64,000 nt of DNA from Jeotgalibacillus malaysiensis (lineage in GTDB: Bacteria > Bacillota > Bacilli > Bacillales > Jeotgalibacillaceae). Each line of letters begins with the position of its first letter. Positions within the stretch are counted from its first letter, which is position 1. Below the pieces are notes generated by a model. It had not been told where the DNA came from and ran no database searches. It saw only the letters and a program-made list of their open reading frames with translations. Of this stretch, positions 1 to 64,000 are shown piece by piece. The stretch covers positions 3,022,501-3,086,500 of the forward strand of contig CP009416.1 of NCBI GenBank assembly GCA_000818095.1. Reading direction: 5' to 3'. The translations under genes and the position numbers were made by a program.

Positions 1-56
1 AAGCTGAGGAGGCTCAGCGCCGTTCCCGTGGAAAGCGTCCGCCTGTAACGGAGATC
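1..56. repeat. Dispersed repeat family A, copy 1 (partial)
   Basis: The left edge carries the end of a repeat recognisable by GTGGAAAGCGTCCGCC followed by an ACGGAGATC end and a CTGAGGAGGCTCAGC hairpin. Related copies lie at 5226-5351, 7605-7753, 7919-8030 and 58853-58915. It sits directly upstream of the carA leader and is cut by the window edge. Confidence 0.65.
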
Positions 57-101
57 ATAAGCGATTACTTACTATCATTTAATTTAAAGGAGGCGGTTCT
101 C

Positions 102-1163
102 ATGAAAGGAACGCTGTCACTGTCTAACGGACAGTCATTTGAAGGAGCATGGAAAGGCGCAGTGAAAGACGTACAGGGAGAAATCGTCTTCTTCACCGGC
201 ATGACCGGCTATGAGGAAGTGCTGACTGACCCTTCTTATCATGGACAAATTATCGTTTTTTCTTACCCCCTGATGGGTCAATACGGTATTCAGGAAGCTA
301 ATCTTGAATCAAAAAAAATTCAGCCGGCAGGCATCATTGTCACTGAATTATATGAAGGCACACTCGAGCGCGGCGTATCACTTTTAGAGTTTGCCGTGAT
401 GCATAATGTCCCCATTATGTCGGGCGTGGATACGCGCTCTGTGATTCAGACAATCCGCGAAGACGGCACAATGCAGGCAGTGATGCAGCTTGAAGGAAAG
501 CCGCTTCCTGCCTGGGAGCCGATCCGCACATTTGTCGTGCCGCACGTGACTGCAAAGACTGCAGTAACGCACGGTGAGGGATTCCCTCATATTGGCCTGA
601 TTGACTTTGGCTATAAGAAATCAATTTTACAGGCACTGCTTGACCGCGGCTGTAAAGTGACGGTCTTCCCTTATACAGTATCGACAAATGAACTGATGGA
701 CGTTCCTTTAGATGGATTACTGTTCTCAAACGGGCCGGGGGATCCTGCATCTCTTATGCATAAAATTGATGATTACCGCGCTTGGGCGAATGCTTATCCG
801 ACACTCGGGATCTGTCTTGGCCACCAGCTGCTTGCGATTGCATTTGGCGCATCCACTGAGAAGCTGGCGTTTGGTCATCGCGGGGCGAATCATCCGGTTA
901 TGAACCTGAAAACGAAGCGCGTGAGCATGAGTTCTCAAAATCATAGCTACGTTGTAAAAATGAATTCTATTCCTTCTAATGTAGAGGTTTTATATACAAA
1001 CGTAAATGACAGCAGCGTTGAAGGTCTGCAGCATAAAGAGCTGCCGCTGTTAACCGTTCAGTTCCACCCTGAAGCTTCTCCGGGACCGGCTGAACACCAT
1101 GAAGTATTTGATGAGTTTTTCAATCTGATTCAACAGGAAAAGAAGGTGTCGCAACATGCCTAA
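102..1163 (+). CDS. carA: Carbamoyl-phosphate synthase, small (glutaminase) subunit, arginine-specific
   Basis: This subunit hydrolyses glutamine and channels ammonia to the large subunit, making carbamoyl phosphate in the cytoplasm. The N-terminal half is the CarA-specific domain. The C-terminal half is a class I amidotransferase with the nucleophile in GICLGHQ (Cys238) and the dyad in QFHPEASPGP (His322, Glu324). At 353 residues it has the normal length of the Bacillus arginine-type subunit. The start is set by AAAGGAGG about 8 bases before the ATG. Its last bases overlap carB (ATG at 1156), and argF follows, so this is the arginine-specific rather than the pyrimidine enzyme. The earlier arg genes would be expected to the left, outside the window. 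Confidence 0.96.
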   Translation: MKGTLSLSNGQSFEGAWKGAVKDVQGEIVFFTGMTGYEEVLTDPSYHGQIIVFSYPLMGQYGIQEANLESKKIQPAGIIVTELYEGTLERGVSLLEFAVMHNVPIMSGVDTRSVIQTIREDGTMQAVMQLEGKPLPAWEPIRTFVVPHVTAKTAVTHGEGFPHIGLIDFGYKKSILQALLDRGCKVTVFPYTVSTNELMDVPLDGLLFSNGPGDPASLMHKIDDYRAWANAYPTLGICLGHQLLAIAFGASTEKLAFGHRGANHPVMNLKTKRVSMSSQNHSYVVKMNSIPSNVEVLYTNVNDSSVEGLQHKELPLLTVQFHPEASPGPAEHHEVFDEFFNLIQQEKKVSQHA

Positions 1164-4100
1164 ACAACAGGATATAAAAAAAGTATTAGTGATTGGTTCA
1201 GGTGCCATTGTGATCGGACAGGCTGCAGAGTTTGATTATTCAGGCACACAGGCGTGTACCGCCCTTCGTGAGGAAGGTATTGAAGTCATTTTAATTAATA
1301 ATAACCCGGCAACGATTATGACGGACGAAACGACTGCTGACCGCGTTTATTTTGAGCCGCTGACAGTCGAAAGTGTAAAAGACATTCTTGAAAAAGAAAA
1401 GCCGGATGGCCTGCTTGCAACAGTTGGCGGCCAGACTGGACTGAACCTTGCGATGGCGCTGACAGACCAGGGCATTCTTGAAGCGTATGGTGTGAAGCTG
1501 CTTGGTACTGATATTCACTCGATTAAAAAAGCAGAGGATCGTGATGCTTTCCGCTCGCTGATGAAAGAACTGAATGAGCCGGTACCTGACAGTGAAATCA
1601 TTTATAACGAAAAAGAAGCACTGGCTTTCGCTGATTTTTGCGGTTACCCGATTATCGTCCGTCCTGCTTATACTCTCGGCGGATTCGGCGGCGGTATCGC
1701 TAAAGATGAAAAAACGTATTTATCGCTTGTAAAACAGGGGCTTTCAGCAAGTCCAATTCACCAGTGTCTTGTTGAAAAAAGTATCGCAGGCTATAAGGAA
1801 ATTGAATATGAAGTCATGCGCGACGCATCCGGTACCTGCATTACGATTTGTAACATGGAAAACCTTGACCCGGTTGGCGTTCATACAGGTGATTCGATCG
1901 TAACAGCACCGAGTCAGACGCTGCACGATAAGGAATATCATATGCTCAGAACTTCTTCCATTAAAATCATTGAAGCGCTTGGCATTGTCGGCGGATGTAA
2001 CATTCAGTTCGCGCTTCACCCGTCAAACGGCGAATATTTCTTAATTGAAGTGAATCCGCGAGTGAGCCGCTCATCAGCACTTGCGTCAAAAGCAACGGGC
2101 TACCCGATCGCGCGTCTCGCTGCGAAGCTTGCTGTCGGTTATCACCTGCATGAGCTGAAAAATCCTGTGACCGGCACAACATTTGCAAGCTTTGAGCCGG
2201 CACTGGATTACGTGACAGTTAAAATTCCGCGCTGGCCATTTGACCAGTTCAGCGATGCGAACCGCCAGCTCGGCACTCAAATGAAAGCAACTGGTGAAGT
2301 CATGGCGATTGAACGTTCAATCGAAGCTGCGTTCCAGAAAGCGATCCGTTCACTGGATCAGAAAATAGACGATCTCTTCCTCCCTGCTCTGTCAGGACTC
2401 GAGACACAGGCGCTTGAAGCACTTGTAAAAGAGCCGGACGACCGACGCCTGTTTGCCATTTTCGAGCTGTTAAAAAGAGGTGTTTCGACGACAACGCTTC
2501 ATGACTGGACGAAGATCTCACTTTATTATCTGTCTGTATTATCCCGCCTTGTAAAGGCCCAGCTCGCTTATGAAGATCTTGCATGGCTTGAAGTCACAAA
2601 AGAGAAAATGCTTGAAGCGAAGAAGCTTGGCTTTACCGATAAGCAGCTGGCGTCGTTTTGGAATGTCCCTGCTTCTTTTGTAAAAGAGCAGCGCCAGAAG
2701 TGGAATATCACACCTTCTTACCGAATGGTTGATACGTGTGCAGCTGAATTTGAAGCAAAGACGAATTATTTTTACTCAACGTGGAGCGGCACTTCAGATA
2801 ACCGTAAGAGTAAAAAGCCGAAAGTAGCCGTGATCGGTTCAGGACCGATCCGTATCGGGCAGGGAATTGAATTTGATTACTGTTGCGTACACAGTGTACT
2901 TGCCCTTCAGAAAATGGGATATGAAGCAGTGCTGATTAACAATAACCCTGAAACAGTCAGTACAGATTATGAAGTGGCAGATGCGCTTTATTTCGAACCG
3001 CTTTGCGCTGAGGACATAATGAATGTTCTTGAATTTGAGGGTATTAATGCTGTCATTGTTCAGTTTGGCGGACAGACTTCGATTAATGTGGCAAAAGAGC
3101 TTGAAGAGGCAGGCTACAATCTGCTCGGTTCATCATCAGATATTCTTGATGAAATGGAAGACCGTGATCGCTTCTATACATTCCTGAAAAATGCCGGCCT
3201 GCCTGTGATCCCAGGCTTCACTGCCAACCAGCCGGCTGAAGTATGGCAGGCTGCAGATGATTTGAGTTATCCGATCCTGCTTCGTCCGTCTTATGTAATC
3301 GGTGGAAGCGGCATGATAAAGCTGAACAGCGATGAGGAGCTTGAAGCCTATCTAGCATCATCACAGATTGAATACCCTGTGCTGGTCGATAAATTTATTC
3401 AGGGGAAAGAAGCTGAAGTGGATGTTCTCTCTGATGGGAAAAATGCGTGGGTTGCAGCTGTCTACGAGCACATTGAAGGTACAGGCGTGCATTCAGGTGA
3501 CAGCATTGCAGTTACTCCACCGCTGTCACTGTCAGCATCGATGCTTGATCAGGTATGTGATACAGCTGTTCACATTGCTAAAAATCTTGATTTTAAAGGG
3601 TTATTCAATATCCAGTTTGTCTGTCAGGATAGCGGATTATACGTGATTGAGATTAATCCGCGTGCATCAAGAACCGTACCGATCAGCAGTAAATCAACGA
3701 ACGTGCCGCTTGTACAGCACGCAACGTCGCTGATGCTTGGGCAGCACCTGAACGACCTCGGCATTTCACAGTCGTTTAACGGTCAGCGCGGCTTCACTGT
3801 AAAAGCACCGGTTTTCTCGCACATTAAGCTGCCGGGTCTTTCACCGGAACTGACGCCTGTGATGACATCTACAGGTGAAGTAATGGCGTCAGACAGAGAC
3901 CCTGAAATCGCCATGAAAAAAGCCTTATCAGGTGCGAGTCAGCAGCTTGCTGACCTTTGGAACGGAGGCAGTATTTTTATCACCAATCATTTTGAAACTT
4001 CACTGATCAAGTCATGGCAGGAAAAAGGATTTCTCGTATTTACACCTGAGACGTTATCTTTTGACCAGTGGATGGATCGCGATGATAAAAAGGCTGTCAT

Positions 4101-4224
4101 TTCGCTTGAAGCGGATCCTTCAGTGATCAGAACAGCATCGATTCACAGACTACACGTCTGGACGAGAAAAGAAACCGCGGAAGCATTTTTCAGTACGCTT
4201 CCCAAAAAAGGAGTTTTCGTATGA
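1156..4224 (+). CDS. carB: Carbamoyl-phosphate synthase, large subunit, arginine-specific
   Basis: The synthetase subunit uses two ATP to turn bicarbonate and ammonia into carbamoyl phosphate. Two homologous ATP-grasp halves are visible, each opening with a Rossmann-like GSGxIxIGQxxEFDYSG/C motif (near residues 14 and 560), each with an NNNPxTxxTD motif, and each with an EVNPRxSRSSA or [11 protein letters not shown] metal-binding motif. A short allosteric MGS-like domain closes the protein. Its 1022 residues match the shorter arginine-type enzyme rather than the roughly 1070-residue PyrAB. It overlaps carA by 8 bases at its start and argF by 4 bases (ATGA) at its end, so the three genes are translationally coupled. 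Confidence 0.96.
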
Positions 4225-5162
4225 ATATGCTCATCCCAACGCTTCAGCACAAGGACCTGCTGACGTTAAGAGACTATACATCAAATGAAATACTTGAGCT
4301 GATCGAATTTGCAGCTGAGTTGAAAAAGCCTGAGAACAAGCACCTTCCCCTTTTGCAGGGAAAGGTGCTTGGGATGATTTTTGAGAAATCATCGACCCGT
4401 ACACGCGTTTCATTTGAAGCGGGCATGCTTCAGCTGGGCGGACACGCGATGTACCTGAGTACGAGAGACATCCAGATGGGACGCGGCGAGACCATTGCTG
4501 ACACAGCACGTGTGCTCTCGGGTTATCTCGATGGCATCATGATCCGTACATTTGCTCAGCAGACTGTGCAGGAACTTGCTGAAAACAGCTCTATTCCTGT
4601 GATTAACGGGCTGACTGATGACTATCACCCCTGTCAGACGCTCGCAGACTTACTGACCGTCTATGAAACGTTCGGTTCGTTTAAACATAAAAAGATGGCG
4701 TATATAGGTGATGGAAATAATGTTGCCCACTCTCTCATGATCGGCGCAGCAAAAACAGGTATGCACTTCACGCTCGCCTGCCCTCAAGGCTATGAGCCTG
4801 ATGCTGAAATCCTTGCATATGCACAGGCAGAAGGTTCAAAAACAGGTGCGGAAATTACGATTACACATGACCCGGTCCACGCCGCTACAGGTGCACATGC
4901 AATCTACACAGATGTCTGGGCAAGCATGGGACAGGAAGCAGAACAGGCTGAGCGACTGAAGGCATTCGAAGGTTTCCAGGTGAACGAACAGTTAACCTCT
5001 CATGCAGAACCCGATTATATTTTTATGCACTGCCTCCCTGCCCACCGCGAGGAAGAAGTGAGTACAGCGGTACTTGAAGGACCTCACTCGGTTGTGTTCC
5101 GCGAGGCTGAAAACAGATTGCATGCTCAGAAAGCACTGCTGGTTGCGTTAATGGGGAATTAA
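4221..5162 (+). CDS. argF: Ornithine carbamoyltransferase
   Basis: It transfers the carbamoyl group from carbamoyl phosphate to ornithine, making citrulline in arginine biosynthesis. Visible signatures are the carbamoyl-phosphate loop [12 protein letters not shown] (near residue 55), [12 protein letters not shown] (near 138) and the ornithine-site [12 protein letters not shown] (near 273). The length of 313 residues is normal. The ATG overlaps the carB stop (ATGA), so it is coupled to the synthase that feeds it. No arginine-repressor box was identified inside the window. The anabolic rather than the catabolic (arcB) paralogue is favoured by the carAB neighbours. Confidence 0.95.
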
Positions 5163-5225
5163 AAGCTCATCCTTTGAATAGCATGTTTTTTACTCTATGT
5201 GAAAGACCATTACTGTTAATGCACT

Positions 5226-5351
5226 GCTGGTGATTGGAGCTGAAGGGGGTGACTCCTGTGGCAGGAAGGGACAGGTGAGACAGAGCACGGCGAAGCCTGC
5301 TGGCTCACCGCCCGGCCACGGAAAGCATCCCCCTGAAGCGGAAATCACCAG
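5226..5351. repeat. Dispersed repeat family A, copy 2
   Basis: A roughly 126-base element with terminal inverted ends CTGGTGATT and AATCACCAG. Inside it are GAAAGCATCCCCCTG and a CCTGCTGGCTCACC segment, both shared with the other family A copies. It contains no ORF and lies between argF and the next gene. Such elements are common in Bacillaceae; their function is unknown to me. Confidence 0.7.
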
Positions 5352-5367
5352 CCAGGATTAAAAATAC

Positions 5368-5412
5368 GCACTTCATGCGCTCAAGGACAAGTTTCCTACA
5401 TGCATGAAGTGC
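5368..5412. terminator. Hairpin downstream of argF, possible terminator
   Basis: The arms GCACTTCATGC and GCATGAAGTGC (5368-5378 and 5402-5412) form an 11-bp stem with a 23-base loop, followed by TTTATC. The weak U-tract makes terminator function uncertain. Confidence 0.45.
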
Positions 5413-5465
5413 TTTATCATGCATTCAAGTTAAAATCACACGAATATGGCGAATGCATTTCAATA

Positions 5466-5474
5466 TGCTATAAT
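5466..5474 (+). promoter_or_regulatory. Extended -10 promoter
   Basis: TGCTATAAT is a perfect extended -10 box, 36 bases before the start codon of the following gene. No good -35 is visible, as is usual for extended -10 promoters. Confidence 0.5.
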
Positions 5475-5509
5475 AAACGGCATCAATCAATGGAACGGAG
5501 GCAGACGCA

Positions 5510-5980
5510 ATGCTGACTTTTGAAGAAAAGCTGAACATTATTGAATCATTCGATGAATTAACGCGGCACAACGTTTCGCTAGGACGGGTTAATTTTCATT
5601 TTGAAGGAAGCATCCGTGAAAAGAAAACGGTTGTCTATCACCTTCACCCGAACGGAAACGGCTTTGTCTATACAGCCCATCTGAACGACTATCCTTCAGA
5701 CGCAAAAGGCATGACAAATATCCGTGACTGCAGCGAAGAGGACCTGCGCTCAATCATCGCAGCTTCTATCGATTCGCTGCTGACAGAGGAACTTGCTGAC
5801 TTTGAACCCTTCAGTGATGAGCCATGGGTCAATGCAAATGGCCAGGAATTGATGTTGACACGTGAGGACACTGATACATGGAGCGTTTACGCTGATGATA
5901 TGTTAGATGGCATCTTTACAACTTACGATGAAGCCGCTTCTTATCTGGATCAGGAAGGCTTTTCTAAAAAAACGCGCTAG
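5510..5980 (+). CDS. Conserved-looking hypothetical protein, 156 aa
   Basis: I do not recognise this family. The protein is soluble and acidic, with no signal peptide or membrane segment. It alternates short beta-like stretches (TVVYHLHPNGNGFVYTA near residue 40) with helices, and a SIIAASIDSLL helix follows near 84. The start is supported by GGAACGGAGG upstream and a good extended -10 promoter. It is a monocistronic gene: the intrinsic terminator immediately after it includes the stop codon in its loop. The coding assignment is firm; the function is not known. Confidence 0.8.
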   Translation: MLTFEEKLNIIESFDELTRHNVSLGRVNFHFEGSIREKKTVVYHLHPNGNGFVYTAHLNDYPSDAKGMTNIRDCSEEDLRSIIAASIDSLLTEELADFEPFSDEPWVNANGQELMLTREDTDTWSVYADDMLDGIFTTYDEAASYLDQEGFSKKTR

Positions 5981-5996
5981 GTGGCGCGTTTTTTTG
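5966..5996 (+). terminator. Intrinsic terminator
   Basis: Stem AACGCGC/GCGCGTT (5971-5977 and 5984-5990) with a T7 tract. The stop codon TAG of the preceding gene lies in the loop. Confidence 0.85.
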
Positions 5997-6003
5997 TTTT
6001 TTT

Positions 6004-6150
6004 GGGAGTATGGCGTGATGTGGTGGTTCGTAGAAATATGGTGGATGTTCTTAGAAAAGTGTCGTTCGTTCAAAGCTCAACAGGCAATGTTCGCAGAAAA
6101 ACATGCGTTCTTCGGAGAAAAAGCACCTCGGTTCGCAGAAAAGTGTAATT
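6004..6150. repeat. Degenerate tandem array D1 (GTTCGCAGAAAA-type units)
   Basis: Imperfect units of about 20 bases share a core close to GTTCGCAGAAAA: GTTCGTAGAAA, GTTCTTAGAAAA, GTTCGCAGAAAA, TTCGGAGAAAA and GTTCGCAGAAAA. Spacers between them are unrelated. No convincing gene occupies 5981-6263. Similar arrays occur at 19493-19612 and 29700-29850. Confidence 0.55.
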
Positions 6151-6211
6151 TGGCCTACGCCAACTCAGCTAGTTATCCGCTCACGTTCTCACTCACCTCA
6201 TTCCTCTCACC

Positions 6212-6252
6212 AAAAAACCGAAGCCAGGCATCTCTGCCCGCTCCGGTTTCCT
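6212..6252 (-). terminator. Intrinsic terminator of the YflT-like gene
   Basis: Read on the minus strand, AAACCGGAGC pairs with GCTTCGGTTT and is followed by TTTTGG. It lies just downstream of the stop at 6264. Confidence 0.75.
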
Positions 6253-6263
6253 ATAAAATCGTA

Positions 6264-7469
6264 TTATAAACGATCCTTATTTCTAAAATGATTTTCTTCC
6301 ATCAACAGACGGCGCTCTTTTTCTTCCTTATCAAGTGCCGGATCATGTGATGGCTTCGCACGGTCGCGGTCACGCAGCGTGCTTTCTTCACCAGGATGCT
6401 CCTGGTGTGCATGGTCATTTGGATTCTGCTCTGAGATATCCTCCTGCCCGCGCAGGCGTCCTTTACTATCCGCTTTTGCCTCTACATGCTGGTCGCTATT
6501 GGACTGGCTTCTATCCACCCATACGGATTCCTGTCCGTCAACAACGCGGCGTTTATTGTCAGCTCCACCGTGCGCTTCCGGCGGCTCAACTTCTTCGTGA
6601 CGGTGCTTTCCTGAAGGGTCACCCTGGTAGTTCGGCTGATCCGGTCTGACCTGCCCACGCGGTGTTCCCGCATCTACTGCATCAGGAGAAAACTCCTCTT
6701 CACCTTGACCACCGCCATACTGCTGCTTATCATGCTCAGAAGGCTCAAAGATTTTACCTCTATCATCCGGTGCACGGTATTCACTTGGATCTTCATCATG
6801 AACATCTGCCGCTGCAGCGTCTTTGTGATTTGAATGATTGGTTGTCTTCTGCTCTTCAGCACGAATCAGGTCTTCTCTGCTATCATTGACCGGCTGTGTT
6901 GGCTCCGGATTATCAATGTTTGGATCCACATAGCGGTCACGGTCGCCAAGCGCTCTTTCATGATCAACGCCAGCCGTATTGTGATCTGCCTGTTCAGCAA
7001 GAGGTCTTCCGGCACCCTCAGCAGCTGATGTATGCATGTTTTTTTGTTCATTTGTAAAGTTTGTACCGCTCACTTTATGATCTGCGTGTGAATCCGGGTC
7101 AAGACCACCTGCTGCCGGACTGACATAATTATCATTTTCATCTGCATAAGCATTATCTGCGTATAATAAAAATGCCCCGTTTCTCACTTCGTCATAATAA
7201 CGTTCTGCATCTTCTTTTTCCATCCCCATCCGGTCAAATGCTTCACGGACTGAAGAGTCTCCTGCAACAAATGCTTTGAACTTATCCCACCAGTTACCTT
7301 CAACCGCTTCGATATCAGCATCTGTGCGGCCTCTGACAAGAGAAAGTTCGTCTTTATCTCGGGCGACTACGTACATATCGTTTTCTTTGTATCCCTGTAA
7401 TTTTAAGTCTTCGATCTTTCTTAAAACGTCCTGCTCAGAATGAAATGTTTCAACAAATGTTTTTGACAT
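6264..7469 (-). CDS. YflT-type general stress protein with long disordered tail
   Basis: Residues 1 to about 100 match the heat-induced/general stress YflT (GSP17M) domain: the start MSKTFVETFHSEQDVLRKIE, then YVVARDKDEL, and WWDKFKAFVAGD. The remaining 300 residues are very hydrophilic and low in complexity, rich in Asp, Glu, His, Asn and Arg, with no hydrophobic core, so probably disordered. Family members are usually only 110-180 residues, so the tail is unusual. The ATG is preceded by AAGGAGG. A sigma-B-like promoter lies about 50 bases upstream, which agrees with a stress-induced cytoplasmic protein. The molecular role of the family is not established. Confidence 0.85.
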   Translation of the reverse strand: MSKTFVETFHSEQDVLRKIEDLKLQGYKENDMYVVARDKDELSLVRGRTDADIEAVEGNWWDKFKAFVAGDSSVREAFDRMGMEKEDAERYYDEVRNGAFLLYADNAYADENDNYVSPAAGGLDPDSHADHKVSGTNFTNEQKNMHTSAAEGAGRPLAEQADHNTAGVDHERALGDRDRYVDPNIDNPEPTQPVNDSREDLIRAEEQKTTNHSNHKDAAAADVHDEDPSEYRAPDDRGKIFEPSEHDKQQYGGGQGEEEFSPDAVDAGTPRGQVRPDQPNYQGDPSGKHRHEEVEPPEAHGGADNKRRVVDGQESVWVDRSQSNSDQHVEAKADSKGRLRGQEDISEQNPNDHAHQEHPGEESTLRDRDRAKPSHDPALDKEEKERRLLMEENHFRNKDRL

Positions 7470-7517
7470 GGTATTTCCTCCTTAGGGTCGTTCTAGTTTT
7501 ATCAGCATAGTATGGAA

Positions 7518-7543
7518 ATACCCTGTCTATTAATTGTTAAAAC
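7518..7543 (-). promoter_or_regulatory. Sigma-B-type promoter for the YflT-like gene
   Basis: On the minus strand GTTTTA (7543-7538), a 14-base spacer and GGGTAT (7523-7518) fit the sigma-B consensus GTTTAA-N12-15-GGGTAT. It lies about 50 bases before the start codon. Confidence 0.75.
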
Positions 7544-7604
7544 AACTATAAGTGTTTCGTAATGGTAAATACTGATATTTACCTACTAAATGTAATATAT
7601 GTTA

Positions 7605-7753
7605 CAACCGGTTCACTACGCTACAGGCGGACGCTTTCCGCGTGAGCCGCTTGTTGGCTCCCTTTCAATCAGACCTCCTCAGGCTTCGCCTTGCGGGGTC
7701 TCAGCTGTCCGTCACATCCCGCTGGAGTCGCCGCCCTCCGCTTCGCTCACCTC
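7605..7753. repeat. Dispersed repeat family A, copy 3
   Basis: An inverted copy relative to the one at 7919-8030, with GGCGGACGCTTTCCGCGTGA, CCTCAGGCTTCGCCTTGCGG and GGTCTCAGCTGTCC. Together with that copy it fills most of the 614-base gene-free gap 7470-8083. The AT-rich 7754-7918 between them shows nothing else I can name. Confidence 0.7.
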
Positions 7754-7918
7754 AGATGAATTATCCATAACAAAATCACTACTAATAACACGTCTTTTTA
7801 ATATATTGTTATAATTCTTTCCTTTACACTTTTCCTTAAATATAGTTTTAATGAATGTAAATAAATATACGATTTCAATCTAAAATTATCATTATGCTTC
7901 AATTGGATTTTCAGTGTA

Positions 7919-8030
7919 GCTTAAGGCGGTGACTCCGGGACGAATAGCGGGATAGCTGAGACCCCGCAGGCGAAGCCGAGTAGGCTCAGCAACAACCGTC
8001 CGGAAAGCATCCGCCCGAAGCGCAGCGAAA
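7919..8030. repeat. Dispersed repeat family A, copy 4
   Basis: Contains GCGGTGACTCCGGGACG, GCTGAGACCCCGCAGGCG and CGGAAAGCATCCGCCCG, the same blocks as copy 3 in the opposite orientation. Confidence 0.7.
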
Positions 8031-8044
8031 CGATTAATATAGTA

Positions 8045-8074
8045 AGACCCGGAAGCACTCAGGCTCCCGGGTCT
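8045..8074 (-). terminator. Intrinsic terminator of the aldo/keto reductase gene
   Basis: AGACCCGG pairs with CCGGGTCT (8045-8052 and 8067-8074). On the minus strand it is followed by TTACTATATT. It lies 10 bases after the stop. Confidence 0.7.
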
Positions 8075-8083
8075 ATCAGTCAA

Positions 8084-8911
8084 TCACTCTTTATGCATTT
8101 CATTTGGATGCGGGCCTTTGCGTTCGCCGCGGTCCAGGTCGTTGATGCTTTTCAGTTCGTCAGCAGTCAGTGCAAAGTCAAATACGTCGAAGTTTGATTC
8201 GATGCGTGATGGTGTGACTGACTTTGGAATAACGATGCTGCCTGACTGAAGGTGCCAGCGGATGACTACCTGTGCAGGTTCTTTGCCGTATTTTTCAGCG
8301 ATGTTGCGGATGATGTCATCATCAAGGACTTCTCCACCCTGCATCAGCGGGCTCCATGCTTCTAAGAAGATATCATGCTTCGCACAGAATTCTTTTAGTT
8401 CAAGCTGTGCAAAGTACGGGTGGCACTCAACCTGGTTTAATACAGGTTTAACAGTGCATTCATCCATCAGGCGCTGAAGATGCTCGATTTCAAAGTTACA
8501 TACACCGATTGCTTTTACTTTTCCGTCTTCATAGAGCTTTTCAAGTGCTTTATACGTTTCGATGTATTTATCTTTTTCAGGCATTGGCCAGTGAATGAGA
8601 TAAAGGTCCACGTAATCAAGTCCAAGCTTTTCAAGACTTGTTTCAAGGGCCTGAAGTGTGCTGTCGTAGCCCTGGTCTGCATTCCAGACTTTTGTTGTGA
8701 TGAATAGTTCTTCGCGCGGTACGCCTGACTCGCGGATTCCCTGGCCGACTGCTTCTTCGTTTTTATAGATCATAGCCGTATCGATTGAACGGTATCCTGT
8801 TTCGATTGCTTTCTTTACTGAATCGACACCTGTCTGATGGTCTTCTACCTGCCATACGCCAAGTCCGATTTGAGGCATTTTCAGTCCATTGTTTAATGTA
8901 ACGATATCCAT
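8084..8911 (-). CDS. Aldo/keto reductase
   Basis: This is an NADPH-dependent carbonyl reductase of the (beta/alpha)8 type, closest to the 2,5-diketo-gluconate/glyoxal reductase branch (YvgN, YtbE, DkgA). The family tetrad is visible: Asp and Tyr in YRSIDTAMIYKNEEAVG, Lys in FITTKVWN and His in YLIHWPMP. The cofactor-binding SIVIPKSVTPSRIESN is near residue 230. Its 275 residues are typical. GAGAGGAGTTTTAAGC precedes the ATG. The gene stands alone between a terminator and the divergent or tandem HAD gene. Substrate cannot be read from sequence. Confidence 0.9.
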   Translation of the reverse strand: MDIVTLNNGLKMPQIGLGVWQVEDHQTGVDSVKKAIETGYRSIDTAMIYKNEEAVGQGIRESGVPREELFITTKVWNADQGYDSTLQALETSLEKLGLDYVDLYLIHWPMPEKDKYIETYKALEKLYEDGKVKAIGVCNFEIEHLQRLMDECTVKPVLNQVECHPYFAQLELKEFCAKHDIFLEAWSPLMQGGEVLDDDIIRNIAEKYGKEPAQVVIRWHLQSGSIVIPKSVTPSRIESNFDVFDFALTADELKSINDLDRGERKGPHPNEMHKE

Positions 8912-9013
8912 GCTTAAAACTCCTCTCGAAATTGAAAATTCAGATTAAGTATATACATGTGATGCTTTAAAGTCACATTCTATGTTATTTCCGATTCCGA
9001 AAGAAATAAACTT

Positions 9014-9757
9014 CTAATTGAGTACAAAGCGTCTGATTGCCTCTGCTACACCGTGATCCTCATTTGAATGTGTGACCCAGTCAGCTGCTTCTTTTACTTT
9101 CACCTGAGCATTCTCCATTGCGACACCAATTCCTGACTCCTTGATCATTGCAAGGTCATTCAGGCTGTCTCCAACTGCCATAACCTGTTCCATTTGAATG
9201 TTCAGCCGCTTACAGACTTTTCGGATCGCAGCGGCTTTGTTGATACCTGCTGCATTAACTTCAATGTTTGTCAGACTTGAATTGGTTACTTCAAGCTCCC
9301 TTCGTTTAGAGAGCGCCTCCCAGATCGTCTTTCTGACTTCATCATCTTTAATATCAAAGCCGAACTTCAGCCACTGATAATCATGAATATTTTTTGGAAA
9401 AGTGGTGTTTTTGTTCCATACGCCTTCTACAGTTGATGACCAGTAATGCGTATCATGTTTTAAGGCCATATCAAGCATAAATTCGACGTGTGAGGAATCG
9501 ATAATCGTCCGTTCGATCAGTTCACGATCCGGACTCCAGATCTCTCCGCCATTTACCGTAATCAGATAGGTGGAGAGGTTTAGTGAATCCACGATTTCCT
9601 GCGCATATAGCAGCGGTCTCCCAGTACTGACCATCACTGCCTTCCCCTGGTCCTGCGCTGTTTTGATAGCTGCTCTGTTTTCTTCAGAAACGCTGTGGTC
9701 ATTCCTTAAAAGTGTACCGTCCATATCTAAAGCGATCAGCTGAATATCTTTTTTCAT
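9014..9757 (-). CDS. Cof-type HAD-IIB phosphatase
   Basis: A soluble HAD-superfamily hydrolase with the catalytic DMDGT motif at residues 11-15 and motif IV GDSLNDLAMI near 197. A type IIB cap lies between, and a conserved Asn/Gly stretch VNGGEIW is near 89. Members of this clade dephosphorylate sugar phosphates, nucleotides or cofactors, and substrate is not predictable here. The length of 247 residues is slightly short for the family (about 260-290). It reads toward the aldo/keto reductase; the 100-base gap between them has no clear terminator. Confidence 0.88.
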   Translation of the reverse strand: MKKDIQLIALDMDGTLLRNDHSVSEENRAAIKTAQDQGKAVMVSTGRPLLYAQEIVDSLNLSTYLITVNGGEIWSPDRELIERTIIDSSHVEFMLDMALKHDTHYWSSTVEGVWNKNTTFPKNIHDYQWLKFGFDIKDDEVRKTIWEALSKRRELEVTNSSLTNIEVNAAGINKAAAIRKVCKRLNIQMEQVMAVGDSLNDLAMIKESGIGVAMENAQVKVKEAADWVTHSNEDHGVAEAIRRFVLN

Positions 9758-9799
9758 GTCATGCTCCTTCCAGATCTACTCTATTTCGTTTAAGTGTGT

Positions 9800-9825
9800 A
9801 AGACGCTTATCACGGCCAGCGTCTT
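9800..9825. other. Small hairpin upstream of the HAD gene
   Basis: AAGACGC and GCGTCTT form a 7-bp stem without a U-tract. The rest of 9758-10060 shows no gene. Confidence 0.35.
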
Positions 9826-10063
9826 CAGCTACATACAAGTATAGATGCTTCTCCCGTTTAAATCGACTCAAACCCTTTGTGAATCAGCGTTTACGAAAAT
9901 ATTTCGTTCTTCAAAATACTATTTTAGCAATAATATTTTAAAAGATGTATAGACAAGAATGCGCTTTCATGTTTTCATAGGGATAGCCCATTGACTCCCA
10001 TCATTTTTGAGAAGGAATACATATGAAATCCTCTTTCACGGGTATTTAAACCTATTCATCCAA

Positions 10064-10077
10064 TGAAAACCATTTCA
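10064..10077. promoter_or_regulatory. LacI/CcpA-type operator O1 (one mismatch)
   Basis: TGAAAACCATTTCA differs by one base from the pseudo-palindromes at 10132 and 10167. It lies upstream of the promoter. Confidence 0.5.
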
Positions 10078-10130
10078 ATTGTCATTGTTTTTCAGAATAA
10101 AAAAAATATTAAGAATTTTTTTATTTGGTA

Positions 10131-10159
10131 TTGAAATCGATTTCATAATGTTATATGAT
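10131..10159 (+). promoter_or_regulatory. Sigma-A promoter of the sugar locus
   Basis: TTGAAA (10131-10136), a 17-base spacer and TATGAT (10154-10159). The -35 overlaps operator O2, and O3 lies just after the start point, an arrangement suited to repression. Confidence 0.65.
10132..10145. promoter_or_regulatory. Operator O2, perfect palindrome
   Basis: TGAAATCGATTTCA is a perfect 14-base palindrome that also satisfies the CcpA cre consensus. It could be bound by the LacI protein encoded next, by CcpA, or by both. Confidence 0.7.
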
Positions 10160-10166
10160 TTAATCG

Positions 10167-10180
10167 TGAAAACGATTTCA
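10167..10180. promoter_or_regulatory. Operator O3
   Basis: TGAAAACGATTTCA, centred 35 bases after O2, is placed at the expected transcription start region of the LacI gene. Confidence 0.7.
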
Positions 10181-10223
10181 TATGACTTCACAAATGGGGG
10201 TGTTCCTATAGGAGGGTCAGCGC

Positions 10224-11210
10224 GTGTACACCATTAAAGATGTGGCGTTAAAAGCTGGGTTGTCACAGGCGACCGTATCAAGGGTAATCAATAATCATCC
10301 GTACGTCAGCGAGGAAAAAAAGCAGGCTGTTCAAAAAGCGATGGAGGAACTCGGTTATGTACCTAACTCCTCTGCACAGAGATTGCGCAATATAAAGACA
10401 AAGAAAATTGCGGTCCTGATCTCAAGAATCGTGAACCCTTTTTTCAGCCAGCTGGTCGATGCAATGGAGCAGAAAGCAGCCAGACATGGATATCAGCTGA
10501 TTTTATGTAATACGAGAATCAGCCCTGAGAAGGAATTGGAGTATTTCCAGCTGCTGAAGTCCAAGCAGGTCGACGGCATTATTCTGGCAGCCGCCGAAAA
10601 TAAATGGGCAGCAATTGAGCCCTTCACGAAATATGGCACTGTCATCTACTGCAATGAATATGATCCCGATGCAACAGTCACGCGAGTCCGTCTCGACCAG
10701 GTCAAAGGCGGGTACATCGGTACGAAGCACTTACTCGACAAAGGACACAAAAAAATTGGTTACTGCCAGGGGAATGACAGCAGCGTTTCTGTCAATCGAC
10801 GTAAAGGTTATTTGAAAGCGGTTACAGAAGCCGGAATTGAACCAAATCCGGCCTGGATATTTAAAAACGTCTTCACTGTTGAGAATGGAAGAGAGATTTT
10901 CAGACATATTTCAAAGATGGACGACCCGCCTACTGCATTCTTCACAGGAAGTGATGAAGTAGCGGCAGGAATGATTAAGGAAGCACAGCTGAATGGCTGG
11001 TGCATCCCGGATGATCTTGCAGTTGTCGGATTTGATGATCAGCCCATTGCAACGCTGATGGATCCGCAATTTACTACGATTAACCAGTTCACTTCTGACA
11101 TTGGCGAAAAAACCATGGAAGTCATGCTTGAAATAATCGAAGGAAAACGTGAAAACAAGGCAGAGGATATTCTTCTACCTTTGGAATTAATTGAAAGACA
11201 ATCAACTTAA
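10224..11210 (+). CDS. LacI-family transcriptional regulator
   Basis: The N-terminal helix-turn-helix and hinge run from YTIKDVALKAGLSQATVSRV to the NSSAQRLRNIKTKKI hinge region (residues 1-60). A periplasmic-binding-protein-like sugar sensor domain follows (about 62-320, with VNPFFSQLVDAMEQ, FTGSDEVAAGM and VVGFDDQPIA). The start is GTG, with AGGAGGG nine bases upstream. It is the first gene of the sugar locus and ends 21 bases before the binding-protein gene. Three operator-like palindromes surround its own promoter, so autoregulation is likely. The effector is unknown but is presumably the imported sugar or a derivative. Confidence 0.92.
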   Translation: MYTIKDVALKAGLSQATVSRVINNHPYVSEEKKQAVQKAMEELGYVPNSSAQRLRNIKTKKIAVLISRIVNPFFSQLVDAMEQKAARHGYQLILCNTRISPEKELEYFQLLKSKQVDGIILAAAENKWAAIEPFTKYGTVIYCNEYDPDATVTRVRLDQVKGGYIGTKHLLDKGHKKIGYCQGNDSSVSVNRRKGYLKAVTEAGIEPNPAWIFKNVFTVENGREIFRHISKMDDPPTAFFTGSDEVAAGMIKEAQLNGWCIPDDLAVVGFDDQPIATLMDPQFTTINQFTSDIGEKTMEVMLEIIEGKRENKAEDILLPLELIERQST

Positions 11211-11231
11211 AAACTAAGGGGGCTTTACTTT

Positions 11232-12548
11232 ATGAAACTTTGGAACAAAAAAGTTGCCGGCGCTACTGTATTAACAATGAGTTTACTTCTTGCTGCATGT
11301 AGCGGAGACGATGAAGCAACAGATACTGGTACAGACACTGGCGGAGACACAGGTGGCGATGAGGGTACTGAAGAACAGGTAACGATCACTTATGCTGCCG
11401 GAGTTGACGTAACAGGTGCAACAGATGTACTGATCGAAGAGTTCGAAGCACAAAACCCGAATATTAATGTTGAATACCGTGAAATGCCTGCAGATACAGG
11501 CGCTTCTCATGACCAGTATGTAACAATGTTCAGTTCGCAGGATGCTTCTATTGACGTATTCGATGCAGATGTAATCTGGCCGGCTGAATTTGCCCAGGGT
11601 CAATACGCACTTGAGCTTGACCGCTTTATTGAAGCAGATGGCATTAACATGGACGACTACTTCCCTGGTACGGTTGCATCAGGTCAGTTTAATGGCCGTC
11701 AGTATGCAATGCCGAAATTTACAGATGCCGGGCTGCTTTACTACCGCACAGATATCGTAGAAGAGCCGCCTACAACATGGGATGAGCTGATCACGATGGC
11801 TGGTGAGCTTCAGGGTGAAGCAGGAACTGAATTCGGCTACCTGATGCAGGCGAATCAGTATGAAGGAATGGTAACAAACGCAATTGAATTCATCGCTTCT
11901 CACGGTGGTCAGGTTGTTGACGAAAACAACGAAGTCGTTGTAAACAGCCCTGAAACAATTGCCGGAATCCAGACAATGATCGATATCGTTAACTCTGATT
12001 TCGTGCCAAGCAATATCTTAAGCTTCCAGGAAACTGAAACAAACAACGCATGGGTTGGCGGACAGTCAGTATTTGCCCGTAACTGGCCTTACATGCAGTC
12101 AACTTCAGCTGACGAAGAAGCATCTGAAGTTGCAGGTAACGTAGGATTCGCAACACTTCCTGAAGGGGATGCAGGAAGCGCAGCAACACTTGGCGGATGG
12201 ATGACAATGATCAACCGTTACTCTGAAAACCAGGAAGCTGCTTGGGAATTTGTTAAATTCATGACTGGGCCAGAAGGTCAGACGATCAGTGCAGTTGAAG
12301 GTGGACGTGCTCCAACAATCGAAGCACTATATGACGAGGCTGAAGTTCAGGAAGCTGCAACACTATTTGCTAACGAGCAGTTCGTTGAAACACTTCAAAA
12401 CGCTGTACCAAGACCAGTAACGCCGATCTACCCACGTATTTCTGACATCATGCAGGTTCAGCTTTCACAAGCACTGGCTGGAGACATCACAGCTGAAGAA
12501 GCTGCAGCAAACATGCAGGAAGAAATGGAAGCAGCAATGGCAGAATAA
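11232..12548 (+). CDS. ABC sugar transporter, solute-binding lipoprotein
   Basis: A lipoprotein signal with lipobox LLLAACSGD (Cys near residue 23) is followed by an Asp/Gly/Thr-rich linker. Then comes a family 1 extracellular sugar-binding domain (VDVTGATDVLIEEFEAQNPN, AFDADVIWPAEFAQG-like core, GGWMTMINRYSENQEAAWEF). It would be anchored on the outer face of the membrane and deliver a saccharide to the two permeases encoded next. The length of 438 residues is normal. Trehalose, maltose or another glucoside is suggested only by the ThuA-like neighbours. AAGGGGGC precedes the ATG. A stem-loop after the gene may favour its expression over the permeases. Confidence 0.92.
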   Translation: MKLWNKKVAGATVLTMSLLLAACSGDDEATDTGTDTGGDTGGDEGTEEQVTITYAAGVDVTGATDVLIEEFEAQNPNINVEYREMPADTGASHDQYVTMFSSQDASIDVFDADVIWPAEFAQGQYALELDRFIEADGINMDDYFPGTVASGQFNGRQYAMPKFTDAGLLYYRTDIVEEPPTTWDELITMAGELQGEAGTEFGYLMQANQYEGMVTNAIEFIASHGGQVVDENNEVVVNSPETIAGIQTMIDIVNSDFVPSNILSFQETETNNAWVGGQSVFARNWPYMQSTSADEEASEVAGNVGFATLPEGDAGSAATLGGWMTMINRYSENQEAAWEFVKFMTGPEGQTISAVEGGRAPTIEALYDEAEVQEAATLFANEQFVETLQNAVPRPVTPIYPRISDIMQVQLSQALAGDITAEEAAANMQEEMEAAMAE

Positions 12549-12687
12549 AAGCGGAAGCAGGCGTTAAGGTCCGACAAGCATAAGGCGCAATGAGAGAAAT
12601 GGGTGACCTTTCCCATTTTCTCATTGTGGCTTATGACTCGAGGACCTGCCTGCTGGAGCTGGATATCAGTAAAAGCGGAAGGCGCCA
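12547..12687. repeat. Dispersed repeat family B, copy 1
   Basis: Imperfect palindromic element beginning AAAAGCGGAAGCAGGCGTT and ending GCTGGATATC plus AAAAGCGGAAGGCGCC. Its internal stem pairs AAGCATAAGGCGCAATGAGA with the complementary TCTCATTGTGGCTTATGAC. It sits inside the operon, between the binding-protein and permease genes. Other copies: 17919-18035, 19029-19177, 19180-19305 and 19306-19430. Confidence 0.75.
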
Positions 12688-12700
12688 AATGACAACAGGA

Positions 12701-12733
12701 CGAAGGGGGGGTGTTTTTTCACCTCCCCTTCTC
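12701..12733 (+). terminator. Intra-operon stem-loop
   Basis: AAGGGGGGGTG pairs with CACCTCCCCTT around a T-rich loop. No U-tract follows. This placement, after the binding-protein gene, is typical of mRNA-stabilising or attenuating hairpins. Confidence 0.5.
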
Positions 12734-12773
12734 TTGATTCAAAAACATTCTATGAAAAAAGTAGGTGAAACCG

Positions 12774-14090
12774 TTGAAGTTTCAATTGAACGAAAAGCAG
12801 CTTGGCTATGCAATGGTCGCGCCCGCTCTGATTCTTGTCATTCTCGTTACACTTTGGCCGGTTGCGCAGTCATTCTATAACAGTTTATTTGACTACCGTC
12901 TGAATGATCCTTCGAGATCAGAGCGTTTTATTAATTCAAACGTTGACCTTGAACGCTATGCAAATGATTACTTTTACCTTTCAAGAGATTTAGAAGCTTT
13001 AGAAGGTCAGGCTCCTGACGCTGATGACGCAGCCGCAGCAGCTGAAATCAGTCAGGAATTTGAGGCTTACCACGCAGAACTGCTTGAAATGGACGGACTT
13101 GCAGAACAGTATGAGGAAGTTGAAGGTATGATTGCCTCATTTACTGCAATTTCTGACCGTGACCTGAAATATGCTCAGGTTGATAATGACTGGGCAGAAG
13201 GTTTCAAGGAATTCCTGGGTGATTCAAGCCAGCAGCTAATTGATATTTCAAGTGACGCAGAAGACGAGGCTTTTGCTGCTACTGCAGCTAATGTAGCCGG
13301 TTCACTGCAGTTAGTTGATACTGCAGTCATTGAATCCAATTTCATCGGGTTCAGCAATTACCAGCGCTACCTGACTGACGGTCGTATGTGGCAGTCGATG
13401 TGGAACACGCTTCTATTTACCGTCACGTCAGTATTTGCAGAGCTAGTGCTTGGACTAATGATTGCTCTCTTGATTAACCGTGCATTTGTCGGACGTGGTA
13501 TTGTCCGTGCATCAGTACTGATTCCATGGGCGATCCCAACAGCCGTAGCCGCTATGATGTGGGGCTTCCTGTATGATGGACAGACTGGTATTGTCGCACA
13601 TTACTTTGAACAGTTTGGATTCATTGACGATGCTTCTGTACTTCTATCAACAGGTGCCGGCGGGATGTTCTCAGTTATCTTTGCCGACGTATGGAAAACA
13701 ACGCCTTATATGGCCCTTCTATTATTAGCCGGACTTCAGACGATTCCTGGTTCACTGTATGAAGCAGCTGAAGTAGACGGCGCAGGTAAATGGCAGCAGT
13801 TCTGGAAAATTACACTGCCGCTATTAAAATCTGCAATTCTAGTAGCATTACTATTCCGTACACTTGATGCATTCCGCGTATTCGACCTGATCTTCGTATT
13901 AACAGGCGGCGGACCTGCAAACTCAACGGAATCAATTTCAATTTACGCTTATATCACCCTGTTCTCTCAATCTAACTTTGGGGCAGGTTCAGTATTATCA
14001 GTTATCGTATTTATCTCAGTAGCGATTATCTCAACACTGTTTATCAAATTCATCGGGTCGGATTTGTTTGCCGGCAAAACGGGTCGATAA
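12774..14090 (+). CDS. ABC sugar transporter permease (MalF/ThuF-like) with large extracellular insert
   Basis: A membrane permease with the EAA loop EAAEVDGAGKWQQFWKITLP near residue 330. TM1 (about 10-33) is followed not by the usual short loop but by about 140 acidic, Ala/Glu-rich, soluble residues (about 50-190). Only then comes the family NFIGFSNYQRYL segment and five further membrane helices. Firmicute relatives are about 290-300 residues, so the insert explains the 438-residue length. I prefer TTG at 12774 (SD AGGTG at 12763-12767) over the GTG at 12765 that overlaps that SD. It pairs with the MalG-like permease 12 bases downstream. Confidence 0.88.
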   Translation: MKFQLNEKQLGYAMVAPALILVILVTLWPVAQSFYNSLFDYRLNDPSRSERFINSNVDLERYANDYFYLSRDLEALEGQAPDADDAAAAAEISQEFEAYHAELLEMDGLAEQYEEVEGMIASFTAISDRDLKYAQVDNDWAEGFKEFLGDSSQQLIDISSDAEDEAFAATAANVAGSLQLVDTAVIESNFIGFSNYQRYLTDGRMWQSMWNTLLFTVTSVFAELVLGLMIALLINRAFVGRGIVRASVLIPWAIPTAVAAMMWGFLYDGQTGIVAHYFEQFGFIDDASVLLSTGAGGMFSVIFADVWKTTPYMALLLLAGLQTIPGSLYEAAEVDGAGKWQQFWKITLPLLKSAILVALLFRTLDAFRVFDLIFVLTGGGPANSTESISIYAYITLFSQSNFGAGSVLSVIVFISVAIISTLFIKFIGSDLFAGKTGR

Positions 14091-14102
14091 GGAGGAATCA
14101 AG

Positions 14103-14924
14103 ATGAACAAACAAGCAGGAATAGGCTTTTACATTTTTCTCGTCGTGTTTGTATTTTTCGTGATGTTCCCTTTCATCTGGGTTTTCCTCACGTCGATCAA
14201 ACCGCCGGGTGAAATCTTCAATAACTTTAACTGGTTCACAGCAGATCCATCTCTCGCTTCCTATGAAAATGCTGTCACAAACCGTCCGCTATTCAGATAT
14301 ATGTGGAACAGTTTTGTCGTATCAACACTGACAACACTCATTGCGATCGGATTCGCTTCGATTGCTGCATACGCACTGACGCGTCTGCCAATCAGATTCA
14401 AAGGCGTAATTCTCGGGATCATTCTTGCAGCATCAATGTTCCCACAAATTGCGATCATCTCACCAATCTATAACTTTGTTACTGCTGTTGGTCTTCGTAA
14501 CAGCTATATGGGTCTTGTGATTCCGTATATTACGGTCTCCCTCCCTCTTGCAATCTGGATTCTTGCAACCTTCTTCCAGAAGATTCCGTGGGAGCTTGAA
14601 GAATCAGCTAAGCTGGACGGGGCATCCCCTTTCCAGACGTTTAGAAAAATTATTTTCCCGCTTGCAGCACCGGGTGTATTCACAACAGGTATCCTGGTTT
14701 TCATCGCAGCGTGGAACGAATATTTATTTGCTTTAACAATCAATACGTCAGATGAATGGCGCACGGTTCCGGTTGGGATCTCTTTCTACCAGAGTCAGTT
14801 CACGATTCCTTGGGGAGATATTTCAGCTGCGACTGTTATTGTAACCATTCCTATTGTTATACTCGTATTGATTTTCCAAAGAAGAATTGTTGCCGGACTG
14901 ACTTCAGGCTCGGTGAAAGAATAG
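14103..14924 (+). CDS. ABC sugar transporter permease (MalG/ThuG-like)
   Basis: Six predicted membrane helices and the inner-face EAA motif LEESAKLDGASPFQTFRKII (near residue 165), which docks the ATPase. The length of 273 residues is typical of the MalG group. AAGGAGGAATCAAG precedes the ATG, 12 bases after the upstream permease. No ATPase gene is present in the locus, so a shared MsmX-type ATPase encoded elsewhere probably powers uptake, as in Bacillus subtilis (inference). Confidence 0.92.
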   Translation: MNKQAGIGFYIFLVVFVFFVMFPFIWVFLTSIKPPGEIFNNFNWFTADPSLASYENAVTNRPLFRYMWNSFVVSTLTTLIAIGFASIAAYALTRLPIRFKGVILGIILAASMFPQIAIISPIYNFVTAVGLRNSYMGLVIPYITVSLPLAIWILATFFQKIPWELEESAKLDGASPFQTFRKIIFPLAAPGVFTTGILVFIAAWNEYLFALTINTSDEWRTVPVGISFYQSQFTIPWGDISAATVIVTIPIVILVLIFQRRIVAGLTSGSVKE

Positions 14925-14933
14925 ACATGAGTG

Positions 14934-14966
14934 TGCCGGGTCCATGCAATGTCCCCGGCCCTCTTT
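14934..14966 (+). terminator. Probable terminator after the transporter genes
   Basis: GCCGGG and CCCGGC flank a 13-base loop and are followed by CCTCTTT. It separates the transport genes from the catabolic genes. Confidence 0.55.
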
Positions 14967-15030
14967 ATGATTTAACAGGAAGGAAGCAGTGTAAATATTT
15001 CCTTCTCGACTGAAAAATCTGTTAAAGTAG

Positions 15031-15044
15031 AGGAAGCGGTTGCA
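15031..15044. promoter_or_regulatory. Candidate cre site
   Basis: AGGAAGCGGTTGCA matches 13 of the 14 positions of the CcpA consensus TGNAANCGNWNNCA. It is 60 bases upstream of the ThuA-like gene. Catabolite repression of the second half of the locus would follow. Confidence 0.5.
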
Positions 15045-15104
15045 TATACAACCTACCCTATTTTAATAACGCTTACAGTAATAAATAAAGGAGTGTTTCG
15101 AGCA

Positions 15105-15833
15105 ATGAACGTTACAGTTTGGAATGAATTTAGACATGAAAAGAAGCATGATGCAGTTAAGGAAATTTACCCTGAAGGCATTCACCGCGTGATTGCGGAT
15201 GCGCTTACTGAACACGGCTATGACGTGAAAACGGCTACATTAGATGAGCCTGAGCATGGTTTAACTGAGGACGTACTAAATAACACAGACGTTCTTTTAT
15301 GGTGGGGTCACCTTGCACATGACGAGGTTGATGACGCGATTGTAGAAAAAGTACAAAAGCGTGTATGGGAAGGCATGGGTCTGATTGTTCTTCACTCTGC
15401 TCACTTCTCGAAAATTTTCAAGCGTCTGATGGGCACTGGCTGTGACCTGAAGTGGCGTGAAGCAAATGAGCGTGAGCGTCTGTGGGTTGTTGATCCGAGT
15501 CACCCGATTGCTGACGGAATTGGTGAGTATATCGAGCTTGATGAAGAGGAAATGTACGGGGAACACTTTGATATCCCGGCTCCGGATGAGCTGATTTTCC
15601 TTAGCTGGTTCCAGGGCGGAGAAGTATTCAGAAGTGGTGCAACGTTCAAGCGTGGAAACGGAAAGATCTTCTACTTCCGTCCAGGTCACGAAACACATCC
15701 GACTTACCATAACAAACAGATCCAGCAGGTCATTGCTAACGGTGTAAAATGGGCTGCACCAACAAAGCGCGACTACCCTGTTTACGGAAATGCTAAACCG
15801 ATCGAAAAGCTTGAAGGATATAAGGAGGACTAA
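15105..15833 (+). CDS. ThuA-like (trehalose utilisation) protein
   Basis: A class I glutamine amidotransferase-like fold of the ThuA family: [12 protein letters not shown] near residue 66, [13 protein letters not shown] near 95 and [15 protein letters not shown] near 190. In rhizobia ThuA acts with the dehydrogenase ThuB in the 3-keto-disaccharide route for trehalose; its reaction there is not firmly assigned to my knowledge. The ATG at 15105 is chosen because AAGGAG lies 11 bases upstream, whereas the in-frame GTG at 15093 abuts that SD. The next gene begins 3 bases after the stop. Confidence 0.87.
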
Positions 15834-15836
15834 TCT

Positions 15837-16859
15837 ATGGCTAAATTAAAAGTTGGTGTTGTAGGTGCCGGAAGTATCGCTAAGCATCGTCACCTTGCAG
15901 AGTATGCAGCAAATGAAAACGTGGAAATCGTCGCAATTTGCGATATTAATGAAGAGCGCGCAAAGGAAATGGCAAAAAAATTCGGTGCTGCGCAAACGTT
16001 TACTGACTATAAGGACCTTGTAAAGCAGGACCTAGATGCAGTCAGCGTCTGCACGCCGAACTACCTTCACGCACCAGTATCAATTGCTGCACTTGAAGCC
16101 GGTAAGCACGTATTATGCGAAAAGCCAATGGCAACGAGCGAGCAGGAAGCAGATGAGATGATCGCGGCTGCTGAAAAAGCAGGAAAACTGCTTATGATCG
16201 GCCATAACCAGCGCTTCGTTGCATCCCACCAGAAAGCACAGGAGTGGATTGCTTCAGGTGAGCTAGGTAAAATCTACAGCTTCCGCACTGCATTCGGACA
16301 CCCAGGTCCTGAAGGCTGGAGTGCTGATGGTAAAGACAGCTGGTTCTTCAAAAAGGATGAAGCATTTATCGGCGCAATGGGTGACCTTGGTGTACACAAA
16401 ACTGACTTAATCCGCTACATATTAGGTGAAGAAATGACAGAAGTAGCGGCAATGGTTGAAACAAGTGCAAAGCAAAATGCAGACGTGGATGACAATGCCG
16501 TACTTGTATTGAAAACTGAAAGCGGCATTATTGGTACACTCGCTGCAAGCTGGTCTTATGCTGCAGAAGATAATGCAACCGTCATTTATGCCGAAAAAGG
16601 CGTTCTGCGTCTTGAAGACGACCCTGAGTATTCAGTAGTCTTCCATAAGACAGATGGCACAAAAGAAGAACTCTCACTTGGAAAGATCCAGTCAAATGAC
16701 GAAGGCGGCCAGGTTTCTACTGGTGTCATTGATCATTTCGTTGACTCAATCCTATCAGGCAAACAGCCGCTGATTGACGGTGAAGAAGGAAAACGTTCGC
16801 TGAAAGTGATCCTGGGAGCGCTTGAATCTAACAAATCCAAACAGATTGTAAAGCTGTAG
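15837..16859 (+). CDS. Gfo/Idh/MocA-family oxidoreductase (first)
   Basis: NAD(P)-dependent sugar dehydrogenase. The N-terminal Rossmann motif GVVGAGSIAKHRH is near residue 7. The family CEKPMATSEQEADEM, whose Lys is catalytic, is near 95, and GDLGVHKTDLIRY near 182 holds the active-site His. The 340 residues are typical. Together with the ThuA-like protein it resembles ThuB, which oxidises the 3-position of a disaccharide (family knowledge; substrate here inferred). It starts 3 bases after the previous stop, with AAGGAGG upstream. Confidence 0.9.
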   Translation: MAKLKVGVVGAGSIAKHRHLAEYAANENVEIVAICDINEERAKEMAKKFGAAQTFTDYKDLVKQDLDAVSVCTPNYLHAPVSIAALEAGKHVLCEKPMATSEQEADEMIAAAEKAGKLLMIGHNQRFVASHQKAQEWIASGELGKIYSFRTAFGHPGPEGWSADGKDSWFFKKDEAFIGAMGDLGVHKTDLIRYILGEEMTEVAAMVETSAKQNADVDDNAVLVLKTESGIIGTLAASWSYAAEDNATVIYAEKGVLRLEDDPEYSVVFHKTDGTKEELSLGKIQSNDEGGQVSTGVIDHFVDSILSGKQPLIDGEEGKRSLKVILGALESNKSKQIVKL

Positions 16860-16868
16860 GTGATTGAG

Positions 16869-17906
16869 ATGGATAAATTAAGAGTAGGCATCATTGGAGT
16901 CGGAGGCATCGCGGTATCGCGACACCTCCCCTCCTTTCTTGCGTTAGGAAACGATGTTGATGTAACGGCAGTCTGTGATGTAAATGCTGAGCGCGCGAAA
17001 ACTGTTGCGCGTGATTACCAGATCCCTTATCACACGGATGACTATCAGAAGATCTTTGACAAAGTCGACGCCGTAACGATCTGTACGCCAAATAAATTTC
17101 ATGCAGAAATTGCAATTGCGGCATTTGAAGCAGGAAAACACGTGCTATGCGAAAAGCCAATGGCAATGACGACTGCTGAATGCAAGGCGATGATTGAAGC
17201 TTCTGAGAAAGCAGATAAAGTACTGATGATCGCTTACCACTACCGTCATACAAAAGAAGCCGTTGCTGCAAAGCGCTTTATTGATGCCGGGGAAATTGGC
17301 CGTCCGCTCGTATCCCGTGCACAGGCAATCAGACGACGCAAAGTGCCGGGCTGGGGCGTATTCACAAATAAAGATCTGCAGGGTGGCGGTAGTCTGATCG
17401 ACTTCGGCTGTCACTTCCTTGACCTTGCACTTCACCTGATGGACTTCCCTGAAATTGCTGAAGTATCAGGCGCAACCTACAATGAACTGAGCCGTCAGGA
17501 CGATGTCGTAAACCAGTGGGGCAAATTTGATCCGACAACGTTTGAAGTCGATGATCACGCCACTGCTTATATTAAATTCAAAGATGGCGCAACGCTATTA
17601 TTTGAAACGTCATGGGCAGCCAACCTGGCAGATGATCAGGAAACGGTCACAGTATCCGGTACCAAAGGCGGTCTCGATGTATATCCGCTTAAGCTTTATC
17701 AGGCAAAGTACGGCATGCTGCTTGATCAGGAAGCCTACTGGATCTCAGATGATGAAAACCCTGGACTTCCTCAGGCCTACAACTTCCTTGAAAGCTGCCG
17801 CGGCACTCAGCAGCCGCTTGTAAAGCCTGAAGAAGCAATGATTGTATCCAAGGTGATTGAAGCGATTTATGAGAGCAGCGAGACTGGGAAATCGATTAGG
17901 TTTTAA
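16869..17906 (+). CDS. Gfo/Idh/MocA-family oxidoreductase (second)
   Basis: A paralogue of the preceding enzyme: Rossmann GIIGVGGIAVSRHLP, CEKPMAMTTAECKAM near residue 95 and GGGSLIDFGCHFLDLALHLM near 180. The ATG at 16869 follows AGGTGATTGAG, and is preferred to the in-frame GTG at 16860. Two related dehydrogenases side by side suggest sequential oxidation and reduction, or use of different sugars. The gene is followed by a family B repeat and then the isomerase gene. Confidence 0.9.
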   Translation: MDKLRVGIIGVGGIAVSRHLPSFLALGNDVDVTAVCDVNAERAKTVARDYQIPYHTDDYQKIFDKVDAVTICTPNKFHAEIAIAAFEAGKHVLCEKPMAMTTAECKAMIEASEKADKVLMIAYHYRHTKEAVAAKRFIDAGEIGRPLVSRAQAIRRRKVPGWGVFTNKDLQGGGSLIDFGCHFLDLALHLMDFPEIAEVSGATYNELSRQDDVVNQWGKFDPTTFEVDDHATAYIKFKDGATLLFETSWAANLADDQETVTVSGTKGGLDVYPLKLYQAKYGMLLDQEAYWISDDENPGLPQAYNFLESCRGTQQPLVKPEEAMIVSKVIEAIYESSETGKSIRF

Positions 17907-17918
17907 TCTTTGTTGTAT

Positions 17919-18035
17919 TGATATCCAGTTCCAGGCGCTAACTGCTCGAGTCATAAGCCACTGAGCGATAAAGGGATAGTTCGCCCTTTTTCGCTCCGCA
18001 TCTTATGCTTGTCGCAGTTGACCAAGCGCCTTACA
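17919..18035. repeat. Dispersed repeat family B, copy 2 (inverted)
   Basis: The reverse-orientation copy begins GATATCCAGTTCCAGGCGC and contains CTCGAGTCATAAGCC paired with CATCTTATGCTTGTCGCAG. It occupies the gap between the second dehydrogenase and the isomerase. Confidence 0.72.
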
Positions 18036-18060
18036 CTTTTATTACAGGAGGTAATTTAAT

Positions 18061-19029
18061 ATGAAGTTAGGTGTATTTGCAGTTTTATTTGCACAAAAGC
18101 CATTTGAAGAAATGCTTGATTATGTAAAAGACTCAGGTCTTGATTCAGTTGAGATCGGCACAGGCGGATACCCTGGGAATGACCACTGCCCGATCGATGA
18201 GCTGCTTGAAGATGAAGGTAAGCGTGAAGAATACCTTGAAAAAGTAACGTCACGCGGCCTGACAATCAGTGCATTCAGCTGTCACGGTAACCCTGTTAGC
18301 CCGGATGAAGCATTTGCAAAAGAAAGTGATGAAGCTCTTCGCAAAACAATCAAGCTTGCAAAGCTATGCGGCGTACCTGTTGTGAACACATTCTCAGGTA
18401 CTCCAGGTGCTGATGCTGACGCGAAGCATCCAAACTGGCCGGTTGCACCATGGCCAAATGAATACGGTGATATCCTGAAATGGCAGTGGGAAGAAAAACT
18501 GATCCCTTACTGGAAGGAAATCGCTGAAATCGCAAAAGAAGCTGACGTAAAAATCGGTCTTGAACTGCACGGCGGATTCTCAGTTCATACGCCTTATACA
18601 ATGCTGAAGCTGCGAGAAGCAACAAACGAATATATCGGTGCAAACCTTGACCCAAGTCACTTATGGTGGCAGGGGATTGATCCGGTTGGTGCGATCAAAA
18701 TTCTTGGAAAAGAAAATGCAATCCATCACTTCCATGCAAAAGACACGTATATCGATCAGGACAATGCAAACATGTATGGCCTAACTGACATGCAGACATA
18801 TGACAACATTCAGACGCGTGCATGGAGCTTCCGTTCAGTTGGCATGGGTCACTCTGCAGACGAATGGGGCCGCATCATCAGCGCACTGCGCACATACGGC
18901 TACGACCACGTTGTCAGCATCGAGCACGAAGATCCAATCATGAGCATCGAAGAAGGCTTCCAGCGCGCAGTACAGACGCTGAAGTCAGTGAACATTAAAG
19001 AACAGCCAGCGGATATGTGGTGGCTGTAA
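18061..19029 (+). CDS. Sugar phosphate isomerase/epimerase-like TIM-barrel protein
   Basis: Xylose-isomerase-like (AP endonuclease family 2) barrel. Putative metal ligands are visible in KIGLELHGGF (near residue 160), GANLDPSHLWWQG (near 198), HHFHAKDTYI (near 223) and VSIEHEDPIM (near 283). These Glu, Asp, His and Glu residues coordinate a divalent metal in the family. Members isomerise or epimerise sugars, or cleave 3-keto-glycosides. The latter role would fit the two dehydrogenases and the ThuA protein upstream (inference). ACAGGAGGTAATTTAAT precedes the ATG. Confidence 0.88.
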   Translation: MKLGVFAVLFAQKPFEEMLDYVKDSGLDSVEIGTGGYPGNDHCPIDELLEDEGKREEYLEKVTSRGLTISAFSCHGNPVSPDEAFAKESDEALRKTIKLAKLCGVPVVNTFSGTPGADADAKHPNWPVAPWPNEYGDILKWQWEEKLIPYWKEIAEIAKEADVKIGLELHGGFSVHTPYTMLKLREATNEYIGANLDPSHLWWQGIDPVGAIKILGKENAIHHFHAKDTYIDQDNANMYGLTDMQTYDNIQTRAWSFRSVGMGHSADEWGRIISALRTYGYDHVVSIEHEDPIMSIEEGFQRAVQTLKSVNIKEQPADMWWL

Positions 19030-19177
19030 GAAAAGCGGAAGCAGGCGTTTAGGGGCGTATGCGGTGGACTGAAGCGGATTAAGATAAAGGAAACACAGCG
19101 AACGCAGTGAGCTGATGTTGACTTATCTTAAGGAGCTGAGGGAACCGCACTAGCCCCTGCCTGCTAGAGCTGGATCA
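19029..19177. repeat. Dispersed repeat family B, copy 3 (divergent core)
   Basis: Has the same ends (AAAAGCGGAAGCAGGCGTT and AGAGCTGGATCACG) but a different inner stem, in which TTAAGATAA pairs with TTATCTTAA. First of three head-to-tail copies. Confidence 0.65.
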
Positions 19178-19179
19178 CG

Positions 19180-19305
19180 AGAAAAGCGGAAGGCGCTCGT
19201 TCAGCTCCGACAGGCATAAGACGCGGAGCGGAAAACGGGTGATTTTCCCGTTTATCGATGCGTGGCTTATGTCCCGAGGAGCTAGTGCCTGGAGCTGGAT
19301 CATAA
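19180..19305. repeat. Dispersed repeat family B, copy 4
   Basis: AAAAGCGGAAGGCGCTCG to GGAGCTGGATCATAAG. The inner stem pairs GGCATAAGACGCGGAG with the GCGTGGCTTATGTCC side, and the tip has ACGGGTGATTTTCCCGT. Confidence 0.75.
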
Positions 19306-19430
19306 GAAAAGCGGAAGCAGGCGTTTAGGTCCGACAAGCATAAGGCGCACTGAGAGAAATGGGTGCTCTTCCTCATTTTCTCATCGCAGCTTATGACTCG
19401 AGGGGCTGTGAGTCGGAGCTGGATCTCGAA
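19306..19430. repeat. Dispersed repeat family B, copy 5
   Basis: AAAAGCGGAAGCAGGCGTTT to CGGAGCTGGATCTCG, with AAGCATAAGGCGCACTGAGA pairing to its complement near 19385. Very close to copy 1 in the same locus. Confidence 0.75.
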
Positions 19431-19468
19431 AAACCTTTCTCAGACATCGTCTGCAGGAAGGTTTTTTA
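19429..19468 (+). terminator. Intrinsic terminator of the sugar locus
   Basis: AAAAACCTTTC pairs with GGAAGGTTTTTT around a CAGAC...GTCTG inner stem. It follows the triple family B repeat. Confidence 0.75.
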
Positions 19469-19492
19469 TAAATACGATATAGGTCAAATTAC

Positions 19493-19612
19493 ACTAAGTG
19501 GCGAACATCATCCGCTAAGTGTCGAACATGCCTGGTTTAGTAGCGAACAGACCATGTTTAGTTTCGAATATCACCCTTCATGTAGCGAACAAGACAGGCT
19601 GAACACCGAACC
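19493..19612. repeat. Degenerate tandem array D2
   Basis: About five units of 20-23 bases whose core on the minus strand reads close to TGTTCGCnACTnA: AGTGGCGAACA, AGTGTCGAACA, AGTAGCGAACA, AGTTTCGAATA and GTAGCGAACA on the plus strand. It lies in the gap before the RsbR-like gene; compare 6004-6150 and 29700-29850. Confidence 0.55.
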
Positions 19613-19698
19613 ACCCGAATCATCCCCATTCCCCTCCCCCCATATAGCCAAAAACCGCTCAATACAGTAAAATAAAATCAAAAAAGGTGTGAACTGCT

Positions 19699-20529
19699 TT
19701 GCCTCATCTTGTAAAGTTTGCGGAATACGTGAATAGTCATAAAACTGAGATGGCTGAAGAAATTGTGAATGCTGTCATTGAGAGAGCGGGTCTGAAAATT
19801 CAAGCTGAAGAACGCGAAAACGCTGTTGGAATGTATAAAGACTTCCTCACCTTCCTGGGTGACATTGCTGAACAGCATAGAACAACTGCACCTGAAGCGC
19901 TAATCAACTGGAGCAAGAAAAATGCAGCAATGCAGGTAGCATCTGGCGGTAAAATTTCTGAGATCATTGTCCGCTACCAGCCAACGCGTGAAGTGTTTAT
20001 CGAAGTGGTAAATGAGATTGGAGAACAATTAAAACTTTGCATTAAAGAACAATCTGAGATTATTAAAAAAGTGGATCTTTTACTTGATACAAGCCTGAAC
20101 GAAACAGTATTTGCTTATGAAGCAATGACAGAGCGAATGGAAGAGCGTTATCAGGAAGAGACTGCCCGCCTTTCTGCACCGATTGTACCGGTAAGAGAAG
20201 GTGTCGTTGTGCTTCCGTTGATTGGTGAAATGACTGCTTTTCGTGCGAAATATATTTTAGAAAATGTACTGCCTGAACTCTCAGGGTCAGATATCACACA
20301 TGCCATTATTGATTTTTCGGGAATTACACCGGTGGAAATAGAAGTTGCACAATATTTGAATCAGATGAAGGGAATGCTGCAGCTGCTCGGAATTCAAGTG
20401 CTCGCAACAGGTTTCAGACCTGATACGGTTAAGTCACTGGTTGATAGCGGCCTGACAGATTTTAAAAATTTAAGAGCATTCACTACTGTGAAACAGGCGC
20501 TTGACAGCCTTGAAAAAATAAGTGTTTAA
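19699..20529 (+). CDS. RsbR-family stressosome protein (RsbRD/YqhA-like)
   Basis: A stressosome scaffold and sensor that modulates sigma-B activation. Residues 1 to about 150 form a helical non-haem-globin-like domain. Residues about 155-270 form a STAS domain that begins LSAPIVPVREGVVVLPLIGE and contains HAIIDFSGITPVEIEVAQYL and LLGIQVLATGFRPDTVKSLV. These are the hallmarks of RsbR paralogues. The 276 residues are close to YqhA/RsbRD. The start is TTG with AAAAAGGTG upstream. It converges on the gas vesicle operon. The usual phosphorylated Thr in DLSGT-like motifs reads Ile-Thr-Pro here. Confidence 0.88.
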   Translation: MPHLVKFAEYVNSHKTEMAEEIVNAVIERAGLKIQAEERENAVGMYKDFLTFLGDIAEQHRTTAPEALINWSKKNAAMQVASGGKISEIIVRYQPTREVFIEVVNEIGEQLKLCIKEQSEIIKKVDLLLDTSLNETVFAYEAMTERMEERYQEETARLSAPIVPVREGVVVLPLIGEMTAFRAKYILENVLPELSGSDITHAIIDFSGITPVEIEVAQYLNQMKGMLQLLGIQVLATGFRPDTVKSLVDSGLTDFKNLRAFTTVKQALDSLEKISV

Positions 20530-20536
20530 AGAGAAA

Positions 20537-20567
20537 CAGAGCGCCCGGGTGGACGCTCTGTTTTTTT
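20537..20567 (+). terminator. Intrinsic terminator between the rsbR-like gene and gvpU
   Basis: CAGAGCG/CGCTCTG stem with a T7 tract. It is next to the convergent stop of gvpU at 20566. Confidence 0.85.
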
Positions 20568-20943
20568 ATTTCGCACTGCTTGCAGAGATTTTACCAAGGA
20601 AGAATCCATCTACTTCGTCGAGCTTTCCACGCCAGAGGATTTTTCCTTTAGATGGCGTAGCTTTGCTGTCACCATTATAGATCTTTGTATCCTTCAGATG
20701 AATAAAATTAGCCTCGGAACCTGCGTTTGATTCAGCATTTTCTCCTGTTTCAGATAGCTGCTCTGCCAGTTTTTCAGCTACTTCATTTCCTTCAGCAAAT
20801 TCTTCACTTAACGATTTAAAATATTCTCCGGCAGAAATCATTGTCCCTGTTACGACAGCTCCATTTATATTCAGACTGATATCAAGTGTAAATTCATACT
20901 TGTTTGCTGCCTGTACGAATGATTCGAGTACATTATCCTTCAT
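20566..20943 (-). CDS. gvpU: Gas vesicle protein GvpU
   Basis: Last gene of the gas vesicle operon. The 125-residue protein from MKDNVLESFVQAANKYEF has the GvpU pattern, with a central TLDISLNINGAVVTGTMISAGEYFKSL and a C-terminal IHLKDTKIYNG/GKLDEVDGFFLGK. In B. megaterium GvpU influences vesicle clustering. The ATG at 20943 follows AGGAAGGGGC; upstream in-frame codons overlap gvpT and are rejected. It is 19 bases from gvpT. Confidence 0.88.
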   Translation of the reverse strand: MKDNVLESFVQAANKYEFTLDISLNINGAVVTGTMISAGEYFKSLSEEFAEGNEVAEKLAEQLSETGENAESNAGSEANFIHLKDTKIYNGDSKATPSKGKILWRGKLDEVDGFFLGKISASSAK

Positions 20944-20962
20944 CTTCACTGCCCCTTCCTGA

Positions 20963-22291
20963 CTATGATTTCGTGTCGTCGTTACTTGAAACGGTTGTAC
21001 CGCCTGTTTTCTTTGTTGTGCTCTTCTTTGCCGGTGCACGTTTCTTTCTTGGCTTACTTTTAGTGCTTGTGCTTTTAGCTGGTGTTTTCTTAGCTGTCGA
21101 TTTTTTTGCCGGTGTTTTCTTTTTGTCGTCTTTCTTATCTTCTTTTTCGTCTTCGTCCTCTTCGTCGTCTTTCTTATCTTTCTTTGCTTTCTTATCTTCT
21201 TCTACTTCCTGATCCTCATCGCTATCTTCTTCCTCTTCTTTTTTGTCTTCGTCCTCATCTTCACTTTCTTCTTCATCTTGCTCTTCTTTCTTCGCTTTCT
21301 TATCTTCTTCCTCTTCTACTTCCTCATCTTCATCGCTGTCGTCCTTATCTTCTTCATCTTCTTCATCTTCTTCATCTTCGTCTTCAGCATCATCGTCGCT
21401 GTCTTCTTCATCTGAAGATTCCTGGTCATCCTTCTCTTCTTCGCTCACTTCGTTATCGTTCTCCAATTCGCTGTCTTCTTCGTCGTCCTCATCTTCATCA
21501 CTCTGGCTTTCAGCAAGCTGAGAGATCATTTTCTCAAGGCTGTCGAGTCTCTTGTGTACATCGTCATTTGCATCTTTACCTTTTTTCTTTCTCTTTCTCT
21601 TTTTCTTCTCTTTCTTTACTGCTTTGTCATCCATATTTTCAAGCTTGTCTTTATCTTTTTCGTTATCCTGATCTTCATCATCCTCGTCGTCTTCAACGTC
21701 AGGATCTTCTCCTTCAGCAATCTGAGAGATCATTTTCTCAAGTCGATCGAGTCTCTTGTTAACATCGTCATTTGCATCTTTACCTTTTTTCTTTCTCTTT
21801 CTCTTTTTCTTCTCTCTTTTTACTTCTTTATCATCCATATTTTCAAGTTTGTCATCATCGTCTTCGTCTTCGTCATCTTCACTATCTTTATCTTTTTTGC
21901 CTTTCTTGCCTTTTTTCAGACCAGAATCGAGGTATGTTTCCTCACCATCTTCTTCATCCTCGTTCTCTTCTGAAGATACATTTTCATCTTCGTCGTAATC
22001 ATCGTCTTCATCTTTATCTCTTCCAAAAAGACTCTTCGCAGAATTCTTGATTGAATCAGTCGTTTTTTTAGATTTTTCTTTTGCTGCCTGTGTAATATCA
22101 GAGCTCTTTGACTTTAACTTTTCAGCGTCCAGACCGCTGATAATTCTCTTGCCGTTTTGCGGCGAGGCAAGGTAGCCGATTGAAGCACCGAGCAATCCAC
22201 CCGCAATAGAGCGTCCAATTGTACTTTTGCTTTTACCTGATGATTCTTCGTCGTTGTTTTCCTGATCGTTTACTTTTGTCTCATCTGCCAT
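20963..22291 (-). CDS. gvpT: Gas vesicle protein GvpT-like, greatly expanded and low-complexity
   Basis: The N-terminus carries a YtxH-like glycine-rich hydrophobic segment (GRSIAGGLLGASIGYLASPQ, about 26-45), then a Lys/Ser helical part. What follows is an alternation of acidic (Asp/Glu) and basic (KKKRKRKKKGK) blocks. A module of about 46 residues is duplicated (147-192 and 215-260: KLENMDDK...KGKDANDDV..RLD.LEKMISQ). A 120-residue Asp/Glu run follows, and the end is a histone-H1-like PAKKSTAKKTPAK tail. At 442 residues it appears longer than the GvpT proteins I know. Position between gvpJ and gvpU supports the name. ACAGGAGGAAG precedes the ATG. Confidence 0.82.
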   Translation of the reverse strand: MADETKVNDQENNDEESSGKSKSTIGRSIAGGLLGASIGYLASPQNGKRIISGLDAEKLKSKSSDITQAAKEKSKKTTDSIKNSAKSLFGRDKDEDDDYDEDENVSSEENEDEEDGEETYLDSGLKKGKKGKKDKDSEDDEDEDDDDKLENMDDKEVKREKKKRKRKKKGKDANDDVNKRLDRLEKMISQIAEGEDPDVEDDEDDEDQDNEKDKDKLENMDDKAVKKEKKKRKRKKKGKDANDDVHKRLDSLEKMISQLAESQSDEDEDDEEDSELENDNEVSEEEKDDQESSDEEDSDDDAEDEDEEDEEDEEDKDDSDEDEEVEEEEDKKAKKEEQDEEESEDEDEDKKEEEEDSDEDQEVEEDKKAKKDKKDDEEDEDEKEDKKDDKKKTPAKKSTAKKTPAKSTSTKSKPRKKRAPAKKSTTKKTGGTTVSSNDDTKS

Positions 22292-22318
22292 GTTAACTTC
22301 CTCCTGTATAATAAAAGT

Positions 22319-22624
22319 TTATTTTGTCTCTAATTTATTTTCGAGTGCCTGTAACCGTTCTCTGAGTTCTTTATTTTCCTGTTCAATTGCTTTGGTGTTA
22401 TGATCAATTGCTTTTGAGCTTAAGTAAGGATCAGACTCCCACCAGTCGAGACCAATTTCTTTTGCCTTATCCACTGAAGCGACGATGAGTCTGATTTTTA
22501 TGGTGATCAGTTCAATATCAGCGATGCCGACTGTAATATCTCCTGCGATCACGACCCCTTTATCAAGCACTTTCTCAAGGACATCCACAATCGTACTTGA
22601 TTGCATATTATGTTCAACTGCCAT
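22319..22624 (-). CDS. gvpJ: Gas vesicle protein GvpJ
   Basis: GvpA-fold minor shell or nucleation protein: VDVLEKVLDKGVVIAGDITVGIADIELITIKIRLIVASVDKA matches the amphipathic core of GvpA. It is followed by a GvpJ-type WWESDPYL motif and a charged coiled-coil tail (about 75-100). The 101 residues are typical. CAGGAGGGTACCCA precedes the ATG. It lies between gvpK and gvpT, as in B. megaterium. Confidence 0.93.
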   Translation of the reverse strand: MAVEHNMQSSTIVDVLEKVLDKGVVIAGDITVGIADIELITIKIRLIVASVDKAKEIGLDWWESDPYLSSKAIDHNTKAIEQENKELRERLQALENKLETK

Positions 22625-22639
22625 TGGGTACCCTCCTGT

Positions 22640-22924
22640 TTAAAGCAGACTGCCGAGCGGACCGAGGTCGATATTCAGATCTTCTGCTTCCAATCCGAAC
22701 ACCTCTCTCAGCTCTTCCATTTTTTCCTCAAGGTTCATCAGAGCTTCTCCAAGCCTCTCAATTTCTTCATCAGACAGTGTACCGCCTTCTACACGTCGGA
22801 TAGCGTGACGTTCGACGATTTGTCTGAGCAGCTCGACAACTGTAAGAACGAGCTGGGCAAGTCCATGCTCTGCTTTATCCGGGTCGAGGTTAATCGTTCC
22901 GCTTTTCGGATTGACCTGTTGCAT
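22640..22924 (-). CDS. gvpK: Gas vesicle protein GvpK
   Basis: A 94-residue protein from MQQVNPKSGTINLDPDKAEHGLAQLVLTVVELLRQIVERHAIRRVE, the conserved GvpK region. A helical LSDEEIERLGEALMNLEEKM segment and a DLGPLGSLL end follow. Required for gas vesicle assembly in other systems. The ATG at 22924 follows AAAAGGAGG by 9-10 bases, and the gene overlaps the 3' end of gvpS by 35 bases, implying coupled translation. Confidence 0.94.
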   Translation of the reverse strand: MQQVNPKSGTINLDPDKAEHGLAQLVLTVVELLRQIVERHAIRRVEGGTLSDEEIERLGEALMNLEEKMEELREVFGLEAEDLNIDLGPLGSLL

Positions 22925-23162
22925 CAATGAGCGCCTCCTTTTGCATATCAAATTGCGCTGAGGTAACTGTTTTACCTTCAGCCTGAGCCTGAACGAGTGA
23001 TTCTACTGAAGCAACGAGCAGTCTCAGATCAAGGTACACAAGATCAATTCCTGCAATAGAAATAATGAGATCTGCCTTAATTGCTACTCCCTTGTCAAGA
23101 ATGACATCAAGGATATCGATCAGTGCAATTTCTTTATTTTCTAAATCATCTCTAAGTGACAT
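22890..23162 (-). CDS. gvpS: Gas vesicle protein GvpS
   Basis: GvpA/J-fold minor protein of 90 residues: LIDILDVILDKGVAIKADLIISIAGIDLVYLDLRLLVASVESL. The short tail lacks the GvpJ coiled coil. Position after gvpL and before gvpK is that of gvpS in B. megaterium. It overlaps gvpK. Confidence 0.92.
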   Translation of the reverse strand: MSLRDDLENKEIALIDILDVILDKGVAIKADLIISIAGIDLVYLDLRLLVASVESLVQAQAEGKTVTSAQFDMQKEALIDATGQSEKRND

Positions 23163-23174
23163 TGTATGTCATCC

Positions 23175-23978
23175 TCACGTTTGGAAGCTTGAAAAATGAT
23201 AGGCAGGCCATGGACCGGATGCTTCGAGCTGCCACCCTGTTTCCTTCATTTCCTGATCATATGACTGCACTTCTTCAAGAAATCTTTCTACATCTTCTTT
23301 TGAAATTAAGTACACGCTGTTCCAGGTCATTTTTTTATCGGCTCCGGTTACCTCACTGCTCCATGTACGTTTTACATTTCCTTTTAGTACAAGCTTTTTC
23401 AATGCTTCATGCACACGTTCACTGACCCGGTTCTTCTCTTCTTCAAGCTCAGTTTCCACCAGCTTGTCGAGTTTTTTCAGTTCGAAAAACTGCTTTCCTT
23501 TAGACAGCTGGCTGATCTCCTGACGCTTTTGCTCTATTACCGGGTTATCTTTGCTGACCTGCTCTTTTAGCGTCTGATCATCACAATAGATTTTAAGATT
23601 CCATTCTTCATTGCCTTCGAGCAGATCAAAGATATCATTCATTTTGGATTCATTTTCAGTCAGCGTCTGCTTCAGACTGTCCTCGCTTTTATAGATCGTG
23701 CTGAATTTTAACGGAATGACAGTATACAGTTTTGAAAGTGCCAGCACCGTTTCATGGTGGTGAAACGCTTTCTCCTGAAGCCACTGCATATCATTTTCAA
23801 CCTTATCCTTCAGCACGTCCTCGTTATAATCTTCTTCATTGAGCGAGCAGATGACAGCAGTGATCGATCCTGCCTGAATCGTGTGCAGCTTCCCTTCACC
23901 GTCAAACCCTGTCAGGTCAGGAAGTGTAGTCATTTCATTCGTTGGTACACATGCATATAAATAAAGCAATTCCCCCAT
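23175..23978 (-). CDS. gvpL: Gas vesicle protein GvpL (GvpL/GvpF family)
   Basis: A 267-residue GvpL/F-family protein: start MGELLYLYACVPTNEM, VLALSKLYTVIPLKFSTIYKSEDSL near residue 85 and a C-terminal ASGPWPAYHFSSF motif shared with GvpF (GPWAAYNFV). ATG 23978 follows AAGGGTGATT, 2 bases after the gvpG stop. Members interact with shell protein during assembly. Confidence 0.93.
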   Translation of the reverse strand: MGELLYLYACVPTNEMTTLPDLTGFDGEGKLHTIQAGSITAVICSLNEEDYNEDVLKDKVENDMQWLQEKAFHHHETVLALSKLYTVIPLKFSTIYKSEDSLKQTLTENESKMNDIFDLLEGNEEWNLKIYCDDQTLKEQVSKDNPVIEQKRQEISQLSKGKQFFELKKLDKLVETELEEEKNRVSERVHEALKKLVLKGNVKRTWSSEVTGADKKMTWNSVYLISKEDVERFLEEVQSYDQEMKETGWQLEASGPWPAYHFSSFQT

Positions 23979-23980
23979 AA

Positions 23981-24241
23981 TCACCCTTCTTTCTTTTCAG
24001 TCATCCGCTCCCACTGTTCGATCTCACGCTGTTTTGCGATTTCGTAACGGATGAGTAACTCTTCTTCTTTTTCCTGATAGACTTCTTCAGGAATTTCTTC
24101 TAACTCATACATCATTTGGAGCTGGATCAGCTTTTGCTGAATCGTATTTAAATCATATAATTCCTTATCTGCTTCTTCTTTAACCTTCTCGCCGATTTTA
24201 ATGACCATGTTAATCGGTGCACTCACCAGTTTATGAATCAC
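23981..24241 (-). CDS. gvpG: Gas vesicle protein GvpG
   Basis: Small helical protein of 86 residues: LVSAPINMVIKIGEKVKEEADKELYDLNTIQQKLIQLQMMYELEEIPEEVYQEKEEELL, a characteristic GvpG sequence. It is sandwiched between gvpF and gvpL. Confidence 0.93.
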   Translation of the reverse strand: MIHKLVSAPINMVIKIGEKVKEEADKELYDLNTIQQKLIQLQMMYELEEIPEEVYQEKEEELLIRYEIAKQREIEQWERMTEKKEG

Positions 24242-24246
24242 GGTTA

Positions 24247-25005
24247 TCAGCCGTCCTCCACTGTTAATTTGATGTTCACAAAGTTATAAGCCGCCCATGG
24301 TCCGCTGTAGCTGAAATCAAGCCTGTCCTGCCACTTATCATGGATTTCATTAACCTTTTTATCAAATGCCTCTTCTTGATCACGGTCGATTAAGAACGCT
24401 GCATTTAACAGCATCTTTTCACTGATCGGATCATTCTTTTTTGACGCAACAGCAATGTCATTCAGAGGCTCAAACATCTCTTTTTCCATTTCTTTCTGCA
24501 GAGATTTAAAGAGATTCTGCGCAGCCCCGCCAAGTTTAATGCGGTCATAGTACGCAGCTGCTTCAGACTTTCCTGCAGCTGATTTTTGTGCCTTACTGAT
24601 TTCAGGATTTTCCCGTGCCTGCCGTTCAAGCCAGTCCTGCTTTCCGATCGCTTTTAAGCCGACTTCGATTTTTCCTTTGATCTCAGGGAACAGCTTTTCA
24701 AACTGCGGATATAGATTTTCAAGCAGAACGGCTACATCGTCATCTGTCTTAAAAACGTTTCCAAAACTGACTGGAATGACGGTATCATTTTGCTCCATCA
24801 CCTGTGATACGACTTTCTGATGCATCATCAGGTTGTCTTTTTTCGGATGATAAATCTTCATCGGTGCTTTCGCAGCTACGATCGCTGCATCTTTATAATG
24901 GATTGTATATAATTCCCGTTTTTCGTCCTCAAGCTCTACTGAAAGACCTTCGATCGGCTTGTCTGTCTGAATCCCGCAAAATATATAAGTACCTGTCTCA
25001 CTCAT
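24247..25005 (-). CDS. gvpF: Gas vesicle protein GvpF (GvpL/GvpF family)
   Basis: A 252-residue protein with TYIFCGIQTD at the start, TVIPVSFGNVFKTDDDVAVLLENLY near residue 95 and DFSYSGPWAAYNFVNIKL at the end. These are the two-domain features of GvpF, which binds GvpA in cyanobacterial and archaeal systems. ATG 25005 follows AAAAGGAG by 8 bases. It begins only 22 bases after the gvpO-like gene, in the interval where gvpN is expected. Confidence 0.93.
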   Translation of the reverse strand: MSETGTYIFCGIQTDKPIEGLSVELEDEKRELYTIHYKDAAIVAAKAPMKIYHPKKDNLMMHQKVVSQVMEQNDTVIPVSFGNVFKTDDDVAVLLENLYPQFEKLFPEIKGKIEVGLKAIGKQDWLERQARENPEISKAQKSAAGKSEAAAYYDRIKLGGAAQNLFKSLQKEMEKEMFEPLNDIAVASKKNDPISEKMLLNAAFLIDRDQEEAFDKKVNEIHDKWQDRLDFSYSGPWAAYNFVNIKLTVEDG

Positions 25006-25027
25006 GAACACGGCTCCTTTTCACACA

Positions 25028-25294
25028 TTACTGTTCAATATTCACTGCGCTTCTGTAGCGGATCTCCCGCCTCACGAATGAAATGATTTCAGCGTCTTTA
25101 TTCAGATATACATCATATACGCCAACCATCTCATCCTTTGCATAGCGCTTCATGTATTCCTTTTCCTCAATCACTTCAACAACAAGCTTCCAGCCTTCAT
25201 TTTCAGTCTGTTCAACTGCTGTAATCTTGTGAACAGGCGCTACATGCTCATCGAAAAAGTCTGAAGTATTCTTCATAATTTTTTTGATTTCCAT
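25028..25294 (-). CDS. gvpR: Gas vesicle protein GvpO (called GvpR in B. megaterium)
   Basis: An 88-residue GvpO-family protein: a helical start, then EGWKLVVEVIEEKEYMKRYAKDEMVGVYDVYLNKDAEIISFVRREIRYRS, the conserved GvpO beta core. ATG 25294 is preferred (SD GGCGGAG) over the ATG at 25300 abutting that SD. It lies between gvpB and gvpF. Confidence 0.9.
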   Translation of the reverse strand: MEIKKIMKNTSDFFDEHVAPVHKITAVEQTENEGWKLVVEVIEEKEYMKRYAKDEMVGVYDVYLNKDAEIISFVRREIRYRSAVNIEQ

Positions 25295-25320
25295 CACCAT
25301 CTCCGCCTAACATTCAAGAA

Positions 25321-25587
25321 TTATAGACTGAATCCTGCTTCGTTCCGGTCTCTATTGCCAGAAAGGAATCTGCCTTCCTCCTGCACATCGTCACGCAGTA
25401 ACCCGACGGCTTCAGCGTATCTTAACCATGTGTCCACACTTGCAATCACGATACGTGCTTCTACTGTGAGAATTTCAATTCCTACAACAGACACACGTAC
25501 GAATGCGTCAATTACAATCCCTTTATCTAAAATGCGGTCAATTACCTCTGCTAAACTTGAGCTGTCTGTACTTTTTTGAATGGCCAT
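25321..25587 (-). CDS. gvpB: Gas vesicle structural protein GvpB (second GvpA copy)
   Basis: Major shell protein. The 88 residues are almost identical to gvpA at 26524 over the first 70 ([46 protein letters not shown]) and differ in the C-terminal tail. The protein forms the ribbed, gas-permeable wall. AAAGGGGATATTAAC precedes the ATG. Confidence 0.96.
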
Positions 25588-25602
25588 GTTAATATCCCCT
25601 TT

Positions 25603-25998
25603 CTAATCTTCATCTTCTTCAATATCTGAGTAGTGTTTAATATCATAAGAACTTTTAATATCGTTTGAGCTTTTCACGTCACGATAGCTTTTCAGATTGC
25701 TGATGCCTTTAATATCATTAATGCCTTTGACTTTTTTACGTTTTTTCTTGCCTGATACTTTTTCCTGAAGCTCTGCACCTTTTTCAGTGGCGTCACCCAG
25801 CTTGTCTTTTACTGAGGTGAGCGCATTTTGTGCTTTTTCTTTAGCAGACTCTGCTTTGCTGTGTACCTTATCAGCATTTTCATTTTTCGCGTCACTCAGC
25901 TCTTCTGAGGCATCCTCTGCTTTTTCCTGCATGTTTTCAACCATGTTGTCCTTCGCCTTCTCGACAACTTTACCTGCGATCTTGCTTTTAATAGACAA
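25603..25998 (-). CDS. gvpQ: Gas vesicle protein GvpQ
   Basis: A 131-residue hydrophilic protein. Residues 1-85 are an Ala/Lys/Glu helix of the CsbD/LEA-like type seen in GvpQ (AGKVVEKAKDNMVENMQEK). A basic KKKRKKVKG joint follows. The tail (about 92-127) is six tandem 6-residue units of the form xDIKxx (NDIKGI, SNLKSY, RDVKSS, NDIKSS, YDIKHY, SDIEED). The start is TTG with AAGGTG upstream. Position between gvpP and gvpB matches B. megaterium. Confidence 0.82.
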   Translation of the reverse strand: MSIKSKIAGKVVEKAKDNMVENMQEKAEDASEELSDAKNENADKVHSKAESAKEKAQNALTSVKDKLGDATEKGAELQEKVSGKKKRKKVKGINDIKGISNLKSYRDVKSSNDIKSSYDIKHYSDIEEDED

Positions 25999-26031
25999 AC
26001 CTTACACCTTCTTTCCTGTTAAAAAGGCGCA

Positions 26032-26499
26032 TCAGCTCTTTTTCGAATTACCCGAGCTGCTTTTAGATTGCGTAGTGGTTTTTTTCTGAGTAGAGCTCTT
26101 TGATTCAGCTAACTGACCAAGCATTTCTTCAATTCGGTCAAGGCGATCATTTAATTGCTTGTTTTCACTTTTAATTTTTTCAATCTCATCACTCGACTCT
26201 TCTTTTGCTGAGCTGACTGATTCTGATGTGCCTTTTGCTACATCTTTGAAGCTGCTTAGTGCCTGTTCTCTTAATAAATCAGTTGCTGTTTTTTTAAATT
26301 CAGCGCCTGCAAGTCTGATCATTTCTGATTCGCCAAAACGCTTCATTAGACGTTTGTTCGCTTCAGAATTAGACAGCAGTCCAATTCCTGCTCCGACAAT
26401 CCCGCCTAACACTGCAAGATTTACTGAAGAATGCTCCGATGATTCATTACTTTCTTTTTCTGTTTTTTTAACTTCTTTTTCTTTATCCTTTTCAGCCAT
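26032..26499 (-). CDS. gvpP: Gas vesicle protein GvpP (YtxH-like)
   Basis: A 155-residue protein with a charged N-terminus, one hydrophobic glycine-rich segment (VNLAVLGGIVGAGIGLLSNS, near residue 27) and a C-terminal coiled coil with a GvpT-like ending (NKQLNDRLDRIEEMLGQLAESK). This ending resembles RLDRLEKMISQIAE in GvpT, so the two are related. ATG 26499 follows AAAGGTGAGAGC and is preferred to the in-frame GTG 9 bases earlier. Confidence 0.82.
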   Translation of the reverse strand: MAEKDKEKEVKKTEKESNESSEHSSVNLAVLGGIVGAGIGLLSNSEANKRLMKRFGESEMIRLAGAEFKKTATDLLREQALSSFKDVAKGTSESVSSAKEESSDEIEKIKSENKQLNDRLDRIEEMLGQLAESKSSTQKKTTTQSKSSSGNSKKS

Positions 26500-26523
26500 T
26501 GCTCTCACCTTTCTATCCCTTGA

Positions 26524-26778
26524 TTAGTAACTGTATTGAGTCTGACCATCTCTTGAAGTCAGTCCTGTTTCCTGCACATCATCACGCAACAGCCCGACTG
26601 CTTCTGCATAACGCAGCCATGTATCAACACTTGCGATCACGATTCGTGCTTCAATTGTTAAAATCTCAATTCCGACGAGTGAAACTCTGACAAATGCGTC
26701 AATGACAATCCCTTTATCAAGAATCCGGTCGATTACTTCCGCCAGACTGGAACTGTCCGTACTTTTTTGAATCGCCAT
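26524..26778 (-). CDS. gvpA: Gas vesicle structural protein GvpA
   Basis: First gene of the operon and major shell protein of 84 residues, with the invariant GvpA core ([29 protein letters not shown]). It differs from gvpB mainly after residue 70. AAGGAGGGTTTGC precedes the ATG. A sigma-B-like promoter lies 74-100 bases upstream. Confidence 0.96.
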
Positions 26779-26851
26779 GCAAACCCTCCTTCTTTGTCTG
26801 TATCTGTCCCCAAGCTGGTTGACATAAATTTTTATGCATACTATTTAGTGT

Positions 26852-26878
26852 ATACCCAGCACATCATGATGTTTAAAA
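26852..26878 (-). promoter_or_regulatory. Sigma-B-like promoter of the gas vesicle operon
   Basis: On the minus strand TTTTAA (26878-26873), 15 bases, GGGTAT (26857-26852). The -10 is perfect and the -35 has one mismatch to GTTTAA. A CATCATGATG palindrome lies in the spacer. No better sigma-A pair is seen in 26779-26960. Confidence 0.6.
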
Positions 26879-27058
26879 CCAAAAATCATAATATTTCAAT
26901 TTAATTCAAAAATAATACATAAACGTATTGTGTTCGAAACAAACTGTCACATACTTTCACTTAAATTCAGCTTCTGGAAGCGCTGGATTAGTTGAGTTGA
27001 AAGGGTTTTAATACTGAGGTACCATAAAGGAAGTAAATTACAGTAAAGGAGAATTAGA

Positions 27059-27730
27059 ATGGAGTTACTGACTTTTATTATCAGTGCAGTCATATCTTTC
27101 GCTGTTTTATACTTCGTGATTCGCGAAGCAGTCACTGAAGGTATTAACCGCTCCGTGATCGGGAAGCAAGTCCTCCGGGAAGACACGTCATCATCCCAGC
27201 AGGCACAGCAGCACTTTTCAATGATGAAAGGCGGCAGGGTGATTACGTATCAAAAAGCACCGGAAGCTCACTATAATGAAATTCTGTTATTACTGAAACA
27301 CTGTGCCGGAAAGTTAAAAAGCGAGGGTATTCAGCAGTGGGGCTATCTGCTGTCAGGCGGGGAAGATTCTGAGATTAAAGATGACATATTAAAAGGAAAT
27401 ACATATGTTATTTATGAAAAAGATAAGCTGATCGGAACATTTACCCTGAGAAAAGGACCTGGTTCATGGGATGAACATATCTGGAAAGAAAGAGTGGATG
27501 CTGATGCCCTGTACCTTCACAGACTTGCTGTAGATCCTAAAGTCAGAAAAGAAGGGATTGGCAGTGCCTGTCTGTCGTGGGTTGAAGAGCAGTTTGCGGG
27601 CGGATTACTCATGCTTGATTGCGTAGAGCATAATGAAAAGCTGAATCAGTTTTATCAGAAGCGGGGATTTGAGTCTGTCGGCATCTATGATGGGCATCAA
27701 AGGTATTTTAAAAGATTAGCATCATCATAA
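27059..27730 (+). CDS. Membrane-anchored GNAT acetyltransferase
   Basis: Residues 1-22 are a strong membrane helix (LLTFIISAVISFAVLYFVI), followed by a basic linker. From about residue 60 a GNAT domain follows, with the acetyl-CoA loop LAVDPKVRKEGIGSACLSW (near 160) and the beta-alpha end LNQFYQKRGFESVGIYDGHQRYF. No ribosome site precedes the internal Met-Met, so a single fused product is favoured. The GNAT would lie on the cytoplasmic face. AAAGGAGAATTAGA precedes the ATG. The substrate is unknown. A terminator follows at 27731. Confidence 0.82.
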   Translation: MELLTFIISAVISFAVLYFVIREAVTEGINRSVIGKQVLREDTSSSQQAQQHFSMMKGGRVITYQKAPEAHYNEILLLLKHCAGKLKSEGIQQWGYLLSGGEDSEIKDDILKGNTYVIYEKDKLIGTFTLRKGPGSWDEHIWKERVDADALYLHRLAVDPKVRKEGIGSACLSWVEEQFAGGLLMLDCVEHNEKLNQFYQKRGFESVGIYDGHQRYFKRLASS

Positions 27731-27767
27731 AAAGGATGGCCAGTTAAAAAAACGGCCATCCTCTTTT
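27731..27767. terminator. Bidirectional intrinsic terminator
   Basis: GGATGGCC/GGCCATCC stem flanked by A and T tracts, between convergent genes. Confidence 0.85.
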
Positions 27768-27771
27768 ATAC

Positions 27772-28935
27772 TTACAGCTGTTTAACCCATGCTTCAAGCA
27801 GCGACTCTGCAGACATCAGCTTTTCTCCGCCTCCCTGTGCAAAGTCCGGCTTTCCACCGCCTCTGCCGTTGATCAGTGGCAACACGGATTTAATCAACTG
27901 GTTCATATCGGTTTCTGAATCTGCGCTACGTCCGCAGATCAGCTGGAGTTTTTCGTCTGTTTCATTTACAAAAAGAACGATTTTCTCTTCATTACCTTCA
28001 ACGATCATTTTAGCAAGCTTCTGCAGCTCAGCAACCGGTCTGTCTGTAAATACTGCTTTTACAAGACTGTCCTGATACTGATCCGCTTCAAAAGTCAGCA
28101 GCTGGTTCTTCAGCTCTTCAACTGTTTTTTCAAGCTGCTTATTTTGATTCAGCAGTCTATCAGCAGCATCTGCCAGCTTCTCCTGAGGCGCACTCATTTT
28201 CGCAGTGAGCGATTGAAGTACGTCATGCTTCTCACCAAGCTGCCGGTTCACTCTCTTTCCACAGACAAAGTAAATTCTTGTTTGCCCGCGCTGCTTTTCA
28301 GTATGAAGAATTTTAATTGTCCCTACCTGACCGGTTGAAGTCGGGTGCGTCCCGCCGCAGCCATTATAATCGGCTTCCGGAATAATGACGAGTCTGATAT
28401 TGCCTGCAACAGCGACTTCTTTTCTGAGAGGATACTGCTGCAGTTCCTCCTGGCTCACCCATTTCGTCTCAATCGGCCGGTTTTCAAGCACGAGTTCATT
28501 TGCCTGCTCTTCAGCCATTTTGAGCACTTCTTCGCTGACATGGTCAGTTTCAAGATCAATCGAACAGACCTCTTCACCTAAATGGAAGCTGACTGTTTTT
28601 AAGTTAAAGTTATTTTCAAAAGCCGCTGACAGGATATGCTGCCCTGCATGCTGCTGCATATGATCAAAGCGGCGCACCCAGTCAATTTCACCGTGTACCG
28701 TTTCAAGCAGCGGGTCGGTTCCTTCTATATAATGTCTGATCGTCCCGTCTATTTCCTCCACATCATAGACGCGCGCCTGATTCAGCAAACCCGTGTCATG
28801 CGGCTGACCACCGCCTGTCGGGTAAAAGGCTGTATGATCGAGCACGACGTAGCGCCTTCCCTGCTGATCAGTACCTTCATCTGTCTTTTTCGCCTGAAAG
28901 GTTTGCAGGTTCACATCTTCATAAAATAATTTCAT
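27772..28935 (-). CDS. AlaX-type alanyl-tRNA editing protein with DHHA1 domain
   Basis: Trans-editing hydrolase that deacylates mischarged tRNA-Ala. The N-terminal part resembles the AlaRS second additional domain. It holds the zinc/catalytic ligands QHAGQHILSAAF (HxxxH, near residue 95) and GCGGTHPTSTG (CxxxH, near 195), and the entrance motif TAFYPTGGGQPHD is near 35. A coiled coil (about 250-290) leads to a DHHA1-type C-domain with NGRGGGKPDFAQGGG. The 387 residues fit the long (AlaX-L) class. The ATG at 28935 overlaps the stop of the upstream CBS gene (ATGA), which fixes the start and couples the two. Confidence 0.88.
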   Translation of the reverse strand: MKLFYEDVNLQTFQAKKTDEGTDQQGRRYVVLDHTAFYPTGGGQPHDTGLLNQARVYDVEEIDGTIRHYIEGTDPLLETVHGEIDWVRRFDHMQQHAGQHILSAAFENNFNLKTVSFHLGEEVCSIDLETDHVSEEVLKMAEEQANELVLENRPIETKWVSQEELQQYPLRKEVAVAGNIRLVIIPEADYNGCGGTHPTSTGQVGTIKILHTEKQRGQTRIYFVCGKRVNRQLGEKHDVLQSLTAKMSAPQEKLADAADRLLNQNKQLEKTVEELKNQLLTFEADQYQDSLVKAVFTDRPVAELQKLAKMIVEGNEEKIVLFVNETDEKLQLICGRSADSETDMNQLIKSVLPLINGRGGGKPDFAQGGGEKLMSAESLLEAWVKQL

Positions 28936-29654
28936 GGTGTACTGTTTCCTTTCTCTTTGGTTTCCATCACGTCCCACGGCGTAATAATACCGAGGATTGG
29001 TTTGTTGCTGGCTCCGTTTTCAGTAATGATGAGCGTCACCAGCTTCTCACCGCGTTCAGCTGCCTGTGAAAAGCGATCCTGCGCTTCATACATACTGGCA
29101 TCTTTTCTGATAAAACGATAGCTCTTTTTCTTTTTATCGTAAGGCTGCAGATCCTTTACCTTTACGTTTTTAATCGATACCTGATCCTGATCGAGATGAG
29201 CTGCCAGCCAGTTTGCAATTCCGCTATCTGTAACAAGTGATGTCACCAGATTGTGCTTATCGACGAGCGGAAACTGTGAATACGCCTTTTCATTCATGTT
29301 GTGCAGCACCTGCTTAAGCGAAGAATCCTCATGCAGTGTGACTACTTCTTTTACAAAACGCTCCACAGTCGGTGGTACAACAAGCTTGCTTCTGATCTCC
29401 TCAATCAGATTCACAATATAAGGCGTCGGTTCAGCCAGCACCTCATTTGTATACGTATGTACAATCGCATTTCTGAGCTCAGCGATTTCTTTCAGGTCGC
29501 TGATATACCGCTTTACAATCCGGTCATTCCGCTGGGCAGCTTTATCGAGCAGTGCCTGAAAGCTCATATAGTCACCCTTGTTATGTTTCGTTTTGAGGTA
29601 GCTCTCTATCTCATTGAAATCACGCAGAAAAGCGCGGGAATTAGCAGAGTCCAT
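28932..29654 (-). CDS. HEPN-like domain fused to a CBS pair
   Basis: Residues 1 to about 95 are all-helical and end in ELRNAIVHTY, whose R61-N62-x3-H66 fits the HEPN RNase signature (R-x4-H). Residues about 98-235 form a tandem CBS pair (VVTLHEDSSLKQVLHNM, YSQFPLVDKHNLVTSLVTDSG, FIRKDASMYEAQDRFSQA and LGIITPWDVM), which usually binds adenine nucleotides. It is translationally coupled to the AlaX-type gene downstream. The CBS assignment is strong; the HEPN reading rests on the motif and helicity only. No SD stronger than GGGGACTCAGACC is seen before the ATG. Confidence 0.75.
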   Translation of the reverse strand: MDSANSRAFLRDFNEIESYLKTKHNKGDYMSFQALLDKAAQRNDRIVKRYISDLKEIAELRNAIVHTYTNEVLAEPTPYIVNLIEEIRSKLVVPPTVERFVKEVVTLHEDSSLKQVLHNMNEKAYSQFPLVDKHNLVTSLVTDSGIANWLAAHLDQDQVSIKNVKVKDLQPYDKKKKSYRFIRKDASMYEAQDRFSQAAERGEKLVTLIITENGASNKPILGIITPWDVMETKEKGNSTP

Positions 29655-29699
29655 GGTCTGAGTCCCCTTTTTGATTTATGATACAGGTTTTGGGAGTGG

Positions 29700-29850
29700 A
29701 GGTCACTTATTTGGGGGTGATGGCTTGGTGTGGTTCAGGAAATTATGGGTGTGGTTCAGAAGATTACACCAGCGGTCCCTGACATTACATGAAGTGTTCA
29801 GAAGATTACACACGGTGTTCAGAACAAAAACGGGTTCGTTCCGGAGATTA
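29700..29850. repeat. Degenerate tandem array D3
   Basis: Units of about 20 bases with core GTTCAGAAGATTACAC: GGTTCAGGAAATTATG, GGTTCAGAAGATTACAC, GTGTTCAGAAGATTACAC, GTGTTCAGAAC and GTTCCGGAGATTA. No gene is supported in 29655-29912. It resembles arrays D1 and D2. Confidence 0.55.
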
Positions 29851-29883
29851 AGCAAATAGACCTACCCTCTTTCACCAAAAATA

Positions 29884-29912
29884 CTGCCTGACCATTTTGT
29901 CAGACAGCATTT
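29884..29912 (-). terminator. Intrinsic terminator
   Basis: Minus strand: GCTGTCTGAC, loop, GTCAGGCAG, then TATTTTT, directly after the stop of the small membrane protein. Confidence 0.8.
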
Positions 29913-30116
29913 TCATTTCTTCCCATATTTCTTACTATCCCACGCCCACTCAAAAAACCCGATCAGCATAATAGTCAGCGCAGGAATACCGATATTTTCG
30001 AACCAGACGATCTCCTGCCCATTCATGAGGTCAACAAATGTAATCACTAAAAACATCATCAGCCCGAAACCGAGCAAATGCTTAAAGTTATTTTTCTTAT
30101 TTTTGTTCTGTTCCAA
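29913..30116 (-). CDS. Small membrane protein, 67 aa, unknown
   Basis: I do not recognise the family. A charged Lys/Asn-rich N-terminus (about 12 residues) is followed by two membrane helices (about 14-29 and 41-57) and a basic end. The start overlaps the region just 4 bases after the DUF4190-like gene, so the two form an operon ending in a terminator. Confidence 0.7.
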   Translation of the reverse strand: MEQNKNKKNNFKHLLGFGLMMFLVITFVDLMNGQEIVWFENIGIPALTIMLIGFFEWAWDSKKYGKK

Positions 30117-30120
30117 GCGA

Positions 30121-30381
30121 TCACCCCGTTAAAAACGCTAATCCGAAGAAAAAGATCCATGCAAGAATCGTAAACAGCTGAATAATCAGCCCGACGATAC
30201 TGCAGATCATACCTGAAATGGCAAGTCCTTTGCCGCCCTCATCACTGTAAGCGATCTGCTTCATCGCAATGTTTGCAGTAATGATTCCGCCAATGCCGAG
30301 GAAAATACCGAGAAATGGAACCATCAGCGATAAAATTCCAAGTGTAAGTGAAACGATTGATTGTGTGTTTGTCTGTGACAT
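30121..30381 (-). CDS. DUF4190-like small membrane protein
   Basis: An 86-residue protein with SIVSLTLGILSLMVPFLGIFLGIGGIITANIA, then a cytoplasmic loop and GLAISGMICSIVGLIIQLF. This is the repeated small-residue membrane pattern of DUF4190 proteins. GGAGCTGATCGA precedes the ATG. Function unknown; paired with the 67-residue membrane protein. Confidence 0.78.
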   Translation of the reverse strand: MSQTNTQSIVSLTLGILSLMVPFLGIFLGIGGIITANIAMKQIAYSDEGGKGLAISGMICSIVGLIIQLFTILAWIFFFGLAFLTG

Positions 30382-30517
30382 TCGATCAGCTCCTTACCTT
30401 ATTTACGACTGGAGCTGGAAAAAGATTCATTTTCCTGCAAATATTCGTCACCTTCGTACAAGAACTGCATCCAATATATGCTATGCTTTTAGATATGAAG
30501 ATTGAAAGGGGTACACG

Positions 30518-31345
30518 ATGAAAGCAGTAGAATGGCAAAATGTATTTAATGAGCATGATAAGCACTCCATCACTGGAGACGTCAGAATTGTAAAGGATAT
30601 GGAGGTTCCCCAGCTGAGTACAGTCAAAAACATCTGGATCTATCTTCCTCCAGGCTACGAAAACAGTGACAGACGTTACCCTGTACTATACATGCATGAT
30701 GCACAAAATGTATTCGATCAGGCTACGTCAACCAGTGAAGAATGGGGCGTGGATGAATCACTCGAGAAGCTGTGCGCCGAGGATGATTCCTATCAGGCGA
30801 TTGTCGTAGCAATTGATCACGGTGATGACGAGCGCAGCAATGAATATAACGTGTATCATAATCCGAAGCATCAGTTTGGCGGCAAGGGTGAGCAGTACAT
30901 AGCCTTTTTGAAAGATACGCTGAAGCCATGGATTGATAGTGAATTCAGAACGCTCACCGGCCCCGAACATACGATGATCGGTGGCAGTTCATTCGGTGCG
31001 TATATTTCGCTATACGCAGGTATTAACTACCCGCACATTTTCGGCAAAGTGATGGCTTTTTCACTGATGGTCTGGCAGGATCATCATTCACTTAGAAAAC
31101 TGATCAGAATAGGCGAGCATTCACCGCTTCAGAAAGTATTTATTAACATTGGAGACTCTGAAGACAAAAGCAGACGCGGATCCAAGCTGCTGCTGAAAGA
31201 CGCTGAAAAAATTGCTGAGGCTTTTGCTGAAAGCGGATTTCCGGATGACCGGCTCCGGTTTGACATTGTAAAAGATGGCAGGCATCATGAGTCTACGTGG
31301 AGAAAAGAATTTCCTGACGCTTTTAAATGGCTGATTACGCCTTAA
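30518..31345 (+). CDS. Alpha/beta-hydrolase, esterase D/Fes-like
   Basis: Putative esterase (PF00756-type). The oxyanion-side YPVLYMHDAQNVFDQ is near residue 52, the nucleophile elbow GGSSFGAYISLYAG near 152 (Ser in GxSxG) and the catalytic His in KDGRHHESTWRKEF near 255. No signal peptide, so cytosolic. The 275 residues are normal. It resembles the enterochelin-esterase/antigen 85 branch; the substrate is unknown. GAAAGGGG precedes the ATG. Confidence 0.86.
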   Translation: MKAVEWQNVFNEHDKHSITGDVRIVKDMEVPQLSTVKNIWIYLPPGYENSDRRYPVLYMHDAQNVFDQATSTSEEWGVDESLEKLCAEDDSYQAIVVAIDHGDDERSNEYNVYHNPKHQFGGKGEQYIAFLKDTLKPWIDSEFRTLTGPEHTMIGGSSFGAYISLYAGINYPHIFGKVMAFSLMVWQDHHSLRKLIRIGEHSPLQKVFINIGDSEDKSRRGSKLLLKDAEKIAEAFAESGFPDDRLRFDIVKDGRHHESTWRKEFPDAFKWLITP

Positions 31346-31359
31346 AAAGGAGGTCAACG

Positions 31360-31641
31360 ATGTCTTTTTTACATCCTGAATTAAAAAGTATTATATTTTT
31401 AATACTGACAGCAGCAATCACCGGGCTTGTCGTACTGATCGGACTGGCACCTGCTTCATTTTCCACACCGCTCGCTATTGCGGCAGCAGTGCTGTTTGCA
31501 GGTTCACTTATCATGGGATATTTCCAGCTGATTGTGTCACTCCGTCTCAATATTTATATGATTTTAGGATTGGTTTTTTCAATGATCAATATTGTTTCAC
31601 TTGCATCATTTGTGATGATGTTAAATGCTAAAACAGTTTAG
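31360..31641 (+). CDS. Small membrane protein, 93 aa
   Basis: Three predicted membrane helices (about 9-30, 34-57 and 64-88), no recognised family. ATG 31360 follows AAAAAGGAGG by 6 bases, 14 bases after the esterase stop, so it is in an operon with it. The longer in-frame reading overlaps the esterase and has no better ribosome site. Confidence 0.72.
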   Translation: MSFLHPELKSIIFLILTAAITGLVVLIGLAPASFSTPLAIAAAVLFAGSLIMGYFQLIVSLRLNIYMILGLVFSMINIVSLASFVMMLNAKTV

Positions 31642-31653
31642 GTAGGGGATTTG

Positions 31654-32088
31654 ATGAAGACAGAGAATATAAAAGAATGTACGTCAAAGGAAGAATGCTT
31701 GGCAGCTTTTCCGGTGATGCGCCAGCTGCGTACCCATTTAGATGAAACTGCCTATCTGGCACTCATTGAAGAAGCGCGGCAAAAGGACAGCTACAGACTT
31801 TTTGCACTGTATGAGAACGATGAGATCGTCGCACTCGCAGGTTTTAAGCCGATGATCACATTATATTATGGACGATTTGTCTGGATATGTGACCTTGTAA
31901 CAGATCAGGCAAAACGGTCCAATGGATACGGCGAAAAACTACTTGAATTTGTGCATGACTGGGCGTCAAAAGAAGGATACGAACGTATTGCCCTATCTTC
32001 AGGGCTACAGCGTATTGATGCACATCGCTTTTACGAAGAAAAAATGGAATATGATAAAGTGAGTTATGTATTCAAAAAAGAGCTTTAA
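31654..32088 (+). CDS. GNAT-family N-acetyltransferase
   Basis: A 144-residue single-domain GNAT: YENDEIVALAGFKPMIT (beta strands), the acetyl-CoA loop LVTDQAKRSNGYGEKLLEFV near residue 85 and LSSGLQRIDAHRFYEEKMEYDKVSYVF at the end. ATG 31654 follows TAGGTAGGGG; the TTG 3 bases earlier is an alternative. Cytosolic; substrate unknown. Confidence 0.87.
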   Translation: MKTENIKECTSKEECLAAFPVMRQLRTHLDETAYLALIEEARQKDSYRLFALYENDEIVALAGFKPMITLYYGRFVWICDLVTDQAKRSNGYGEKLLEFVHDWASKEGYERIALSSGLQRIDAHRFYEEKMEYDKVSYVFKKEL

Positions 32089-32093
32089 ATGAT

Positions 32094-32134
32094 AAAAGGT
32101 GAGAGGAGGCATCATTTGCCCGCTTTCACCTTTT
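32094..32134. terminator. Bidirectional intrinsic terminator
   Basis: AAAAGGTGA and TTTCACCTTTTTT flank a 20-base loop between the GNAT gene and the opposing small ORF, whose stop lies in the stem. Confidence 0.75.
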
Positions 32135-32305
32135 TTCTAAGCCATTCATTCTCATTGAAATCGTACAATCCCTGCAAGAAGGTTCATACATGCCCTTATG
32201 TAGATTCTTTTCAGATGGACGCTCTGCTTTCAGATAAATATCCTCATACAGCTCCATCCACTTATTACACTTGCTGCACTTCAACCTTCTGGAAATACGA
32301 CTCAT
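32126..32305 (-). CDS. Possible 59-aa zinc-ribbon protein
   Basis: A short ORF on the minus strand reads MSRISRRLKCSKCNKWMELY and ends CRDCTISMRMNGLEKR. Two CxxC pairs (10/13 and 44/47) are spaced like a zinc ribbon. The composition is protein-like (Trp, Tyr, Met and an even spread) and the ORF ends exactly at a terminator. The weakness is the ribosome site: GAAAGG abuts the ATG and no upstream start exists in frame. It fills a stretch of 340 bases that otherwise holds no gene. Confidence 0.5.
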   Translation of the reverse strand: MSRISRRLKCSKCNKWMELYEDIYLKAERPSEKNLHKGMYEPSCRDCTISMRMNGLEKR

Positions 32306-32432
32306 CCTTTCGACGCTGCAATGTCATCTCACTAATACGTCATTAGTTAATTCCCTAATTAAACCCCTTTATAACACTTTTTGAATAATTATTTTAAAAA
32401 ACGGAAAAATAATGTTGAATGGAGGGATGATG

Positions 32433-32558
32433 ATGGAAGAAGTGTCAAAGAATGACTCAGTTGAGCAGCGTCAGAAAAAAGCACGTGGACAGGATATTGA
32501 GCCGCAGCGGGATCCTGAGAAGCCTGCTCACACAAAAAGCGCTGACAATAACAGGTAA
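32433..32558 (+). CDS. Small hydrophilic protein, 41 aa
   Basis: MEEVSKNDSVEQRQKKARGQ followed by an Asp/Pro/Lys-rich end and a stop at 32556. GGAGGG lies 6 bases upstream of the third of three consecutive ATG codons, and an intrinsic terminator starts 6 bases after the stop. Those signals make a real small gene likely. The charged, low-hydrophobicity sequence resembles small spore- or stress-associated proteins, but I cannot assign a family. Confidence 0.7.
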   Translation: MEEVSKNDSVEQRQKKARGQDIEPQRDPEKPAHTKSADNNR

Positions 32559-32563
32559 CTTGA

Positions 32564-32589
32564 AGAGCCTGCAGGAGGGCTCTTTTTTC
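32564..32589 (+). terminator. Intrinsic terminator
   Basis: AGAGCC/GGCTCT stem with TTTTTT. Confidence 0.85.
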
Positions 32590-32721
32590 GTTTACAAAAA
32601 TGTTACATAGAAAAGGACATCTGCAGTGTGCAAAAGCGCGCCAATTTGCTAAAATTAGACATTAAAGGTGCAGACCTGCTTAAAAGTCTGGAGCCTGACT
32701 TCAGGAAAGGAAGACCCTTGC

Positions 32722-34461
32722 ATGGCATTCTTTTTATTAATGGCATTAGCCGGTATACCGCTATTTTTAGCGATTTCTTTATTATTTTATTCACGATCAA
32801 CAAATACAAAAGCATTTTCTGTCTTTCTCTTACTGATCTCATTTTGGCAAATGGGCATCGCATTTTTATATAGCCAGGATGTTTTTTCACTTACAGTCAT
32901 TGACTCGTTTTTTAGATTTTTCAGAGCGGGACCTATCTTCCTGATGCCGGTCATGTACATTCTCGGCATTATTATGGTTAAGCAAAACCCTGAACTAACA
33001 GGATTTCATAAAATATTTAAAATCAGAGGATTGATCGTCCTCTTTGTAATTAGTATGACCGCTTATGTCATTAATTTTACGGACGCGGGAATTAATGGCT
33101 ATATTTTTGTACAGGATGGTATGTATTCCCCTGAGCATATGATGCCGTTATATGGGAATCTGAATATAACGTTTATGATCAATATACTGCTTATCATTAC
33201 GAATACCGTACTGTTCGCTTTCGCTGCAAGCCGGATTCATAACCGGATACTCAGAATCTTTTATCTGCAAATCGGTATTGGTGCCATATTTATTTTTCTA
33301 AATGGTGTCATTAGCGGATTTACGCCGCTGCCATTATATTTTTCAAGTTTTAATTCGATTATTATTGCACTACTGCTTTTTCTGGCATATGTACGTATGC
33401 AATCTGTCATGCTGATCCAGGCCAACGGCAATCTGGCAAGACAGCGCACTCTGCTAGAAAAGATTATGGATATTAACCCGAACTATCTTGCAGTGATCGA
33501 TCAGAACAATCAGATCATCCGGCTGAATGACTCAATCTGCAGGCTCCTGTCCGTAACAAAAGATCAGTTGACACGTCAGGACTTATCTGCGCTACTTGCC
33601 ATACGCGAATTGAATCCTGAGAAGGACAGAATGCTGACGCGCTCAGGTGAAATACGTTATGTGAAATGGAGCTTTGAAACAATAGAACTTGATAGTCAGG
33701 AAGTCTACACTCTCTTTATCGGCGTTGACTTCACTGAGCAAAAACAGAATGAACAGCTGCTACTTGATTCTGAAAAATCCAAGGTTGTTGGTGAACTCGC
33801 AGCAAGTATTGCTCATGAAATCCGCAATCCGCTGACAACCGTCAGAGGTTTGATCCAGCTTGCCAAAGAAAAAACGGACGACCCAAAACTTGAGAATATT
33901 ATTTTAGATGAAATTGACCGGATTGTGGAAGTATTAAAAGAACTCCTCCTTCTTGCCCGTCCTGAAGCTAAAAACGAGCAGGAAGGTTATAAGGAAATCA
34001 TCAATGTCGCAGAGGAACTTGAAAATATACACTTTCTCTACCAATCAGTCGCAATTCGGGAGAATAAATTTATTTCAATTGAAAATCTATTAACATCAAA
34101 CGGCCTGCTTGATATACAGAAGTCACACTTCAAACAAATCATGATCAACTTTCTGAAAAACAGCCTTGAAGCAACCGTACCGGAAAGCAAAATTAAAATC
34201 AAAGTCGACAGCATCGACGGGAAAATACGGATCCGCATTATCGACAACGGCAAAGGCATTCCAAAATCCCGCCTATCAAGAATTGGGGAACCTTACTACA
34301 CAACAAAAGAAAAAGGTACCGGTATTGGGATGGCCGTCTGCTTCAAATTGATTAAAGACCATCACGGTGAAATCGACGTCAACAGTAAAGTCAACTGGGG
34401 AACGACCATTACCGTCACATTCCCTGCCGTACTAAGCAGTCAGGTAACTGAAGCAATTTAA
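32722..34461 (+). CDS. Orphan sensor histidine kinase, membrane-bound, sporulation-kinase type
   Basis: Seven or so membrane helices occupy residues 1-225. A PAS domain follows (about 245-350: MDINPNYLAVIDQNNQIIRLND, VDFTEQKQNEQ). The HisKA domain has the phospho-acceptor in SIAHEIRNPLTTVRG (His365), and the HATPase domain carries N (INFLKNSLEA), G1 (IIDNGKGIP) and G2 (TTKEKGTGIGMAV) boxes. There is no response regulator next to it, as with the KinB/KinC/KinD phosphorelay kinases of Bacillus. The ATG at 32722 follows GGAAAGGAAG by 8 bases; the longer reading from 32668 lacks a site. A bidirectional terminator follows. Confidence 0.88.
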   Translation: MAFFLLMALAGIPLFLAISLLFYSRSTNTKAFSVFLLLISFWQMGIAFLYSQDVFSLTVIDSFFRFFRAGPIFLMPVMYILGIIMVKQNPELTGFHKIFKIRGLIVLFVISMTAYVINFTDAGINGYIFVQDGMYSPEHMMPLYGNLNITFMINILLIITNTVLFAFAASRIHNRILRIFYLQIGIGAIFIFLNGVISGFTPLPLYFSSFNSIIIALLLFLAYVRMQSVMLIQANGNLARQRTLLEKIMDINPNYLAVIDQNNQIIRLNDSICRLLSVTKDQLTRQDLSALLAIRELNPEKDRMLTRSGEIRYVKWSFETIELDSQEVYTLFIGVDFTEQKQNEQLLLDSEKSKVVGELAASIAHEIRNPLTTVRGLIQLAKEKTDDPKLENIILDEIDRIVEVLKELLLLARPEAKNEQEGYKEIINVAEELENIHFLYQSVAIRENKFISIENLLTSNGLLDIQKSHFKQIMINFLKNSLEATVPESKIKIKVDSIDGKIRIRIIDNGKGIPKSRLSRIGEPYYTTKEKGTGIGMAVCFKLIKDHHGEIDVNSKVNWGTTITVTFPAVLSSQVTEAI

Positions 34462-34498
34462 AAAATCCAGGAGTTGAAAAATCAGCTCCTGGATTTTT
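34461..34498. terminator. Bidirectional intrinsic terminator
   Basis: A perfect 13-bp stem AAAAATCCAGGAG/CTCCTGGATTTTT between the kinase and the Ktr gene. Confidence 0.92.
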
Positions 34499-35820
34499 TA
34501 TCCTGTATAAACATCTTCTTTTGCATAACGAACCTTATCCGGCTTGATCACAGCCAATGAAAACGCAAGCGTAATCGGCCCCACTCTGCCAAGAAACATC
34601 ATTACAATAATAATTAATTTACCCGGCACACTCAACTCAGCGGTAATTCCCATCGAAAGACCAACTGTTCCAAATGCTGAAAATACCTCAAATGCAACTT
34701 CTAAAAACGGAAGCTGCGGATCCGTCAGTGTCAGTCCAAGCAGACAGACGAAAACAGTCATAAAGCCTGCAAAAGTAATCGCGAACGCTCTGATCACAAT
34801 ATTATTTTTAATGGTACGCCCAAACACTGCCACTTCACTCTTATTTTGCAAAAAAGTAATAAACGTCAGCAAAATAATAATCGCAGTCGTCAGCTTAATC
34901 CCACTTCCCGTCGAACCACTTCCTGCACCGATAAACATCAGTGCCATCATAAATAAAATTGATGAATCTTCCATACTTCCAATATCAAGAGAATTAAAGC
35001 CTGCGGTTCTCGTAGTAACCCCCTGAAAGTAAGAAGCCCAAAGCTGATCAATCAAAGGCATACCGCCAATCGTAGCAGGATTACCATACTCCGAGAAAAA
35101 TATAAACAGCAGCGCCACAGTGTTAATTACAAGTGTTCCAATAATCATCAGCTTAGAATGCAGCGTCAGCTTTTTAAATTGCGGCTTTTTATAAACATCA
35201 ACCAGCACCGTAAAGCCAAGCCCGCCTAAAATAAATAAACCAGTGATAACCAGATTAATCACCGGGTCACCAACATACCCCATCAGATTATCAGACCATA
35301 ATGAAAAGCCCGCGTTATTAAATGCCGATATAGAATGAAATAAACTGACGTGCAGCCCTTCTCTCCAGCCATATTCAGGTACCCATACCGTTGCAAGCAA
35401 AATCATTCCAGCAAGCTCAATCACAAGGGAGAAAATAAACAACGACAGTACAAGGCGTACAACCCCACCAATCGATGTCTGACTCAGCGCCTCCTGAATC
35501 AGCAGCCTTTCTTTCAGCGTAATCTTTTTCCTCAGAAAAAGAATCACCAGTACAGCAAACGTCATAAAACCAAGCCCGCCAACCTGGATCAATATCATAA
35601 TCACTGCCTCACCAAAAAGCGTAAACACAGTGCCCGTATCAACCGTTACAAGCCCGGTCACCGTAGTGGCAGACGTCGCTGTAAAAAAGGCATTTAACCA
35701 GGTAATCCCGTCATATGTCGACACCGGTAACTTTAATAAAAGCGTACCAATCAATATCGTCAAACCAAAGCCCGCCATCAAAAACTGCGGTGGTGACAAC
35801 TGCACCCTCTTCAACTTCAT
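34498..35820 (-). CDS. Ktr/Trk potassium uptake channel subunit (KtrB/KtrD-like)
   Basis: A membrane potassium-translocating subunit of the Trk/Ktr/HKT superfamily, 440 residues, with four M1-P-M2 repeats. Filter-like loops are visible in ATSATTVTGLVTVD, HSISAFNNAGFSLW, GVTTRTAGFNSLD and FEVFSAFGTVGLSMG. It needs a cytosolic KtrA/KtrC regulatory subunit, which is not in the window, as for KtrD in B. subtilis. ATG 35820 (MKLKRVQLSPPQF) gives the standard family N-terminus; the in-frame GTG at 35982 would add a segment that overlaps a terminator-like hairpin. Confidence 0.9.
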   Translation of the reverse strand: MKLKRVQLSPPQFLMAGFGLTILIGTLLLKLPVSTYDGITWLNAFFTATSATTVTGLVTVDTGTVFTLFGEAVIMILIQVGGLGFMTFAVLVILFLRKKITLKERLLIQEALSQTSIGGVVRLVLSLFIFSLVIELAGMILLATVWVPEYGWREGLHVSLFHSISAFNNAGFSLWSDNLMGYVGDPVINLVITGLFILGGLGFTVLVDVYKKPQFKKLTLHSKLMIIGTLVINTVALLFIFFSEYGNPATIGGMPLIDQLWASYFQGVTTRTAGFNSLDIGSMEDSSILFMMALMFIGAGSGSTGSGIKLTTAIIILLTFITFLQNKSEVAVFGRTIKNNIVIRAFAITFAGFMTVFVCLLGLTLTDPQLPFLEVAFEVFSAFGTVGLSMGITAELSVPGKLIIIVMMFLGRVGPITLAFSLAVIKPDKVRYAKEDVYTG

Positions 35821-35913
35821 CACAGCGCCTCGATTCCATCTTAATGACGATAAAATACTCCTGATGGCAGGCACTGTCAATAGGAGGGAAATGGATAAAA
35901 TTTCTTCACCGTA

Positions 35914-35948
35914 CAAAAAAAGTGCCCCCCAATGGACAATGGGGAGCC
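35914..35948 (-). terminator. Terminator-like hairpin in the ktr leader
   Basis: On the minus strand GCTCCCCA pairs with TGGGGGGC (35947-35940 and 35931-35924) and is followed by ACTTTTTTTG. It lies about 95 bases before the start codon, so it could act as an attenuator. I could not match the upstream sequence to the c-di-AMP (ydaO) riboswitch known for Bacillus ktrAB. Confidence 0.55.
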
Positions 35949-36003
35949 AAACTAGCATAAAGGTGATGTCGTCATGGTTCACAAACCGTTGACTGTTTTT
36001 TCT

Positions 36004-36029
36004 ATACCCGGATTTTTGTTTTGAGAAAC
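36004..36029 (-). promoter_or_regulatory. Possible sigma-B-like promoter of the ktr gene
   Basis: Minus strand GTTTCT (36029-36024), 14 bases, GGGTAT (36009-36004). The -35 is poor (4 of 6). Confidence 0.4.
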
Positions 36030-36051
36030 TAAGTTTTTAAGGGACCCGTCA

Positions 36052-36112
36052 CACTGGGGACGGAGTTAAGTGGTTCATTTTTAGAATGATTCTAAAAGTG
36101 GAACACACAACT
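36052..36112. repeat. Palindromic repeat family C, copy 1 (left part; split by IS copy 1)
   Basis: CACTGGGGACGGAGTTAAG, then TTTTAGAATGATTCTAAAA, then CACACAACT up to the IS. The repeat resumes after the IS at 37591 with ACTCCGTCCCCAGTG. The ACT next to each IS end is the target duplication. Confidence 0.85.
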
Positions 36113-36142
36113 TGATGTGACCCCCAAAAGTTAGAGTTTTTA

Positions 36143-36958
36143 TTAAGCAGCCATTTGGCTGGTATGCAGACGATATTGAACTGGACTCATGCCAGCCAAC
36201 TTTTGTTTGATTCGATCATGGTTGTAATAATGGATATACGTTTCAATATCTTTTTTAAGTTCTTCGTATGTGCGTAACTTCTCTCCATAATACATTTCCT
36301 GTTTTAGTAAACCAAAAAAGTTCTCCATAAGGGCATTGTCGATACAATTTCCTTTTCGGGACATACTTTGAAATACCTTTTGCCCTTTCAGGGCCTTGAC
36401 CCATGTATAGTGCTGATAATGCCATCCTTGATCAGAGTGAATAGTTGTACGGTATTTTGCATACTTTACAAGGTTCAGAGCTTCTTCTAATGGTTTCATA
36501 ACGAAATCCAATGTCGGATGTTGACTGACGCCAAATGAAATCACTTCACTATTATGCATATCCAGGATAGGGCTCAGGTACAACTTTCCGCCACCTAAGC
36601 ATTTGAATTCAGTAATATCGGTTGCCAGCTTTTGAAGAGGATGAGCTGTTTGAAAACGGCGATTCAACCTGTTCTTGGCCACGTTACCTACGGTACCTTT
36701 GTAAGAGCTATAGCTTCTAGATTTCCTTCTGAACTTTAAGCCTTTTAAGCCAAGCTTTTTCATAATCCGTTGAACCTTTTTATGATTGATGATCAGCCCG
36801 TCACTCTTTAGTGCCGCCTGGACTCGACGGTACCCATAGTTGCCATTGTGGGCATCGAAGATGAATCGAATCTGATCTTCAAGCTCCTGATCCGGATTAA
36901 CATCATGCATCCGTTTAATATGATAATGATAGGAAGCTTCAGGAATGCCTACAACCAT
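36143..36958 (-). CDS. IS3-family transposase OrfB, copy 1
   Basis: Catalytic DDE transposase part, 271 residues: D114 (LATDITEF), D176 (HSDQGWHY) and E212 (NALMENFFGLLKQE), i.e. DD35E. A HTH_21-type N-terminal segment (FIFDAHNGNYGYRRVQAAL) precedes them. The frame stays open upstream of its ATG and overlaps orfA in the -1 frame (E L K E T F R L K D V L), so an OrfAB fusion by frameshifting is likely. It differs from the other copies by Asp for Asn in MHDVNP and Val for Ile in RRVQAAL. Confidence 0.93.
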   Translation of the reverse strand: MVVGIPEASYHYHIKRMHDVNPDQELEDQIRFIFDAHNGNYGYRRVQAALKSDGLIINHKKVQRIMKKLGLKGLKFRRKSRSYSSYKGTVGNVAKNRLNRRFQTAHPLQKLATDITEFKCLGGGKLYLSPILDMHNSEVISFGVSQHPTLDFVMKPLEEALNLVKYAKYRTTIHSDQGWHYQHYTWVKALKGQKVFQSMSRKGNCIDNALMENFFGLLKQEMYYGEKLRTYEELKKDIETYIHYYNHDRIKQKLAGMSPVQYRLHTSQMAA

Positions 36959-36969
36959 TAATACATCCT

Positions 36970-37536
36970 TTAGTCTGAATGTTTCTTTGAGTTCGAACGA
37001 TAGCGCTGCTTGTGCTTTTCGAGATAGTTGTTCGGATCCTTCTGAAAAGCTTTTAACTTTTTTAAATAAGCAACCTCAAGACGTAATAACTCGTTTTCTC
37101 TCTCTAATTCTTTTTCTCTGTTAGACGCTTCATTTTGATTAGAGGCTGTCTCGTTTTGACCATTCTTCTTTTTATCTGACATGGTTGATTGTCCTCTCGG
37201 GTTCTCTAGTGCTTCATAACCCCCTTCAAGGAACTTTTTCTTCCATTCGCCAATTAACGATGGGTTCGTTAGTCTAAATTGAAGGGCTGTTTCAGTTTGG
37301 GAAGCACCTGTTCTGTCCATAAAGCTTATTACATCCAGTTTAAATTGAACAGAATAAAATGCCTTTTTCTTTTTCTTTAACCCTTCTTCACCAAAGTGCC
37401 GATAGATATTCACCCAATTAAAGATCTGCGTTTTAGATTGAATACCATGCTTACGTGCTAAAATTCTAATACCATGAGGACCGTTCAAATATTCTTTCAC
37501 AATCATCAATTTAAACTTCTCATTGTATTTAACCAA
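36970..37536 (-). CDS. IS3-family transposase OrfA, copy 1
   Basis: DNA-binding subunit, 188 residues, with two helix-turn-helix segments (IRILARKHGIQSKTQIFNWV and ASQTETALQFRLTNPSLIGEW) and a C-terminal leucine-zipper-like coiled coil (RENELLRLEVAYLKKLKAF). In this copy the start codon reads TTG (GTGCATTTATTTGGTT on the minus strand), whereas copy 3 has ATG at the same place. Confidence 0.92.
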   Translation of the reverse strand: MVKYNEKFKLMIVKEYLNGPHGIRILARKHGIQSKTQIFNWVNIYRHFGEEGLKKKKKAFYSVQFKLDVISFMDRTGASQTETALQFRLTNPSLIGEWKKKFLEGGYEALENPRGQSTMSDKKKNGQNETASNQNEASNREKELERENELLRLEVAYLKKLKAFQKDPNNYLEKHKQRYRSNSKKHSD

Positions 37537-37590
37537 ATAAATGCACCCCTAAAGTTAGTTTTTGAACTCTAACTTTAGGGGTGCACCACA

Positions 37591-37610
37591 ACTCCGTCCC
37601 CAGTGAGTCA
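37591..37610. repeat. Palindromic repeat family C, copy 1 (right part)
   Basis: ACTCCGTCCCCAGTGAGTC, the other arm of the palindrome interrupted by IS copy 1. Confidence 0.8.
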
Positions 37611-37629
37611 TTTTTGTAATCATTCCAAC

Positions 37630-38193
37630 CTACTCCCCAAAAACCCTCACAAACTTCGTAAACCCATCAATAAACTTATCAATCTGCTTCTCAGTCGCTT
37701 CATCTGTCAGGCGCCCTGATTCCGGATCGATTTTATCCTGATAGCGGCTTGCGATGATTTTAGGATTGGTCATGATATTGGCGTTCATATTAGTAAGAAT
37801 CTGACGCACCTGCATTTGTGATAGTGCGGTGCCGACGTTCCCATTTGATGCACCGGCAATTGCGACCGGCAGATTTTTGATTGAGAATTCCTTTGGTGAT
37901 CGCGATGCCCAGTCCAGTGCGTTTTTCAGTCCACCTGGTATTCCTGCGTTGTATTCAGGTGTGACAATCAGCACACCATCTGCTTCATTCAGCTTTTTAC
38001 GGAATGACCTGACTGAATAAGGATTTTCCGCTGCTTCAAGGTCTTCATTAAAGAGTGGCAGCTCCCCGATCTCAGCCTCTTTTATATGCCATTTTCCCTC
38101 TGACTGGCGGATGATTTCATTCATCAGCTTGCGGTTCAGTGAATCTTTTCTAAGGCTGCCGCACAGCGCGACAATCACTGGTAATGACTCCAT
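37630..38193 (-). CDS. NADPH-dependent FMN reductase (flavodoxin-like)
   Basis: A 187-residue flavodoxin-fold reductase of the azobenzene/chromate/quinone reductase group: ALCGSLRKDSLNRKL at the FMN phosphate loop (near residue 10), VLIVTPEYNAGIPGGLKNALDWASR (near 75) and VAIAGASNGNVGTALSQMQVRQIL (near 112). Cytosolic. ATG 38193 follows GGAAAGGGTTGAG and gives the usual N-terminus; the longer reading adds 16 non-conserved residues. Confidence 0.9.
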   Translation of the reverse strand: MESLPVIVALCGSLRKDSLNRKLMNEIIRQSEGKWHIKEAEIGELPLFNEDLEAAENPYSVRSFRKKLNEADGVLIVTPEYNAGIPGGLKNALDWASRSPKEFSIKNLPVAIAGASNGNVGTALSQMQVRQILTNMNANIMTNPKIIASRYQDKIDPESGRLTDEATEKQIDKFIDGFTKFVRVFGE

Positions 38194-38264
38194 ATGCTCA
38201 ACCCTTTCCAAAGACATGTTTCTCTTATTGTAAAAGAGCATGGATGATTTTACATGTTTAAATG

Positions 38265-38606
38265 TTATTCATTATGTATTTCAACGGATTCTCTCCTGTC
38301 AGCAGTCCAACTCATTAAGTAATTGAGCCCTGTCAGAAGTAAACCAGAGATCCCCATCGCAATCGCAAGCCATAACTCGTTCAGGTAAATATAACAGGCA
38401 AGTCCGATACAACCGAAAATGATAAGCAGAAGGCTCCTCTCTTCTTCCTTGGTCAGAATCAGTCCCCACAAAGTAACTAGTGAGCCAAGAAGAACGATTT
38501 GCAAAAGCCTTTGCAAATTAAAATCAAGATAAATTTCCAGAAAAGGCGCAATGACACTAATAATGATTCCTCCAAAACCCTGAATCCATTTCCCCGCTTT
38601 CTCCAT
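38265..38606 (-). CDS. Small membrane protein, 113 aa, unknown
   Basis: Four hydrophobic segments (about 10-24, 29-48, 57-74 and 78-100) and a charged tail DRRESVEIHNE. No family recognised. ATG 38606 is set by AAAAGGAGG 7 bases upstream. Monocistronic as far as can be seen. Confidence 0.7.
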   Translation of the reverse strand: MEKAGKWIQGFGGIIISVIAPFLEIYLDFNLQRLLQIVLLGSLVTLWGLILTKEEERSLLLIIFGCIGLACYIYLNELWLAIAMGISGLLLTGLNYLMSWTADRRESVEIHNE

Positions 38607-38768
38607 TCCACTCCTCCTTTTCAACCAAATTGTTCCTTATGGGTGAATCATACCATTATAAGTTGTTTTTTCAATAATCAGTTTTCATCTGCTCAGATCG
38701 GGTAAATCTGGAAATAGACATCCTTTTAAAAAGGTCACGGACATTCTATTCATTCTGGAGGTTTTAAT

Positions 38769-39908
38769 ATGAAGGCAGTTACATTTCAAGGTACGAAGAA
38801 GATGAAGGTCAAAGAAGTCCCGGATGCGAAGCTGCAGGAGCGGGATGATATTCTCGTACGTATTACCTCAACAGCGATTTGCGGATCCGATCTACATATT
38901 TACCAGGGCGCCCTCCCTGCTCATAAAGATTATGTCATCGGCCACGAGCCAATGGGCATTGTAGAAGAAGCCGGACCTGACGTAACAAGTGTAAAAAAAG
39001 GCGACCGCGTTGTCATTCCATTCAACATTTCATGCGGCGAATGCTACTTCTGCCAAAATGACTTTGAAAGTCAGTGTGATAACTCCAATCCGAACCCGTC
39101 ACTTGATACAGGCGGCTACTTCGGATTCACTGAGCGCTACGGCAATCATCCGGGTGGACAGGCTGAATACCTGCGCGTGCCTTATGGAAACTTTATGCCG
39201 CTGAAAATTCCTGAATCTGTTGAACTTGAAGATGAGGCCCTGCTCTTTATGTCAGACGTTCTGCCGACAGCCCTTTGGAGTGTTGAAAACGCCGGGGTTA
39301 AAAAAGGCAGTACAGTCGCTGTACTCGGCTGCGGCCCAATCGGCCTGATGGCGCAGAAGTTCGCCTGGATGAAAGGCGCAAGCCGCGTCATTGCAGTCGA
39401 TAACCTTTCCTACCGTCTATTCAAAGCGCAGAAGATGAACAACGTTGAAGTCGTAAACTTTGATAATTATGAAGATGCGGGCGAACATATCAGAGAAATC
39501 ACCCAGGGTGGCGTGGATATCGTCATTGATTGCGTCGGGATGGATGGTAAAAAATCAGCCGTCGAAGAAATCGGACAAAAGCTGAGTCTGACAGGCGGCA
39601 CGATCAGCGCCATTGAAATCGGCATGAAAGCCATCCGCAAATTCGGAACCATGCAGCTGACCGGCGTATACGGCTCCATGTACCATGGCTTCCCGCTTGG
39701 CAATATGTTCGAACGCAACATCGAAATTAAAATGGGCCAGGCACCAGTCGTGCACTACATGCCACGCCTATTCGATATGATCCAAAACGGTGAATTTGAT
39801 CCAACCGAAATTGTCACTCACAGAATGAAAATGGATCAGGCTGAGGAAGCCTATCAGATTTTTAATGACCATGAGGATGAATGTATTAAGGTCGTGTTGA
39901 AGCCTTAA
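38769..39908 (+). CDS. Zinc-dependent alcohol dehydrogenase (glutathione-independent formaldehyde dehydrogenase type)
   Basis: A 379-residue medium-chain dehydrogenase. Catalytic Zn ligands lie in [12 protein letters not shown] (Cys, near residue 38) and [11 protein letters not shown] (His-Glu). The structural Zn cysteines are in [16 protein letters not shown] (near 90-105). The Rossmann [18 protein letters not shown] is near 187 and is followed by an NAD-preferring Asp. It oxidises an alcohol or aldehyde; the long C-terminus with [13 protein letters not shown] resembles FdhA-like enzymes. TGGAGG precedes the ATG. Confidence 0.9.
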
Positions 39909-39913
39909 GTTTT

Positions 39914-39943
39914 GAGCCTGTGTGGATGCACAGGCTCTTTTGT
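39914..39943 (+). terminator. Intrinsic terminator
   Basis: GAGCCTGTG/CACAGGCTC stem followed by TTTTGTG. Confidence 0.85.
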
Positions 39944-40030
39944 GTGATACAGCGGGGACGGAGGTTGCTGTATCATTTATGCACAATATTCCATTTTGAT
40001 ACACTAACCTCCGTCCCCCTGTATCACACC
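39942..40030. repeat. Palindromic repeat family C, variant with GATACA ends
   Basis: GTGATACAGCGGGGACGGAG and its complement CTCCGTCCCCCTGTATCAC form long arms around TTTATGCACAATATTCC. The tips read GGAGGTT rather than GGAGTT, so this is a sub-type. Confidence 0.8.
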
Positions 40031-40073
40031 ATTTATTAGCCTCAGCAACCTTTATTACACCTTCACAAAAAAG

Positions 40074-40102
40074 TTGCACTAAACAAACTTTTATCATATA
40101 GT
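40074..40102 (+). promoter_or_regulatory. Sigma-A promoter of the ZIP transporter gene
   Basis: TTGCAC, 17 bases, TATAGT. Confidence 0.65.
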
Positions 40103-40116
40103 ATCATTAGAATGAT
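40103..40116. promoter_or_regulatory. Palindromic operator candidate
   Basis: ATCATTAGAATGAT is a perfect 14-base palindrome directly after the -10 box of the metal transporter. A metal-responsive repressor (Zur, Fur or MntR type) is plausible but not identified. Confidence 0.45.
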
Positions 40117-40139
40117 TTTAATCTAAAGGAGAATGCAGG

Positions 40140-40994
40140 ATGGATGGAGCAGTATTGTATGCGTTTTTGTTAACGCTTTTCGCCGGGCTGGCGACGGGCG
40201 TGGGCAGTATGTTCGCGTTTTTTTCGAAGCGGACGAATACGGCTTTTCTGTCGATTGCACTTGGGTTTTCAGCGGGTGTGATGATTTATGTTTCATTTAT
40301 TGAGATTTTTCCGAAGGCTTTGGATGAACTCACTGCGGGGCATGGTGAACAGACTGGGACGCTGTTCACGGTAATCGCGTTTTTTGCGGGGATGCTGTTT
40401 ATTGGTCTGATTGATAAGTTAATTCCTACTGTTGGAAACCCGCATGAATCTAAGTTTGTTGAGTCCGCGCAGGATCCTGAAGGCGGAGAAACAGTTGCTG
40501 CGAAGGCGACGAAAAAAGCGACGCTGAGTAAAAGTGCTGCGCTCCGTTTACGTAAAATGGGTGTGTTTATGGCCCTTGCGATTGCGATTCATAACTTTCC
40601 TGAAGGACTTGCGACATTTATTTCTGCACTGGATGATCCGGCTGTGGGGCTTGCGATTGCAATTGCGATTGCGCTGCATAATATTCCTGAGGGGATTGCG
40701 GTGTCTGTTCCAATTTATTATGCAACCGGGTCACGCCGAAAAGCGTTTAAGTTGTCTTTTTTATCCGGGCTTGCAGAACCGGCTGGTGCATTAATCGGCT
40801 TTTTAATCTTAATGCCATTTTTAACAGATACAGTGTTTGGCCTGGTCTTTGCAGCTGTCGGCGGCATTATGGTATTTATCTCGCTGGACGGTCTGCTGCC
40901 TGCTGCGCGTGAATATGGAAAAGCGCACCACGCCATGTATGGTATGGTGGCTGGTATGATCGTGATGGCTTCAAGCTTAATTTTACTAATGTAA
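40140..40994 (+). CDS. zupT: ZIP-family metal transporter ZupT
   Basis: A cytoplasmic-membrane zinc (and broader divalent metal) importer, 284 residues, eight predicted helices. Helices IV and V carry HNFPEGLATF and HNIPEGIAV, the ZIP metal-binding motifs. A cytosolic loop (about 100-140) is acidic then basic. AAGGAGAATGCAGG precedes the ATG. A good sigma-A promoter with an overlapping palindrome suggests metal regulation. Confidence 0.93.
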   Translation: MDGAVLYAFLLTLFAGLATGVGSMFAFFSKRTNTAFLSIALGFSAGVMIYVSFIEIFPKALDELTAGHGEQTGTLFTVIAFFAGMLFIGLIDKLIPTVGNPHESKFVESAQDPEGGETVAAKATKKATLSKSAALRLRKMGVFMALAIAIHNFPEGLATFISALDDPAVGLAIAIAIALHNIPEGIAVSVPIYYATGSRRKAFKLSFLSGLAEPAGALIGFLILMPFLTDTVFGLVFAAVGGIMVFISLDGLLPAAREYGKAHHAMYGMVAGMIVMASSLILLM

Positions 40995-40997
40995 TTC

Positions 40998-41023
40998 AAC
41001 CCCCGGGCTTCCGGGGTTTTTCT
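40998..41023 (+). terminator. Intrinsic terminator
   Basis: CCCCGG/CCGGGG stem with TTTTTC, after zupT. Confidence 0.8.
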
Positions 41024-41128
41024 TTAAGGATCATTGTAAAATAATGACTTCTTGACCTGTTTCTACAAAATTGTTTGTGCTACACTGTAATTATCAGATT
41101 TTACCACTTATATTTTCGGGGGAGCTTC

Positions 41129-41371
41129 ATGGGGATATTAAAAGTTTTCAGACTGGTACTTGCTGTAGCCGCCAGCCTGATTGCACTCTACACGACAGCA
41201 ACAGGTCACGTTTTATTTCCAATCTATTATTTAATTTTAGCGATCAGTCTCATCTTTGTTTTAACAGGTTTCGAGAGATTGAAGGCAGAATCAACTAAAA
41301 CCGGCGCTTATTCTGATTTTGCTTTGGCAGGCATATTCATTCTGGCAGTCGTATTTGTGGACTGGTGGTAA
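41129..41371 (+). CDS. DUF3953-like small membrane protein, 80 aa
   Basis: Three short membrane helices (about 4-22, 26-45 and 61-79) with FERLKAESTKTG between the second and third. This resembles the DUF3953 family of Bacillales. ATG 41129 follows GGGGGAGCTTC. Two related proteins are encoded at 46621 and 50013. Function unknown. Confidence 0.72.
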   Translation: MGILKVFRLVLAVAASLIALYTTATGHVLFPIYYLILAISLIFVLTGFERLKAESTKTGAYSDFALAGIFILAVVFVDWW

Positions 41372-41382
41372 TACATAACTTT

Positions 41383-41413
41383 GAACCGGTGCAATTGACC
41401 GGTTCTTTTTTTA
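41383..41413 (+). terminator. Intrinsic terminator
   Basis: GAACCGGT/ACCGGTTC stem and TTTTTTTATT. Confidence 0.9.
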
Positions 41414-41564
41414 TTGAACATTTCCTGTATTTTTTGCAATTTAAAACATTAATATATGTTTATTTGTTTATTTATCAAAATGCGACTATTTATTAAAGGG
41501 ATTGCCAGACACTTTGCGAAAAGTAGTGTTGCCTGAGGGTAATTTATTTTAGAGGAGTGTCGGA

Positions 41565-42662
41565 ATGAAAAAGGCAATTTTATTAATGGTTACGCTTGTG
41601 CTGCTGATCGCAGTGCCGGTTGTATCAGGTTCAACGCTGTTGTCTGTGAATGGCGCAATGGATGAACCAAATGGAGCAGATGTGACAGTCGGCGGTTATA
41701 TTGTGGGGGTACCGGTATCGACTTCGACTGTGCAGCAATCTAACTTCACGAGTGATTATGCGCTCGCACTGGCGGATGATCCTGGTGAAACGCAGATGTC
41801 AGAAATGATTTTTGTCAAGCTGGATGCCGGATATCGCAGTGAATATGGCTTAATGAGTGACCCTTCGAATTTAGGGGATTACGTCGTTGTTGATGGCACA
41901 CGTGATGATTATTTCGCACATGAAGGTATCGAGTCAGTGACATCGATCAGCCGTGAAGCAGGCGGGGATCCGGGTACACCGGGAACAGGCTACTATGCTG
42001 ATGCAGAAGGCTTAACTGGTGTTGCTTTAAAGCAGGCCCTACATAACATTATTGATGATCATCAGGAAATTTCCTATGCTAATGCATGGGAAGCGCTGCG
42101 CAATACAGATGAGGATCCGAATAATCCAAATAACGTTCTGCTTTTATATACAGGGAAATCCATTTCAAAATATGATAATGGCGGACTTGTTGATGAATGG
42201 AACCGCGAGCATGTCTGGCCTCAATCTAAAGGTGATTTCGGCACAACAATGGGGACAGGTACTGACCTGCATGCCCTCAGACCGACTGATGTAACAGTCA
42301 ATTCATCAAGACAGAATCTTGATTTTGATAATGGAGGAAGAATTCACCCTGAAGCACCAAACACATTTTATGACGGTGATTCATGGGAGCCGCGCGATGA
42401 AGTAAAAGGTGATATTGCACGTATGGTATTCTACATGGCAGTGCGCTATGAAGGTGACGCGGGTGAAGTGGACCTTGAAGTGCTTGACCAGGTCGAGGTA
42501 AATGGCCCTTACCTTGGGAAACTCTCCACTTTAAAAGAGTGGCATGAACAGGACCCGGTTGATGCATTTGAACGCAACCGGAATGAGATCATCTTTGAAT
42601 CATACCAGGGAAATCGCAATCCGTTTATTGACAACCCTGAGTACGTTGAAGCCATATGGTAA
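41565..42662 (+). CDS. Secreted endonuclease I-family nuclease with N-terminal OB-like domain
   Basis: A Sec signal peptide (residues 1-22, MKKAILLMVTLVLLIAVPVV) precedes a beta-rich DUF6359/OB-like domain (about 25-130: VTVGGYIVGVPVSTST). The endonuclease I domain (about 140-365) has NREHVWPQSKGDF near 222, TDLHALRPTDVTVNSSRQNLDFDNG near 240 and MVFYMAVRYEGD near 290, with the family catalytic His in EHVWP. It would be exported and degrade extracellular DNA and RNA, like Bsn/YurI of B. subtilis. No cell-wall anchor is seen. GAGGAGTGTCGG precedes the ATG. Confidence 0.9.
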   Translation: MKKAILLMVTLVLLIAVPVVSGSTLLSVNGAMDEPNGADVTVGGYIVGVPVSTSTVQQSNFTSDYALALADDPGETQMSEMIFVKLDAGYRSEYGLMSDPSNLGDYVVVDGTRDDYFAHEGIESVTSISREAGGDPGTPGTGYYADAEGLTGVALKQALHNIIDDHQEISYANAWEALRNTDEDPNNPNNVLLLYTGKSISKYDNGGLVDEWNREHVWPQSKGDFGTTMGTGTDLHALRPTDVTVNSSRQNLDFDNGGRIHPEAPNTFYDGDSWEPRDEVKGDIARMVFYMAVRYEGDAGEVDLEVLDQVEVNGPYLGKLSTLKEWHEQDPVDAFERNRNEIIFESYQGNRNPFIDNPEYVEAIW

Positions 42663-42673
42663 TCATGAAAAAT

Positions 42674-42708
42674 GCAGACCCTTTTCAAAAAATAGGGTCT
42701 GCTTTTAT
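42674..42708. terminator. Bidirectional intrinsic terminator
   Basis: GCAGACCCT/AGGGTCTGC stem with flanking A and T tracts between convergent genes. Confidence 0.85.
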
Positions 42709-43187
42709 CTTTGATTCATTTCATATCCTTTATCCCTCATAATATGCTGCAGCGCACTGCGAAACGTTGAAAAAGAATGAATGCCCACATCTCTCACCAC
42801 GCCTGACAGTACCATCTCCCTTGCAAAAAGCGGAGAAAATCCAACAAAAATCGTACGTGCACCCATCAGCTTAACCGCCCCGATCAGATCTCTCATCTTC
42901 GCAGCCACCAGCTGATAATCCGACTTGTCCACATCATTGATATTCGTCCCTGATAAATCAATCAGTACATTTTCCACTTCCCCGCGCTCCAGGTGATGAA
43001 GAATTGCCTCAAGAATGTGTGTCATCCTCTCTTCAGTGATTCCACCCGTTAAAGGCACCAGAATCGTATGCGGAACAATCGACGGAATAATCGGTGCAGA
43101 CAGCTCTCTAATATATGTTTCATAACGTTCAACTTTTTCATTCAGTCTAACAATCTCCCGCTTCAAGCTTTCAATTGACTCAGACAT
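42705..43187 (-). CDS. Short RsbR-like STAS protein
   Basis: A 160-residue protein. Residues 1-35 are a coiled coil (IESLKREIVRLNEKVERYETYI) leading straight into ELSAPIIPSIVPHTILVPLTG, the characteristic entry to the RsbR STAS domain. VLIDLSGTNINDVDKSDYQL, LMGARTIFVGFSPLFARE and FSTFRSALQHI follow. The N-terminal globin-like sensor of RsbR is missing, so it may plug into stressosomes without its own turret. ATG 43187 follows GGGAGAGCC. Confidence 0.8.
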   Translation of the reverse strand: MSESIESLKREIVRLNEKVERYETYIRELSAPIIPSIVPHTILVPLTGGITEERMTHILEAILHHLERGEVENVLIDLSGTNINDVDKSDYQLVAAKMRDLIGAVKLMGARTIFVGFSPLFAREMVLSGVVRDVGIHSFSTFRSALQHIMRDKGYEMNQR

Positions 43188-43252
43188 GGCTCTCCCTCTT
43201 TTCGCCAATAGGATACTCTTAATATACCCCTGAAATGAGATTATGTAACCCT

Positions 43253-43326
43253 TGATACAGCGGGGACGGAGGTTGTTGTATCGTTCTGATAATCATTACA
43301 AAAATGGCACACTGGGGACGGAGTTG
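43253..43326. repeat. Palindromic repeat family C (GATACA arm plus left arm of copy split by IS copy 2)
   Basis: TTGATACAGCGGGGACGGAG, TGTTGTATC, then CACACTGGGGACGGAGT meeting the IS at 43327. AGT at 43324-43326 is duplicated at 44804-44806. Confidence 0.8.
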
Positions 43327-43379
43327 TGGTGCACCCCTAAAGTTAGAGTTCAAAAACTAACTTTAGGGGTGCATTTATT

Positions 43380-43946
43380 ATGGTTAAATACAATGAGAAG
43401 TTTAAATTGATGATTGTGAAAGAATATTTGAACGGTCCTCATGGTATTAGAATTTTAGCACGTAAGCATGGTATTCAATCTAAAACGCAGATCTTTAATT
43501 GGGTGAATATCTATCGGCACTTTGGTGAAGAAGGGTTGAAGAAAAAGAAAAAGGCATTTTATTCTGTTCAATTTAAACTGGATGTAATAAGCTTTATGGA
43601 CAGAACAGGTGCTTCCCAAACTGAAACAGCCCTTCAATTTAGACTAACGAACCCATCGTTAATTGGCGAATGGAAGAAAAAGTTCCTTGAAGGGGGTTAT
43701 GAAGCACTAGAGAACCCGAGAGGACAATCAACCATGTCAGATAAAAAGAAGAATGGTCAAAACGAGACAGCCTCTAATCAAAATGAAGCGTCTAACAGAG
43801 AAAAAGAATTAGAGAGAGAAAACGAGTTATTACGTCTTGAGGTTGCTTATTTAAAAAAGTTAAAAGCTTTTCAGAAGGATCCGAACAACTATCTCGAAAA
43901 GCACAAGCAGCGCTATCGTTCGAACTCAAAGAAACATTCAGACTAA
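43380..43946 (+). CDS. IS3-family transposase OrfA, copy 2
   Basis: Same 188-residue sequence as copy 1 (helix-turn-helix near residues 21 and 77, leucine zipper near 148-160). The start codon appears to be TTG in this copy, the bases before it being one shorter than in copy 1. It ends 11 bases before the orfB ATG. Confidence 0.92.
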   Translation: MVKYNEKFKLMIVKEYLNGPHGIRILARKHGIQSKTQIFNWVNIYRHFGEEGLKKKKKAFYSVQFKLDVISFMDRTGASQTETALQFRLTNPSLIGEWKKKFLEGGYEALENPRGQSTMSDKKKNGQNETASNQNEASNREKELERENELLRLEVAYLKKLKAFQKDPNNYLEKHKQRYRSNSKKHSD

Positions 43947-43957
43947 AGGATGTATTA

Positions 43958-44773
43958 ATGGTTGTAGGCATTCCTGAAGCTTCCTATCATTATCATATTA
44001 AACGGATGCATAATGTTAATCCGGATCAGGAGCTTGAAGATCAGATTCGATTCATCTTCGATGCCCACAATGGCAACTATGGGTACCGTCGAATCCAGGC
44101 GGCACTTAAGAGTGACGGGCTGATCATCAATCATAAAAAGGTTCAACGGATTATGAAAAAGCTTGGCTTAAAAGGCTTAAAGTTCAGAAGGAAATCTAGA
44201 AGCTATAGCTCTTACAAAGGTACCGTAGGTAACGTGGCCAAGAACAGGTTGAATCGCCGTTTTCAAACAGCTCATCCTCTTCAAAAGCTGGCAACCGATA
44301 TTACTGAATTCAAATGCTTAGGTGGCGGAAAGTTGTACCTGAGCCCGATCCTGGATATGCATAATAGTGAAGTGATTTCATTTGGCGTCAGTCAACATCC
44401 GACATTGGATTTCGTTATGAAACCATTAGAAGAAGCTCTGAACCTTGTAAAGTATGCAAAATACCGTACAACTATTCACTCTGATCAAGGATGGCATTAT
44501 CAGCACTATACATGGGTCAAGGCCCTGAAAGGGCAAAAGGTATTTCAAAGTATGTCCCGAAAAGGAAATTGTATCGACAATGCCCTTATGGAGAACTTTT
44601 TTGGTTTACTAAAGCAGGAAATGTATTATGGAGAGAAGTTACGCACATACGAAGAACTTAAAAAAGATATTGAAACGTATATCCATTATTACAACCATGA
44701 TCGAATCAAACAAAAGTTGGCTGGCATGAGTCCGGTTCAATATCGTCTGCATACCAGCCAAATGGCTGCTTAA
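43958..44773 (+). CDS. IS3-family transposase OrfB, copy 2
   Basis: A 271-residue DD35E transposase (D114, D176, E212). It is identical in protein sequence to copy 3 and differs from copy 1 by two residues (Asn in MHNVNP, Ile in RRIQAAL). Confidence 0.93.
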   Translation: MVVGIPEASYHYHIKRMHNVNPDQELEDQIRFIFDAHNGNYGYRRIQAALKSDGLIINHKKVQRIMKKLGLKGLKFRRKSRSYSSYKGTVGNVAKNRLNRRFQTAHPLQKLATDITEFKCLGGGKLYLSPILDMHNSEVISFGVSQHPTLDFVMKPLEEALNLVKYAKYRTTIHSDQGWHYQHYTWVKALKGQKVFQSMSRKGNCIDNALMENFFGLLKQEMYYGEKLRTYEELKKDIETYIHYYNHDRIKQKLAGMSPVQYRLHTSQMAA

Positions 44774-44803
44774 TAAAAACTCTAACTTTTGGGGGTCACA
44801 TCA

Positions 44804-44867
44804 AGTTCAGTGTGCCATTTTTAGAATCATTATAAAAATGAATCACTGAACTCCGTCCCCACTGCGC
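44804..44867. repeat. Palindromic repeat family C, right part of copy split by IS copy 2
   Basis: AGTTCAGTGTGCCATTTTTA, AGAATCATTATAAAAATG, then CTGAACTCCGTCCCC. Joined to 43310-43326, it restores a complete palindrome. Confidence 0.85.
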
Positions 44868-44870
44868 CGC

Positions 44871-46370
44871 TCACTGCTTAAGCAAGCTCTCCCCCTTATC
44901 AATAATCTCCTTCTTCTTATCAGCATCCCGCTTCTGCCACTGCTTATAGACCAGCCCCATCCGATGATTATCACTGAGTTTGTCAGCGTGCCGATCTAAG
45001 AAGTGCCAGTAGAGTGCGTTGAATGGACAGGCGTCTTCTTCTGTCTGGTGGTTAACGTTATATTTACAGGAACCGCAGTAGTTGCTCATTTTGTTGATGT
45101 ATTTACCTGATGCGACGTAAGGCTTGGTGGAAAGGACGCCTCCATCTGCATAGAGTGCCATCCCGAGTACGTTCGGCAGCACGACCCAGTCGTGGGCATC
45201 GATATACATTTCGTTGAACCAGTCTGCGGTCTGCTGCGGTGAGAGTCCGTAAAGTGTTGCGTAGTTGCCAATGACCATGAGCCGCTGGATATGGTGGTTG
45301 TAGCCATGCTCCACTACCGGCCGGATTGACTCATGCATACAATTCATATCGGTATCTGCATCCCAGAAAAAAGACGGCAGATCGCGCTCATGGTTAAAGT
45401 TATTAACATCACGGTACTTTGGCATCTTCTTCAGATAGATTCCCCGTATAAACTCACGCCAGCCAATGAGCTGCCTGATAAATCCTTCAGCTGAGTTAAG
45501 CGGCACCTCTCCATCCAGATAGGCTTGTTCAGCTTTACTGACTACCTCCATTGGCGTAAGCAGCCCAATATTTATAGAAGAAGACAGAAGTGAGTGCGAC
45601 ATAAAATCGTCCCCTTCAAGCATTGCATCCTGGTAAGTACCAAAGGTTTCGAGCCTTTCTTTGATGAACTGATTCAGTGCCTGTAACGCTTCTTTCCTCG
45701 TCACCGCCCATCTGAACGGCTTAATCTCACCCGGGTTATCTCCGAACTGCTTTTCAACCTTTTCAATGACATCTTTGGTGATATCATCCGGCCTGAATGA
45801 CCGGGCTTTTGTAAATGTGGTATCGCTTTTAGCCGACTTACGGTTATCCTGATCGAACGACCACTTGCCACCTACAGGATTCTCCCCCTCTACCAGCACG
45901 TTGAGACGCTTTCGCATCCTTCGGTAAAAAGGATCCATCTTCCACGGTCCATCACCCTTCAGCTCATTTTTGATTTCCTCAACAGTCAGTAAAAACAGCG
46001 GACGGGCGTCAAGCACTTCCACTTCAATACCAGACAGCCCCTTCTCCCACTTTTTCATCGCCTGAGTCATCCGATAATCCGTGTGAACCGTATAATAAAC
46101 CTTCTCAGGCTTAAACTCTTTCGCATGCGCCTTCCACGCATCCTCAAACGAATCCGCTTCACGGTAATCCACCTGATACCCCTTCTCCTCAAGCTCCGCT
46201 GCAAAATGCCGCATCGCAGAAAAAATCAACACAAGCTTCTGCTTATGATAATGCTGCCACGTCGAACGCGACTGCGCTTCAATCATCAAAAACACATCAT
46301 CCTCATCAGCCTCTTTCACTATCGGCAGCTCATGACACAATTGATTCCCAAAAATCCAGCGTGTAGCCAT
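44871..46370 (-). CDS. Iron-sulfur cryptochrome/(6-4) photolyase-related protein (FeS-BCP)
   Basis: A 499-residue DPRP-type flavoprotein. The N-terminal Rossmann antenna domain (MATRWIFGNQLCHELP) is followed by a helical FAD domain with FIRQLIGWREFIRGIY, VVEHGYNHHIQRLMVIGNYATLYG and DWVVLPNVLGMALYADGG. Four cysteines expected to hold a 4Fe-4S cluster are present: DMNCMHES, NYCGSCKYN (two) and EDACPFN. It would repair (6-4) photoproducts or sense blue light. ATG 46370 follows CAGGAGGTGATTCC; the longer reading is not needed. Confidence 0.92.
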   Translation of the reverse strand: MATRWIFGNQLCHELPIVKEADEDDVFLMIEAQSRSTWQHYHKQKLVLIFSAMRHFAAELEEKGYQVDYREADSFEDAWKAHAKEFKPEKVYYTVHTDYRMTQAMKKWEKGLSGIEVEVLDARPLFLLTVEEIKNELKGDGPWKMDPFYRRMRKRLNVLVEGENPVGGKWSFDQDNRKSAKSDTTFTKARSFRPDDITKDVIEKVEKQFGDNPGEIKPFRWAVTRKEALQALNQFIKERLETFGTYQDAMLEGDDFMSHSLLSSSINIGLLTPMEVVSKAEQAYLDGEVPLNSAEGFIRQLIGWREFIRGIYLKKMPKYRDVNNFNHERDLPSFFWDADTDMNCMHESIRPVVEHGYNHHIQRLMVIGNYATLYGLSPQQTADWFNEMYIDAHDWVVLPNVLGMALYADGGVLSTKPYVASGKYINKMSNYCGSCKYNVNHQTEEDACPFNALYWHFLDRHADKLSDNHRMGLVYKQWQKRDADKKKEIIDKGESLLKQ

Positions 46371-46433
46371 GGAATCACCTCCTGATAGTGGTATACCCAT
46401 TGTGCAGGCGGATGAGTCGGGTGGATGTGCACA

Positions 46434-46562
46434 TTGGGGACGGAGTTGCGTGTGCTGTTTTTAGAATGGTTATTAAAATGTACACCCCCGGGACGGAGTT
46501 GAGTGATCCACTTTTAGAATCATTCTTATAATGGATCATTCAACTCCGTCCCCAGTGAGCCA
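46434..46562. repeat. Palindromic repeat family C, uninterrupted copy with an extra half-unit
   Basis: ATTGGGGACGGAGTTGCG, then a second arm CCGGGACGGAGTTGAGTG, the centre TTTTAGAATCATTCTTATAA and the closing arm TTCAACTCCGTCCCCAGTG. This is the cleanest view of an empty IS target site. Confidence 0.85.
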
Positions 46563-46620
46563 CTTTCATTACCGAACCAAAAAATGCTAAAATAAAAAGA
46601 AAAAAATGGCAGGTGTTTTT

Positions 46621-46884
46621 TTGTATGTAAAGGCTTTTAGAATTCTTTCTTATATTGCGGCAGCGGTTGTGTTAGTGAATGTTGGGCTGAGGTGGTTTGC
46701 GGATATTGATTTAATTGGTCCCGCCTGGTTTCTGGTGCCGACGATCATTTTGGCTGTTGGGTTGGGGATGGAGTCATACATAGATAAAACCCGAGGAAAC
46801 AAATTAGCCTATTTTTATTTCCTCGCGAGCGGGATCATGTTGGGTTTTTTGGTTTATGAAGTTGTTAATCAAGTCTTCATCTGA
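46621..46884 (+). CDS. Small membrane protein, DUF3953-like paralogue
   Basis: Three hydrophobic helices (MYVKAFRILSYIAAAVVLVN, IGPAWFLVPTIILAVGLGME, LAYFYFLASGIMLGFLVYEV). The sequence aligns by eye with the protein at 50013 (VVxLVNVG, a MESY/AEYY turn, KLAYFYF/KTAYSFF). I prefer TTG at 46621 (SD AGGTG) to the ATG at 46606, which overlaps the SD; this is uncertain. Function unknown. Confidence 0.65.
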   Translation: MYVKAFRILSYIAAAVVLVNVGLRWFADIDLIGPAWFLVPTIILAVGLGMESYIDKTRGNKLAYFYFLASGIMLGFLVYEVVNQVFI

Positions 46885-46887
46885 AAA

Positions 46888-46933
46888 AACGCTATGAGCA
46901 GCTCCGTTTCCAAACGAAGTTGTCCATAGCGTT
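46888..46933. terminator. Bidirectional terminator-like hairpin
   Basis: AACGCTATG/CATAGCGTT arms with an inner stem, between convergent genes. Confidence 0.7.
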
Positions 46934-46942
46934 TCCCTAATG

Positions 46943-47767
46943 TTATTCAGTATCCTTCTTCCACTCGTCCTGCTCAATCAGCATTTTACCAGGCCAGGTA
47001 TATGCAAGAATCCCGCCGTCTGCTTTAATATCTTCCCCGGTTACATATGAACTGTCGTCTGAGGCAAGGAACAGTGCAACAGTCGCCATTTCGCGCGGTT
47101 TCCCTAGTCTGCCAAGCGGTGTGATCCACTTGTTGGCTTCACGGAATGCTTCACCCATCTTCTCCTGTTTTGATCCGACCAGTTCATCAATGAGCGGCGT
47201 TTCAATTGTTCCCGGTGAAACGGAATTTACACGGATGCCGTGACGCGCGTAATCGATCGCTGTCGCCTTGGTAAAGTTGATAATGCCACCTTTTGCAGCA
47301 TTATAGCCTGAGCGGTCAAGGTCTGCAGCGTGTCCTGACATAGAACCGTTATTAATAATCGAACCGCCGTGATCCATCATTAGTGGGATAATAAATTTAC
47401 TCATTAGAAACGTCCCGCGAAGGTCTACTGCGATAATCCGGTCAAAAAGCTCAATCGGATATTCATGTACCTTTCCACCCTGCTGATCCACTCCTGCATT
47501 GTTGAACAGAACATCCACCGTTTTATATTCTTCCTTGATCGCTTCTGCAAATGACTCTACACTCTTTTCATCGGAAACATCAACTTCATAAGCAACTGCC
47601 TTGCCGCCGTTACTAGTGATTTCACTTACCACCTGATCAAGCTCATCCTTGTTTACATCAGCAAGTACCGTTACAGCACCTTCCTCAGCAAAAACGTGTG
47701 CCGTTGCTTCACCGATTCCAGTAGCAGCTCCCGTGATTATTGTCGTCTTGCCCGATAAACGTCCCAT
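46943..47767 (-). CDS. Short-chain dehydrogenase/reductase
   Basis: A classical SDR of 274 residues: cofactor loop TGAATGIGEATAHVF (near residue 12), NNAG (near 89), the catalytic Ser in IINNGSMSG and the YxxxK in SGYNAAKGGIINF (near 153). The C-terminal SYVTGEDIKADGGILAYTW is the typical substrate-side end. It prefers NAD(P) and probably oxidises an alcohol or sugar. GGAGGTTTTTCGA precedes the ATG. IS copy 3 is inserted 85 bases upstream of its start. Confidence 0.9.
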   Translation of the reverse strand: MGRLSGKTTIITGAATGIGEATAHVFAEEGAVTVLADVNKDELDQVVSEITSNGGKAVAYEVDVSDEKSVESFAEAIKEEYKTVDVLFNNAGVDQQGGKVHEYPIELFDRIIAVDLRGTFLMSKFIIPLMMDHGGSIINNGSMSGHAADLDRSGYNAAKGGIINFTKATAIDYARHGIRVNSVSPGTIETPLIDELVGSKQEKMGEAFREANKWITPLGRLGKPREMATVALFLASDDSSYVTGEDIKADGGILAYTWPGKMLIEQDEWKKDTE

Positions 47768-47839
47768 TCGAAAAACCTCCTGTTATTTGTATATACATGA
47801 GGTTCCCTTTTTGTGGAAGTGTAAACATAGAGCGGCATA

Positions 47840-47852
47840 CCCGGGACGGAGT
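47840..47852. repeat. Palindromic repeat family C, left part of copy split by IS copy 3
   Basis: CCCGGGACGGAGT up to the IS. AGT at 47850-47852 is duplicated at 49332-49334. Confidence 0.8.
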
Positions 47853-47882
47853 TGATGTGACCCCCAAAAGTTAGAGTTTTTA

Positions 47883-48698
47883 TTAAGCAGCCATTTGGCT
47901 GGTATGCAGACGATATTGAACCGGACTCATGCCAGCCAACTTTTGTTTGATTCGATCATGGTTGTAATAATGGATATACGTTTCAATATCTTTTTTAAGT
48001 TCTTCGTATGTGCGTAACTTCTCTCCATAATACATTTCCTGCTTTAGTAAACCAAAAAAGTTCTCCATAAGGGCATTGTCGATACAATTTCCTTTTCGGG
48101 ACATACTTTGAAATACCTTTTGCCCTTTCAGGGCCTTGACCCATGTATAGTGCTGATAATGCCATCCTTGATCAGAGTGAATAGTTGTACGGTATTTTGC
48201 ATACTTTACAAGGTTCAGAGCTTCTTCTAATGGTTTCATAACGAAATCCAATGTCGGATGTTGACTGACGCCAAATGAAATCACTTCACTATTATGCATA
48301 TCCAGGATCGGGCTCAGGTACAACTTTCCGCCACCTAAGCATTTGAATTCAGTAATATCGGTTGCCAGCTTTTGAAGAGGATGAGCTGTTTGAAAACGGC
48401 GATTCAACCTGTTCTTGGCCACGTTACCTACGGTACCTTTGTAAGAGCTATAGCTTCTAGATTTCCTTCTGAACTTTAAGCCTTTTAAGCCAAGCTTTTT
48501 CATAATCCGTTGAACCTTTTTATGATTGATGATCAGCCCGTCACTCTTAAGTGCCGCCTGGATTCGACGGTACCCATAGTTGCCATTGTGGGCATCGAAG
48601 ATGAATCGAATCTGATCTTCAAGCTCCTGATCCGGATTAACATTATGCATCCGTTTAATATGATAATGATAGGAAGCTTCAGGAATGCCTACAACCAT
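47883..48698 (-). CDS. IS3-family transposase OrfB, copy 3
   Basis: 271-residue DD35E transposase, same protein as copy 2 (D114, D176, E212 intact). Confidence 0.93.
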   Translation of the reverse strand: MVVGIPEASYHYHIKRMHNVNPDQELEDQIRFIFDAHNGNYGYRRIQAALKSDGLIINHKKVQRIMKKLGLKGLKFRRKSRSYSSYKGTVGNVAKNRLNRRFQTAHPLQKLATDITEFKCLGGGKLYLSPILDMHNSEVISFGVSQHPTLDFVMKPLEEALNLVKYAKYRTTIHSDQGWHYQHYTWVKALKGQKVFQSMSRKGNCIDNALMENFFGLLKQEMYYGEKLRTYEELKKDIETYIHYYNHDRIKQKLAGMSPVQYRLHTSQMAA

Positions 48699-48709
48699 TA
48701 ATACATCCT

Positions 48710-49276
48710 TTAGTCTGAATGTTTCTTTGAGTTCGAACGATAGCGCTGCTTGTGCTTTTCGAGATAGTTGTTCGGATCCTTCTGAAAAGCTTTTAACTTT
48801 TTTAAATAAGCAACCTCAAGACGTAATAACTCGTTTTCTCTCTCTAATTCTTTTTCTCTGTTAGACGCTTCATTTTGATTAGAGGCTGTCTCGTTTTGAC
48901 CATTCTTCTTTTTATCTGACATGGTTGATTGTCCTCTCGGGTTCTCTAGTGCTTCATAACCCCCTTCAAGGAACTTTTTCTTCCATTCGCCAATTAACGA
49001 TGGGTTCGTTAGTCTAAATTGAAGGGCTGTTTCAGTTTGGGAAGCACCTGTTCTGTCCATAAAGCTTATTACATCCAGTTTAAATTGAACAGAATAAAAT
49101 GCCTTTTTCTTTTTCTTCAACCCTTCTTCACCAAAGTGCCGATAGATATTCACCCAATTAAAGATCTGCGTTTTAGATTGAATACCATGCTTACGTGCTA
49201 AAATTCTAATACCATGAGGACCGTTCAAATATTCTTTCACAATCATCAATTTAAACTTCTCATTGTATTTAACCAT
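48710..49276 (-). CDS. IS3-family transposase OrfA, copy 3
   Basis: 188-residue DNA-binding subunit identical to the other copies. It starts with ATG (ATTTATTATGGTT on the minus strand), probably the ancestral form. Confidence 0.93.
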   Translation of the reverse strand: MVKYNEKFKLMIVKEYLNGPHGIRILARKHGIQSKTQIFNWVNIYRHFGEEGLKKKKKAFYSVQFKLDVISFMDRTGASQTETALQFRLTNPSLIGEWKKKFLEGGYEALENPRGQSTMSDKKKNGQNETASNQNEASNREKELERENELLRLEVAYLKKLKAFQKDPNNYLEKHKQRYRSNSKKHSD

Positions 49277-49331
49277 AATAAATGCACCCCTAAAGTTAGT
49301 TTTTGAACTCTAACTTTAGGGGTGCACCACA

Positions 49332-49394
49332 AGTTGAGTGAGCCACTTTTAGAATCATTCTCATAATGAACCATTAAACTCCGTCCCCAATGAG
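49332..49394. repeat. Palindromic repeat family C, right part of copy split by IS copy 3
   Basis: AGTTGAGTGAGCCACTTTTA, AGAATCATTCTCATAATG, CATTAAACTCCGTCCCCAATG. Confidence 0.85.
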
Positions 49395-49398
49395 CCGC

Positions 49399-49920
49399 CT
49401 ACCTCAACACCCCCAAATACTCCTCCCAAGGTCCAACATCTTCCCTGTAATGCCCGGCAAACACACGAGTGATCTGCGCAATATGAGTCAGGTCATGCAC
49501 TGCCCATGTAGCGAGCATCTGACGAAGGCTAACTTCTCCGAATGCTGGATGCTGAGCTTTTAGGTTGAAGTCCTCGTCAGATTTGATGAGACGTTTTAAT
49601 TCAGTGAGATTGTCCTCACGCAGCTTGCGAAACGCAGCCAGTCTATCTTCTATTGATTGTTCGCCGCCCATATTCGCTTCTCTGTCAAATGGTGGAAACA
49701 ACTTAGATGCGTCACCTTCAAGTCCTAGAAAGATTCGTGTGCGCGGCATCCAGTTCGTGCGCTCTCCTTCTATTAAATGATCTATGATCTGATAGATATT
49801 CCACGTACCTTCACCCTCATTTGATAAAAGCCAGTCATCTGATTTTCCTATGAGATACGAATCAAGCACACCAGGCGTTTGTTTCAGGATTTCAAGCGTC
49901 TTCTCAAAAGAAAAGTTCAT
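49399..49920 (-). CDS. DinB-family protein
   Basis: Four-helix-bundle DinB/YfiT-like protein of 173 residues. The three metal-binding histidines are likely in QIIDHLIEGE (near residue 48) and in VHDLTHIAQITRVFAGHYR (near 138-142). Many members are thiol-dependent transferases (bacillithiol or similar); the substrate here is unknown. GGGGATAAAGAAC precedes the ATG. Confidence 0.87.
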   Translation of the reverse strand: MNFSFEKTLEILKQTPGVLDSYLIGKSDDWLLSNEGEGTWNIYQIIDHLIEGERTNWMPRTRIFLGLEGDASKLFPPFDREANMGGEQSIEDRLAAFRKLREDNLTELKRLIKSDEDFNLKAQHPAFGEVSLRQMLATWAVHDLTHIAQITRVFAGHYREDVGPWEEYLGVLR

Positions 49921-50012
49921 GTTCTTTATCCCCTTTCACTTTTCAAAATTCAGTGCATGTTTTTCCATTTAAAGATATAATAACCATCAATACTGAATAA
50001 AGAGGGATTCTG

Positions 50013-50273
50013 ATGAAATTAAAGATTTTACAGATTGCAGCGCAGATTGCTGCTGTTGTTTTTCTGGTTAACGTTGGTTTTATGCTATGGGGAGATGGCG
50101 GTTTTCTTTCTGAATCAGTTATGTCAGCGCTGATCGCACTGCTGATGTTTACATATGGCGCTGAATACTATGTCAATCCCGAACACGGCAGGAAAACTGC
50201 CTATTCTTTCTTTATCATAGGGAGCTTGATCCTTGGAACAGTACTAGTTGGCACAGTAACAGGCGGCTTTTAA
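50013..50273 (+). CDS. Small membrane protein, paralogue of the 46621 protein
   Basis: 86 residues, three membrane helices (ILQIAAQIAAVVFLVNVGFML, SALIALLMFTYGAEYYV, AYSFFIIGSLILGTVLVGTV). AGAGGGATTCTG precedes the ATG. Its stop overlaps by 4 bases the stop of the convergent gene. DUF3953-like; function unknown. Confidence 0.72.
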   Translation: MKLKILQIAAQIAAVVFLVNVGFMLWGDGGFLSESVMSALIALLMFTYGAEYYVNPEHGRKTAYSFFIIGSLILGTVLVGTVTGGF

Positions 50274-51130
50274 GACCGCCTTGCCACTGCTTCCCCAATT
50301 TGTCTGATCGCTTCTCTGCCACCGTAACTTCCATGGCTCAGCCCGTTGTCATCCGCTCCGCCACCGAGCGCAAGAAACTGCTCTGATGGTTTAAAGTGCA
50401 GACCAGTGACTTCCGCTTTAAATTCTTCACTAAACCCTTTTTGAAAGCGCGCATCAGGATAACCCTCCACCTCATGAATGTCACCAAGCTTTGTTTCAGG
50501 ATAAAATCGCTGAAATCTTTCACAATGCTCTTTTCCAAGAATCAGGATCTTTCCCGGTGATAAAAAGCGGATTGTATCAGTTAAAAGAGTCTTGATGTCA
50601 GGAGAGTCCATCACACCCTCCCTCCCTTTAATCGTACCCATCTGCTTTAGCGTTGGAATCGGGAAAAAGTCAATATGTACAGCTAATGGCATCCCTGTCT
50701 CTTTATAAAATGAATACCCTATTCCATTCAAAAATCCTTCAAGCTTCGCACCGTCTCTTTTACCGAACCAGCTGCTATAAACGGTTTTGCGCTCAAAGTA
50801 GGTTTGATAATGCTCCACTGTTTCAATCAATGATTGCTCACTCTGCTGGTATTGATAAAGACTGACTCCCTTTTCCCTCACAAAAAAGCGCGATTTTTCC
50901 GCAGCAAGTAGACTTCCGTCAGAAGCAACAAACTCTTTTGAAGATGGATTTGTACCGACCGTCACAAGAGAGCCGGGGGAGCGTCTTCCAAACCATACGA
51001 CAGGAATTGATCGCGCCATCACCTGATCGGCAAACACAGTATCTTGCAGGCTTTCCTGCAAATCAGCAGCTTTACGAATCAGGTTTATGGCTTCTGATAA
51101 TTGTTGATGAGAAAGTCCGGTTGGATTCAT
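50270..51130 (-). CDS. Possible uracil-DNA-glycosylase-fold protein
   Basis: I do not recognise the exact family. The 286-residue soluble protein has VTVGTNPSSKEFV (near residue 56), reminiscent of the water-activating motif of MUG/SMUG-type glycosylases, HIDFFPIPTL (near 153) and LHFKPSEQF (near 246), reminiscent of the minor-groove HPS loop. Between them SPGKILILGKEHCERFQ (near 190) looks like a buried beta strand plus helix. This ordering fits the UDG superfamily but rests on motif reading only. GGGATGCACA precedes the ATG weakly. Confidence 0.5.
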   Translation of the reverse strand: MNPTGLSHQQLSEAINLIRKAADLQESLQDTVFADQVMARSIPVVWFGRRSPGSLVTVGTNPSSKEFVASDGSLLAAEKSRFFVREKGVSLYQYQQSEQSLIETVEHYQTYFERKTVYSSWFGKRDGAKLEGFLNGIGYSFYKETGMPLAVHIDFFPIPTLKQMGTIKGREGVMDSPDIKTLLTDTIRFLSPGKILILGKEHCERFQRFYPETKLGDIHEVEGYPDARFQKGFSEEFKAEVTGLHFKPSEQFLALGGGADDNGLSHGSYGGREAIRQIGEAVARRS

Positions 51131-51218
51131 TGTGCATCCCCTTCATTTTGACGATTTATTTGAAACGTTATTCCCTTCATACTCCTCACACAAACCCTAT
51201 TTACTTCCATGACCAGCA

Positions 51219-51345
51219 CAGCCGGGACGGAGTTGACTGTTCCATTTTTAGAATGATTCTCATTATGACCCACTTAACTCCGTCCCGCCCGTGTCATTTT
51301 TAGAATCATTCCATTTTCGACTCACTCAACTCCGTCCCCAGTACG
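51219..51345. repeat. Palindromic repeat family C, uninterrupted copy with an extra half-unit
   Basis: GCCGGGACGGAGTTGACTG, TTTTAGAATGATTCTCATT, CTTAACTCCGTCCCGCC, then a second TTTTAGAATCATTCC and CACTCAACTCCGTCCCCAG. Confidence 0.85.
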
Positions 51346-51372
51346 CCGCTGTGTCGCCCTAAAACAAAACCA

Positions 51373-51401
51373 TTGCCAACCATCACGTTACACTGTATAC
51401 T
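51373..51401 (+). promoter_or_regulatory. Sigma-A promoter of the MerR gene
   Basis: TTGCCA, 17 bases, TATACT. Transcription would start near 51408. Confidence 0.65.
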
Positions 51402-51451
51402 TTTCTTAATTTGCTGTACGAGAGGACGATGGCTATTTTGGGAAGGCGCTA

Positions 51452-51838
51452 ATACGAATTGGAACGGTTGCGAAGCGCAGCGGTCTTTCAACCCGGACGA
51501 TTGATTATTATACACAGATTGGGCTTTTGCCTTTTGAGCGTTCTGCTTCGAATTACCGGTTATATCCGGAGTCGGTGCTGGATACACTGAAGGAGATTCA
51601 GTTGTTGAAGAACCGACGGATGACGCTTGATGAGATTAAGGTTTTGATGGAGATGAAGCCTGTGTCGAGTCCTGCGCTGAAAGAAGTAAACGAGGAAATC
51701 GCTCATTTGGAAGAGAAGATTTTATCGCTGAAAGAGGAGCTTTCGGAAGCGGCTCCTGAGCAACAACATATGATTAAAGAAGAGATTCAGCTGAAAATGA
51801 TTCCATTGATCCAGCTGATGACGACATTACTTAGTTAA
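51452..51838 (+). CDS. MerR-family regulator lacking a standard start codon
   Basis: The open frame runs from 51410 to 51838 and encodes an N-terminal MerR winged helix (RIGTVAKRSGLSTRTIDYYT, then the QIGLLP and NYRLYPE signatures) plus a coiled-coil effector part ending LMTTLLS. No ATG, GTG or TTG precedes the helix-turn-helix in frame. The codon at the expected position, 5 bases after GGGAAGG (51440-51446), is ATA at 51452. An out-of-frame ATG at 51429 stops after 7 codons. So it is either rare ATA initiation, a point-mutated start or a frameshift. It precedes the CNNM gene, a pairing known in Bacillus (yhdQ-yhdP). Confidence 0.7.
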   Translation: MRIGTVAKRSGLSTRTIDYYTQIGLLPFERSASNYRLYPESVLDTLKEIQLLKNRRMTLDEIKVLMEMKPVSSPALKEVNEEIAHLEEKILSLKEELSEAAPEQQHMIKEEIQLKMIPLIQLMTTLLS

Positions 51839-51854
51839 AAACTTCGGAGGTGAA

Positions 51855-51874
51855 TCCCCTTTTTCAGGGGAATT
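51855..51874. promoter_or_regulatory. Palindrome over the ribosome site of the CNNM gene
   Basis: AATCCCC and GGGGAATT face each other around TTTTTCA, directly before the preferred TTG start. The hairpin would hide the ribosome site, so it may regulate translation. Confidence 0.4.
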
Positions 51875-51876
51875 TA

Positions 51877-53187
51877 TTGGACAGTATATTGTATTTAAAT
51901 CTTGGGCTTGTCGCTGTATTAATCGGTTTGACAGCCTTCTTCGTAGGATCAGAGTTTGCGGTAGTAAAGGTGAGGATGTCGCGTGTGGATCAGCTGATTG
52001 CTGAGGGGAATAAAACGGCACCGATTGTGAAAAAGCTTGTGACGGACCTGGATTATTATCTATCAGCGTGTCAGCTTGGGATTACAGTGACGGCGCTAGG
52101 TCTTGGATGGCTTGGTGAGCCGACTGTTGAGAAGATTTTGCACCCAGTGTTTGACAATCTCGGTGTTCCGGCAGCAGCATCTACCATTGTATCCTTTGCC
52201 GTGGCATTTGCCCTTGTGACATTCCTGCACGTTGTGATCGGTGAGCTTGCACCGAAGACGCTTGCGATTCAGTTTGCTGAAAGGATGACGCTGCTGCTTG
52301 CCCGTCCGCTTTACTGGTTCGGAAAAATCATGTTCCCGGCGATCTGGACGCTGAATGGTTCAGCGAGACTGCTGCTGCGTGCGTTTGGTGTGCAGCCGGC
52401 AGGTCATGAGCAGGCTCACTCTGAAGAAGAGCTGAAGATTATTATGGCGCAGAGCTTTAAGAGCGGTGAGATCAATGAGACTGAGCTTTCATTCATGGAG
52501 AATATTTTTGCCTTCGATGAAAGTGTTGCCAAGGATATTATGGTGCCTCGTGTTCAGATGGAGACGCTTGATATCAGTATGACAACAGAAGAGATTCTCA
52601 GTATCATTGATGAACACCAGTATACGCGTTTCCCTGTGACAACGGACAATGATAAAGACCATATTATCGGCTTTATTAACGTGAAGGAAATGCTGACGAA
52701 TATTGTACGTGACCGGTCCCACAGCCTGTCTGGTTCGCTTCATGAGATCGTGCTTCTTCCTGAGCAGACGCCGCTTCAGGATGCGATGCTTAAAATGCAG
52801 CTTGAGCGTGTGCATATGGCGCTGATCATTGATGAGCATGGTGGAACTTCAGGTCTCTTGACGCTTGAGGATATTTTAGAGGAGATTGTCGGTGAGATCC
52901 GCGATGAGTTCGATGAGGATGAGCGTAATGACATTGAGGAAGTCGGCGAGCTTGCTTATTGTGTCAATGGACGCGTGCTGCTTGATGAACTCGAGGAGCG
53001 ATTTGGCGCCCAGTTCGAAGGTGCTGAAGATGTTGATACGATTGCTGGATGGGTGCTTCATAAGAAAAATGAAGTCTCTGAAGGCGACCGGATTCCAAGT
53101 GATGAAAAGCATATGTGGATAGTTGAAGAAATGGATAATCATCAGATTTTGCGCATTAAGCTCGAAGTGGCAGAGTCTGTAAATTAA
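51877..53187 (+). CDS. CNNM/CorC-family (HlyC/CorC, MpfA-like) transporter
   Basis: A CNNM membrane domain (DUF21; about 1-195: FFVGSEFAVVKVRMSRVDQL, ACQLGITVTALGLGWLGEP) is followed by a CBS pair (about 205-330: DIMVPRVQMETLD, HMALIIDEHGGTSGLLTLEDILEEIVGEI). A CorC-HlyC C-terminal domain closes the protein (YCVNGRVLLDELEERF). B. subtilis MpfA (YhdP) of this family exports magnesium. TTG 51877 follows AGGGGAA, while the in-frame GTG at 51850 abuts GGAG; I prefer the TTG (436 residues). The MerR regulator lies just upstream. Confidence 0.9.
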   Translation: MDSILYLNLGLVAVLIGLTAFFVGSEFAVVKVRMSRVDQLIAEGNKTAPIVKKLVTDLDYYLSACQLGITVTALGLGWLGEPTVEKILHPVFDNLGVPAAASTIVSFAVAFALVTFLHVVIGELAPKTLAIQFAERMTLLLARPLYWFGKIMFPAIWTLNGSARLLLRAFGVQPAGHEQAHSEEELKIIMAQSFKSGEINETELSFMENIFAFDESVAKDIMVPRVQMETLDISMTTEEILSIIDEHQYTRFPVTTDNDKDHIIGFINVKEMLTNIVRDRSHSLSGSLHEIVLLPEQTPLQDAMLKMQLERVHMALIIDEHGGTSGLLTLEDILEEIVGEIRDEFDEDERNDIEEVGELAYCVNGRVLLDELEERFGAQFEGAEDVDTIAGWVLHKKNEVSEGDRIPSDEKHMWIVEEMDNHQILRIKLEVAESVN

Positions 53188-53189
53188 TT

Positions 53190-53230
53190 ACAATGAGGGT
53201 TGGAGAGATACATCTCCCCCTCTTTTTTAA
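53190..53230 (+). terminator. Intrinsic terminator
   Basis: GAGGGTTGGAGA/TCTCCCCCTC stem followed by TTTTTTAA. Confidence 0.75.
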
Positions 53231-53358
53231 AACTCAAAACAAGCATCTTATAATCTTCAACATCACCTGGCTGATAAACAGCTTTATCTTTCATCAATCA
53301 GGGTACAATAATACAAAGTCTGTTATATCAACCACTATTTAGAAAGAAGTGAATACAT

Positions 53359-54360
53359 ATGGCATTTTTGTGGTTTATTCTGGCTGCAGCAGTAACCGTG
53401 TATGCAGCAATGAAGCTCTCAACGTATGCTGACGTGATCAGTACGAAAACAGCAATGGGTGGGCTCCTTGTCGGCACACTGTTACTCGCAGGCGCTACTT
53501 CCCTGCCTGAGGTGACGACGAGTCTGTCCGCTGTGCTGATTGGAAACAACGATATTGCGATCGGAAACGTGCTTGGATCAAATTTATTTAACGTATTTAT
53601 TCTCGCCTGTTTTGATCTTTATTACCGGAAGCGAAAGCTGTTTTTACAGGCAAGTAACGATCACCTTTACACAGCAGGGCTTGGTTTACTGTTGACATTA
53701 CTTGTTATGGTCGCGTTAACACTCCGGATTGAGTATACAATTCTTGGCATGGGCATTGACTCGATTTTAATTGTCATCATTTACATTGCCGGGATCTCCA
53801 TTATTGGCAGACTATCAAAGTCAGATCAGACTTTACCGCAAGCTGAAGAACACGTCATGCCTGCAAAAGATTCTTCAGAGTTTACGATGTCAGTAAAACA
53901 CGCTGTTATTGGCTTTATCATTGCAGCGATTGTGATCATGGGTGCAGGTACTGTTCTATCCATTATGGGTGACCGGATCGCTGTCATTACAGGACTTGGC
54001 TCAAGCTTTATCGGAAGCTTCCTCGTTGCAGCGACAACTTCACTGCCTGAAGCTGTTTCAGTATTCGTTGCGCTGCGTCTGAAAAATATTAACCTTGCAA
54101 TGGGCTCGATTCTTGGTAGTAACATTTTTAATATGCTGATTCTTGCAGGATCAGACTTGATTTACCGTGAAGGTGCGATCATTACATCGGTGTCAGACTC
54201 ACATTTAACCACAGCGATTGGCGTCACAATTCTTTCTGTCCTGGCGATCTGGGCAGTTCTGATGAAGAAAGCGACTTCTATGTTTAAATACATGCTGCCT
54301 TCTCTGCTGGTGATTGTTGTTTATTTCGTATCGTCTTATTTGATTTTTGTAAATAGCTGA
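53359..54360 (+). CDS. Sodium/calcium exchanger-family (CaCA, YrbG-like) membrane protein
   Basis: A 333-residue antiporter with two inverted halves. Each half has a diagnostic alpha repeat: GATSLPEVTTSLSAVLIG with GNVLGSNLFN (near residue 45-75) and ATTSLPEAVSVFVALRL with GSILGSNIFN (near 220-255). The Glu in each SLPE motif binds the cation. It would exchange Ca2+ or another cation for Na+/H+ across the plasma membrane. The central loop (about 155-175) is short and hydrophilic. No accessory gene. Confidence 0.92.
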   Translation: MAFLWFILAAAVTVYAAMKLSTYADVISTKTAMGGLLVGTLLLAGATSLPEVTTSLSAVLIGNNDIAIGNVLGSNLFNVFILACFDLYYRKRKLFLQASNDHLYTAGLGLLLTLLVMVALTLRIEYTILGMGIDSILIVIIYIAGISIIGRLSKSDQTLPQAEEHVMPAKDSSEFTMSVKHAVIGFIIAAIVIMGAGTVLSIMGDRIAVITGLGSSFIGSFLVAATTSLPEAVSVFVALRLKNINLAMGSILGSNIFNMLILAGSDLIYREGAIITSVSDSHLTTAIGVTILSVLAIWAVLMKKATSMFKYMLPSLLVIVVYFVSSYLIFVNS

Positions 54361-54366
54361 CCAAAT

Positions 54367-54399
54367 GAAAAAGCTCCTGCTGCAAACAGGAGCTTTTTC
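54367..54399. terminator. Bidirectional intrinsic terminator
   Basis: AAAAGCTCCTG/CAGGAGCTTTT stem between convergent genes. Confidence 0.9.
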
Positions 54400-54406
54400 A
54401 TTACCA

Positions 54407-54589
54407 TTATTTATTGACGTTGTTTTTAAAATCGCCTACGCCTTTTTGAAAGTCACCTTTTGTTTTGTCTTTCTTGCCTTCAGCCTGCATATTCGGATCA
54501 TTTTTTGCGTTACCGACCTGATCCTTTGTTTCACCTTTCACCTTATTAACAGCGCCTTTTACCTTATCACTAAATCCTTTATCAGCCAT
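54407..54589 (-). CDS. CsbD-family stress response protein
   Basis: A 60-residue CsbD-like protein: SDKVKGAVNKVKGETKDQVG and GDFQKGVGDFKNNVNK. It is a highly charged, mostly helical or unfolded cytosolic protein; csbD is a classic sigma-B-controlled gene in B. subtilis. ATG 54589 follows GAGGAGTGATTTAC. A sigma-B-like promoter lies 35-58 bases upstream. Molecular role unknown. Confidence 0.92.
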   Translation of the reverse strand: MADKGFSDKVKGAVNKVKGETKDQVGNAKNDPNMQAEGKKDKTKGDFQKGVGDFKNNVNK

Positions 54590-54622
54590 GTAAATCACTC
54601 CTCAAAGGTTAATAGTCAGTAC

Positions 54623-54647
54623 TTTCCCTTTTTAAAAAAGTGTAAAC
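54623..54647 (-). promoter_or_regulatory. Sigma-B-like promoter of the csbD gene
   Basis: Minus strand GTTTAC (54647-54642), 13 bases, GGGAAA (54628-54623). The -35 matches 5 of 6 and the -10 matches 4 of 6. Confidence 0.5.
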
Positions 54648-54661
54648 AATTTCCTTTGCTG

Positions 54662-54832
54662 TTACTCCTGATTTAGAAAGATAAAGCCCGGCACCAGACA
54701 ACTTCCTGATAACAGGCCGATCAACGGTAGCGGGAAATTAAGAAAAAGAAAAAGGATAGCTGATAAGGCGGATGCAATGAAATATACAGGTGCAAACTTT
54801 TTTGACGAAAAAATATCACTCGCTGTCTTCAT
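54662..54832 (-). CDS. Small membrane protein, 56 aa
   Basis: ORF MKTASDIFSSKKFAPVYFIA with two hydrophobic helices (about 14-33 and 36-54, the second ending PGFIFLNQE). It begins 11 bases after the stop of the 40-residue ORF, so the two would be co-transcribed. The ribosome site is weak (AGGTAG about 15 bases upstream). Family unknown. Coding potential is supported by the coherent membrane profile and by the tight packing of the two ORFs. Confidence 0.5.
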   Translation of the reverse strand: MKTASDIFSSKKFAPVYFIASALSAILFLFLNFPLPLIGLLSGSCLVPGFIFLNQE

Positions 54833-54843
54833 AAAATTTAAAA

Positions 54844-54966
54844 CTACCTGTCCAGCAACTGACTGAAAAATCCATAAAAGAAAATCGATAAGAAAACGGT
54901 CCCTCCCAGGAACATAAAAAACTTTCTTCTGGTCATGACGATCATATTTTCTTTTTGATCACTCAT
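54844..54966 (-). CDS. Small single-pass membrane protein, 40 aa
   Basis: ORF MSDQKENMIVMTRRKFFMFL with one membrane helix (about 16-34) and an end FFSQLLDR. The positive RRK before the helix suggests the N-terminus faces the cytoplasm. GAAAGGGTG lies 7 bases upstream of the ATG. It precedes the 56-residue ORF and csbD on the same strand. Family unknown. Confidence 0.55.
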   Translation of the reverse strand: MSDQKENMIVMTRRKFFMFLGGTVFLSIFFYGFFSQLLDR

Positions 54967-55078
54967 CCCTTTACACCCTTTCAATCCCAATTCTTTTGTC
55001 ATCGTACTAGTTTCATTCATATATTGGAAATGTTATATTGTAAGAAATGGTTTTTCTAACCAGCTGGGAGCGATTTAA

Positions 55079-55363
55079 ATGGAATATAACTTTGTCGAGA
55101 TTGTTACGCTGGCAGTAATCGGCTACCTGTTATTCACGATTTTCAGGCTTGAACAGCGCGTGAAGACGCTTGATTACAAGGTGGAGAAGCTTTCCGGACA
55201 CCAGAATACTGATCTTTATGAGGAGCTAGATCAGGAACTGAAGACACTCATTCATCAGGGGAAAGATGTACAGGCGGTTAAAAGAGTCCGTGAAACAAAA
55301 GGGTACTCCCTTTTAGAAGCGAAGCAATATGTAGATGCATTGAAGCTGAAGACTGAAGGGTGA
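55079..55363 (+). CDS. Membrane-anchored protein with L7/L12 C-domain-like end, 94 aa
   Basis: A single N-terminal membrane helix (IVTLAVIGYLLFTIFRL), then a coiled coil (LEQRVKTLDYKVEKLSG). The end, IHQGKDVQAVKRVRETKGYSLLEAKQYVDAL, resembles the ribosomal L7/L12 C-terminal fold seen in several small Bacillus proteins. TGGGAGCGATTTAA precedes the ATG. It overlaps or abuts the following lipoprotein gene. Function unknown. Confidence 0.75.
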   Translation: MEYNFVEIVTLAVIGYLLFTIFRLEQRVKTLDYKVEKLSGHQNTDLYEELDQELKTLIHQGKDVQAVKRVRETKGYSLLEAKQYVDALKLKTEG

Positions 55364-55371
55364 TATGCAAC

Positions 55372-55923
55372 ATGCGAAAGCTGCTATTTTACATTTTGAT
55401 CAGCTGTCTGTTGCTTGCAGGCTGTAGTGAAGGTGACACGGCTTCGGAACATGTGACGATGGAACAGCTGATGATTAATGAAGGAATTGAATATGAAGAG
55501 TTGCTGGTTAGTGCCCCTTATGACAGTGAATATGGATTTGCGATCTATACGACTGAGGATGGGATTGGCAACGCACAGTTTTCAACAGTAGATGGTCAGT
55601 GGCATTACACAGGATCTACAGCGTTCTCATCTGAAAACACCGGGAATTCACCCCTTATCAGTTTTGGGATGACTTACTGGGAAATGTCTAGTGTTTCAGT
55701 ATCAGACCGGCAGCCTGTAGTCATCATTGCAGGTGAAATAACCGCAGAAGTAAGCCGTGTGGAAGTTGAATTCGATGAAGAAGTGAAAGACGGAAAACTT
55801 GTAAGTGGAGCAGAACGCAACATCTGGTACTGGGTTGGCGGTTATCAGAACCTGGACCATTTTGAAGTCAGAGCCTACGATCAGGATGACCAAGTGATCG
55901 CGACAAAAAGAAGACCTGATTAA
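55372..55923 (+). CDS. Hypothetical lipoprotein, 183 aa
   Basis: Signal peptide with lipobox ISCLLLAGCSEGD (Cys near residue 18). The mature part is acidic and beta-rich (YDSEYGFAIYTTEDGIGNAQ, RVEVEFDEEVKDGKLV, IWYWVGGYQNLDHFEVRAYD) and shows no domain I recognise. ATG 55372 follows GAAGGGTG by 9 bases; the in-frame GTG at 55360 overlaps the previous gene. Anchored to the outer face of the membrane. Confidence 0.78.
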   Translation: MRKLLFYILISCLLLAGCSEGDTASEHVTMEQLMINEGIEYEELLVSAPYDSEYGFAIYTTEDGIGNAQFSTVDGQWHYTGSTAFSSENTGNSPLISFGMTYWEMSSVSVSDRQPVVIIAGEITAEVSRVEVEFDEEVKDGKLVSGAERNIWYWVGGYQNLDHFEVRAYDQDDQVIATKRRPD

Positions 55924-55929
55924 AGGTCC

Positions 55930-57021
55930 TCAATCAATAATCCCTGTCCCTATCACTTTCATCTCAACATTCACCTGAAGCTGAAGCGCCTGATAAGTTT
56001 CGTCCCACGTATCAGAATCCCAGCGTTCAGCATTAAATGCGGATACGCGGTTTGCAAGACCGAAAGCATCTGATTGTGATTTCTGCAGTTTTTCCATAAC
56101 ATGTCTGATATCCTCAGTCAGAATTTCTTTTAACCGCTTTTGCAGTTCCGCTTCTTTATTCTTTGTAATTTTATTCTGACCATATTCAGTCATCACTATA
56201 TCCATTTCTACGTCAGTCACCCACTTTTTCAGGTCTTTGCTAATGCTCATACGGGTTTTTGAATGTTTAATATTCACTGTCAGCCAATTCTCAACTTCAA
56301 GCTCACTGTCATCATGAACGCGACGGGTCACCCTCACCAATTCCTCCGTGTCATTGTTCAGCATATTAAATATGACGCTTTCCTCAGTGTTTAAATACTC
56401 TCCAGTAAAACGGTTATTGTGAAACAGCGCAATCCCTTCAACCTTTGCACGCTTTTGCTCTTTTTCATAAGTAATGTACGGAAGATACAAGTCTTTTTCT
56501 GTATTAAACATAATCGTGCATGCGTCCTGCAGTGAAACGTAAGGCGTTACAGTCGTGAGCTCAGAGCTTTCAAGTAACCCTTTAAAGTATTCTGATTTTC
56601 TTTTCTGCGTATCATACTGCTCAGACAACAATTCACTCGCTGCACGATCTGTTACCGCCACTCTTGCATGCAGGTTATGCTGCGGGTTTCTATACAATTC
56701 ATCAAGAAATGGATACACCTCATCTTTTACGAGATCACTCCCGAGCAAGATCGTCTGAAGCTTAGAGAAATCAGCAAATTCAGCAATTAACAGATCCATT
56801 TCAAGCATGGAATCTCTCACCGTGTGTCCAGTAACGGTAATTTCATTTACCTGATCTGTTTCTTCGATTGGAGGAGCAAGCGTGGTGGCGGTTACTTCCC
56901 CCTCTTCAGTCTGATCATAGCCCGCTGTATAGATCAGCTGTACCTCTTTGAGCAGGTTTTGATCCCAGCATCCTGAAAGCATCAGACAGCTCATGATCAA
57001 AAGTAATGGCATCTTTCTCAT
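55930..57021 (-). CDS. Spore germination lipoprotein GerAC-like (Ger(x)C family)
   Basis: The C-subunit of a germinant receptor, a lipoprotein with lipobox CLMLSGCWDQ (Cys near residue 18; the GCWD sequence is the family hallmark). N-terminal domain features are IYTAGYDQTEEG and a TVTGHTVRDSML segment, followed by HARVAVTDRAASELL near 125. The C-terminal domain ends in LQLQVNVEMKVIGTGIID. The 363 residues are full length with no internal stop. The gerAA and gerAB genes directly upstream are remnants, so this subunit has lost its partners locally. Its ATG overlaps the end of the gerAB remnant. Confidence 0.9.
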   Translation of the reverse strand: MRKMPLLLIMSCLMLSGCWDQNLLKEVQLIYTAGYDQTEEGEVTATTLAPPIEETDQVNEITVTGHTVRDSMLEMDLLIAEFADFSKLQTILLGSDLVKDEVYPFLDELYRNPQHNLHARVAVTDRAASELLSEQYDTQKRKSEYFKGLLESSELTTVTPYVSLQDACTIMFNTEKDLYLPYITYEKEQKRAKVEGIALFHNNRFTGEYLNTEESVIFNMLNNDTEELVRVTRRVHDDSELEVENWLTVNIKHSKTRMSISKDLKKWVTDVEMDIVMTEYGQNKITKNKEAELQKRLKEILTEDIRHVMEKLQKSQSDAFGLANRVSAFNAERWDSDTWDETYQALQLQVNVEMKVIGTGIID

Positions 57022-57305
57022 GTCGCATGCCCCTTTCTGAAAAGCAGGTAAACGCTTAATGCAGCAAGTGGGATAATCACTGTAAAGACTGCTGCAAAAT
57101 AAGGCACTAAGCTTTGCAGTTGAATAATGGATTGTTTTTCGGTTATGAAAAGTGAGACTATAAACACACTCACGACCATGAATATCATTGCATGCTGATG
57201 ACTCTTCAGGTTAAACAGCACCTTTGCTTCTTCAGCAGCGATAAACAGATAATTAATGAATGACGTAAGCGCGACAACGATCCAGAGTGTGAGAAAGAAT
57301 GAGGA
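57018..57305 (-). pseudogene. Remnant of gerAB (germinant receptor permease), C-terminal third only
   Basis: The minus strand reads FFLTLWIVVALTSFINYLFI, AAEEAKVLFNLKSHQHAMI and then a final membrane helix and LFRKGHAT, which match the last two to three helices of GerAB/YndE permeases. Everything upstream is gone: at about 57300 the frame changes into gerAA sequence. Known GerAB proteins have about 365 residues and ten helices. The remaining ORF from 57221 is 67 residues. Confidence 0.8.
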
Positions 57306-57790
57306 GATTTCATTCTTTGTCTGAGCAGATAAATATTGTTGCTGAGTGATTCATTCATGCCGTAATGAGGTCCACGGATGACCTGTTCATTTTTCGCCTC
57401 TTCAATACTTCATGAAAGCTCCTTTGGCACTGCAATCCCTTTAATCTTCCATACTTTCTGTTCAATTTTCAGTACAAAAGCTTCGCCGTCCAGCAGCTTT
57501 TTAGTCAGCTGCTGAAATGAAACCCCGTTTTGGTAAAGCTGTATTTTACTGCTCATTATATGATCATCCGTCAGCCACTTCATCTCTCCGGACCACTCAA
57601 TAATCTCTTCAAGCCTGCCCTGTTCAACCAGCGATTCAATATAGACGATTAATGACTGACCGCCACCCTGCTGATCATAGACAGTCAGCATGACTAGATC
57701 CTCCGTATTCTCTAAGTGAAACTGCAGCTGCTCCTTGAACTCATTCAGATCCGCACACTGCAGAACATCATCTCTCCGGTGAAATGAACT
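57305..57790 (-). pseudogene. Remnant of gerAA, N-terminal part with in-frame stop
   Basis: Minus-strand translation gives an N-terminal GerAA domain (DLNEFKEQLQFHLEN, then LIVYIESLVEQGRLEEII and KIKGIAVPKELS). An in-frame TGA (57410-57412) follows, and the same frame then continues SIEEAKNEQVIRGPHYGMNE and NNIYLLRQRMKSP, which is the conserved GerAA RGP region. The GerAA membrane domain is missing and the sequence jumps into gerAB. The first ATG in frame (57691) lies well inside the domain, so the 5' end is damaged too. Confidence 0.82.
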
Positions 57791-57887
57791 TTCTTCTACA
57801 ACCCCACCCCCTTTATATCAATCCTGAACACTTCTGAAAGAATATATACATGACTGGCAGACATTTAATTTAGGGGTCACGAAAAAA

Positions 57888-57911
57888 CACCTGACGGCTG
57901 ATGGTCAGGTG
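57888..57911 (-). terminator. Intrinsic terminator
   Basis: Minus strand CACCTGAC/GTCAGGTG stem then TTTTTTCG, for the gene at 57950. Confidence 0.85.
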
Positions 57912-57949
57912 TTAGGCTACTATGTTCTGTAAATATGAAGTTCTGATCA

Positions 57950-58183
57950 TCATGCTGTTTCTATGATGAAACTTAATGTCGCTATCCCAATAAAAATCGC
58001 TGTAAAAAATGCATTCGCGTACCCTTCTTTTATCTTTCCCTTTTCAAAAAGCTGCAAAGTCGTCAGGATAAAGAGCGCTGGAAGCAAGTAAAAGATGCCG
58101 GGTATGGGGAATGGTCCGATGATGAAGCTTGCGATGAATAAACCTGCGAAGAGTGCGGCTAATATGTAGGATGGCGTTTTCAT
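57950..58183 (-). CDS. Small membrane protein, 77 aa, unknown
   Basis: Three hydrophobic helices (about 5-22, 27-45 and 55-75) with a KGKIKEGYANAFF loop between the second and third. No family recognised. TAGGAGGGACTTCG precedes the ATG and a terminator follows, so the gene is well delimited. It comes after the 58240 gene on the same strand, 56 bases apart. Confidence 0.72.
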   Translation of the reverse strand: MKTPSYILAALFAGLFIASFIIGPFPIPGIFYLLPALFILTTLQLFEKGKIKEGYANAFFTAIFIGIATLSFIIETA

Positions 58184-58239
58184 CGAAGTCCCTCCTAACT
58201 ATTAATGGTACCTGCATCAAACCCTTTATCATCACCCCC

Positions 58240-58758
58240 TTACTTCTCAGCAGCCTCCATCACAAGGTCCATCCACTGATCTCTCCTCGCCCAGTAGCTG
58301 AACTCCATTTCCATCGAAGCAAGCCACTTCATATCCCCGATCCCAAGGTTAAATAGCATTGGTGGTGAAGCCGGTGTGAATAACTGTACGCACCACGGTC
58401 TGACAAAATCGAATTCCACATTGAAATCATGCCACTTTGCAACATTCAGTCCATGTGTCCTCACAAAAGTCCTCAACTTTTTGATCAACAGATGGAGTGC
58501 CTCATTATGATCCCAGTTCGTCTCTTCAATCTCCTCTTCAGTCAGCGCAAACAGCTTCGTCCAGTACGCAAAACCCGCCTTCCCATGCCCTGACAGCAGA
58601 TTATCCTCTCCCCTGTCAAAATGCAGCGAGCCCTTCACATCGAAGTGTTCTTCAAGCTCAGCTGCTGAAAATACCTTCACATGCTCAAACCCTTCATCCG
58701 TAAGTAAAGATTTTGGTGCAGAAACAATGACGAGGCCAAGTACCATTTGATCGTTCAT
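58240..58758 (-). CDS. Hypothetical protein, 172 aa
   Basis: I do not recognise the family. It is soluble and acidic with many Trp and His residues (ETNWDHNEALHLLIKKLRTF, VAKWHDFNVEFDFVRPWCVQ, WLASMEMEFSYWARRDQWMD) and no signal or membrane segment. CAGGGAGTGAACTAA precedes the ATG. The even Trp/Phe distribution indicates a folded globular protein. Confidence 0.75.
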   Translation of the reverse strand: MNDQMVLGLVIVSAPKSLLTDEGFEHVKVFSAAELEEHFDVKGSLHFDRGEDNLLSGHGKAGFAYWTKLFALTEEEIEETNWDHNEALHLLIKKLRTFVRTHGLNVAKWHDFNVEFDFVRPWCVQLFTPASPPMLFNLGIGDMKWLASMEMEFSYWARRDQWMDLVMEAAEK

Positions 58759-58852
58759 TTAGTTCACTCCCTGGTGATTACTTTCCACATTTGATTGATT
58801 TAAGTTTAACATTTATATCCATGAAAGGGTCTTAAAAATCAAGTTCTTGTTA

Positions 58853-58915
58853 AAGCTGGCTGTTGATTTCCGCTCCAGGGGACGCTTTCGCTACAATCAA
58901 CAGCTGTGCAAAAAT
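58853..58915. repeat. Dispersed repeat family A, truncated copy 5
   Basis: CTGGCTGTTGATTTCCGCTC and GGACGCTTTCGC with CAATCAACAGCTG at the end: both terminal arms are present but the middle of the element is missing. The following 58916-59124 is very AT-rich and shows no gene. Confidence 0.6.
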
Positions 58916-59166
58916 AACGTTGGTCTTTAACATAGCTAAAATCAAAATAAACAGGTTAAGATGCTCCCAAATTTAATTACTTCTCGCGGAACCTCAATTA
59001 TAATTGTGCAATTTTAAATAAATAAATATCAATAAGGGTAAATCTATTTTTTATTGAATATTAATATTCAACTAATTTTTTTGTGCAATTATTTATAATT
59101 TTTAGTTGTTAAGCATAAATTCTTATGCTAAGTTTTAATCAGGTTAAAAATCGAGGAGGAATTAGA

Positions 59167-60486
59167 TTGAATTTTATTAAAGCACTGTCGCTGGCGATGG
59201 AGGAAGGTAATGTAAAAATAAATACGCTCGCTAAAAACTCGAAGATTTCAAGAAATACAATCAGTCATTATTTAAATGGGACTACACAACCGAATGAACA
59301 AAAACAACAGCAGTTAATCAACGGTCTTAGAAAATCTGTAAAACACAATGGTTTTATCATTTACAAGTATCTAGTTCCTTTAACAATGAAAGAATTCCAG
59401 AGGAAAGGTGTGGCTGATGAAGCATCGATACCTGGAGAGTTCATCAATATCCATTTTAAAAATCTGATTGAATCAATCGCCGCAAACCGCAACAGAGTTG
59501 ATACGCTTACTGTGTCCAGCAGTATAGGTAAGGGCACAGCAGCGAAAAGTGTCTGGGTGAATATTAAGGATAAGAGAACAGCAGGAAGCGGAATCTTAAA
59601 CGGCTTACAGATCGGAGCTTTTTTAAATAAATCAGGTGACACTACATACATTGGATTAATGAATCATGACAGTGAGATGAAGCTCTCAGATAATAAGTCG
59701 CTGAATCAAAAGTTCGCAGCAAGAATATTAGCGACCATTAAGGGAAATCCACAGAAAGACTTTTTTACTGATGACCCTGTGAATCTAGGTGATGTAAAAG
59801 GATCCTCTGCTGAAAAAATTCAGGAATCAGTGATGATCAGCCGTGCCATACCAACTTTTGAGCTTTCCGTTCCTATCTTGCTAGAAACAATTTATGCTTT
59901 GATAGATTTGTATTACGATCTTTTATATCAGGAATTCCTTCCTTATATAAAGCCGGATGAACCAAAAACACTTAAGCAGGGAGATCGTGACGGGGAGGAT
60001 TACTTACTGAGAAACAATTCTCTTTTTTATACTGCCACACCCCCTCTTTATGAACTAATGTATGCAAAAACGGTACACGAAGCATATAAAAAAGAAAGTG
60101 CAAAATTGTGGGTGCATCAAGTCGAGCGAACGGAACTATTAGCATCAACAACACCTGAATTAGGAAATAAGATTGTTAGAACATCAATTCAGGAATTAAA
60201 AGATTACGATATAGAATCCTACAGAGTTGTAGACGGAGAACCGCAAAAGGTCTTTATTAAGGTAGTCCCATTCGGCATCATCCCTGATAACGCTGTAACT
60301 TTTGAGCTGACAGACAGTGAAAAACAGATGGCATTTGAATTAAAAGAAAACTATATTGTTTATTTGGTAACGAAGGTTGGATTTACTTCCACACCTGCTC
60401 TTAGAATAATTCATCCTTATTCACGGAATAAAGAAAACGATTTAAATCCTCATACCCTGACGCACCAGTACAGAGTGTATTTATAG
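59167..60486 (+). CDS. HTH protein with MrcB N-terminal-like and DUF3883-like domains
   Basis: Residues 1-60 contain an XRE/Cro-like helix-turn-helix (INTLAKNSKISRNTISHYLN). Residues about 85-200 resemble the MrcB/DUF3578 N-terminal domain of restriction proteins (LTVSSSIGKGTAAKSVWVNI, GLQIGAFLNKSGDTTYIGLM). Residues about 320-425 follow the DUF3883 pattern (KLWVHQVERTELLAST, DYDIESYRVVDGEPQKVFIK, FELTDSEKQMAFELKENYIV), but the usual E-x-K of its PD-(D/E)xK-like core reads IKVV. TTG 59167 has a perfect GAGGAGG 7 bases upstream, better than the ATG at 59125. Preceded by AT-rich DNA and possibly acquired horizontally. Confidence 0.65.
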   Translation: MNFIKALSLAMEEGNVKINTLAKNSKISRNTISHYLNGTTQPNEQKQQQLINGLRKSVKHNGFIIYKYLVPLTMKEFQRKGVADEASIPGEFINIHFKNLIESIAANRNRVDTLTVSSSIGKGTAAKSVWVNIKDKRTAGSGILNGLQIGAFLNKSGDTTYIGLMNHDSEMKLSDNKSLNQKFAARILATIKGNPQKDFFTDDPVNLGDVKGSSAEKIQESVMISRAIPTFELSVPILLETIYALIDLYYDLLYQEFLPYIKPDEPKTLKQGDRDGEDYLLRNNSLFYTATPPLYELMYAKTVHEAYKKESAKLWVHQVERTELLASTTPELGNKIVRTSIQELKDYDIESYRVVDGEPQKVFIKVVPFGIIPDNAVTFELTDSEKQMAFELKENYIVYLVTKVGFTSTPALRIIHPYSRNKENDLNPHTLTHQYRVYL

Positions 60487-60524
60487 AAAAAAGCATGGAA
60501 GTTTTGGGCTTCCATGCTTTTTTC
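60486..60524. terminator. Bidirectional intrinsic terminator
   Basis: AAAAAAGCATGGAAG/CTTCCATGCTTTTTT perfect stem between convergent genes. Confidence 0.93.
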
Positions 60525-61036
60525 TATAATTGCACCTGCTCAAGATCCTTCCAGCCATAAACAGCTTCCTTCAGATCTCTTCCGCCAAAATTAATCTTCA
60601 CTGTATCAACCTTTTCTGCGCCAAGCACCTCATAAAATCGCTTGGAATCATTCTTCTCAAGCACGCAGACAATCATAGAAGTCAGCCCTTTACCTTTTAG
60701 TTCCTCAACTAAAGGTGCCATCAGCTTTTTACCAAGTCCTTGCCGCTGATAGGACTCGAGTATGTAGATCGCAAACAATTCCCCGTCATACCCTGAATAC
60801 TTATTGCTTCTTTCCTCTCCACCATTAGCAAACCCGACAATCTCACCCTGATCCTCAGCCACATACACTACCTGTCCTTCTCCAATAATCTTGCCCCACA
60901 TCTCTTCCCTGCGTTCATAAGACATGTGGTCCAGATAATCATCCGGCACCATCCCTCTATAAGTCGTCTTCCACGTATCCACCTGCACCTTCGCGATTCC
61001 TGCAGCGTCTTTGAGTGTTGCTTTTCTGATGTTCAT
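60524..61036 (-). CDS. GNAT-family N-acetyltransferase (RimI-like)
   Basis: 170 residues: MNIRKATLKDAAGIAKVQVD start, YVAEDQGEIVGFANGGEE (near residue 58), the acetyl-CoA loop LESYQRQGLGKKLMAPLVEE near 93 and NDSKRFYEVLGAEKVDTVKI at the end. WKTTYRGMVPDDYLDHMSYE is typical of a subfamily often named by this N-terminal motif. Cytosolic; substrate unknown. GGAGGTGCCCA precedes the ATG. Confidence 0.9.
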   Translation of the reverse strand: MNIRKATLKDAAGIAKVQVDTWKTTYRGMVPDDYLDHMSYERREEMWGKIIGEGQVVYVAEDQGEIVGFANGGEERSNKYSGYDGELFAIYILESYQRQGLGKKLMAPLVEELKGKGLTSMIVCVLEKNDSKRFYEVLGAEKVDTVKINFGGRDLKEAVYGWKDLEQVQL

Positions 61037-61117
61037 TGGGCACCTCCGTGATGGTATGAGTGTTGAAATAGTATACTTATATATTCTGGATTGTTTTTGG
61101 AAATCCTTTCAATCAAG

Positions 61118-63547
61118 TTAATTAGTTTTGGGTTTTGATGCTTTTTTCTCAAAATACTCCTCAAGCCTATATTGGCAAATCTGCTTTGTTAATTCATACA
61201 GTTCTTTCTGCAGCTCATCATCAGGCTCAGGTATATTAAACAAAAATTGATTATCCTCAAATTTCACAAGACCACCAGATGAACCGGACCATTTGGCAAG
61301 CGGCATGTCCTTAAGAAGTTTGGCAACCTTTTTCTCATCATATTCCCATAATGACTTACCCTTCTTGTCACTGAAATCAATCACTTTTCTATACTTTTTC
61401 TCAGTGAGGTAATGATGAAACGAATAAGCAATCTCTTCAGCTGTGACGGGTTTATACCAGCTTTCAGGACCCCGTTCAAGCATTGCAAGTAACACAACCA
61501 TTTTATAACTTTTAACCATCCCTGTTTTTTCTACTTCTATAAACCAATCTTTATATAGATCAGCTGCCTTCTCTTCATCATCTGTCAGCTTCCCGGCACT
61601 TTTAAGCAGGTATACGTAAGAGCCGAATGTTCTTTTCACGAAAATACTGGGGATTGAAGCCATTCTATGAAACTGTAAATAAGTCGGTCTCTCTCCCATT
61701 TCCAGCGTCAAGTCATCAAGCTCATTGATCAGCCTGTCTCTGACCTGAAGCCTGTTTTTACCCATTTCTTTTACCAGGTCTATAATGCTGGTTTCTAGCT
61801 CCACTTTACAGCCCTCAGGCATGTCAGGGATCACTGTCTTATGATCTCTTTCAAAGCTTGAAGGATCCTGATCAAATACCTTCAGTTTTACATCTGCATT
61901 CCGGTAGTTTCCAATCAGATCAATGACTGTACAGTGACTCTTCCCTTCAAATAAACGCAGCCCCCGACCAAGCTGTTGTGTAAAGATTGTAAGTGATTCG
62001 GTCGGTCTGACAAATAGAAGCGTATCAACAGGCGGAATATCAACACCTTCATTGAATAGATCTACTGTAAAAATTACATCCAACAGCCCTTCATGAAGCT
62101 CTTTAATTGCTTTCTGTCTTGAATAACCGCTTTTGGAATGCAGCGCTGTTACCTGCTTCCCCTGCTCTCTAAAATAGTCTGCAAGGAACTCCGCCTGTTT
62201 AATAGATGAACAAAATGCTATGGTTCTTGTCTGACGGTGTCTGTTCCAGGCAGCGTAAATTTTTTCCGCCATCCCTTTTCTAAGTTGAACCTGTTCCAGC
62301 TGTTCCTGATCATAGCCCGAACTGAGCCATCTTATCTTTGAGTAGTCTGTTTCATCATAAACTCCGTAATAGTGAAATGGAGCAAGCCACTGATGCTGAA
62401 TAGCCTTCCAAAAGTTCATATTATAAGCTTCATTCCCGTCACAAATGGCAAAAACATCTTTTCCATCGTTGCGGTCAGGAGTTGCCGTTATTCCCAGAAG
62501 AAAGCCAGGCTTAAAGTGATTAATAATTTTCTGATAAGAAACCGCTGCTGCGTGATGAAATTCATCCACTACGATTAAATCAAACGTTTCAGGGTGATAT
62601 TGATCCAGATAATGCTTTCTTGATAACGTGGCAACTGATGCAAAAATCACATCTTCATTCATCTGTTTTTCAGTACCTGTAAGCAGACCCGTTGTCCACT
62701 CTCCTGATACATGTTCAAAAGAAGCTTTCGCCTGTCTTAAAATTTCTTCACGATGCGCAATGAAAAGCACTCTTTTAAACTGACGCGCAAAAAAAGCCGC
62801 TAAATATGTTTTGCCAAGTCCGGTAGCCATCACAATCATCGCTTTATCGTATCCAAGATCCATTGTTTCAGTCAGTGCCTGCAGAGCCTGCTGCTGGGCT
62901 TCTCTCGGTGCAATCTCGCCGGCAACAGACGTTTCAAAAACCTCTTCCGGCACATCCTGGTCCTCCGGCTCTCCAAACATCACTGCCTCTTCCTCTGATT
63001 GAGTCCAGACTTTATGTACATCTTTAGTAGAATGGAAAGCATCAAATATCTGTTCATAGCGTTCTATTGTTTTAATATTGACCGGAACCGTACATTCATG
63101 CTGAAAAAGGTTCATAAACGACTCAGCTGAATGTTCGAATAACTGCTCCTGATCTGAGGCGGCAGACAGGCTCCATTCAATACCACCATCTAAAGCTGAT
63201 GCTGATAAGTTAGAAGAACCCACTACTACATGTCCGCCACTGGAAAATCTGAATAAATATGCTTTGGGATGAAAAGAACGCCCGTCATTCTGCCACAGTC
63301 GTACTTCAGCAGAAGGTAACTCAGCGATAAGCTTCTTTAAGGCTTTTGGCTGAGTAATACATAGATAATCACCAGTCAACAGCCTGATGTCCGCTCCTCT
63401 TTCAGCAGCTTTCTTTAAAGACGGCAGGATTCTTTTCACACCTGAATCCATTACAAACGCCGTTAAAAGATAGATTTCTTCAGCTCGTTCGATATGATGA
63501 ATCAACTCATTAATTAAATGCGAGGTAATAAGCTTTACGCTACTCAT
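61118..63547 (-). CDS. PLD-nuclease/SF2 DEAD-DEAH helicase fusion
   Basis: An 809-residue enzyme. Residues 1-170 are a phospholipase D-like domain with one HKD-type motif (SFHPKAYLF followed by GSSNLSASALDGGIEW). Residues about 215-590 are a superfamily 2 helicase: Walker A MATGLGKT (near 243), DExH as VVDEFHHAA (near 327), GITATPDRND, and motif VI QQLGRGLR (near 510). The remaining 220 residues form a C-terminal domain (RPTYLQFHRMASIPSIFVKR, DKKGKSLWEYDEKKVAKLL) common to PLD-helicases. Similar proteins occur in phage-defence islands. The start overlaps the 3' end of the MazG-like gene by 8 bases, so the two are coupled. Confidence 0.88.
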   Translation of the reverse strand: MSSVKLITSHLINELIHHIERAEEIYLLTAFVMDSGVKRILPSLKKAAERGADIRLLTGDYLCITQPKALKKLIAELPSAEVRLWQNDGRSFHPKAYLFRFSSGGHVVVGSSNLSASALDGGIEWSLSAASDQEQLFEHSAESFMNLFQHECTVPVNIKTIERYEQIFDAFHSTKDVHKVWTQSEEEAVMFGEPEDQDVPEEVFETSVAGEIAPREAQQQALQALTETMDLGYDKAMIVMATGLGKTYLAAFFARQFKRVLFIAHREEILRQAKASFEHVSGEWTTGLLTGTEKQMNEDVIFASVATLSRKHYLDQYHPETFDLIVVDEFHHAAAVSYQKIINHFKPGFLLGITATPDRNDGKDVFAICDGNEAYNMNFWKAIQHQWLAPFHYYGVYDETDYSKIRWLSSGYDQEQLEQVQLRKGMAEKIYAAWNRHRQTRTIAFCSSIKQAEFLADYFREQGKQVTALHSKSGYSRQKAIKELHEGLLDVIFTVDLFNEGVDIPPVDTLLFVRPTESLTIFTQQLGRGLRLFEGKSHCTVIDLIGNYRNADVKLKVFDQDPSSFERDHKTVIPDMPEGCKVELETSIIDLVKEMGKNRLQVRDRLINELDDLTLEMGERPTYLQFHRMASIPSIFVKRTFGSYVYLLKSAGKLTDDEEKAADLYKDWFIEVEKTGMVKSYKMVVLLAMLERGPESWYKPVTAEEIAYSFHHYLTEKKYRKVIDFSDKKGKSLWEYDEKKVAKLLKDMPLAKWSGSSGGLVKFEDNQFLFNIPEPDDELQKELYELTKQICQYRLEEYFEKKASKPKTN

Positions 63548-63866
63548 CGTCTACACTGACCAAATAGATCTTTTCATTAAAACCGCCCCGATCCCTCGCT
63601 TTCACCTCTCGCACTTCCTCAACTTCCTCAAGTGAAGCCCCATGCGTCTTAGCTGCAGCAGAGATCAGTTCTAAGAGATCTGCCAGTTCCTCGATTGCGT
63701 CTTCATCATTCTGGGTGGCGTGGTATTCTGCCAGTTCTTCCTTCATCTTTTTCTTCACTTCAATCACATACTCTTCATTACTCAGAATTCTCGTCTCCAT
63801 CGACTTCCCGCTTGCTGCAATAATATCCGGGATGAGGTCGCGTACGAGCTTGTTGTAGACTGGCAT
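63540..63866 (-). CDS. MazG-like/phosphoribosyl-ATP pyrophosphohydrolase-type NTPase
   Basis: A 108-residue all-alpha NTP pyrophosphatase: MPVYNKLVRDLIPDIIAASG, then KEELAEYHATQNDEDAIEELADLLELISAAAK, whose ExxE...ExxD pattern binds Mg2+ in the MazG/HisE superfamily. A short tail FNEKIYLVSVDDE follows. ATG 63866 follows GAGGGAGTGTCTC; the longer reading has no better site. It is followed, with overlap, by the PLD-helicase gene. It would hydrolyse a nucleoside triphosphate, substrate unknown. Confidence 0.85.
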   Translation of the reverse strand: MPVYNKLVRDLIPDIIAASGKSMETRILSNEEYVIEVKKKMKEELAEYHATQNDEDAIEELADLLELISAAAKTHGASLEEVEEVREVKARDRGGFNEKIYLVSVDDE

Positions 63867-63987
63867 ATGAGACACTCCCTCTATGTTTTCTTCTATTATA
63901 CCCCCTATAAAAGGAAGCTTCATCCAAAACTATATTTTTCATCTGAGGCGTTATATAATAGATTCATCAATAGAGGAGGTGAGAACA

Positions 63988-64000
63988 ATGGAGAAAGAAA
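63988..64000 (+). CDS. Start of a gene cut by the window edge
   Basis: AGAGGAGGTGAGAACAATGG carries an excellent ribosome site and an ATG at 63988; only Met-Glu-Lys-Glu is visible. It is divergent from the MazG-like gene. Confidence 0.6.

Follow-up and report, generated by a model that had tools for sequence, protein, structure and literature searches.

Among IS3-family elements, IS1397 of Escherichia coli and ISKpn1 of Klebsiella are described as specific for REP palindromes, a specificity that is ascribed to their transposase (cited in PMC1525189). In the same report, ISPsy8 of Pseudomonas syringae, also a member of the IS3 family, is recorded at one REP position in five of five copies, with a 3-bp duplication and with the insertion lying on the symmetry axis of the predicted hairpin (PMC1525189). 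IS1272/TnSha1 of staphylococci, which belong to the IS1182 family, are described as using hairpin targets with little conservation of primary sequence, several of them confirmed transcription terminators, and as inserting bluntly, which removes part of the hairpin and leaves no target duplication (PMC4923244). The element of Jeotgalibacillus malaysiensis analyzed here resembles IS1397 and ISKpn1 by description, in its IS3-family membership and its palindrome-specific insertion, so that the analogy drawn in an earlier note on this DNA is supported; these two, however, have enterobacterial hosts and use different repeats. By description it can likewise be compared with ISPsy8, but its repeat is a different one and it inserts off the axis of the long palindrome. 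With IS1272/TnSha1 its lineage has in common the hairpin targets, whereas the transposase family differs and the host element does duplicate its target. An IS1272-type mode, i.e., partial hairpin deletion without duplication, was rejected for the host element, which shows a 3-bp duplication and keeps the repeat on both sides. Group IIC introns also insert at intrinsic terminators, but through a retroelement mechanism.

The window, a stretch of 64,000 nucleotides of the J. malaysiensis genome, contains three copies of the element (Table 1), each with a 3-base duplication, ACT or AGT, as had been noticed earlier. The coordinates then proposed for copies 1 and 3 were correct, while the start given to copy 2 (43327) lies two bases late, and both empty repeats reported at that time are present. 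Compared with the 1479-bp copies, copy 1 misses one base near the orfA start. The element belongs to the IS3 family, as previously assigned: OrfB reaches 288 bits against the NCBIfam model transpos_IS3 (cut-off 160), carries the Pfam domains rve, rve_2 and HTH_21, and retains the DD(35)E spacing, counted by hand on its translation. IS3-family tips TG...CA, inverted repeats and the 3-bp target duplication were found in all eight full host copies, and in many group-A relatives (see below) the tips are GG...CC instead. The OrfB frame is open over 310 aa and, judging from the sequence, a programmed -1 frameshift probably joins OrfA to OrfB.

Table 1. Coordinates of the IS copies, repeat arms and element parts in the window.
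Feature	Position	Strand	Remarks
IS copy 1	36113..37590	-	1478 bp; palindrome right arm; duplication ACT at 36110-36112 and 37591-37593
IS copy 2	43325..44803	+	1479 bp; palindrome left arm; duplication AGT at 43322-43324 and 44804-44806
IS copy 3	47853..49331	-	1479 bp; left arm, orientation opposite to copy 2; AGT at 47850-47852 and 49332-49334
GGGACGGAGTT, intact left arm of copy 1 palindrome	36057..36067	+	
GGGACGGAGTT, copy 1 target arm	37590..37600	-	last base is also IS end
GGGACGGAGTT, copy 2 target arm	43315..43325	+	last base is also IS end
GGGACGGAGTT, copy 2 partner arm	44849..44859	-	
GGGACGGAGTT, copy 3 target arm	47843..47853	+	last base is also IS end
GGGACGGAGTT, copy 3 partner arm	49377..49387	-	
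Empty repeat, three arms	46437..46552		arms 46437 +, 46490 +, 46542 -
Empty repeat, three arms	51224..51338		arms 51224 +, 51276 -, 51328 -
19-bp hairpin, orfA end of IS	43328..43375	+	directly 5' of OrfA start codon; fold -30.0 kcal/mol
OrfA, 188 aa	43380..43946	+	Pfam helix-turn-helix matches: HTH_28 (two stretches), HTH_Tnp_1
Slippery heptamer A AAA AAG, OrfA frame	43853..43859	+	-1 shift enters OrfB frame
OrfB, 271 aa, IS3 transposase catalytic part, DD(35)E	43958..44773	+	NCBIfam, Pfam

A genome-wide scan identified eight full copies of the element, an IS3-family member of probable IS150 type, in J. malaysiensis. In seven of them the insertion point falls directly after GGGACGGAGT; the eighth (C1:396993-398471) has the same offset, in a core decayed to GGGGACGAATG, and the duplication ATG. 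The IS end adjoining the core is the orfA side in four copies and the orfB side in the other four. Exact GGGACGGAGTT sites number 88 in the 4.12-Mb host genome, against 0 for the reversed-pattern control, and the chance of seven of eight copies falling on those 88 positions is about 1.6e-32 by an arithmetic estimate. As for REP-targeting IS elements, all eight copies occupy a single position in an extragenic palindrome that is abundant, seven of them exactly. The claims that a palindromic repeat is targeted at one exact position and in both orientations relative to the core hold genome-wide, and a search of the host genome for complete copies that lie in unrelated DNA or differ in position did not overturn them. 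The location of all eight copies in the repeat family or its decayed form would also be expected if the IS were a passenger of a mobile palindrome, spread without targeting it. We give this almost no credence: every copy is bordered by a 3-bp duplication and flanking sequence of its own, both orientations occur, and empty repeats are far more numerous. In addition, a search for Y1-type transposases (PF01797, E <= 0.001) gave 0 matches in the host genome and was positive in 5 of 14 control genomes, although another mobilizer is possible. Because no Y1_Tnp match was found, a RAYT-driven REP origin of the host repeat is unsupported.

In six of the eight host sites the insertion lies 23 bp off the center of the long palindrome, away from its loop, and only two sites pass our local hairpin measure. 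Strong long inverted repeats surround seven of the eight sites in a wide, uncontrolled scan (stem scores 35-62), in which the site of the eighth copy still lacks one (score 14). A perfect 10-bp stem encloses the core in 2 of the 88 arms (L122 and L144, the latter occupied by copy 2), and the arm flanks show no covariation across the 88 arms (4.40 pairs vs 4.30 shuffled), for which reason a single-arm hairpin was dropped as the general host target. The off-center position, the two hairpin passes, the weak eighth site and the lack of covariation together suggest that the host element may recognize the conserved core by its sequence. A stricter version, in which GGGACGGAGT is recognized purely as DNA sequence and the palindromy of the repeat is incidental, seems to us rather unlikely. 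It agrees with the exact position in seven copies, with the six sites failing the hairpin measure and the non-covarying arms, and with the same GGGAC+5 offset at repeats of other genomes (L047, L258; flanks read by eye). Yet it has to contend with the copy sitting in GGGGACGAATG, with nearest tree relatives that target hairpins of unrelated sequence and with 47 different 3-bp duplications among 114 related sites. This diversity, together with the ATG of the eighth host copy, also speaks against the trinucleotide as a rule, as put forward in the earlier note.

That note knew of no Firmicute counterpart. We found relatives in 75 of 299 genomes of the order (E <= 1e-50), and those examined are located mostly in terminator-like hairpins or other palindromic repeats; palindrome-targeting counterparts of IS1397/ISKpn1 are common in Bacillota. 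The relatives were divided into group A (about 60-75% OrfB identity) and group B (46-51%). Among sites with a target duplication, the local measure detected a hairpin at 89/100 in group A and 32/32 in group B, and among those without it at 8/14 and 5/7, respectively, so that non-hairpin group-A sites amount to 11/100 and 6/14. These counts exclude 13 duplicates, 4 sites located at contig edges and 4 whose flank contains N. Ends were never assigned to some loci (8 lacking ends and 2 of insufficient length in one set, 1 and 3 in another, and 1 not oriented), and the Lactococcus copy L263 and the second copy L265 had no clear ends. The background of the measure at control positions was 262/1836 (14.3%), and 238/1561 (15.2%) at noncoding ones. 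IS256-family insertions in the same order, chosen as control since the IS6 family yielded too few copies, scored 7/34; these are the resolved sites, end detection having failed at 12 of 46 loci, with L301 and L304-L306 left out beforehand. Insertion in this family therefore seems to be directed to palindromes and not to be random. Random insertion with persistence only in intergenic hairpins might be considered, as IS insertions into needed genes are generally expected to be lost, but both the noncoding positions and the IS256-family sites score far lower, and one exact nucleotide is shared by seven host copies; we regard such survivorship as highly improbable.

Loop position, duplications, T-runs and A/T tracts were evaluated in a stricter set restricted to 3-bp duplications (91 group-A, 23 group-B and 8 host sites), from which 25 A and 9 B sites without a 3-bp duplication, 7 B with unclear ends, 11 duplicates, 4 at edges and 4 with N were left out. 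The center of the duplication lies at most 3 nt from the hairpin center in 53 of 92 hairpin sites (centers were sought only within 12 nt), and the duplication overlaps the loop at 58 of 92. Base preference at the 114 related sites, unsymmetrised, comprises C at -3 in 56 and G at +5 in 55. Most targets of the relatives are terminator-like; in several lineages a repeated palindrome takes their place. The presence of a T-run of at least 4 on at least one side of 75/92 hairpin sites is what one would expect if terminators were targeted through transcription termination, by way of paused RNA polymerase or the RNA hairpin, and not through DNA palindromy. We judge this improbable, though less so than survivorship: the remaining 17/92 have no such T-run, and the repeats used by some lineages score mostly as non-terminators (G178, 7/7; G017, 4/5; G047, 2/2). 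Moreover, two-sided A/T tracts are enriched, with 51 two-sided vs 24 one-sided among target hairpins and 25 vs 49 among control hairpins (p=3.8e-5), a pattern that could alternatively arise if insertions between convergent genes are tolerated. With respect to the stronger T-run, orientation was the same in 26 cases, opposite in 43 and equal in 23 (p=0.053) and was not used as evidence.

Target class (terminator vs palindrome) follows the transposase tree, with 9 changes against a shuffled minimum of 16, and the host IS nests among terminator users, in a tree that includes several copies from some genomes and in which the forks placing the host are not starred. One genome (G258) carries both a group-A element residing in hairpins, 4/5 of them scored terminator-like, and a group-B element residing in a palindromic repeat (3/3); therefore, it seems to be the element and not the host that sets the target. 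Together with the tree, these two elements indirectly support a specificity carried by the transposase.

The host site is fixed, hairpin placement extends across the examined relatives and target class follows the tree. The explanation that we favor, and consider probable, is an IS150-type lineage whose transposase guides insertion to hairpin-capable inverted repeats and whose host member has specialized on one repeat family. Strand transfer would proceed by a staggered cut of 3 bp (sometimes 4-5 bp), usually in the loop or adjoining it. For most of the lineage the target would be an intrinsic-terminator-like hairpin, while several lineages, including the one studied here, rely on a palindromic repeat that their host carries; for the J. 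malaysiensis element this is the GGGACGGAGTT family, entered after GGGACGGAGT in either orientation. We infer that the palindrome is read by the transposase itself, whether through dsDNA symmetry or after extrusion as a hairpin, and that the host element used terminators before it turned to the repeat. A broader and more tentative possibility, which we would not yet prefer, is that a large DDE transposase lineage recognizes the hairpin/cruciform shape itself, with terminators as the ancestral safe site in Bacillota and with lineages repeatedly re-aimed at palindromic repeats of their hosts.

In full-text searches of openly licensed papers we came across no account of IS3-family elements that target terminators. 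What looked like a local curiosity becomes a testable rule, namely that a widespread transposase group lands in hairpins, which might explain why IS elements are inserted at the ends of genes in Bacillota. Natural pairs of relatives, one using terminators and the other a repeat, would let swaps map the target-reading part of the transposase, and the lineage could point the way to tools for structure-directed DNA insertion.

As for the subgroup, the transposase shares 41.2% identity with IS150 and 42.4% with ISKpn8 (rows in plasmids). In a tree built without named members of other IS3 subgroups, IS150, on a long branch, joins the host IS in a group of 106 rows, separate from two relatives of 36-37%. 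Most copies of E. coli IS150, sampled as the subgroup yardstick, adjoin hok/mok loci.

All three IS copies that an earlier note had placed within palindromic repeats in the window are present, each flanked by the 3-bp target-site duplication described there; only the start of the second copy, formerly set at 43327, was corrected (see table). The assignment to the IS3 family also stands, as the 271-aa OrfB matches the IS3 transposase model (288 bits, cut-off 160) and the OrfA/OrfB layout is standard for the family. OrfB contains a DD(35)E motif (spacing counted by hand), the 188-aa OrfA yields helix-turn-helix matches, and an A AAA AAG heptamer lies in a frame such that it would lead into OrfB. 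By these sequence features, the host element is a standard member of the IS3 family. The left (orfA) end carries a hairpin, and perfect inverted repeats of ≥10 bp were found at this end in 111/143 loci of the host and group A (relatives of about 60–75% OrfB identity) and in 29/39 loci of group B (46–51%), and at the right end in none of either set. We infer that the left-end hairpin may shield OrfA against outside transcription. The first window copy and another host copy (L002) are identical and have in common a one-base loss that turns the OrfA ATG into an in-frame TTG, which suggests that this variant itself moved. Many group-A elements (L164–L171, L194–L200 and others) have GG...CC tips, which the duplication supports, where IS3 elements usually have TG...CA.

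Coordinates of the host IS copies and associated features
Feature	Coordinates	Strand	Remarks
Host IS, copy 1	window 36113-37590	-	TTG variant of OrfA start
Host IS, copy 2	window 43325-44803	+	
Host IS, copy 3	window 47853-49331	-	
Left-end hairpin	window 43328-43375		19 bp, immediately 5' of start codon, -30.0 kcal/mol
Decayed relative (L029)	G000:C1:2729180-2729911		host genome; stop codons, 44% identity

Reading all 16 junctions in the 4.12-Mb, two-contig host genome confirmed insertion into a palindromic repeat at a fixed position and extended it to eight full genome-wide copies. In seven of the eight, the exact core GGGACGGAGT directly precedes the IS, while the eighth follows, at equal distance, GGGGACGAATG, a decayed form of this core. 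The orfA side adjoins the core in four copies and the other side in four. The exact 11-mer of this repeat is present 88 times in the host genome (42 forward, 46 reverse), and the same 11-mer written backwards never. With the IS removed, 72 of the 88 arms are matched by an exact inverted partner at a distance of ~52 bp. Of the 12 genomes searched (one taxonomic family and one genus, host included), 8 contain one or more exact matches. The repeat is independent of the IS, since it is abundant in the sister genomes G001 (92 matches) and G011 (86), neither of which has a close copy of the host IS; a single 48% relative occurs in G011. A search for a Y1-type transposase in the host genome gave no match. 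The repeat is unevenly distributed, with 80/88 host arms at 2.1–3.5 Mb of contig C1, none on C2 by exact 11-mer search, and, by hand count, about 70 of the 92 G001 arms inside ~90 kb of contig C25.

The earlier note knew of no Firmicute counterpart, yet 75 of 299 genomes of the host's order hold an OrfB match at E ≤ 1e-50. From named genomes, 80 loci were kept among at least 583 confirmed candidates; group B is part of the 44–51% matches (two fetches of 20 regions each). IS ends were placed by inverted repeats and then checked against the duplication. The flanks usually read as A-tract, stem, IS in or beside the loop, other half-stem and T-tract, the picture of a terminator-like hairpin that the IS has interrupted. 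For scoring, the IS and one duplication copy were removed, and a hairpin was called when the best stem with a centre no more than 12 nt away scored ≥20 or the folding energy of 61 nt was ≤ -15. Hairpins were found at 89/100 group-A sites with a 3–5 bp duplication (82/91 with exactly 3 bp) and 8/14 without, and at 32/32 group-B sites with a duplication and 5/7 without. On the same either-or measure, control positions in the same flanks gave 262/1836 (14.3%), noncoding ones 238/1561 (15.2%), and insertions of the IS256 family from the host's order 7/34 resolved sites. Because these controls score far lower, selective loss of other insertions does not account for the bias. The 153 non-host sites comprise 103 hairpins bearing a T-run of at least 4 (A 83/114, B 20/39), 31 hairpins lacking one (A 14, B 17) and 19 sites in neither class (A 17, B 2). 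This lineage-wide hairpin preference is a more interesting outcome than the repeat targeting in the host. By our own reading, an IS of the same type on an Acinetobacter indicus plasmid (L264) also splits a terminator-like hairpin.

The claim that one trinucleotide is the rule did not survive, as 47 different duplications occur at 114 related sites; C at -3 is found in 56 of these, G at +5 in 55 and both in 29. Among 92 hairpin sites of both groups with stem ≥20 and 3-bp duplications, 53 have the duplication centre ≤3 nt from that of the hairpin, and 58 have a duplication overlapping the loop. T-runs of at least 4 flank these 92 on both strands in 51 cases, one strand in 24 and none in 17, versus 25, 49 and 46 control noncoding hairpins (two-sided vs. 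one-sided, p = 3.8e-5). We read this excess as a preference for symmetric DNA, not for termination; better tolerance of insertions between convergent genes would also give it.

A tree built from 108 OrfB rows nests the host element, on a long branch (0.41), among terminator users. The neighbour of the host element, the G166 element (fork 88/83, not starred), has 7/8 terminator-like sites, the Sporosarcina thermotolerans element is also near (85/85, not starred), and a branch with 88/92 support (not starred) separates group A, host included, from the rest. With 68 rows scored terminator-like and 22 other palindrome (the three host rows assigned to the latter by hand), target class changes 9 times vs. 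≥16 (mean 20) in 300 shuffles, a contrast that several rows per genome can inflate. Other lineages use a repeat, although these assignments are readings of printed flanks, with no statistic, and automatic classes differ in places. The five analysed copies of Halalkalibacter urbisdiaboli (L061–L065; automatically one no hairpin, three terminator-like) follow GGGCACTGAAAAAG or a variant, one on the mirror arm; L061 and L063 show no matching duplication where one is expected. Four G247 copies (L190–L193; one no hairpin, one terminator-like) lie inside a GTCCTTCATTC-type palindrome, and the fetched copies in G178 (7), G017 (5), G047 (2) and G258 group B (3) in a repeat whose arms carry GAGCCTCCTC and GGGGTCTC. 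Insertion into GGGAC-containing repeats at the host offset was seen at L047, L048 and L258, and on the other strand at L049 and L072; the offset was not matched at L080 or L066. G258 is a natural test of target choice, with two elements in one genome: the group-A element (L179/L217–L221) has hairpins at 5/5 sites, four of them terminator-like, and the group-B element (L249–L251) lies in the repeat at 3/3.

Loop targeting is least well supported for the host element. A wide scan, run without a control, placed 7/8 host sites in strong inverted repeats (scores 35–62); for copy 2 the strongest hairpin is that of the local arm, 3 nt off centre. A live alternative is that the host IS reads the core as sequence, inside a lineage otherwise following palindromes. 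It is favoured by the duplication lying 23 bp from the inverted-repeat centre in six of those seven sites and by the score of just 14 at the eighth site, both from this uncontrolled scan, by the local hairpin measure, which only 2/8 host sites pass, and by the arm flanks, which show no covariation (4.40 pairs vs. 4.30 shuffled, sd 0.10).

REP targeting is described for ISPsy8 and others, with IS1397 and ISKpn1 cited, in PMC1525189. The host IS is a novel form of such REP-targeting IS3 elements. IS1272 is reported to target hairpins and terminators, with blunt deletion and no duplication (PMC4923244). The examined portions of PMC6211511, which describes a Firmicutes IS3 group, name no target preference, and a search of the openly licensed literature turned up no account of IS3-family elements targeting terminators. 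In E. coli, 10 of 12 IS150 records (L266–L277, drawn from 20 rows across the ranking) have the IS next to an annotated hokA or mokC, in one orientation or the other, many being one ancestral site and so not independent. In one further record it sits between glyS and a remnant of rhsB, and in the last there is no annotated neighbour; K-12 IS150 is at hokA too.
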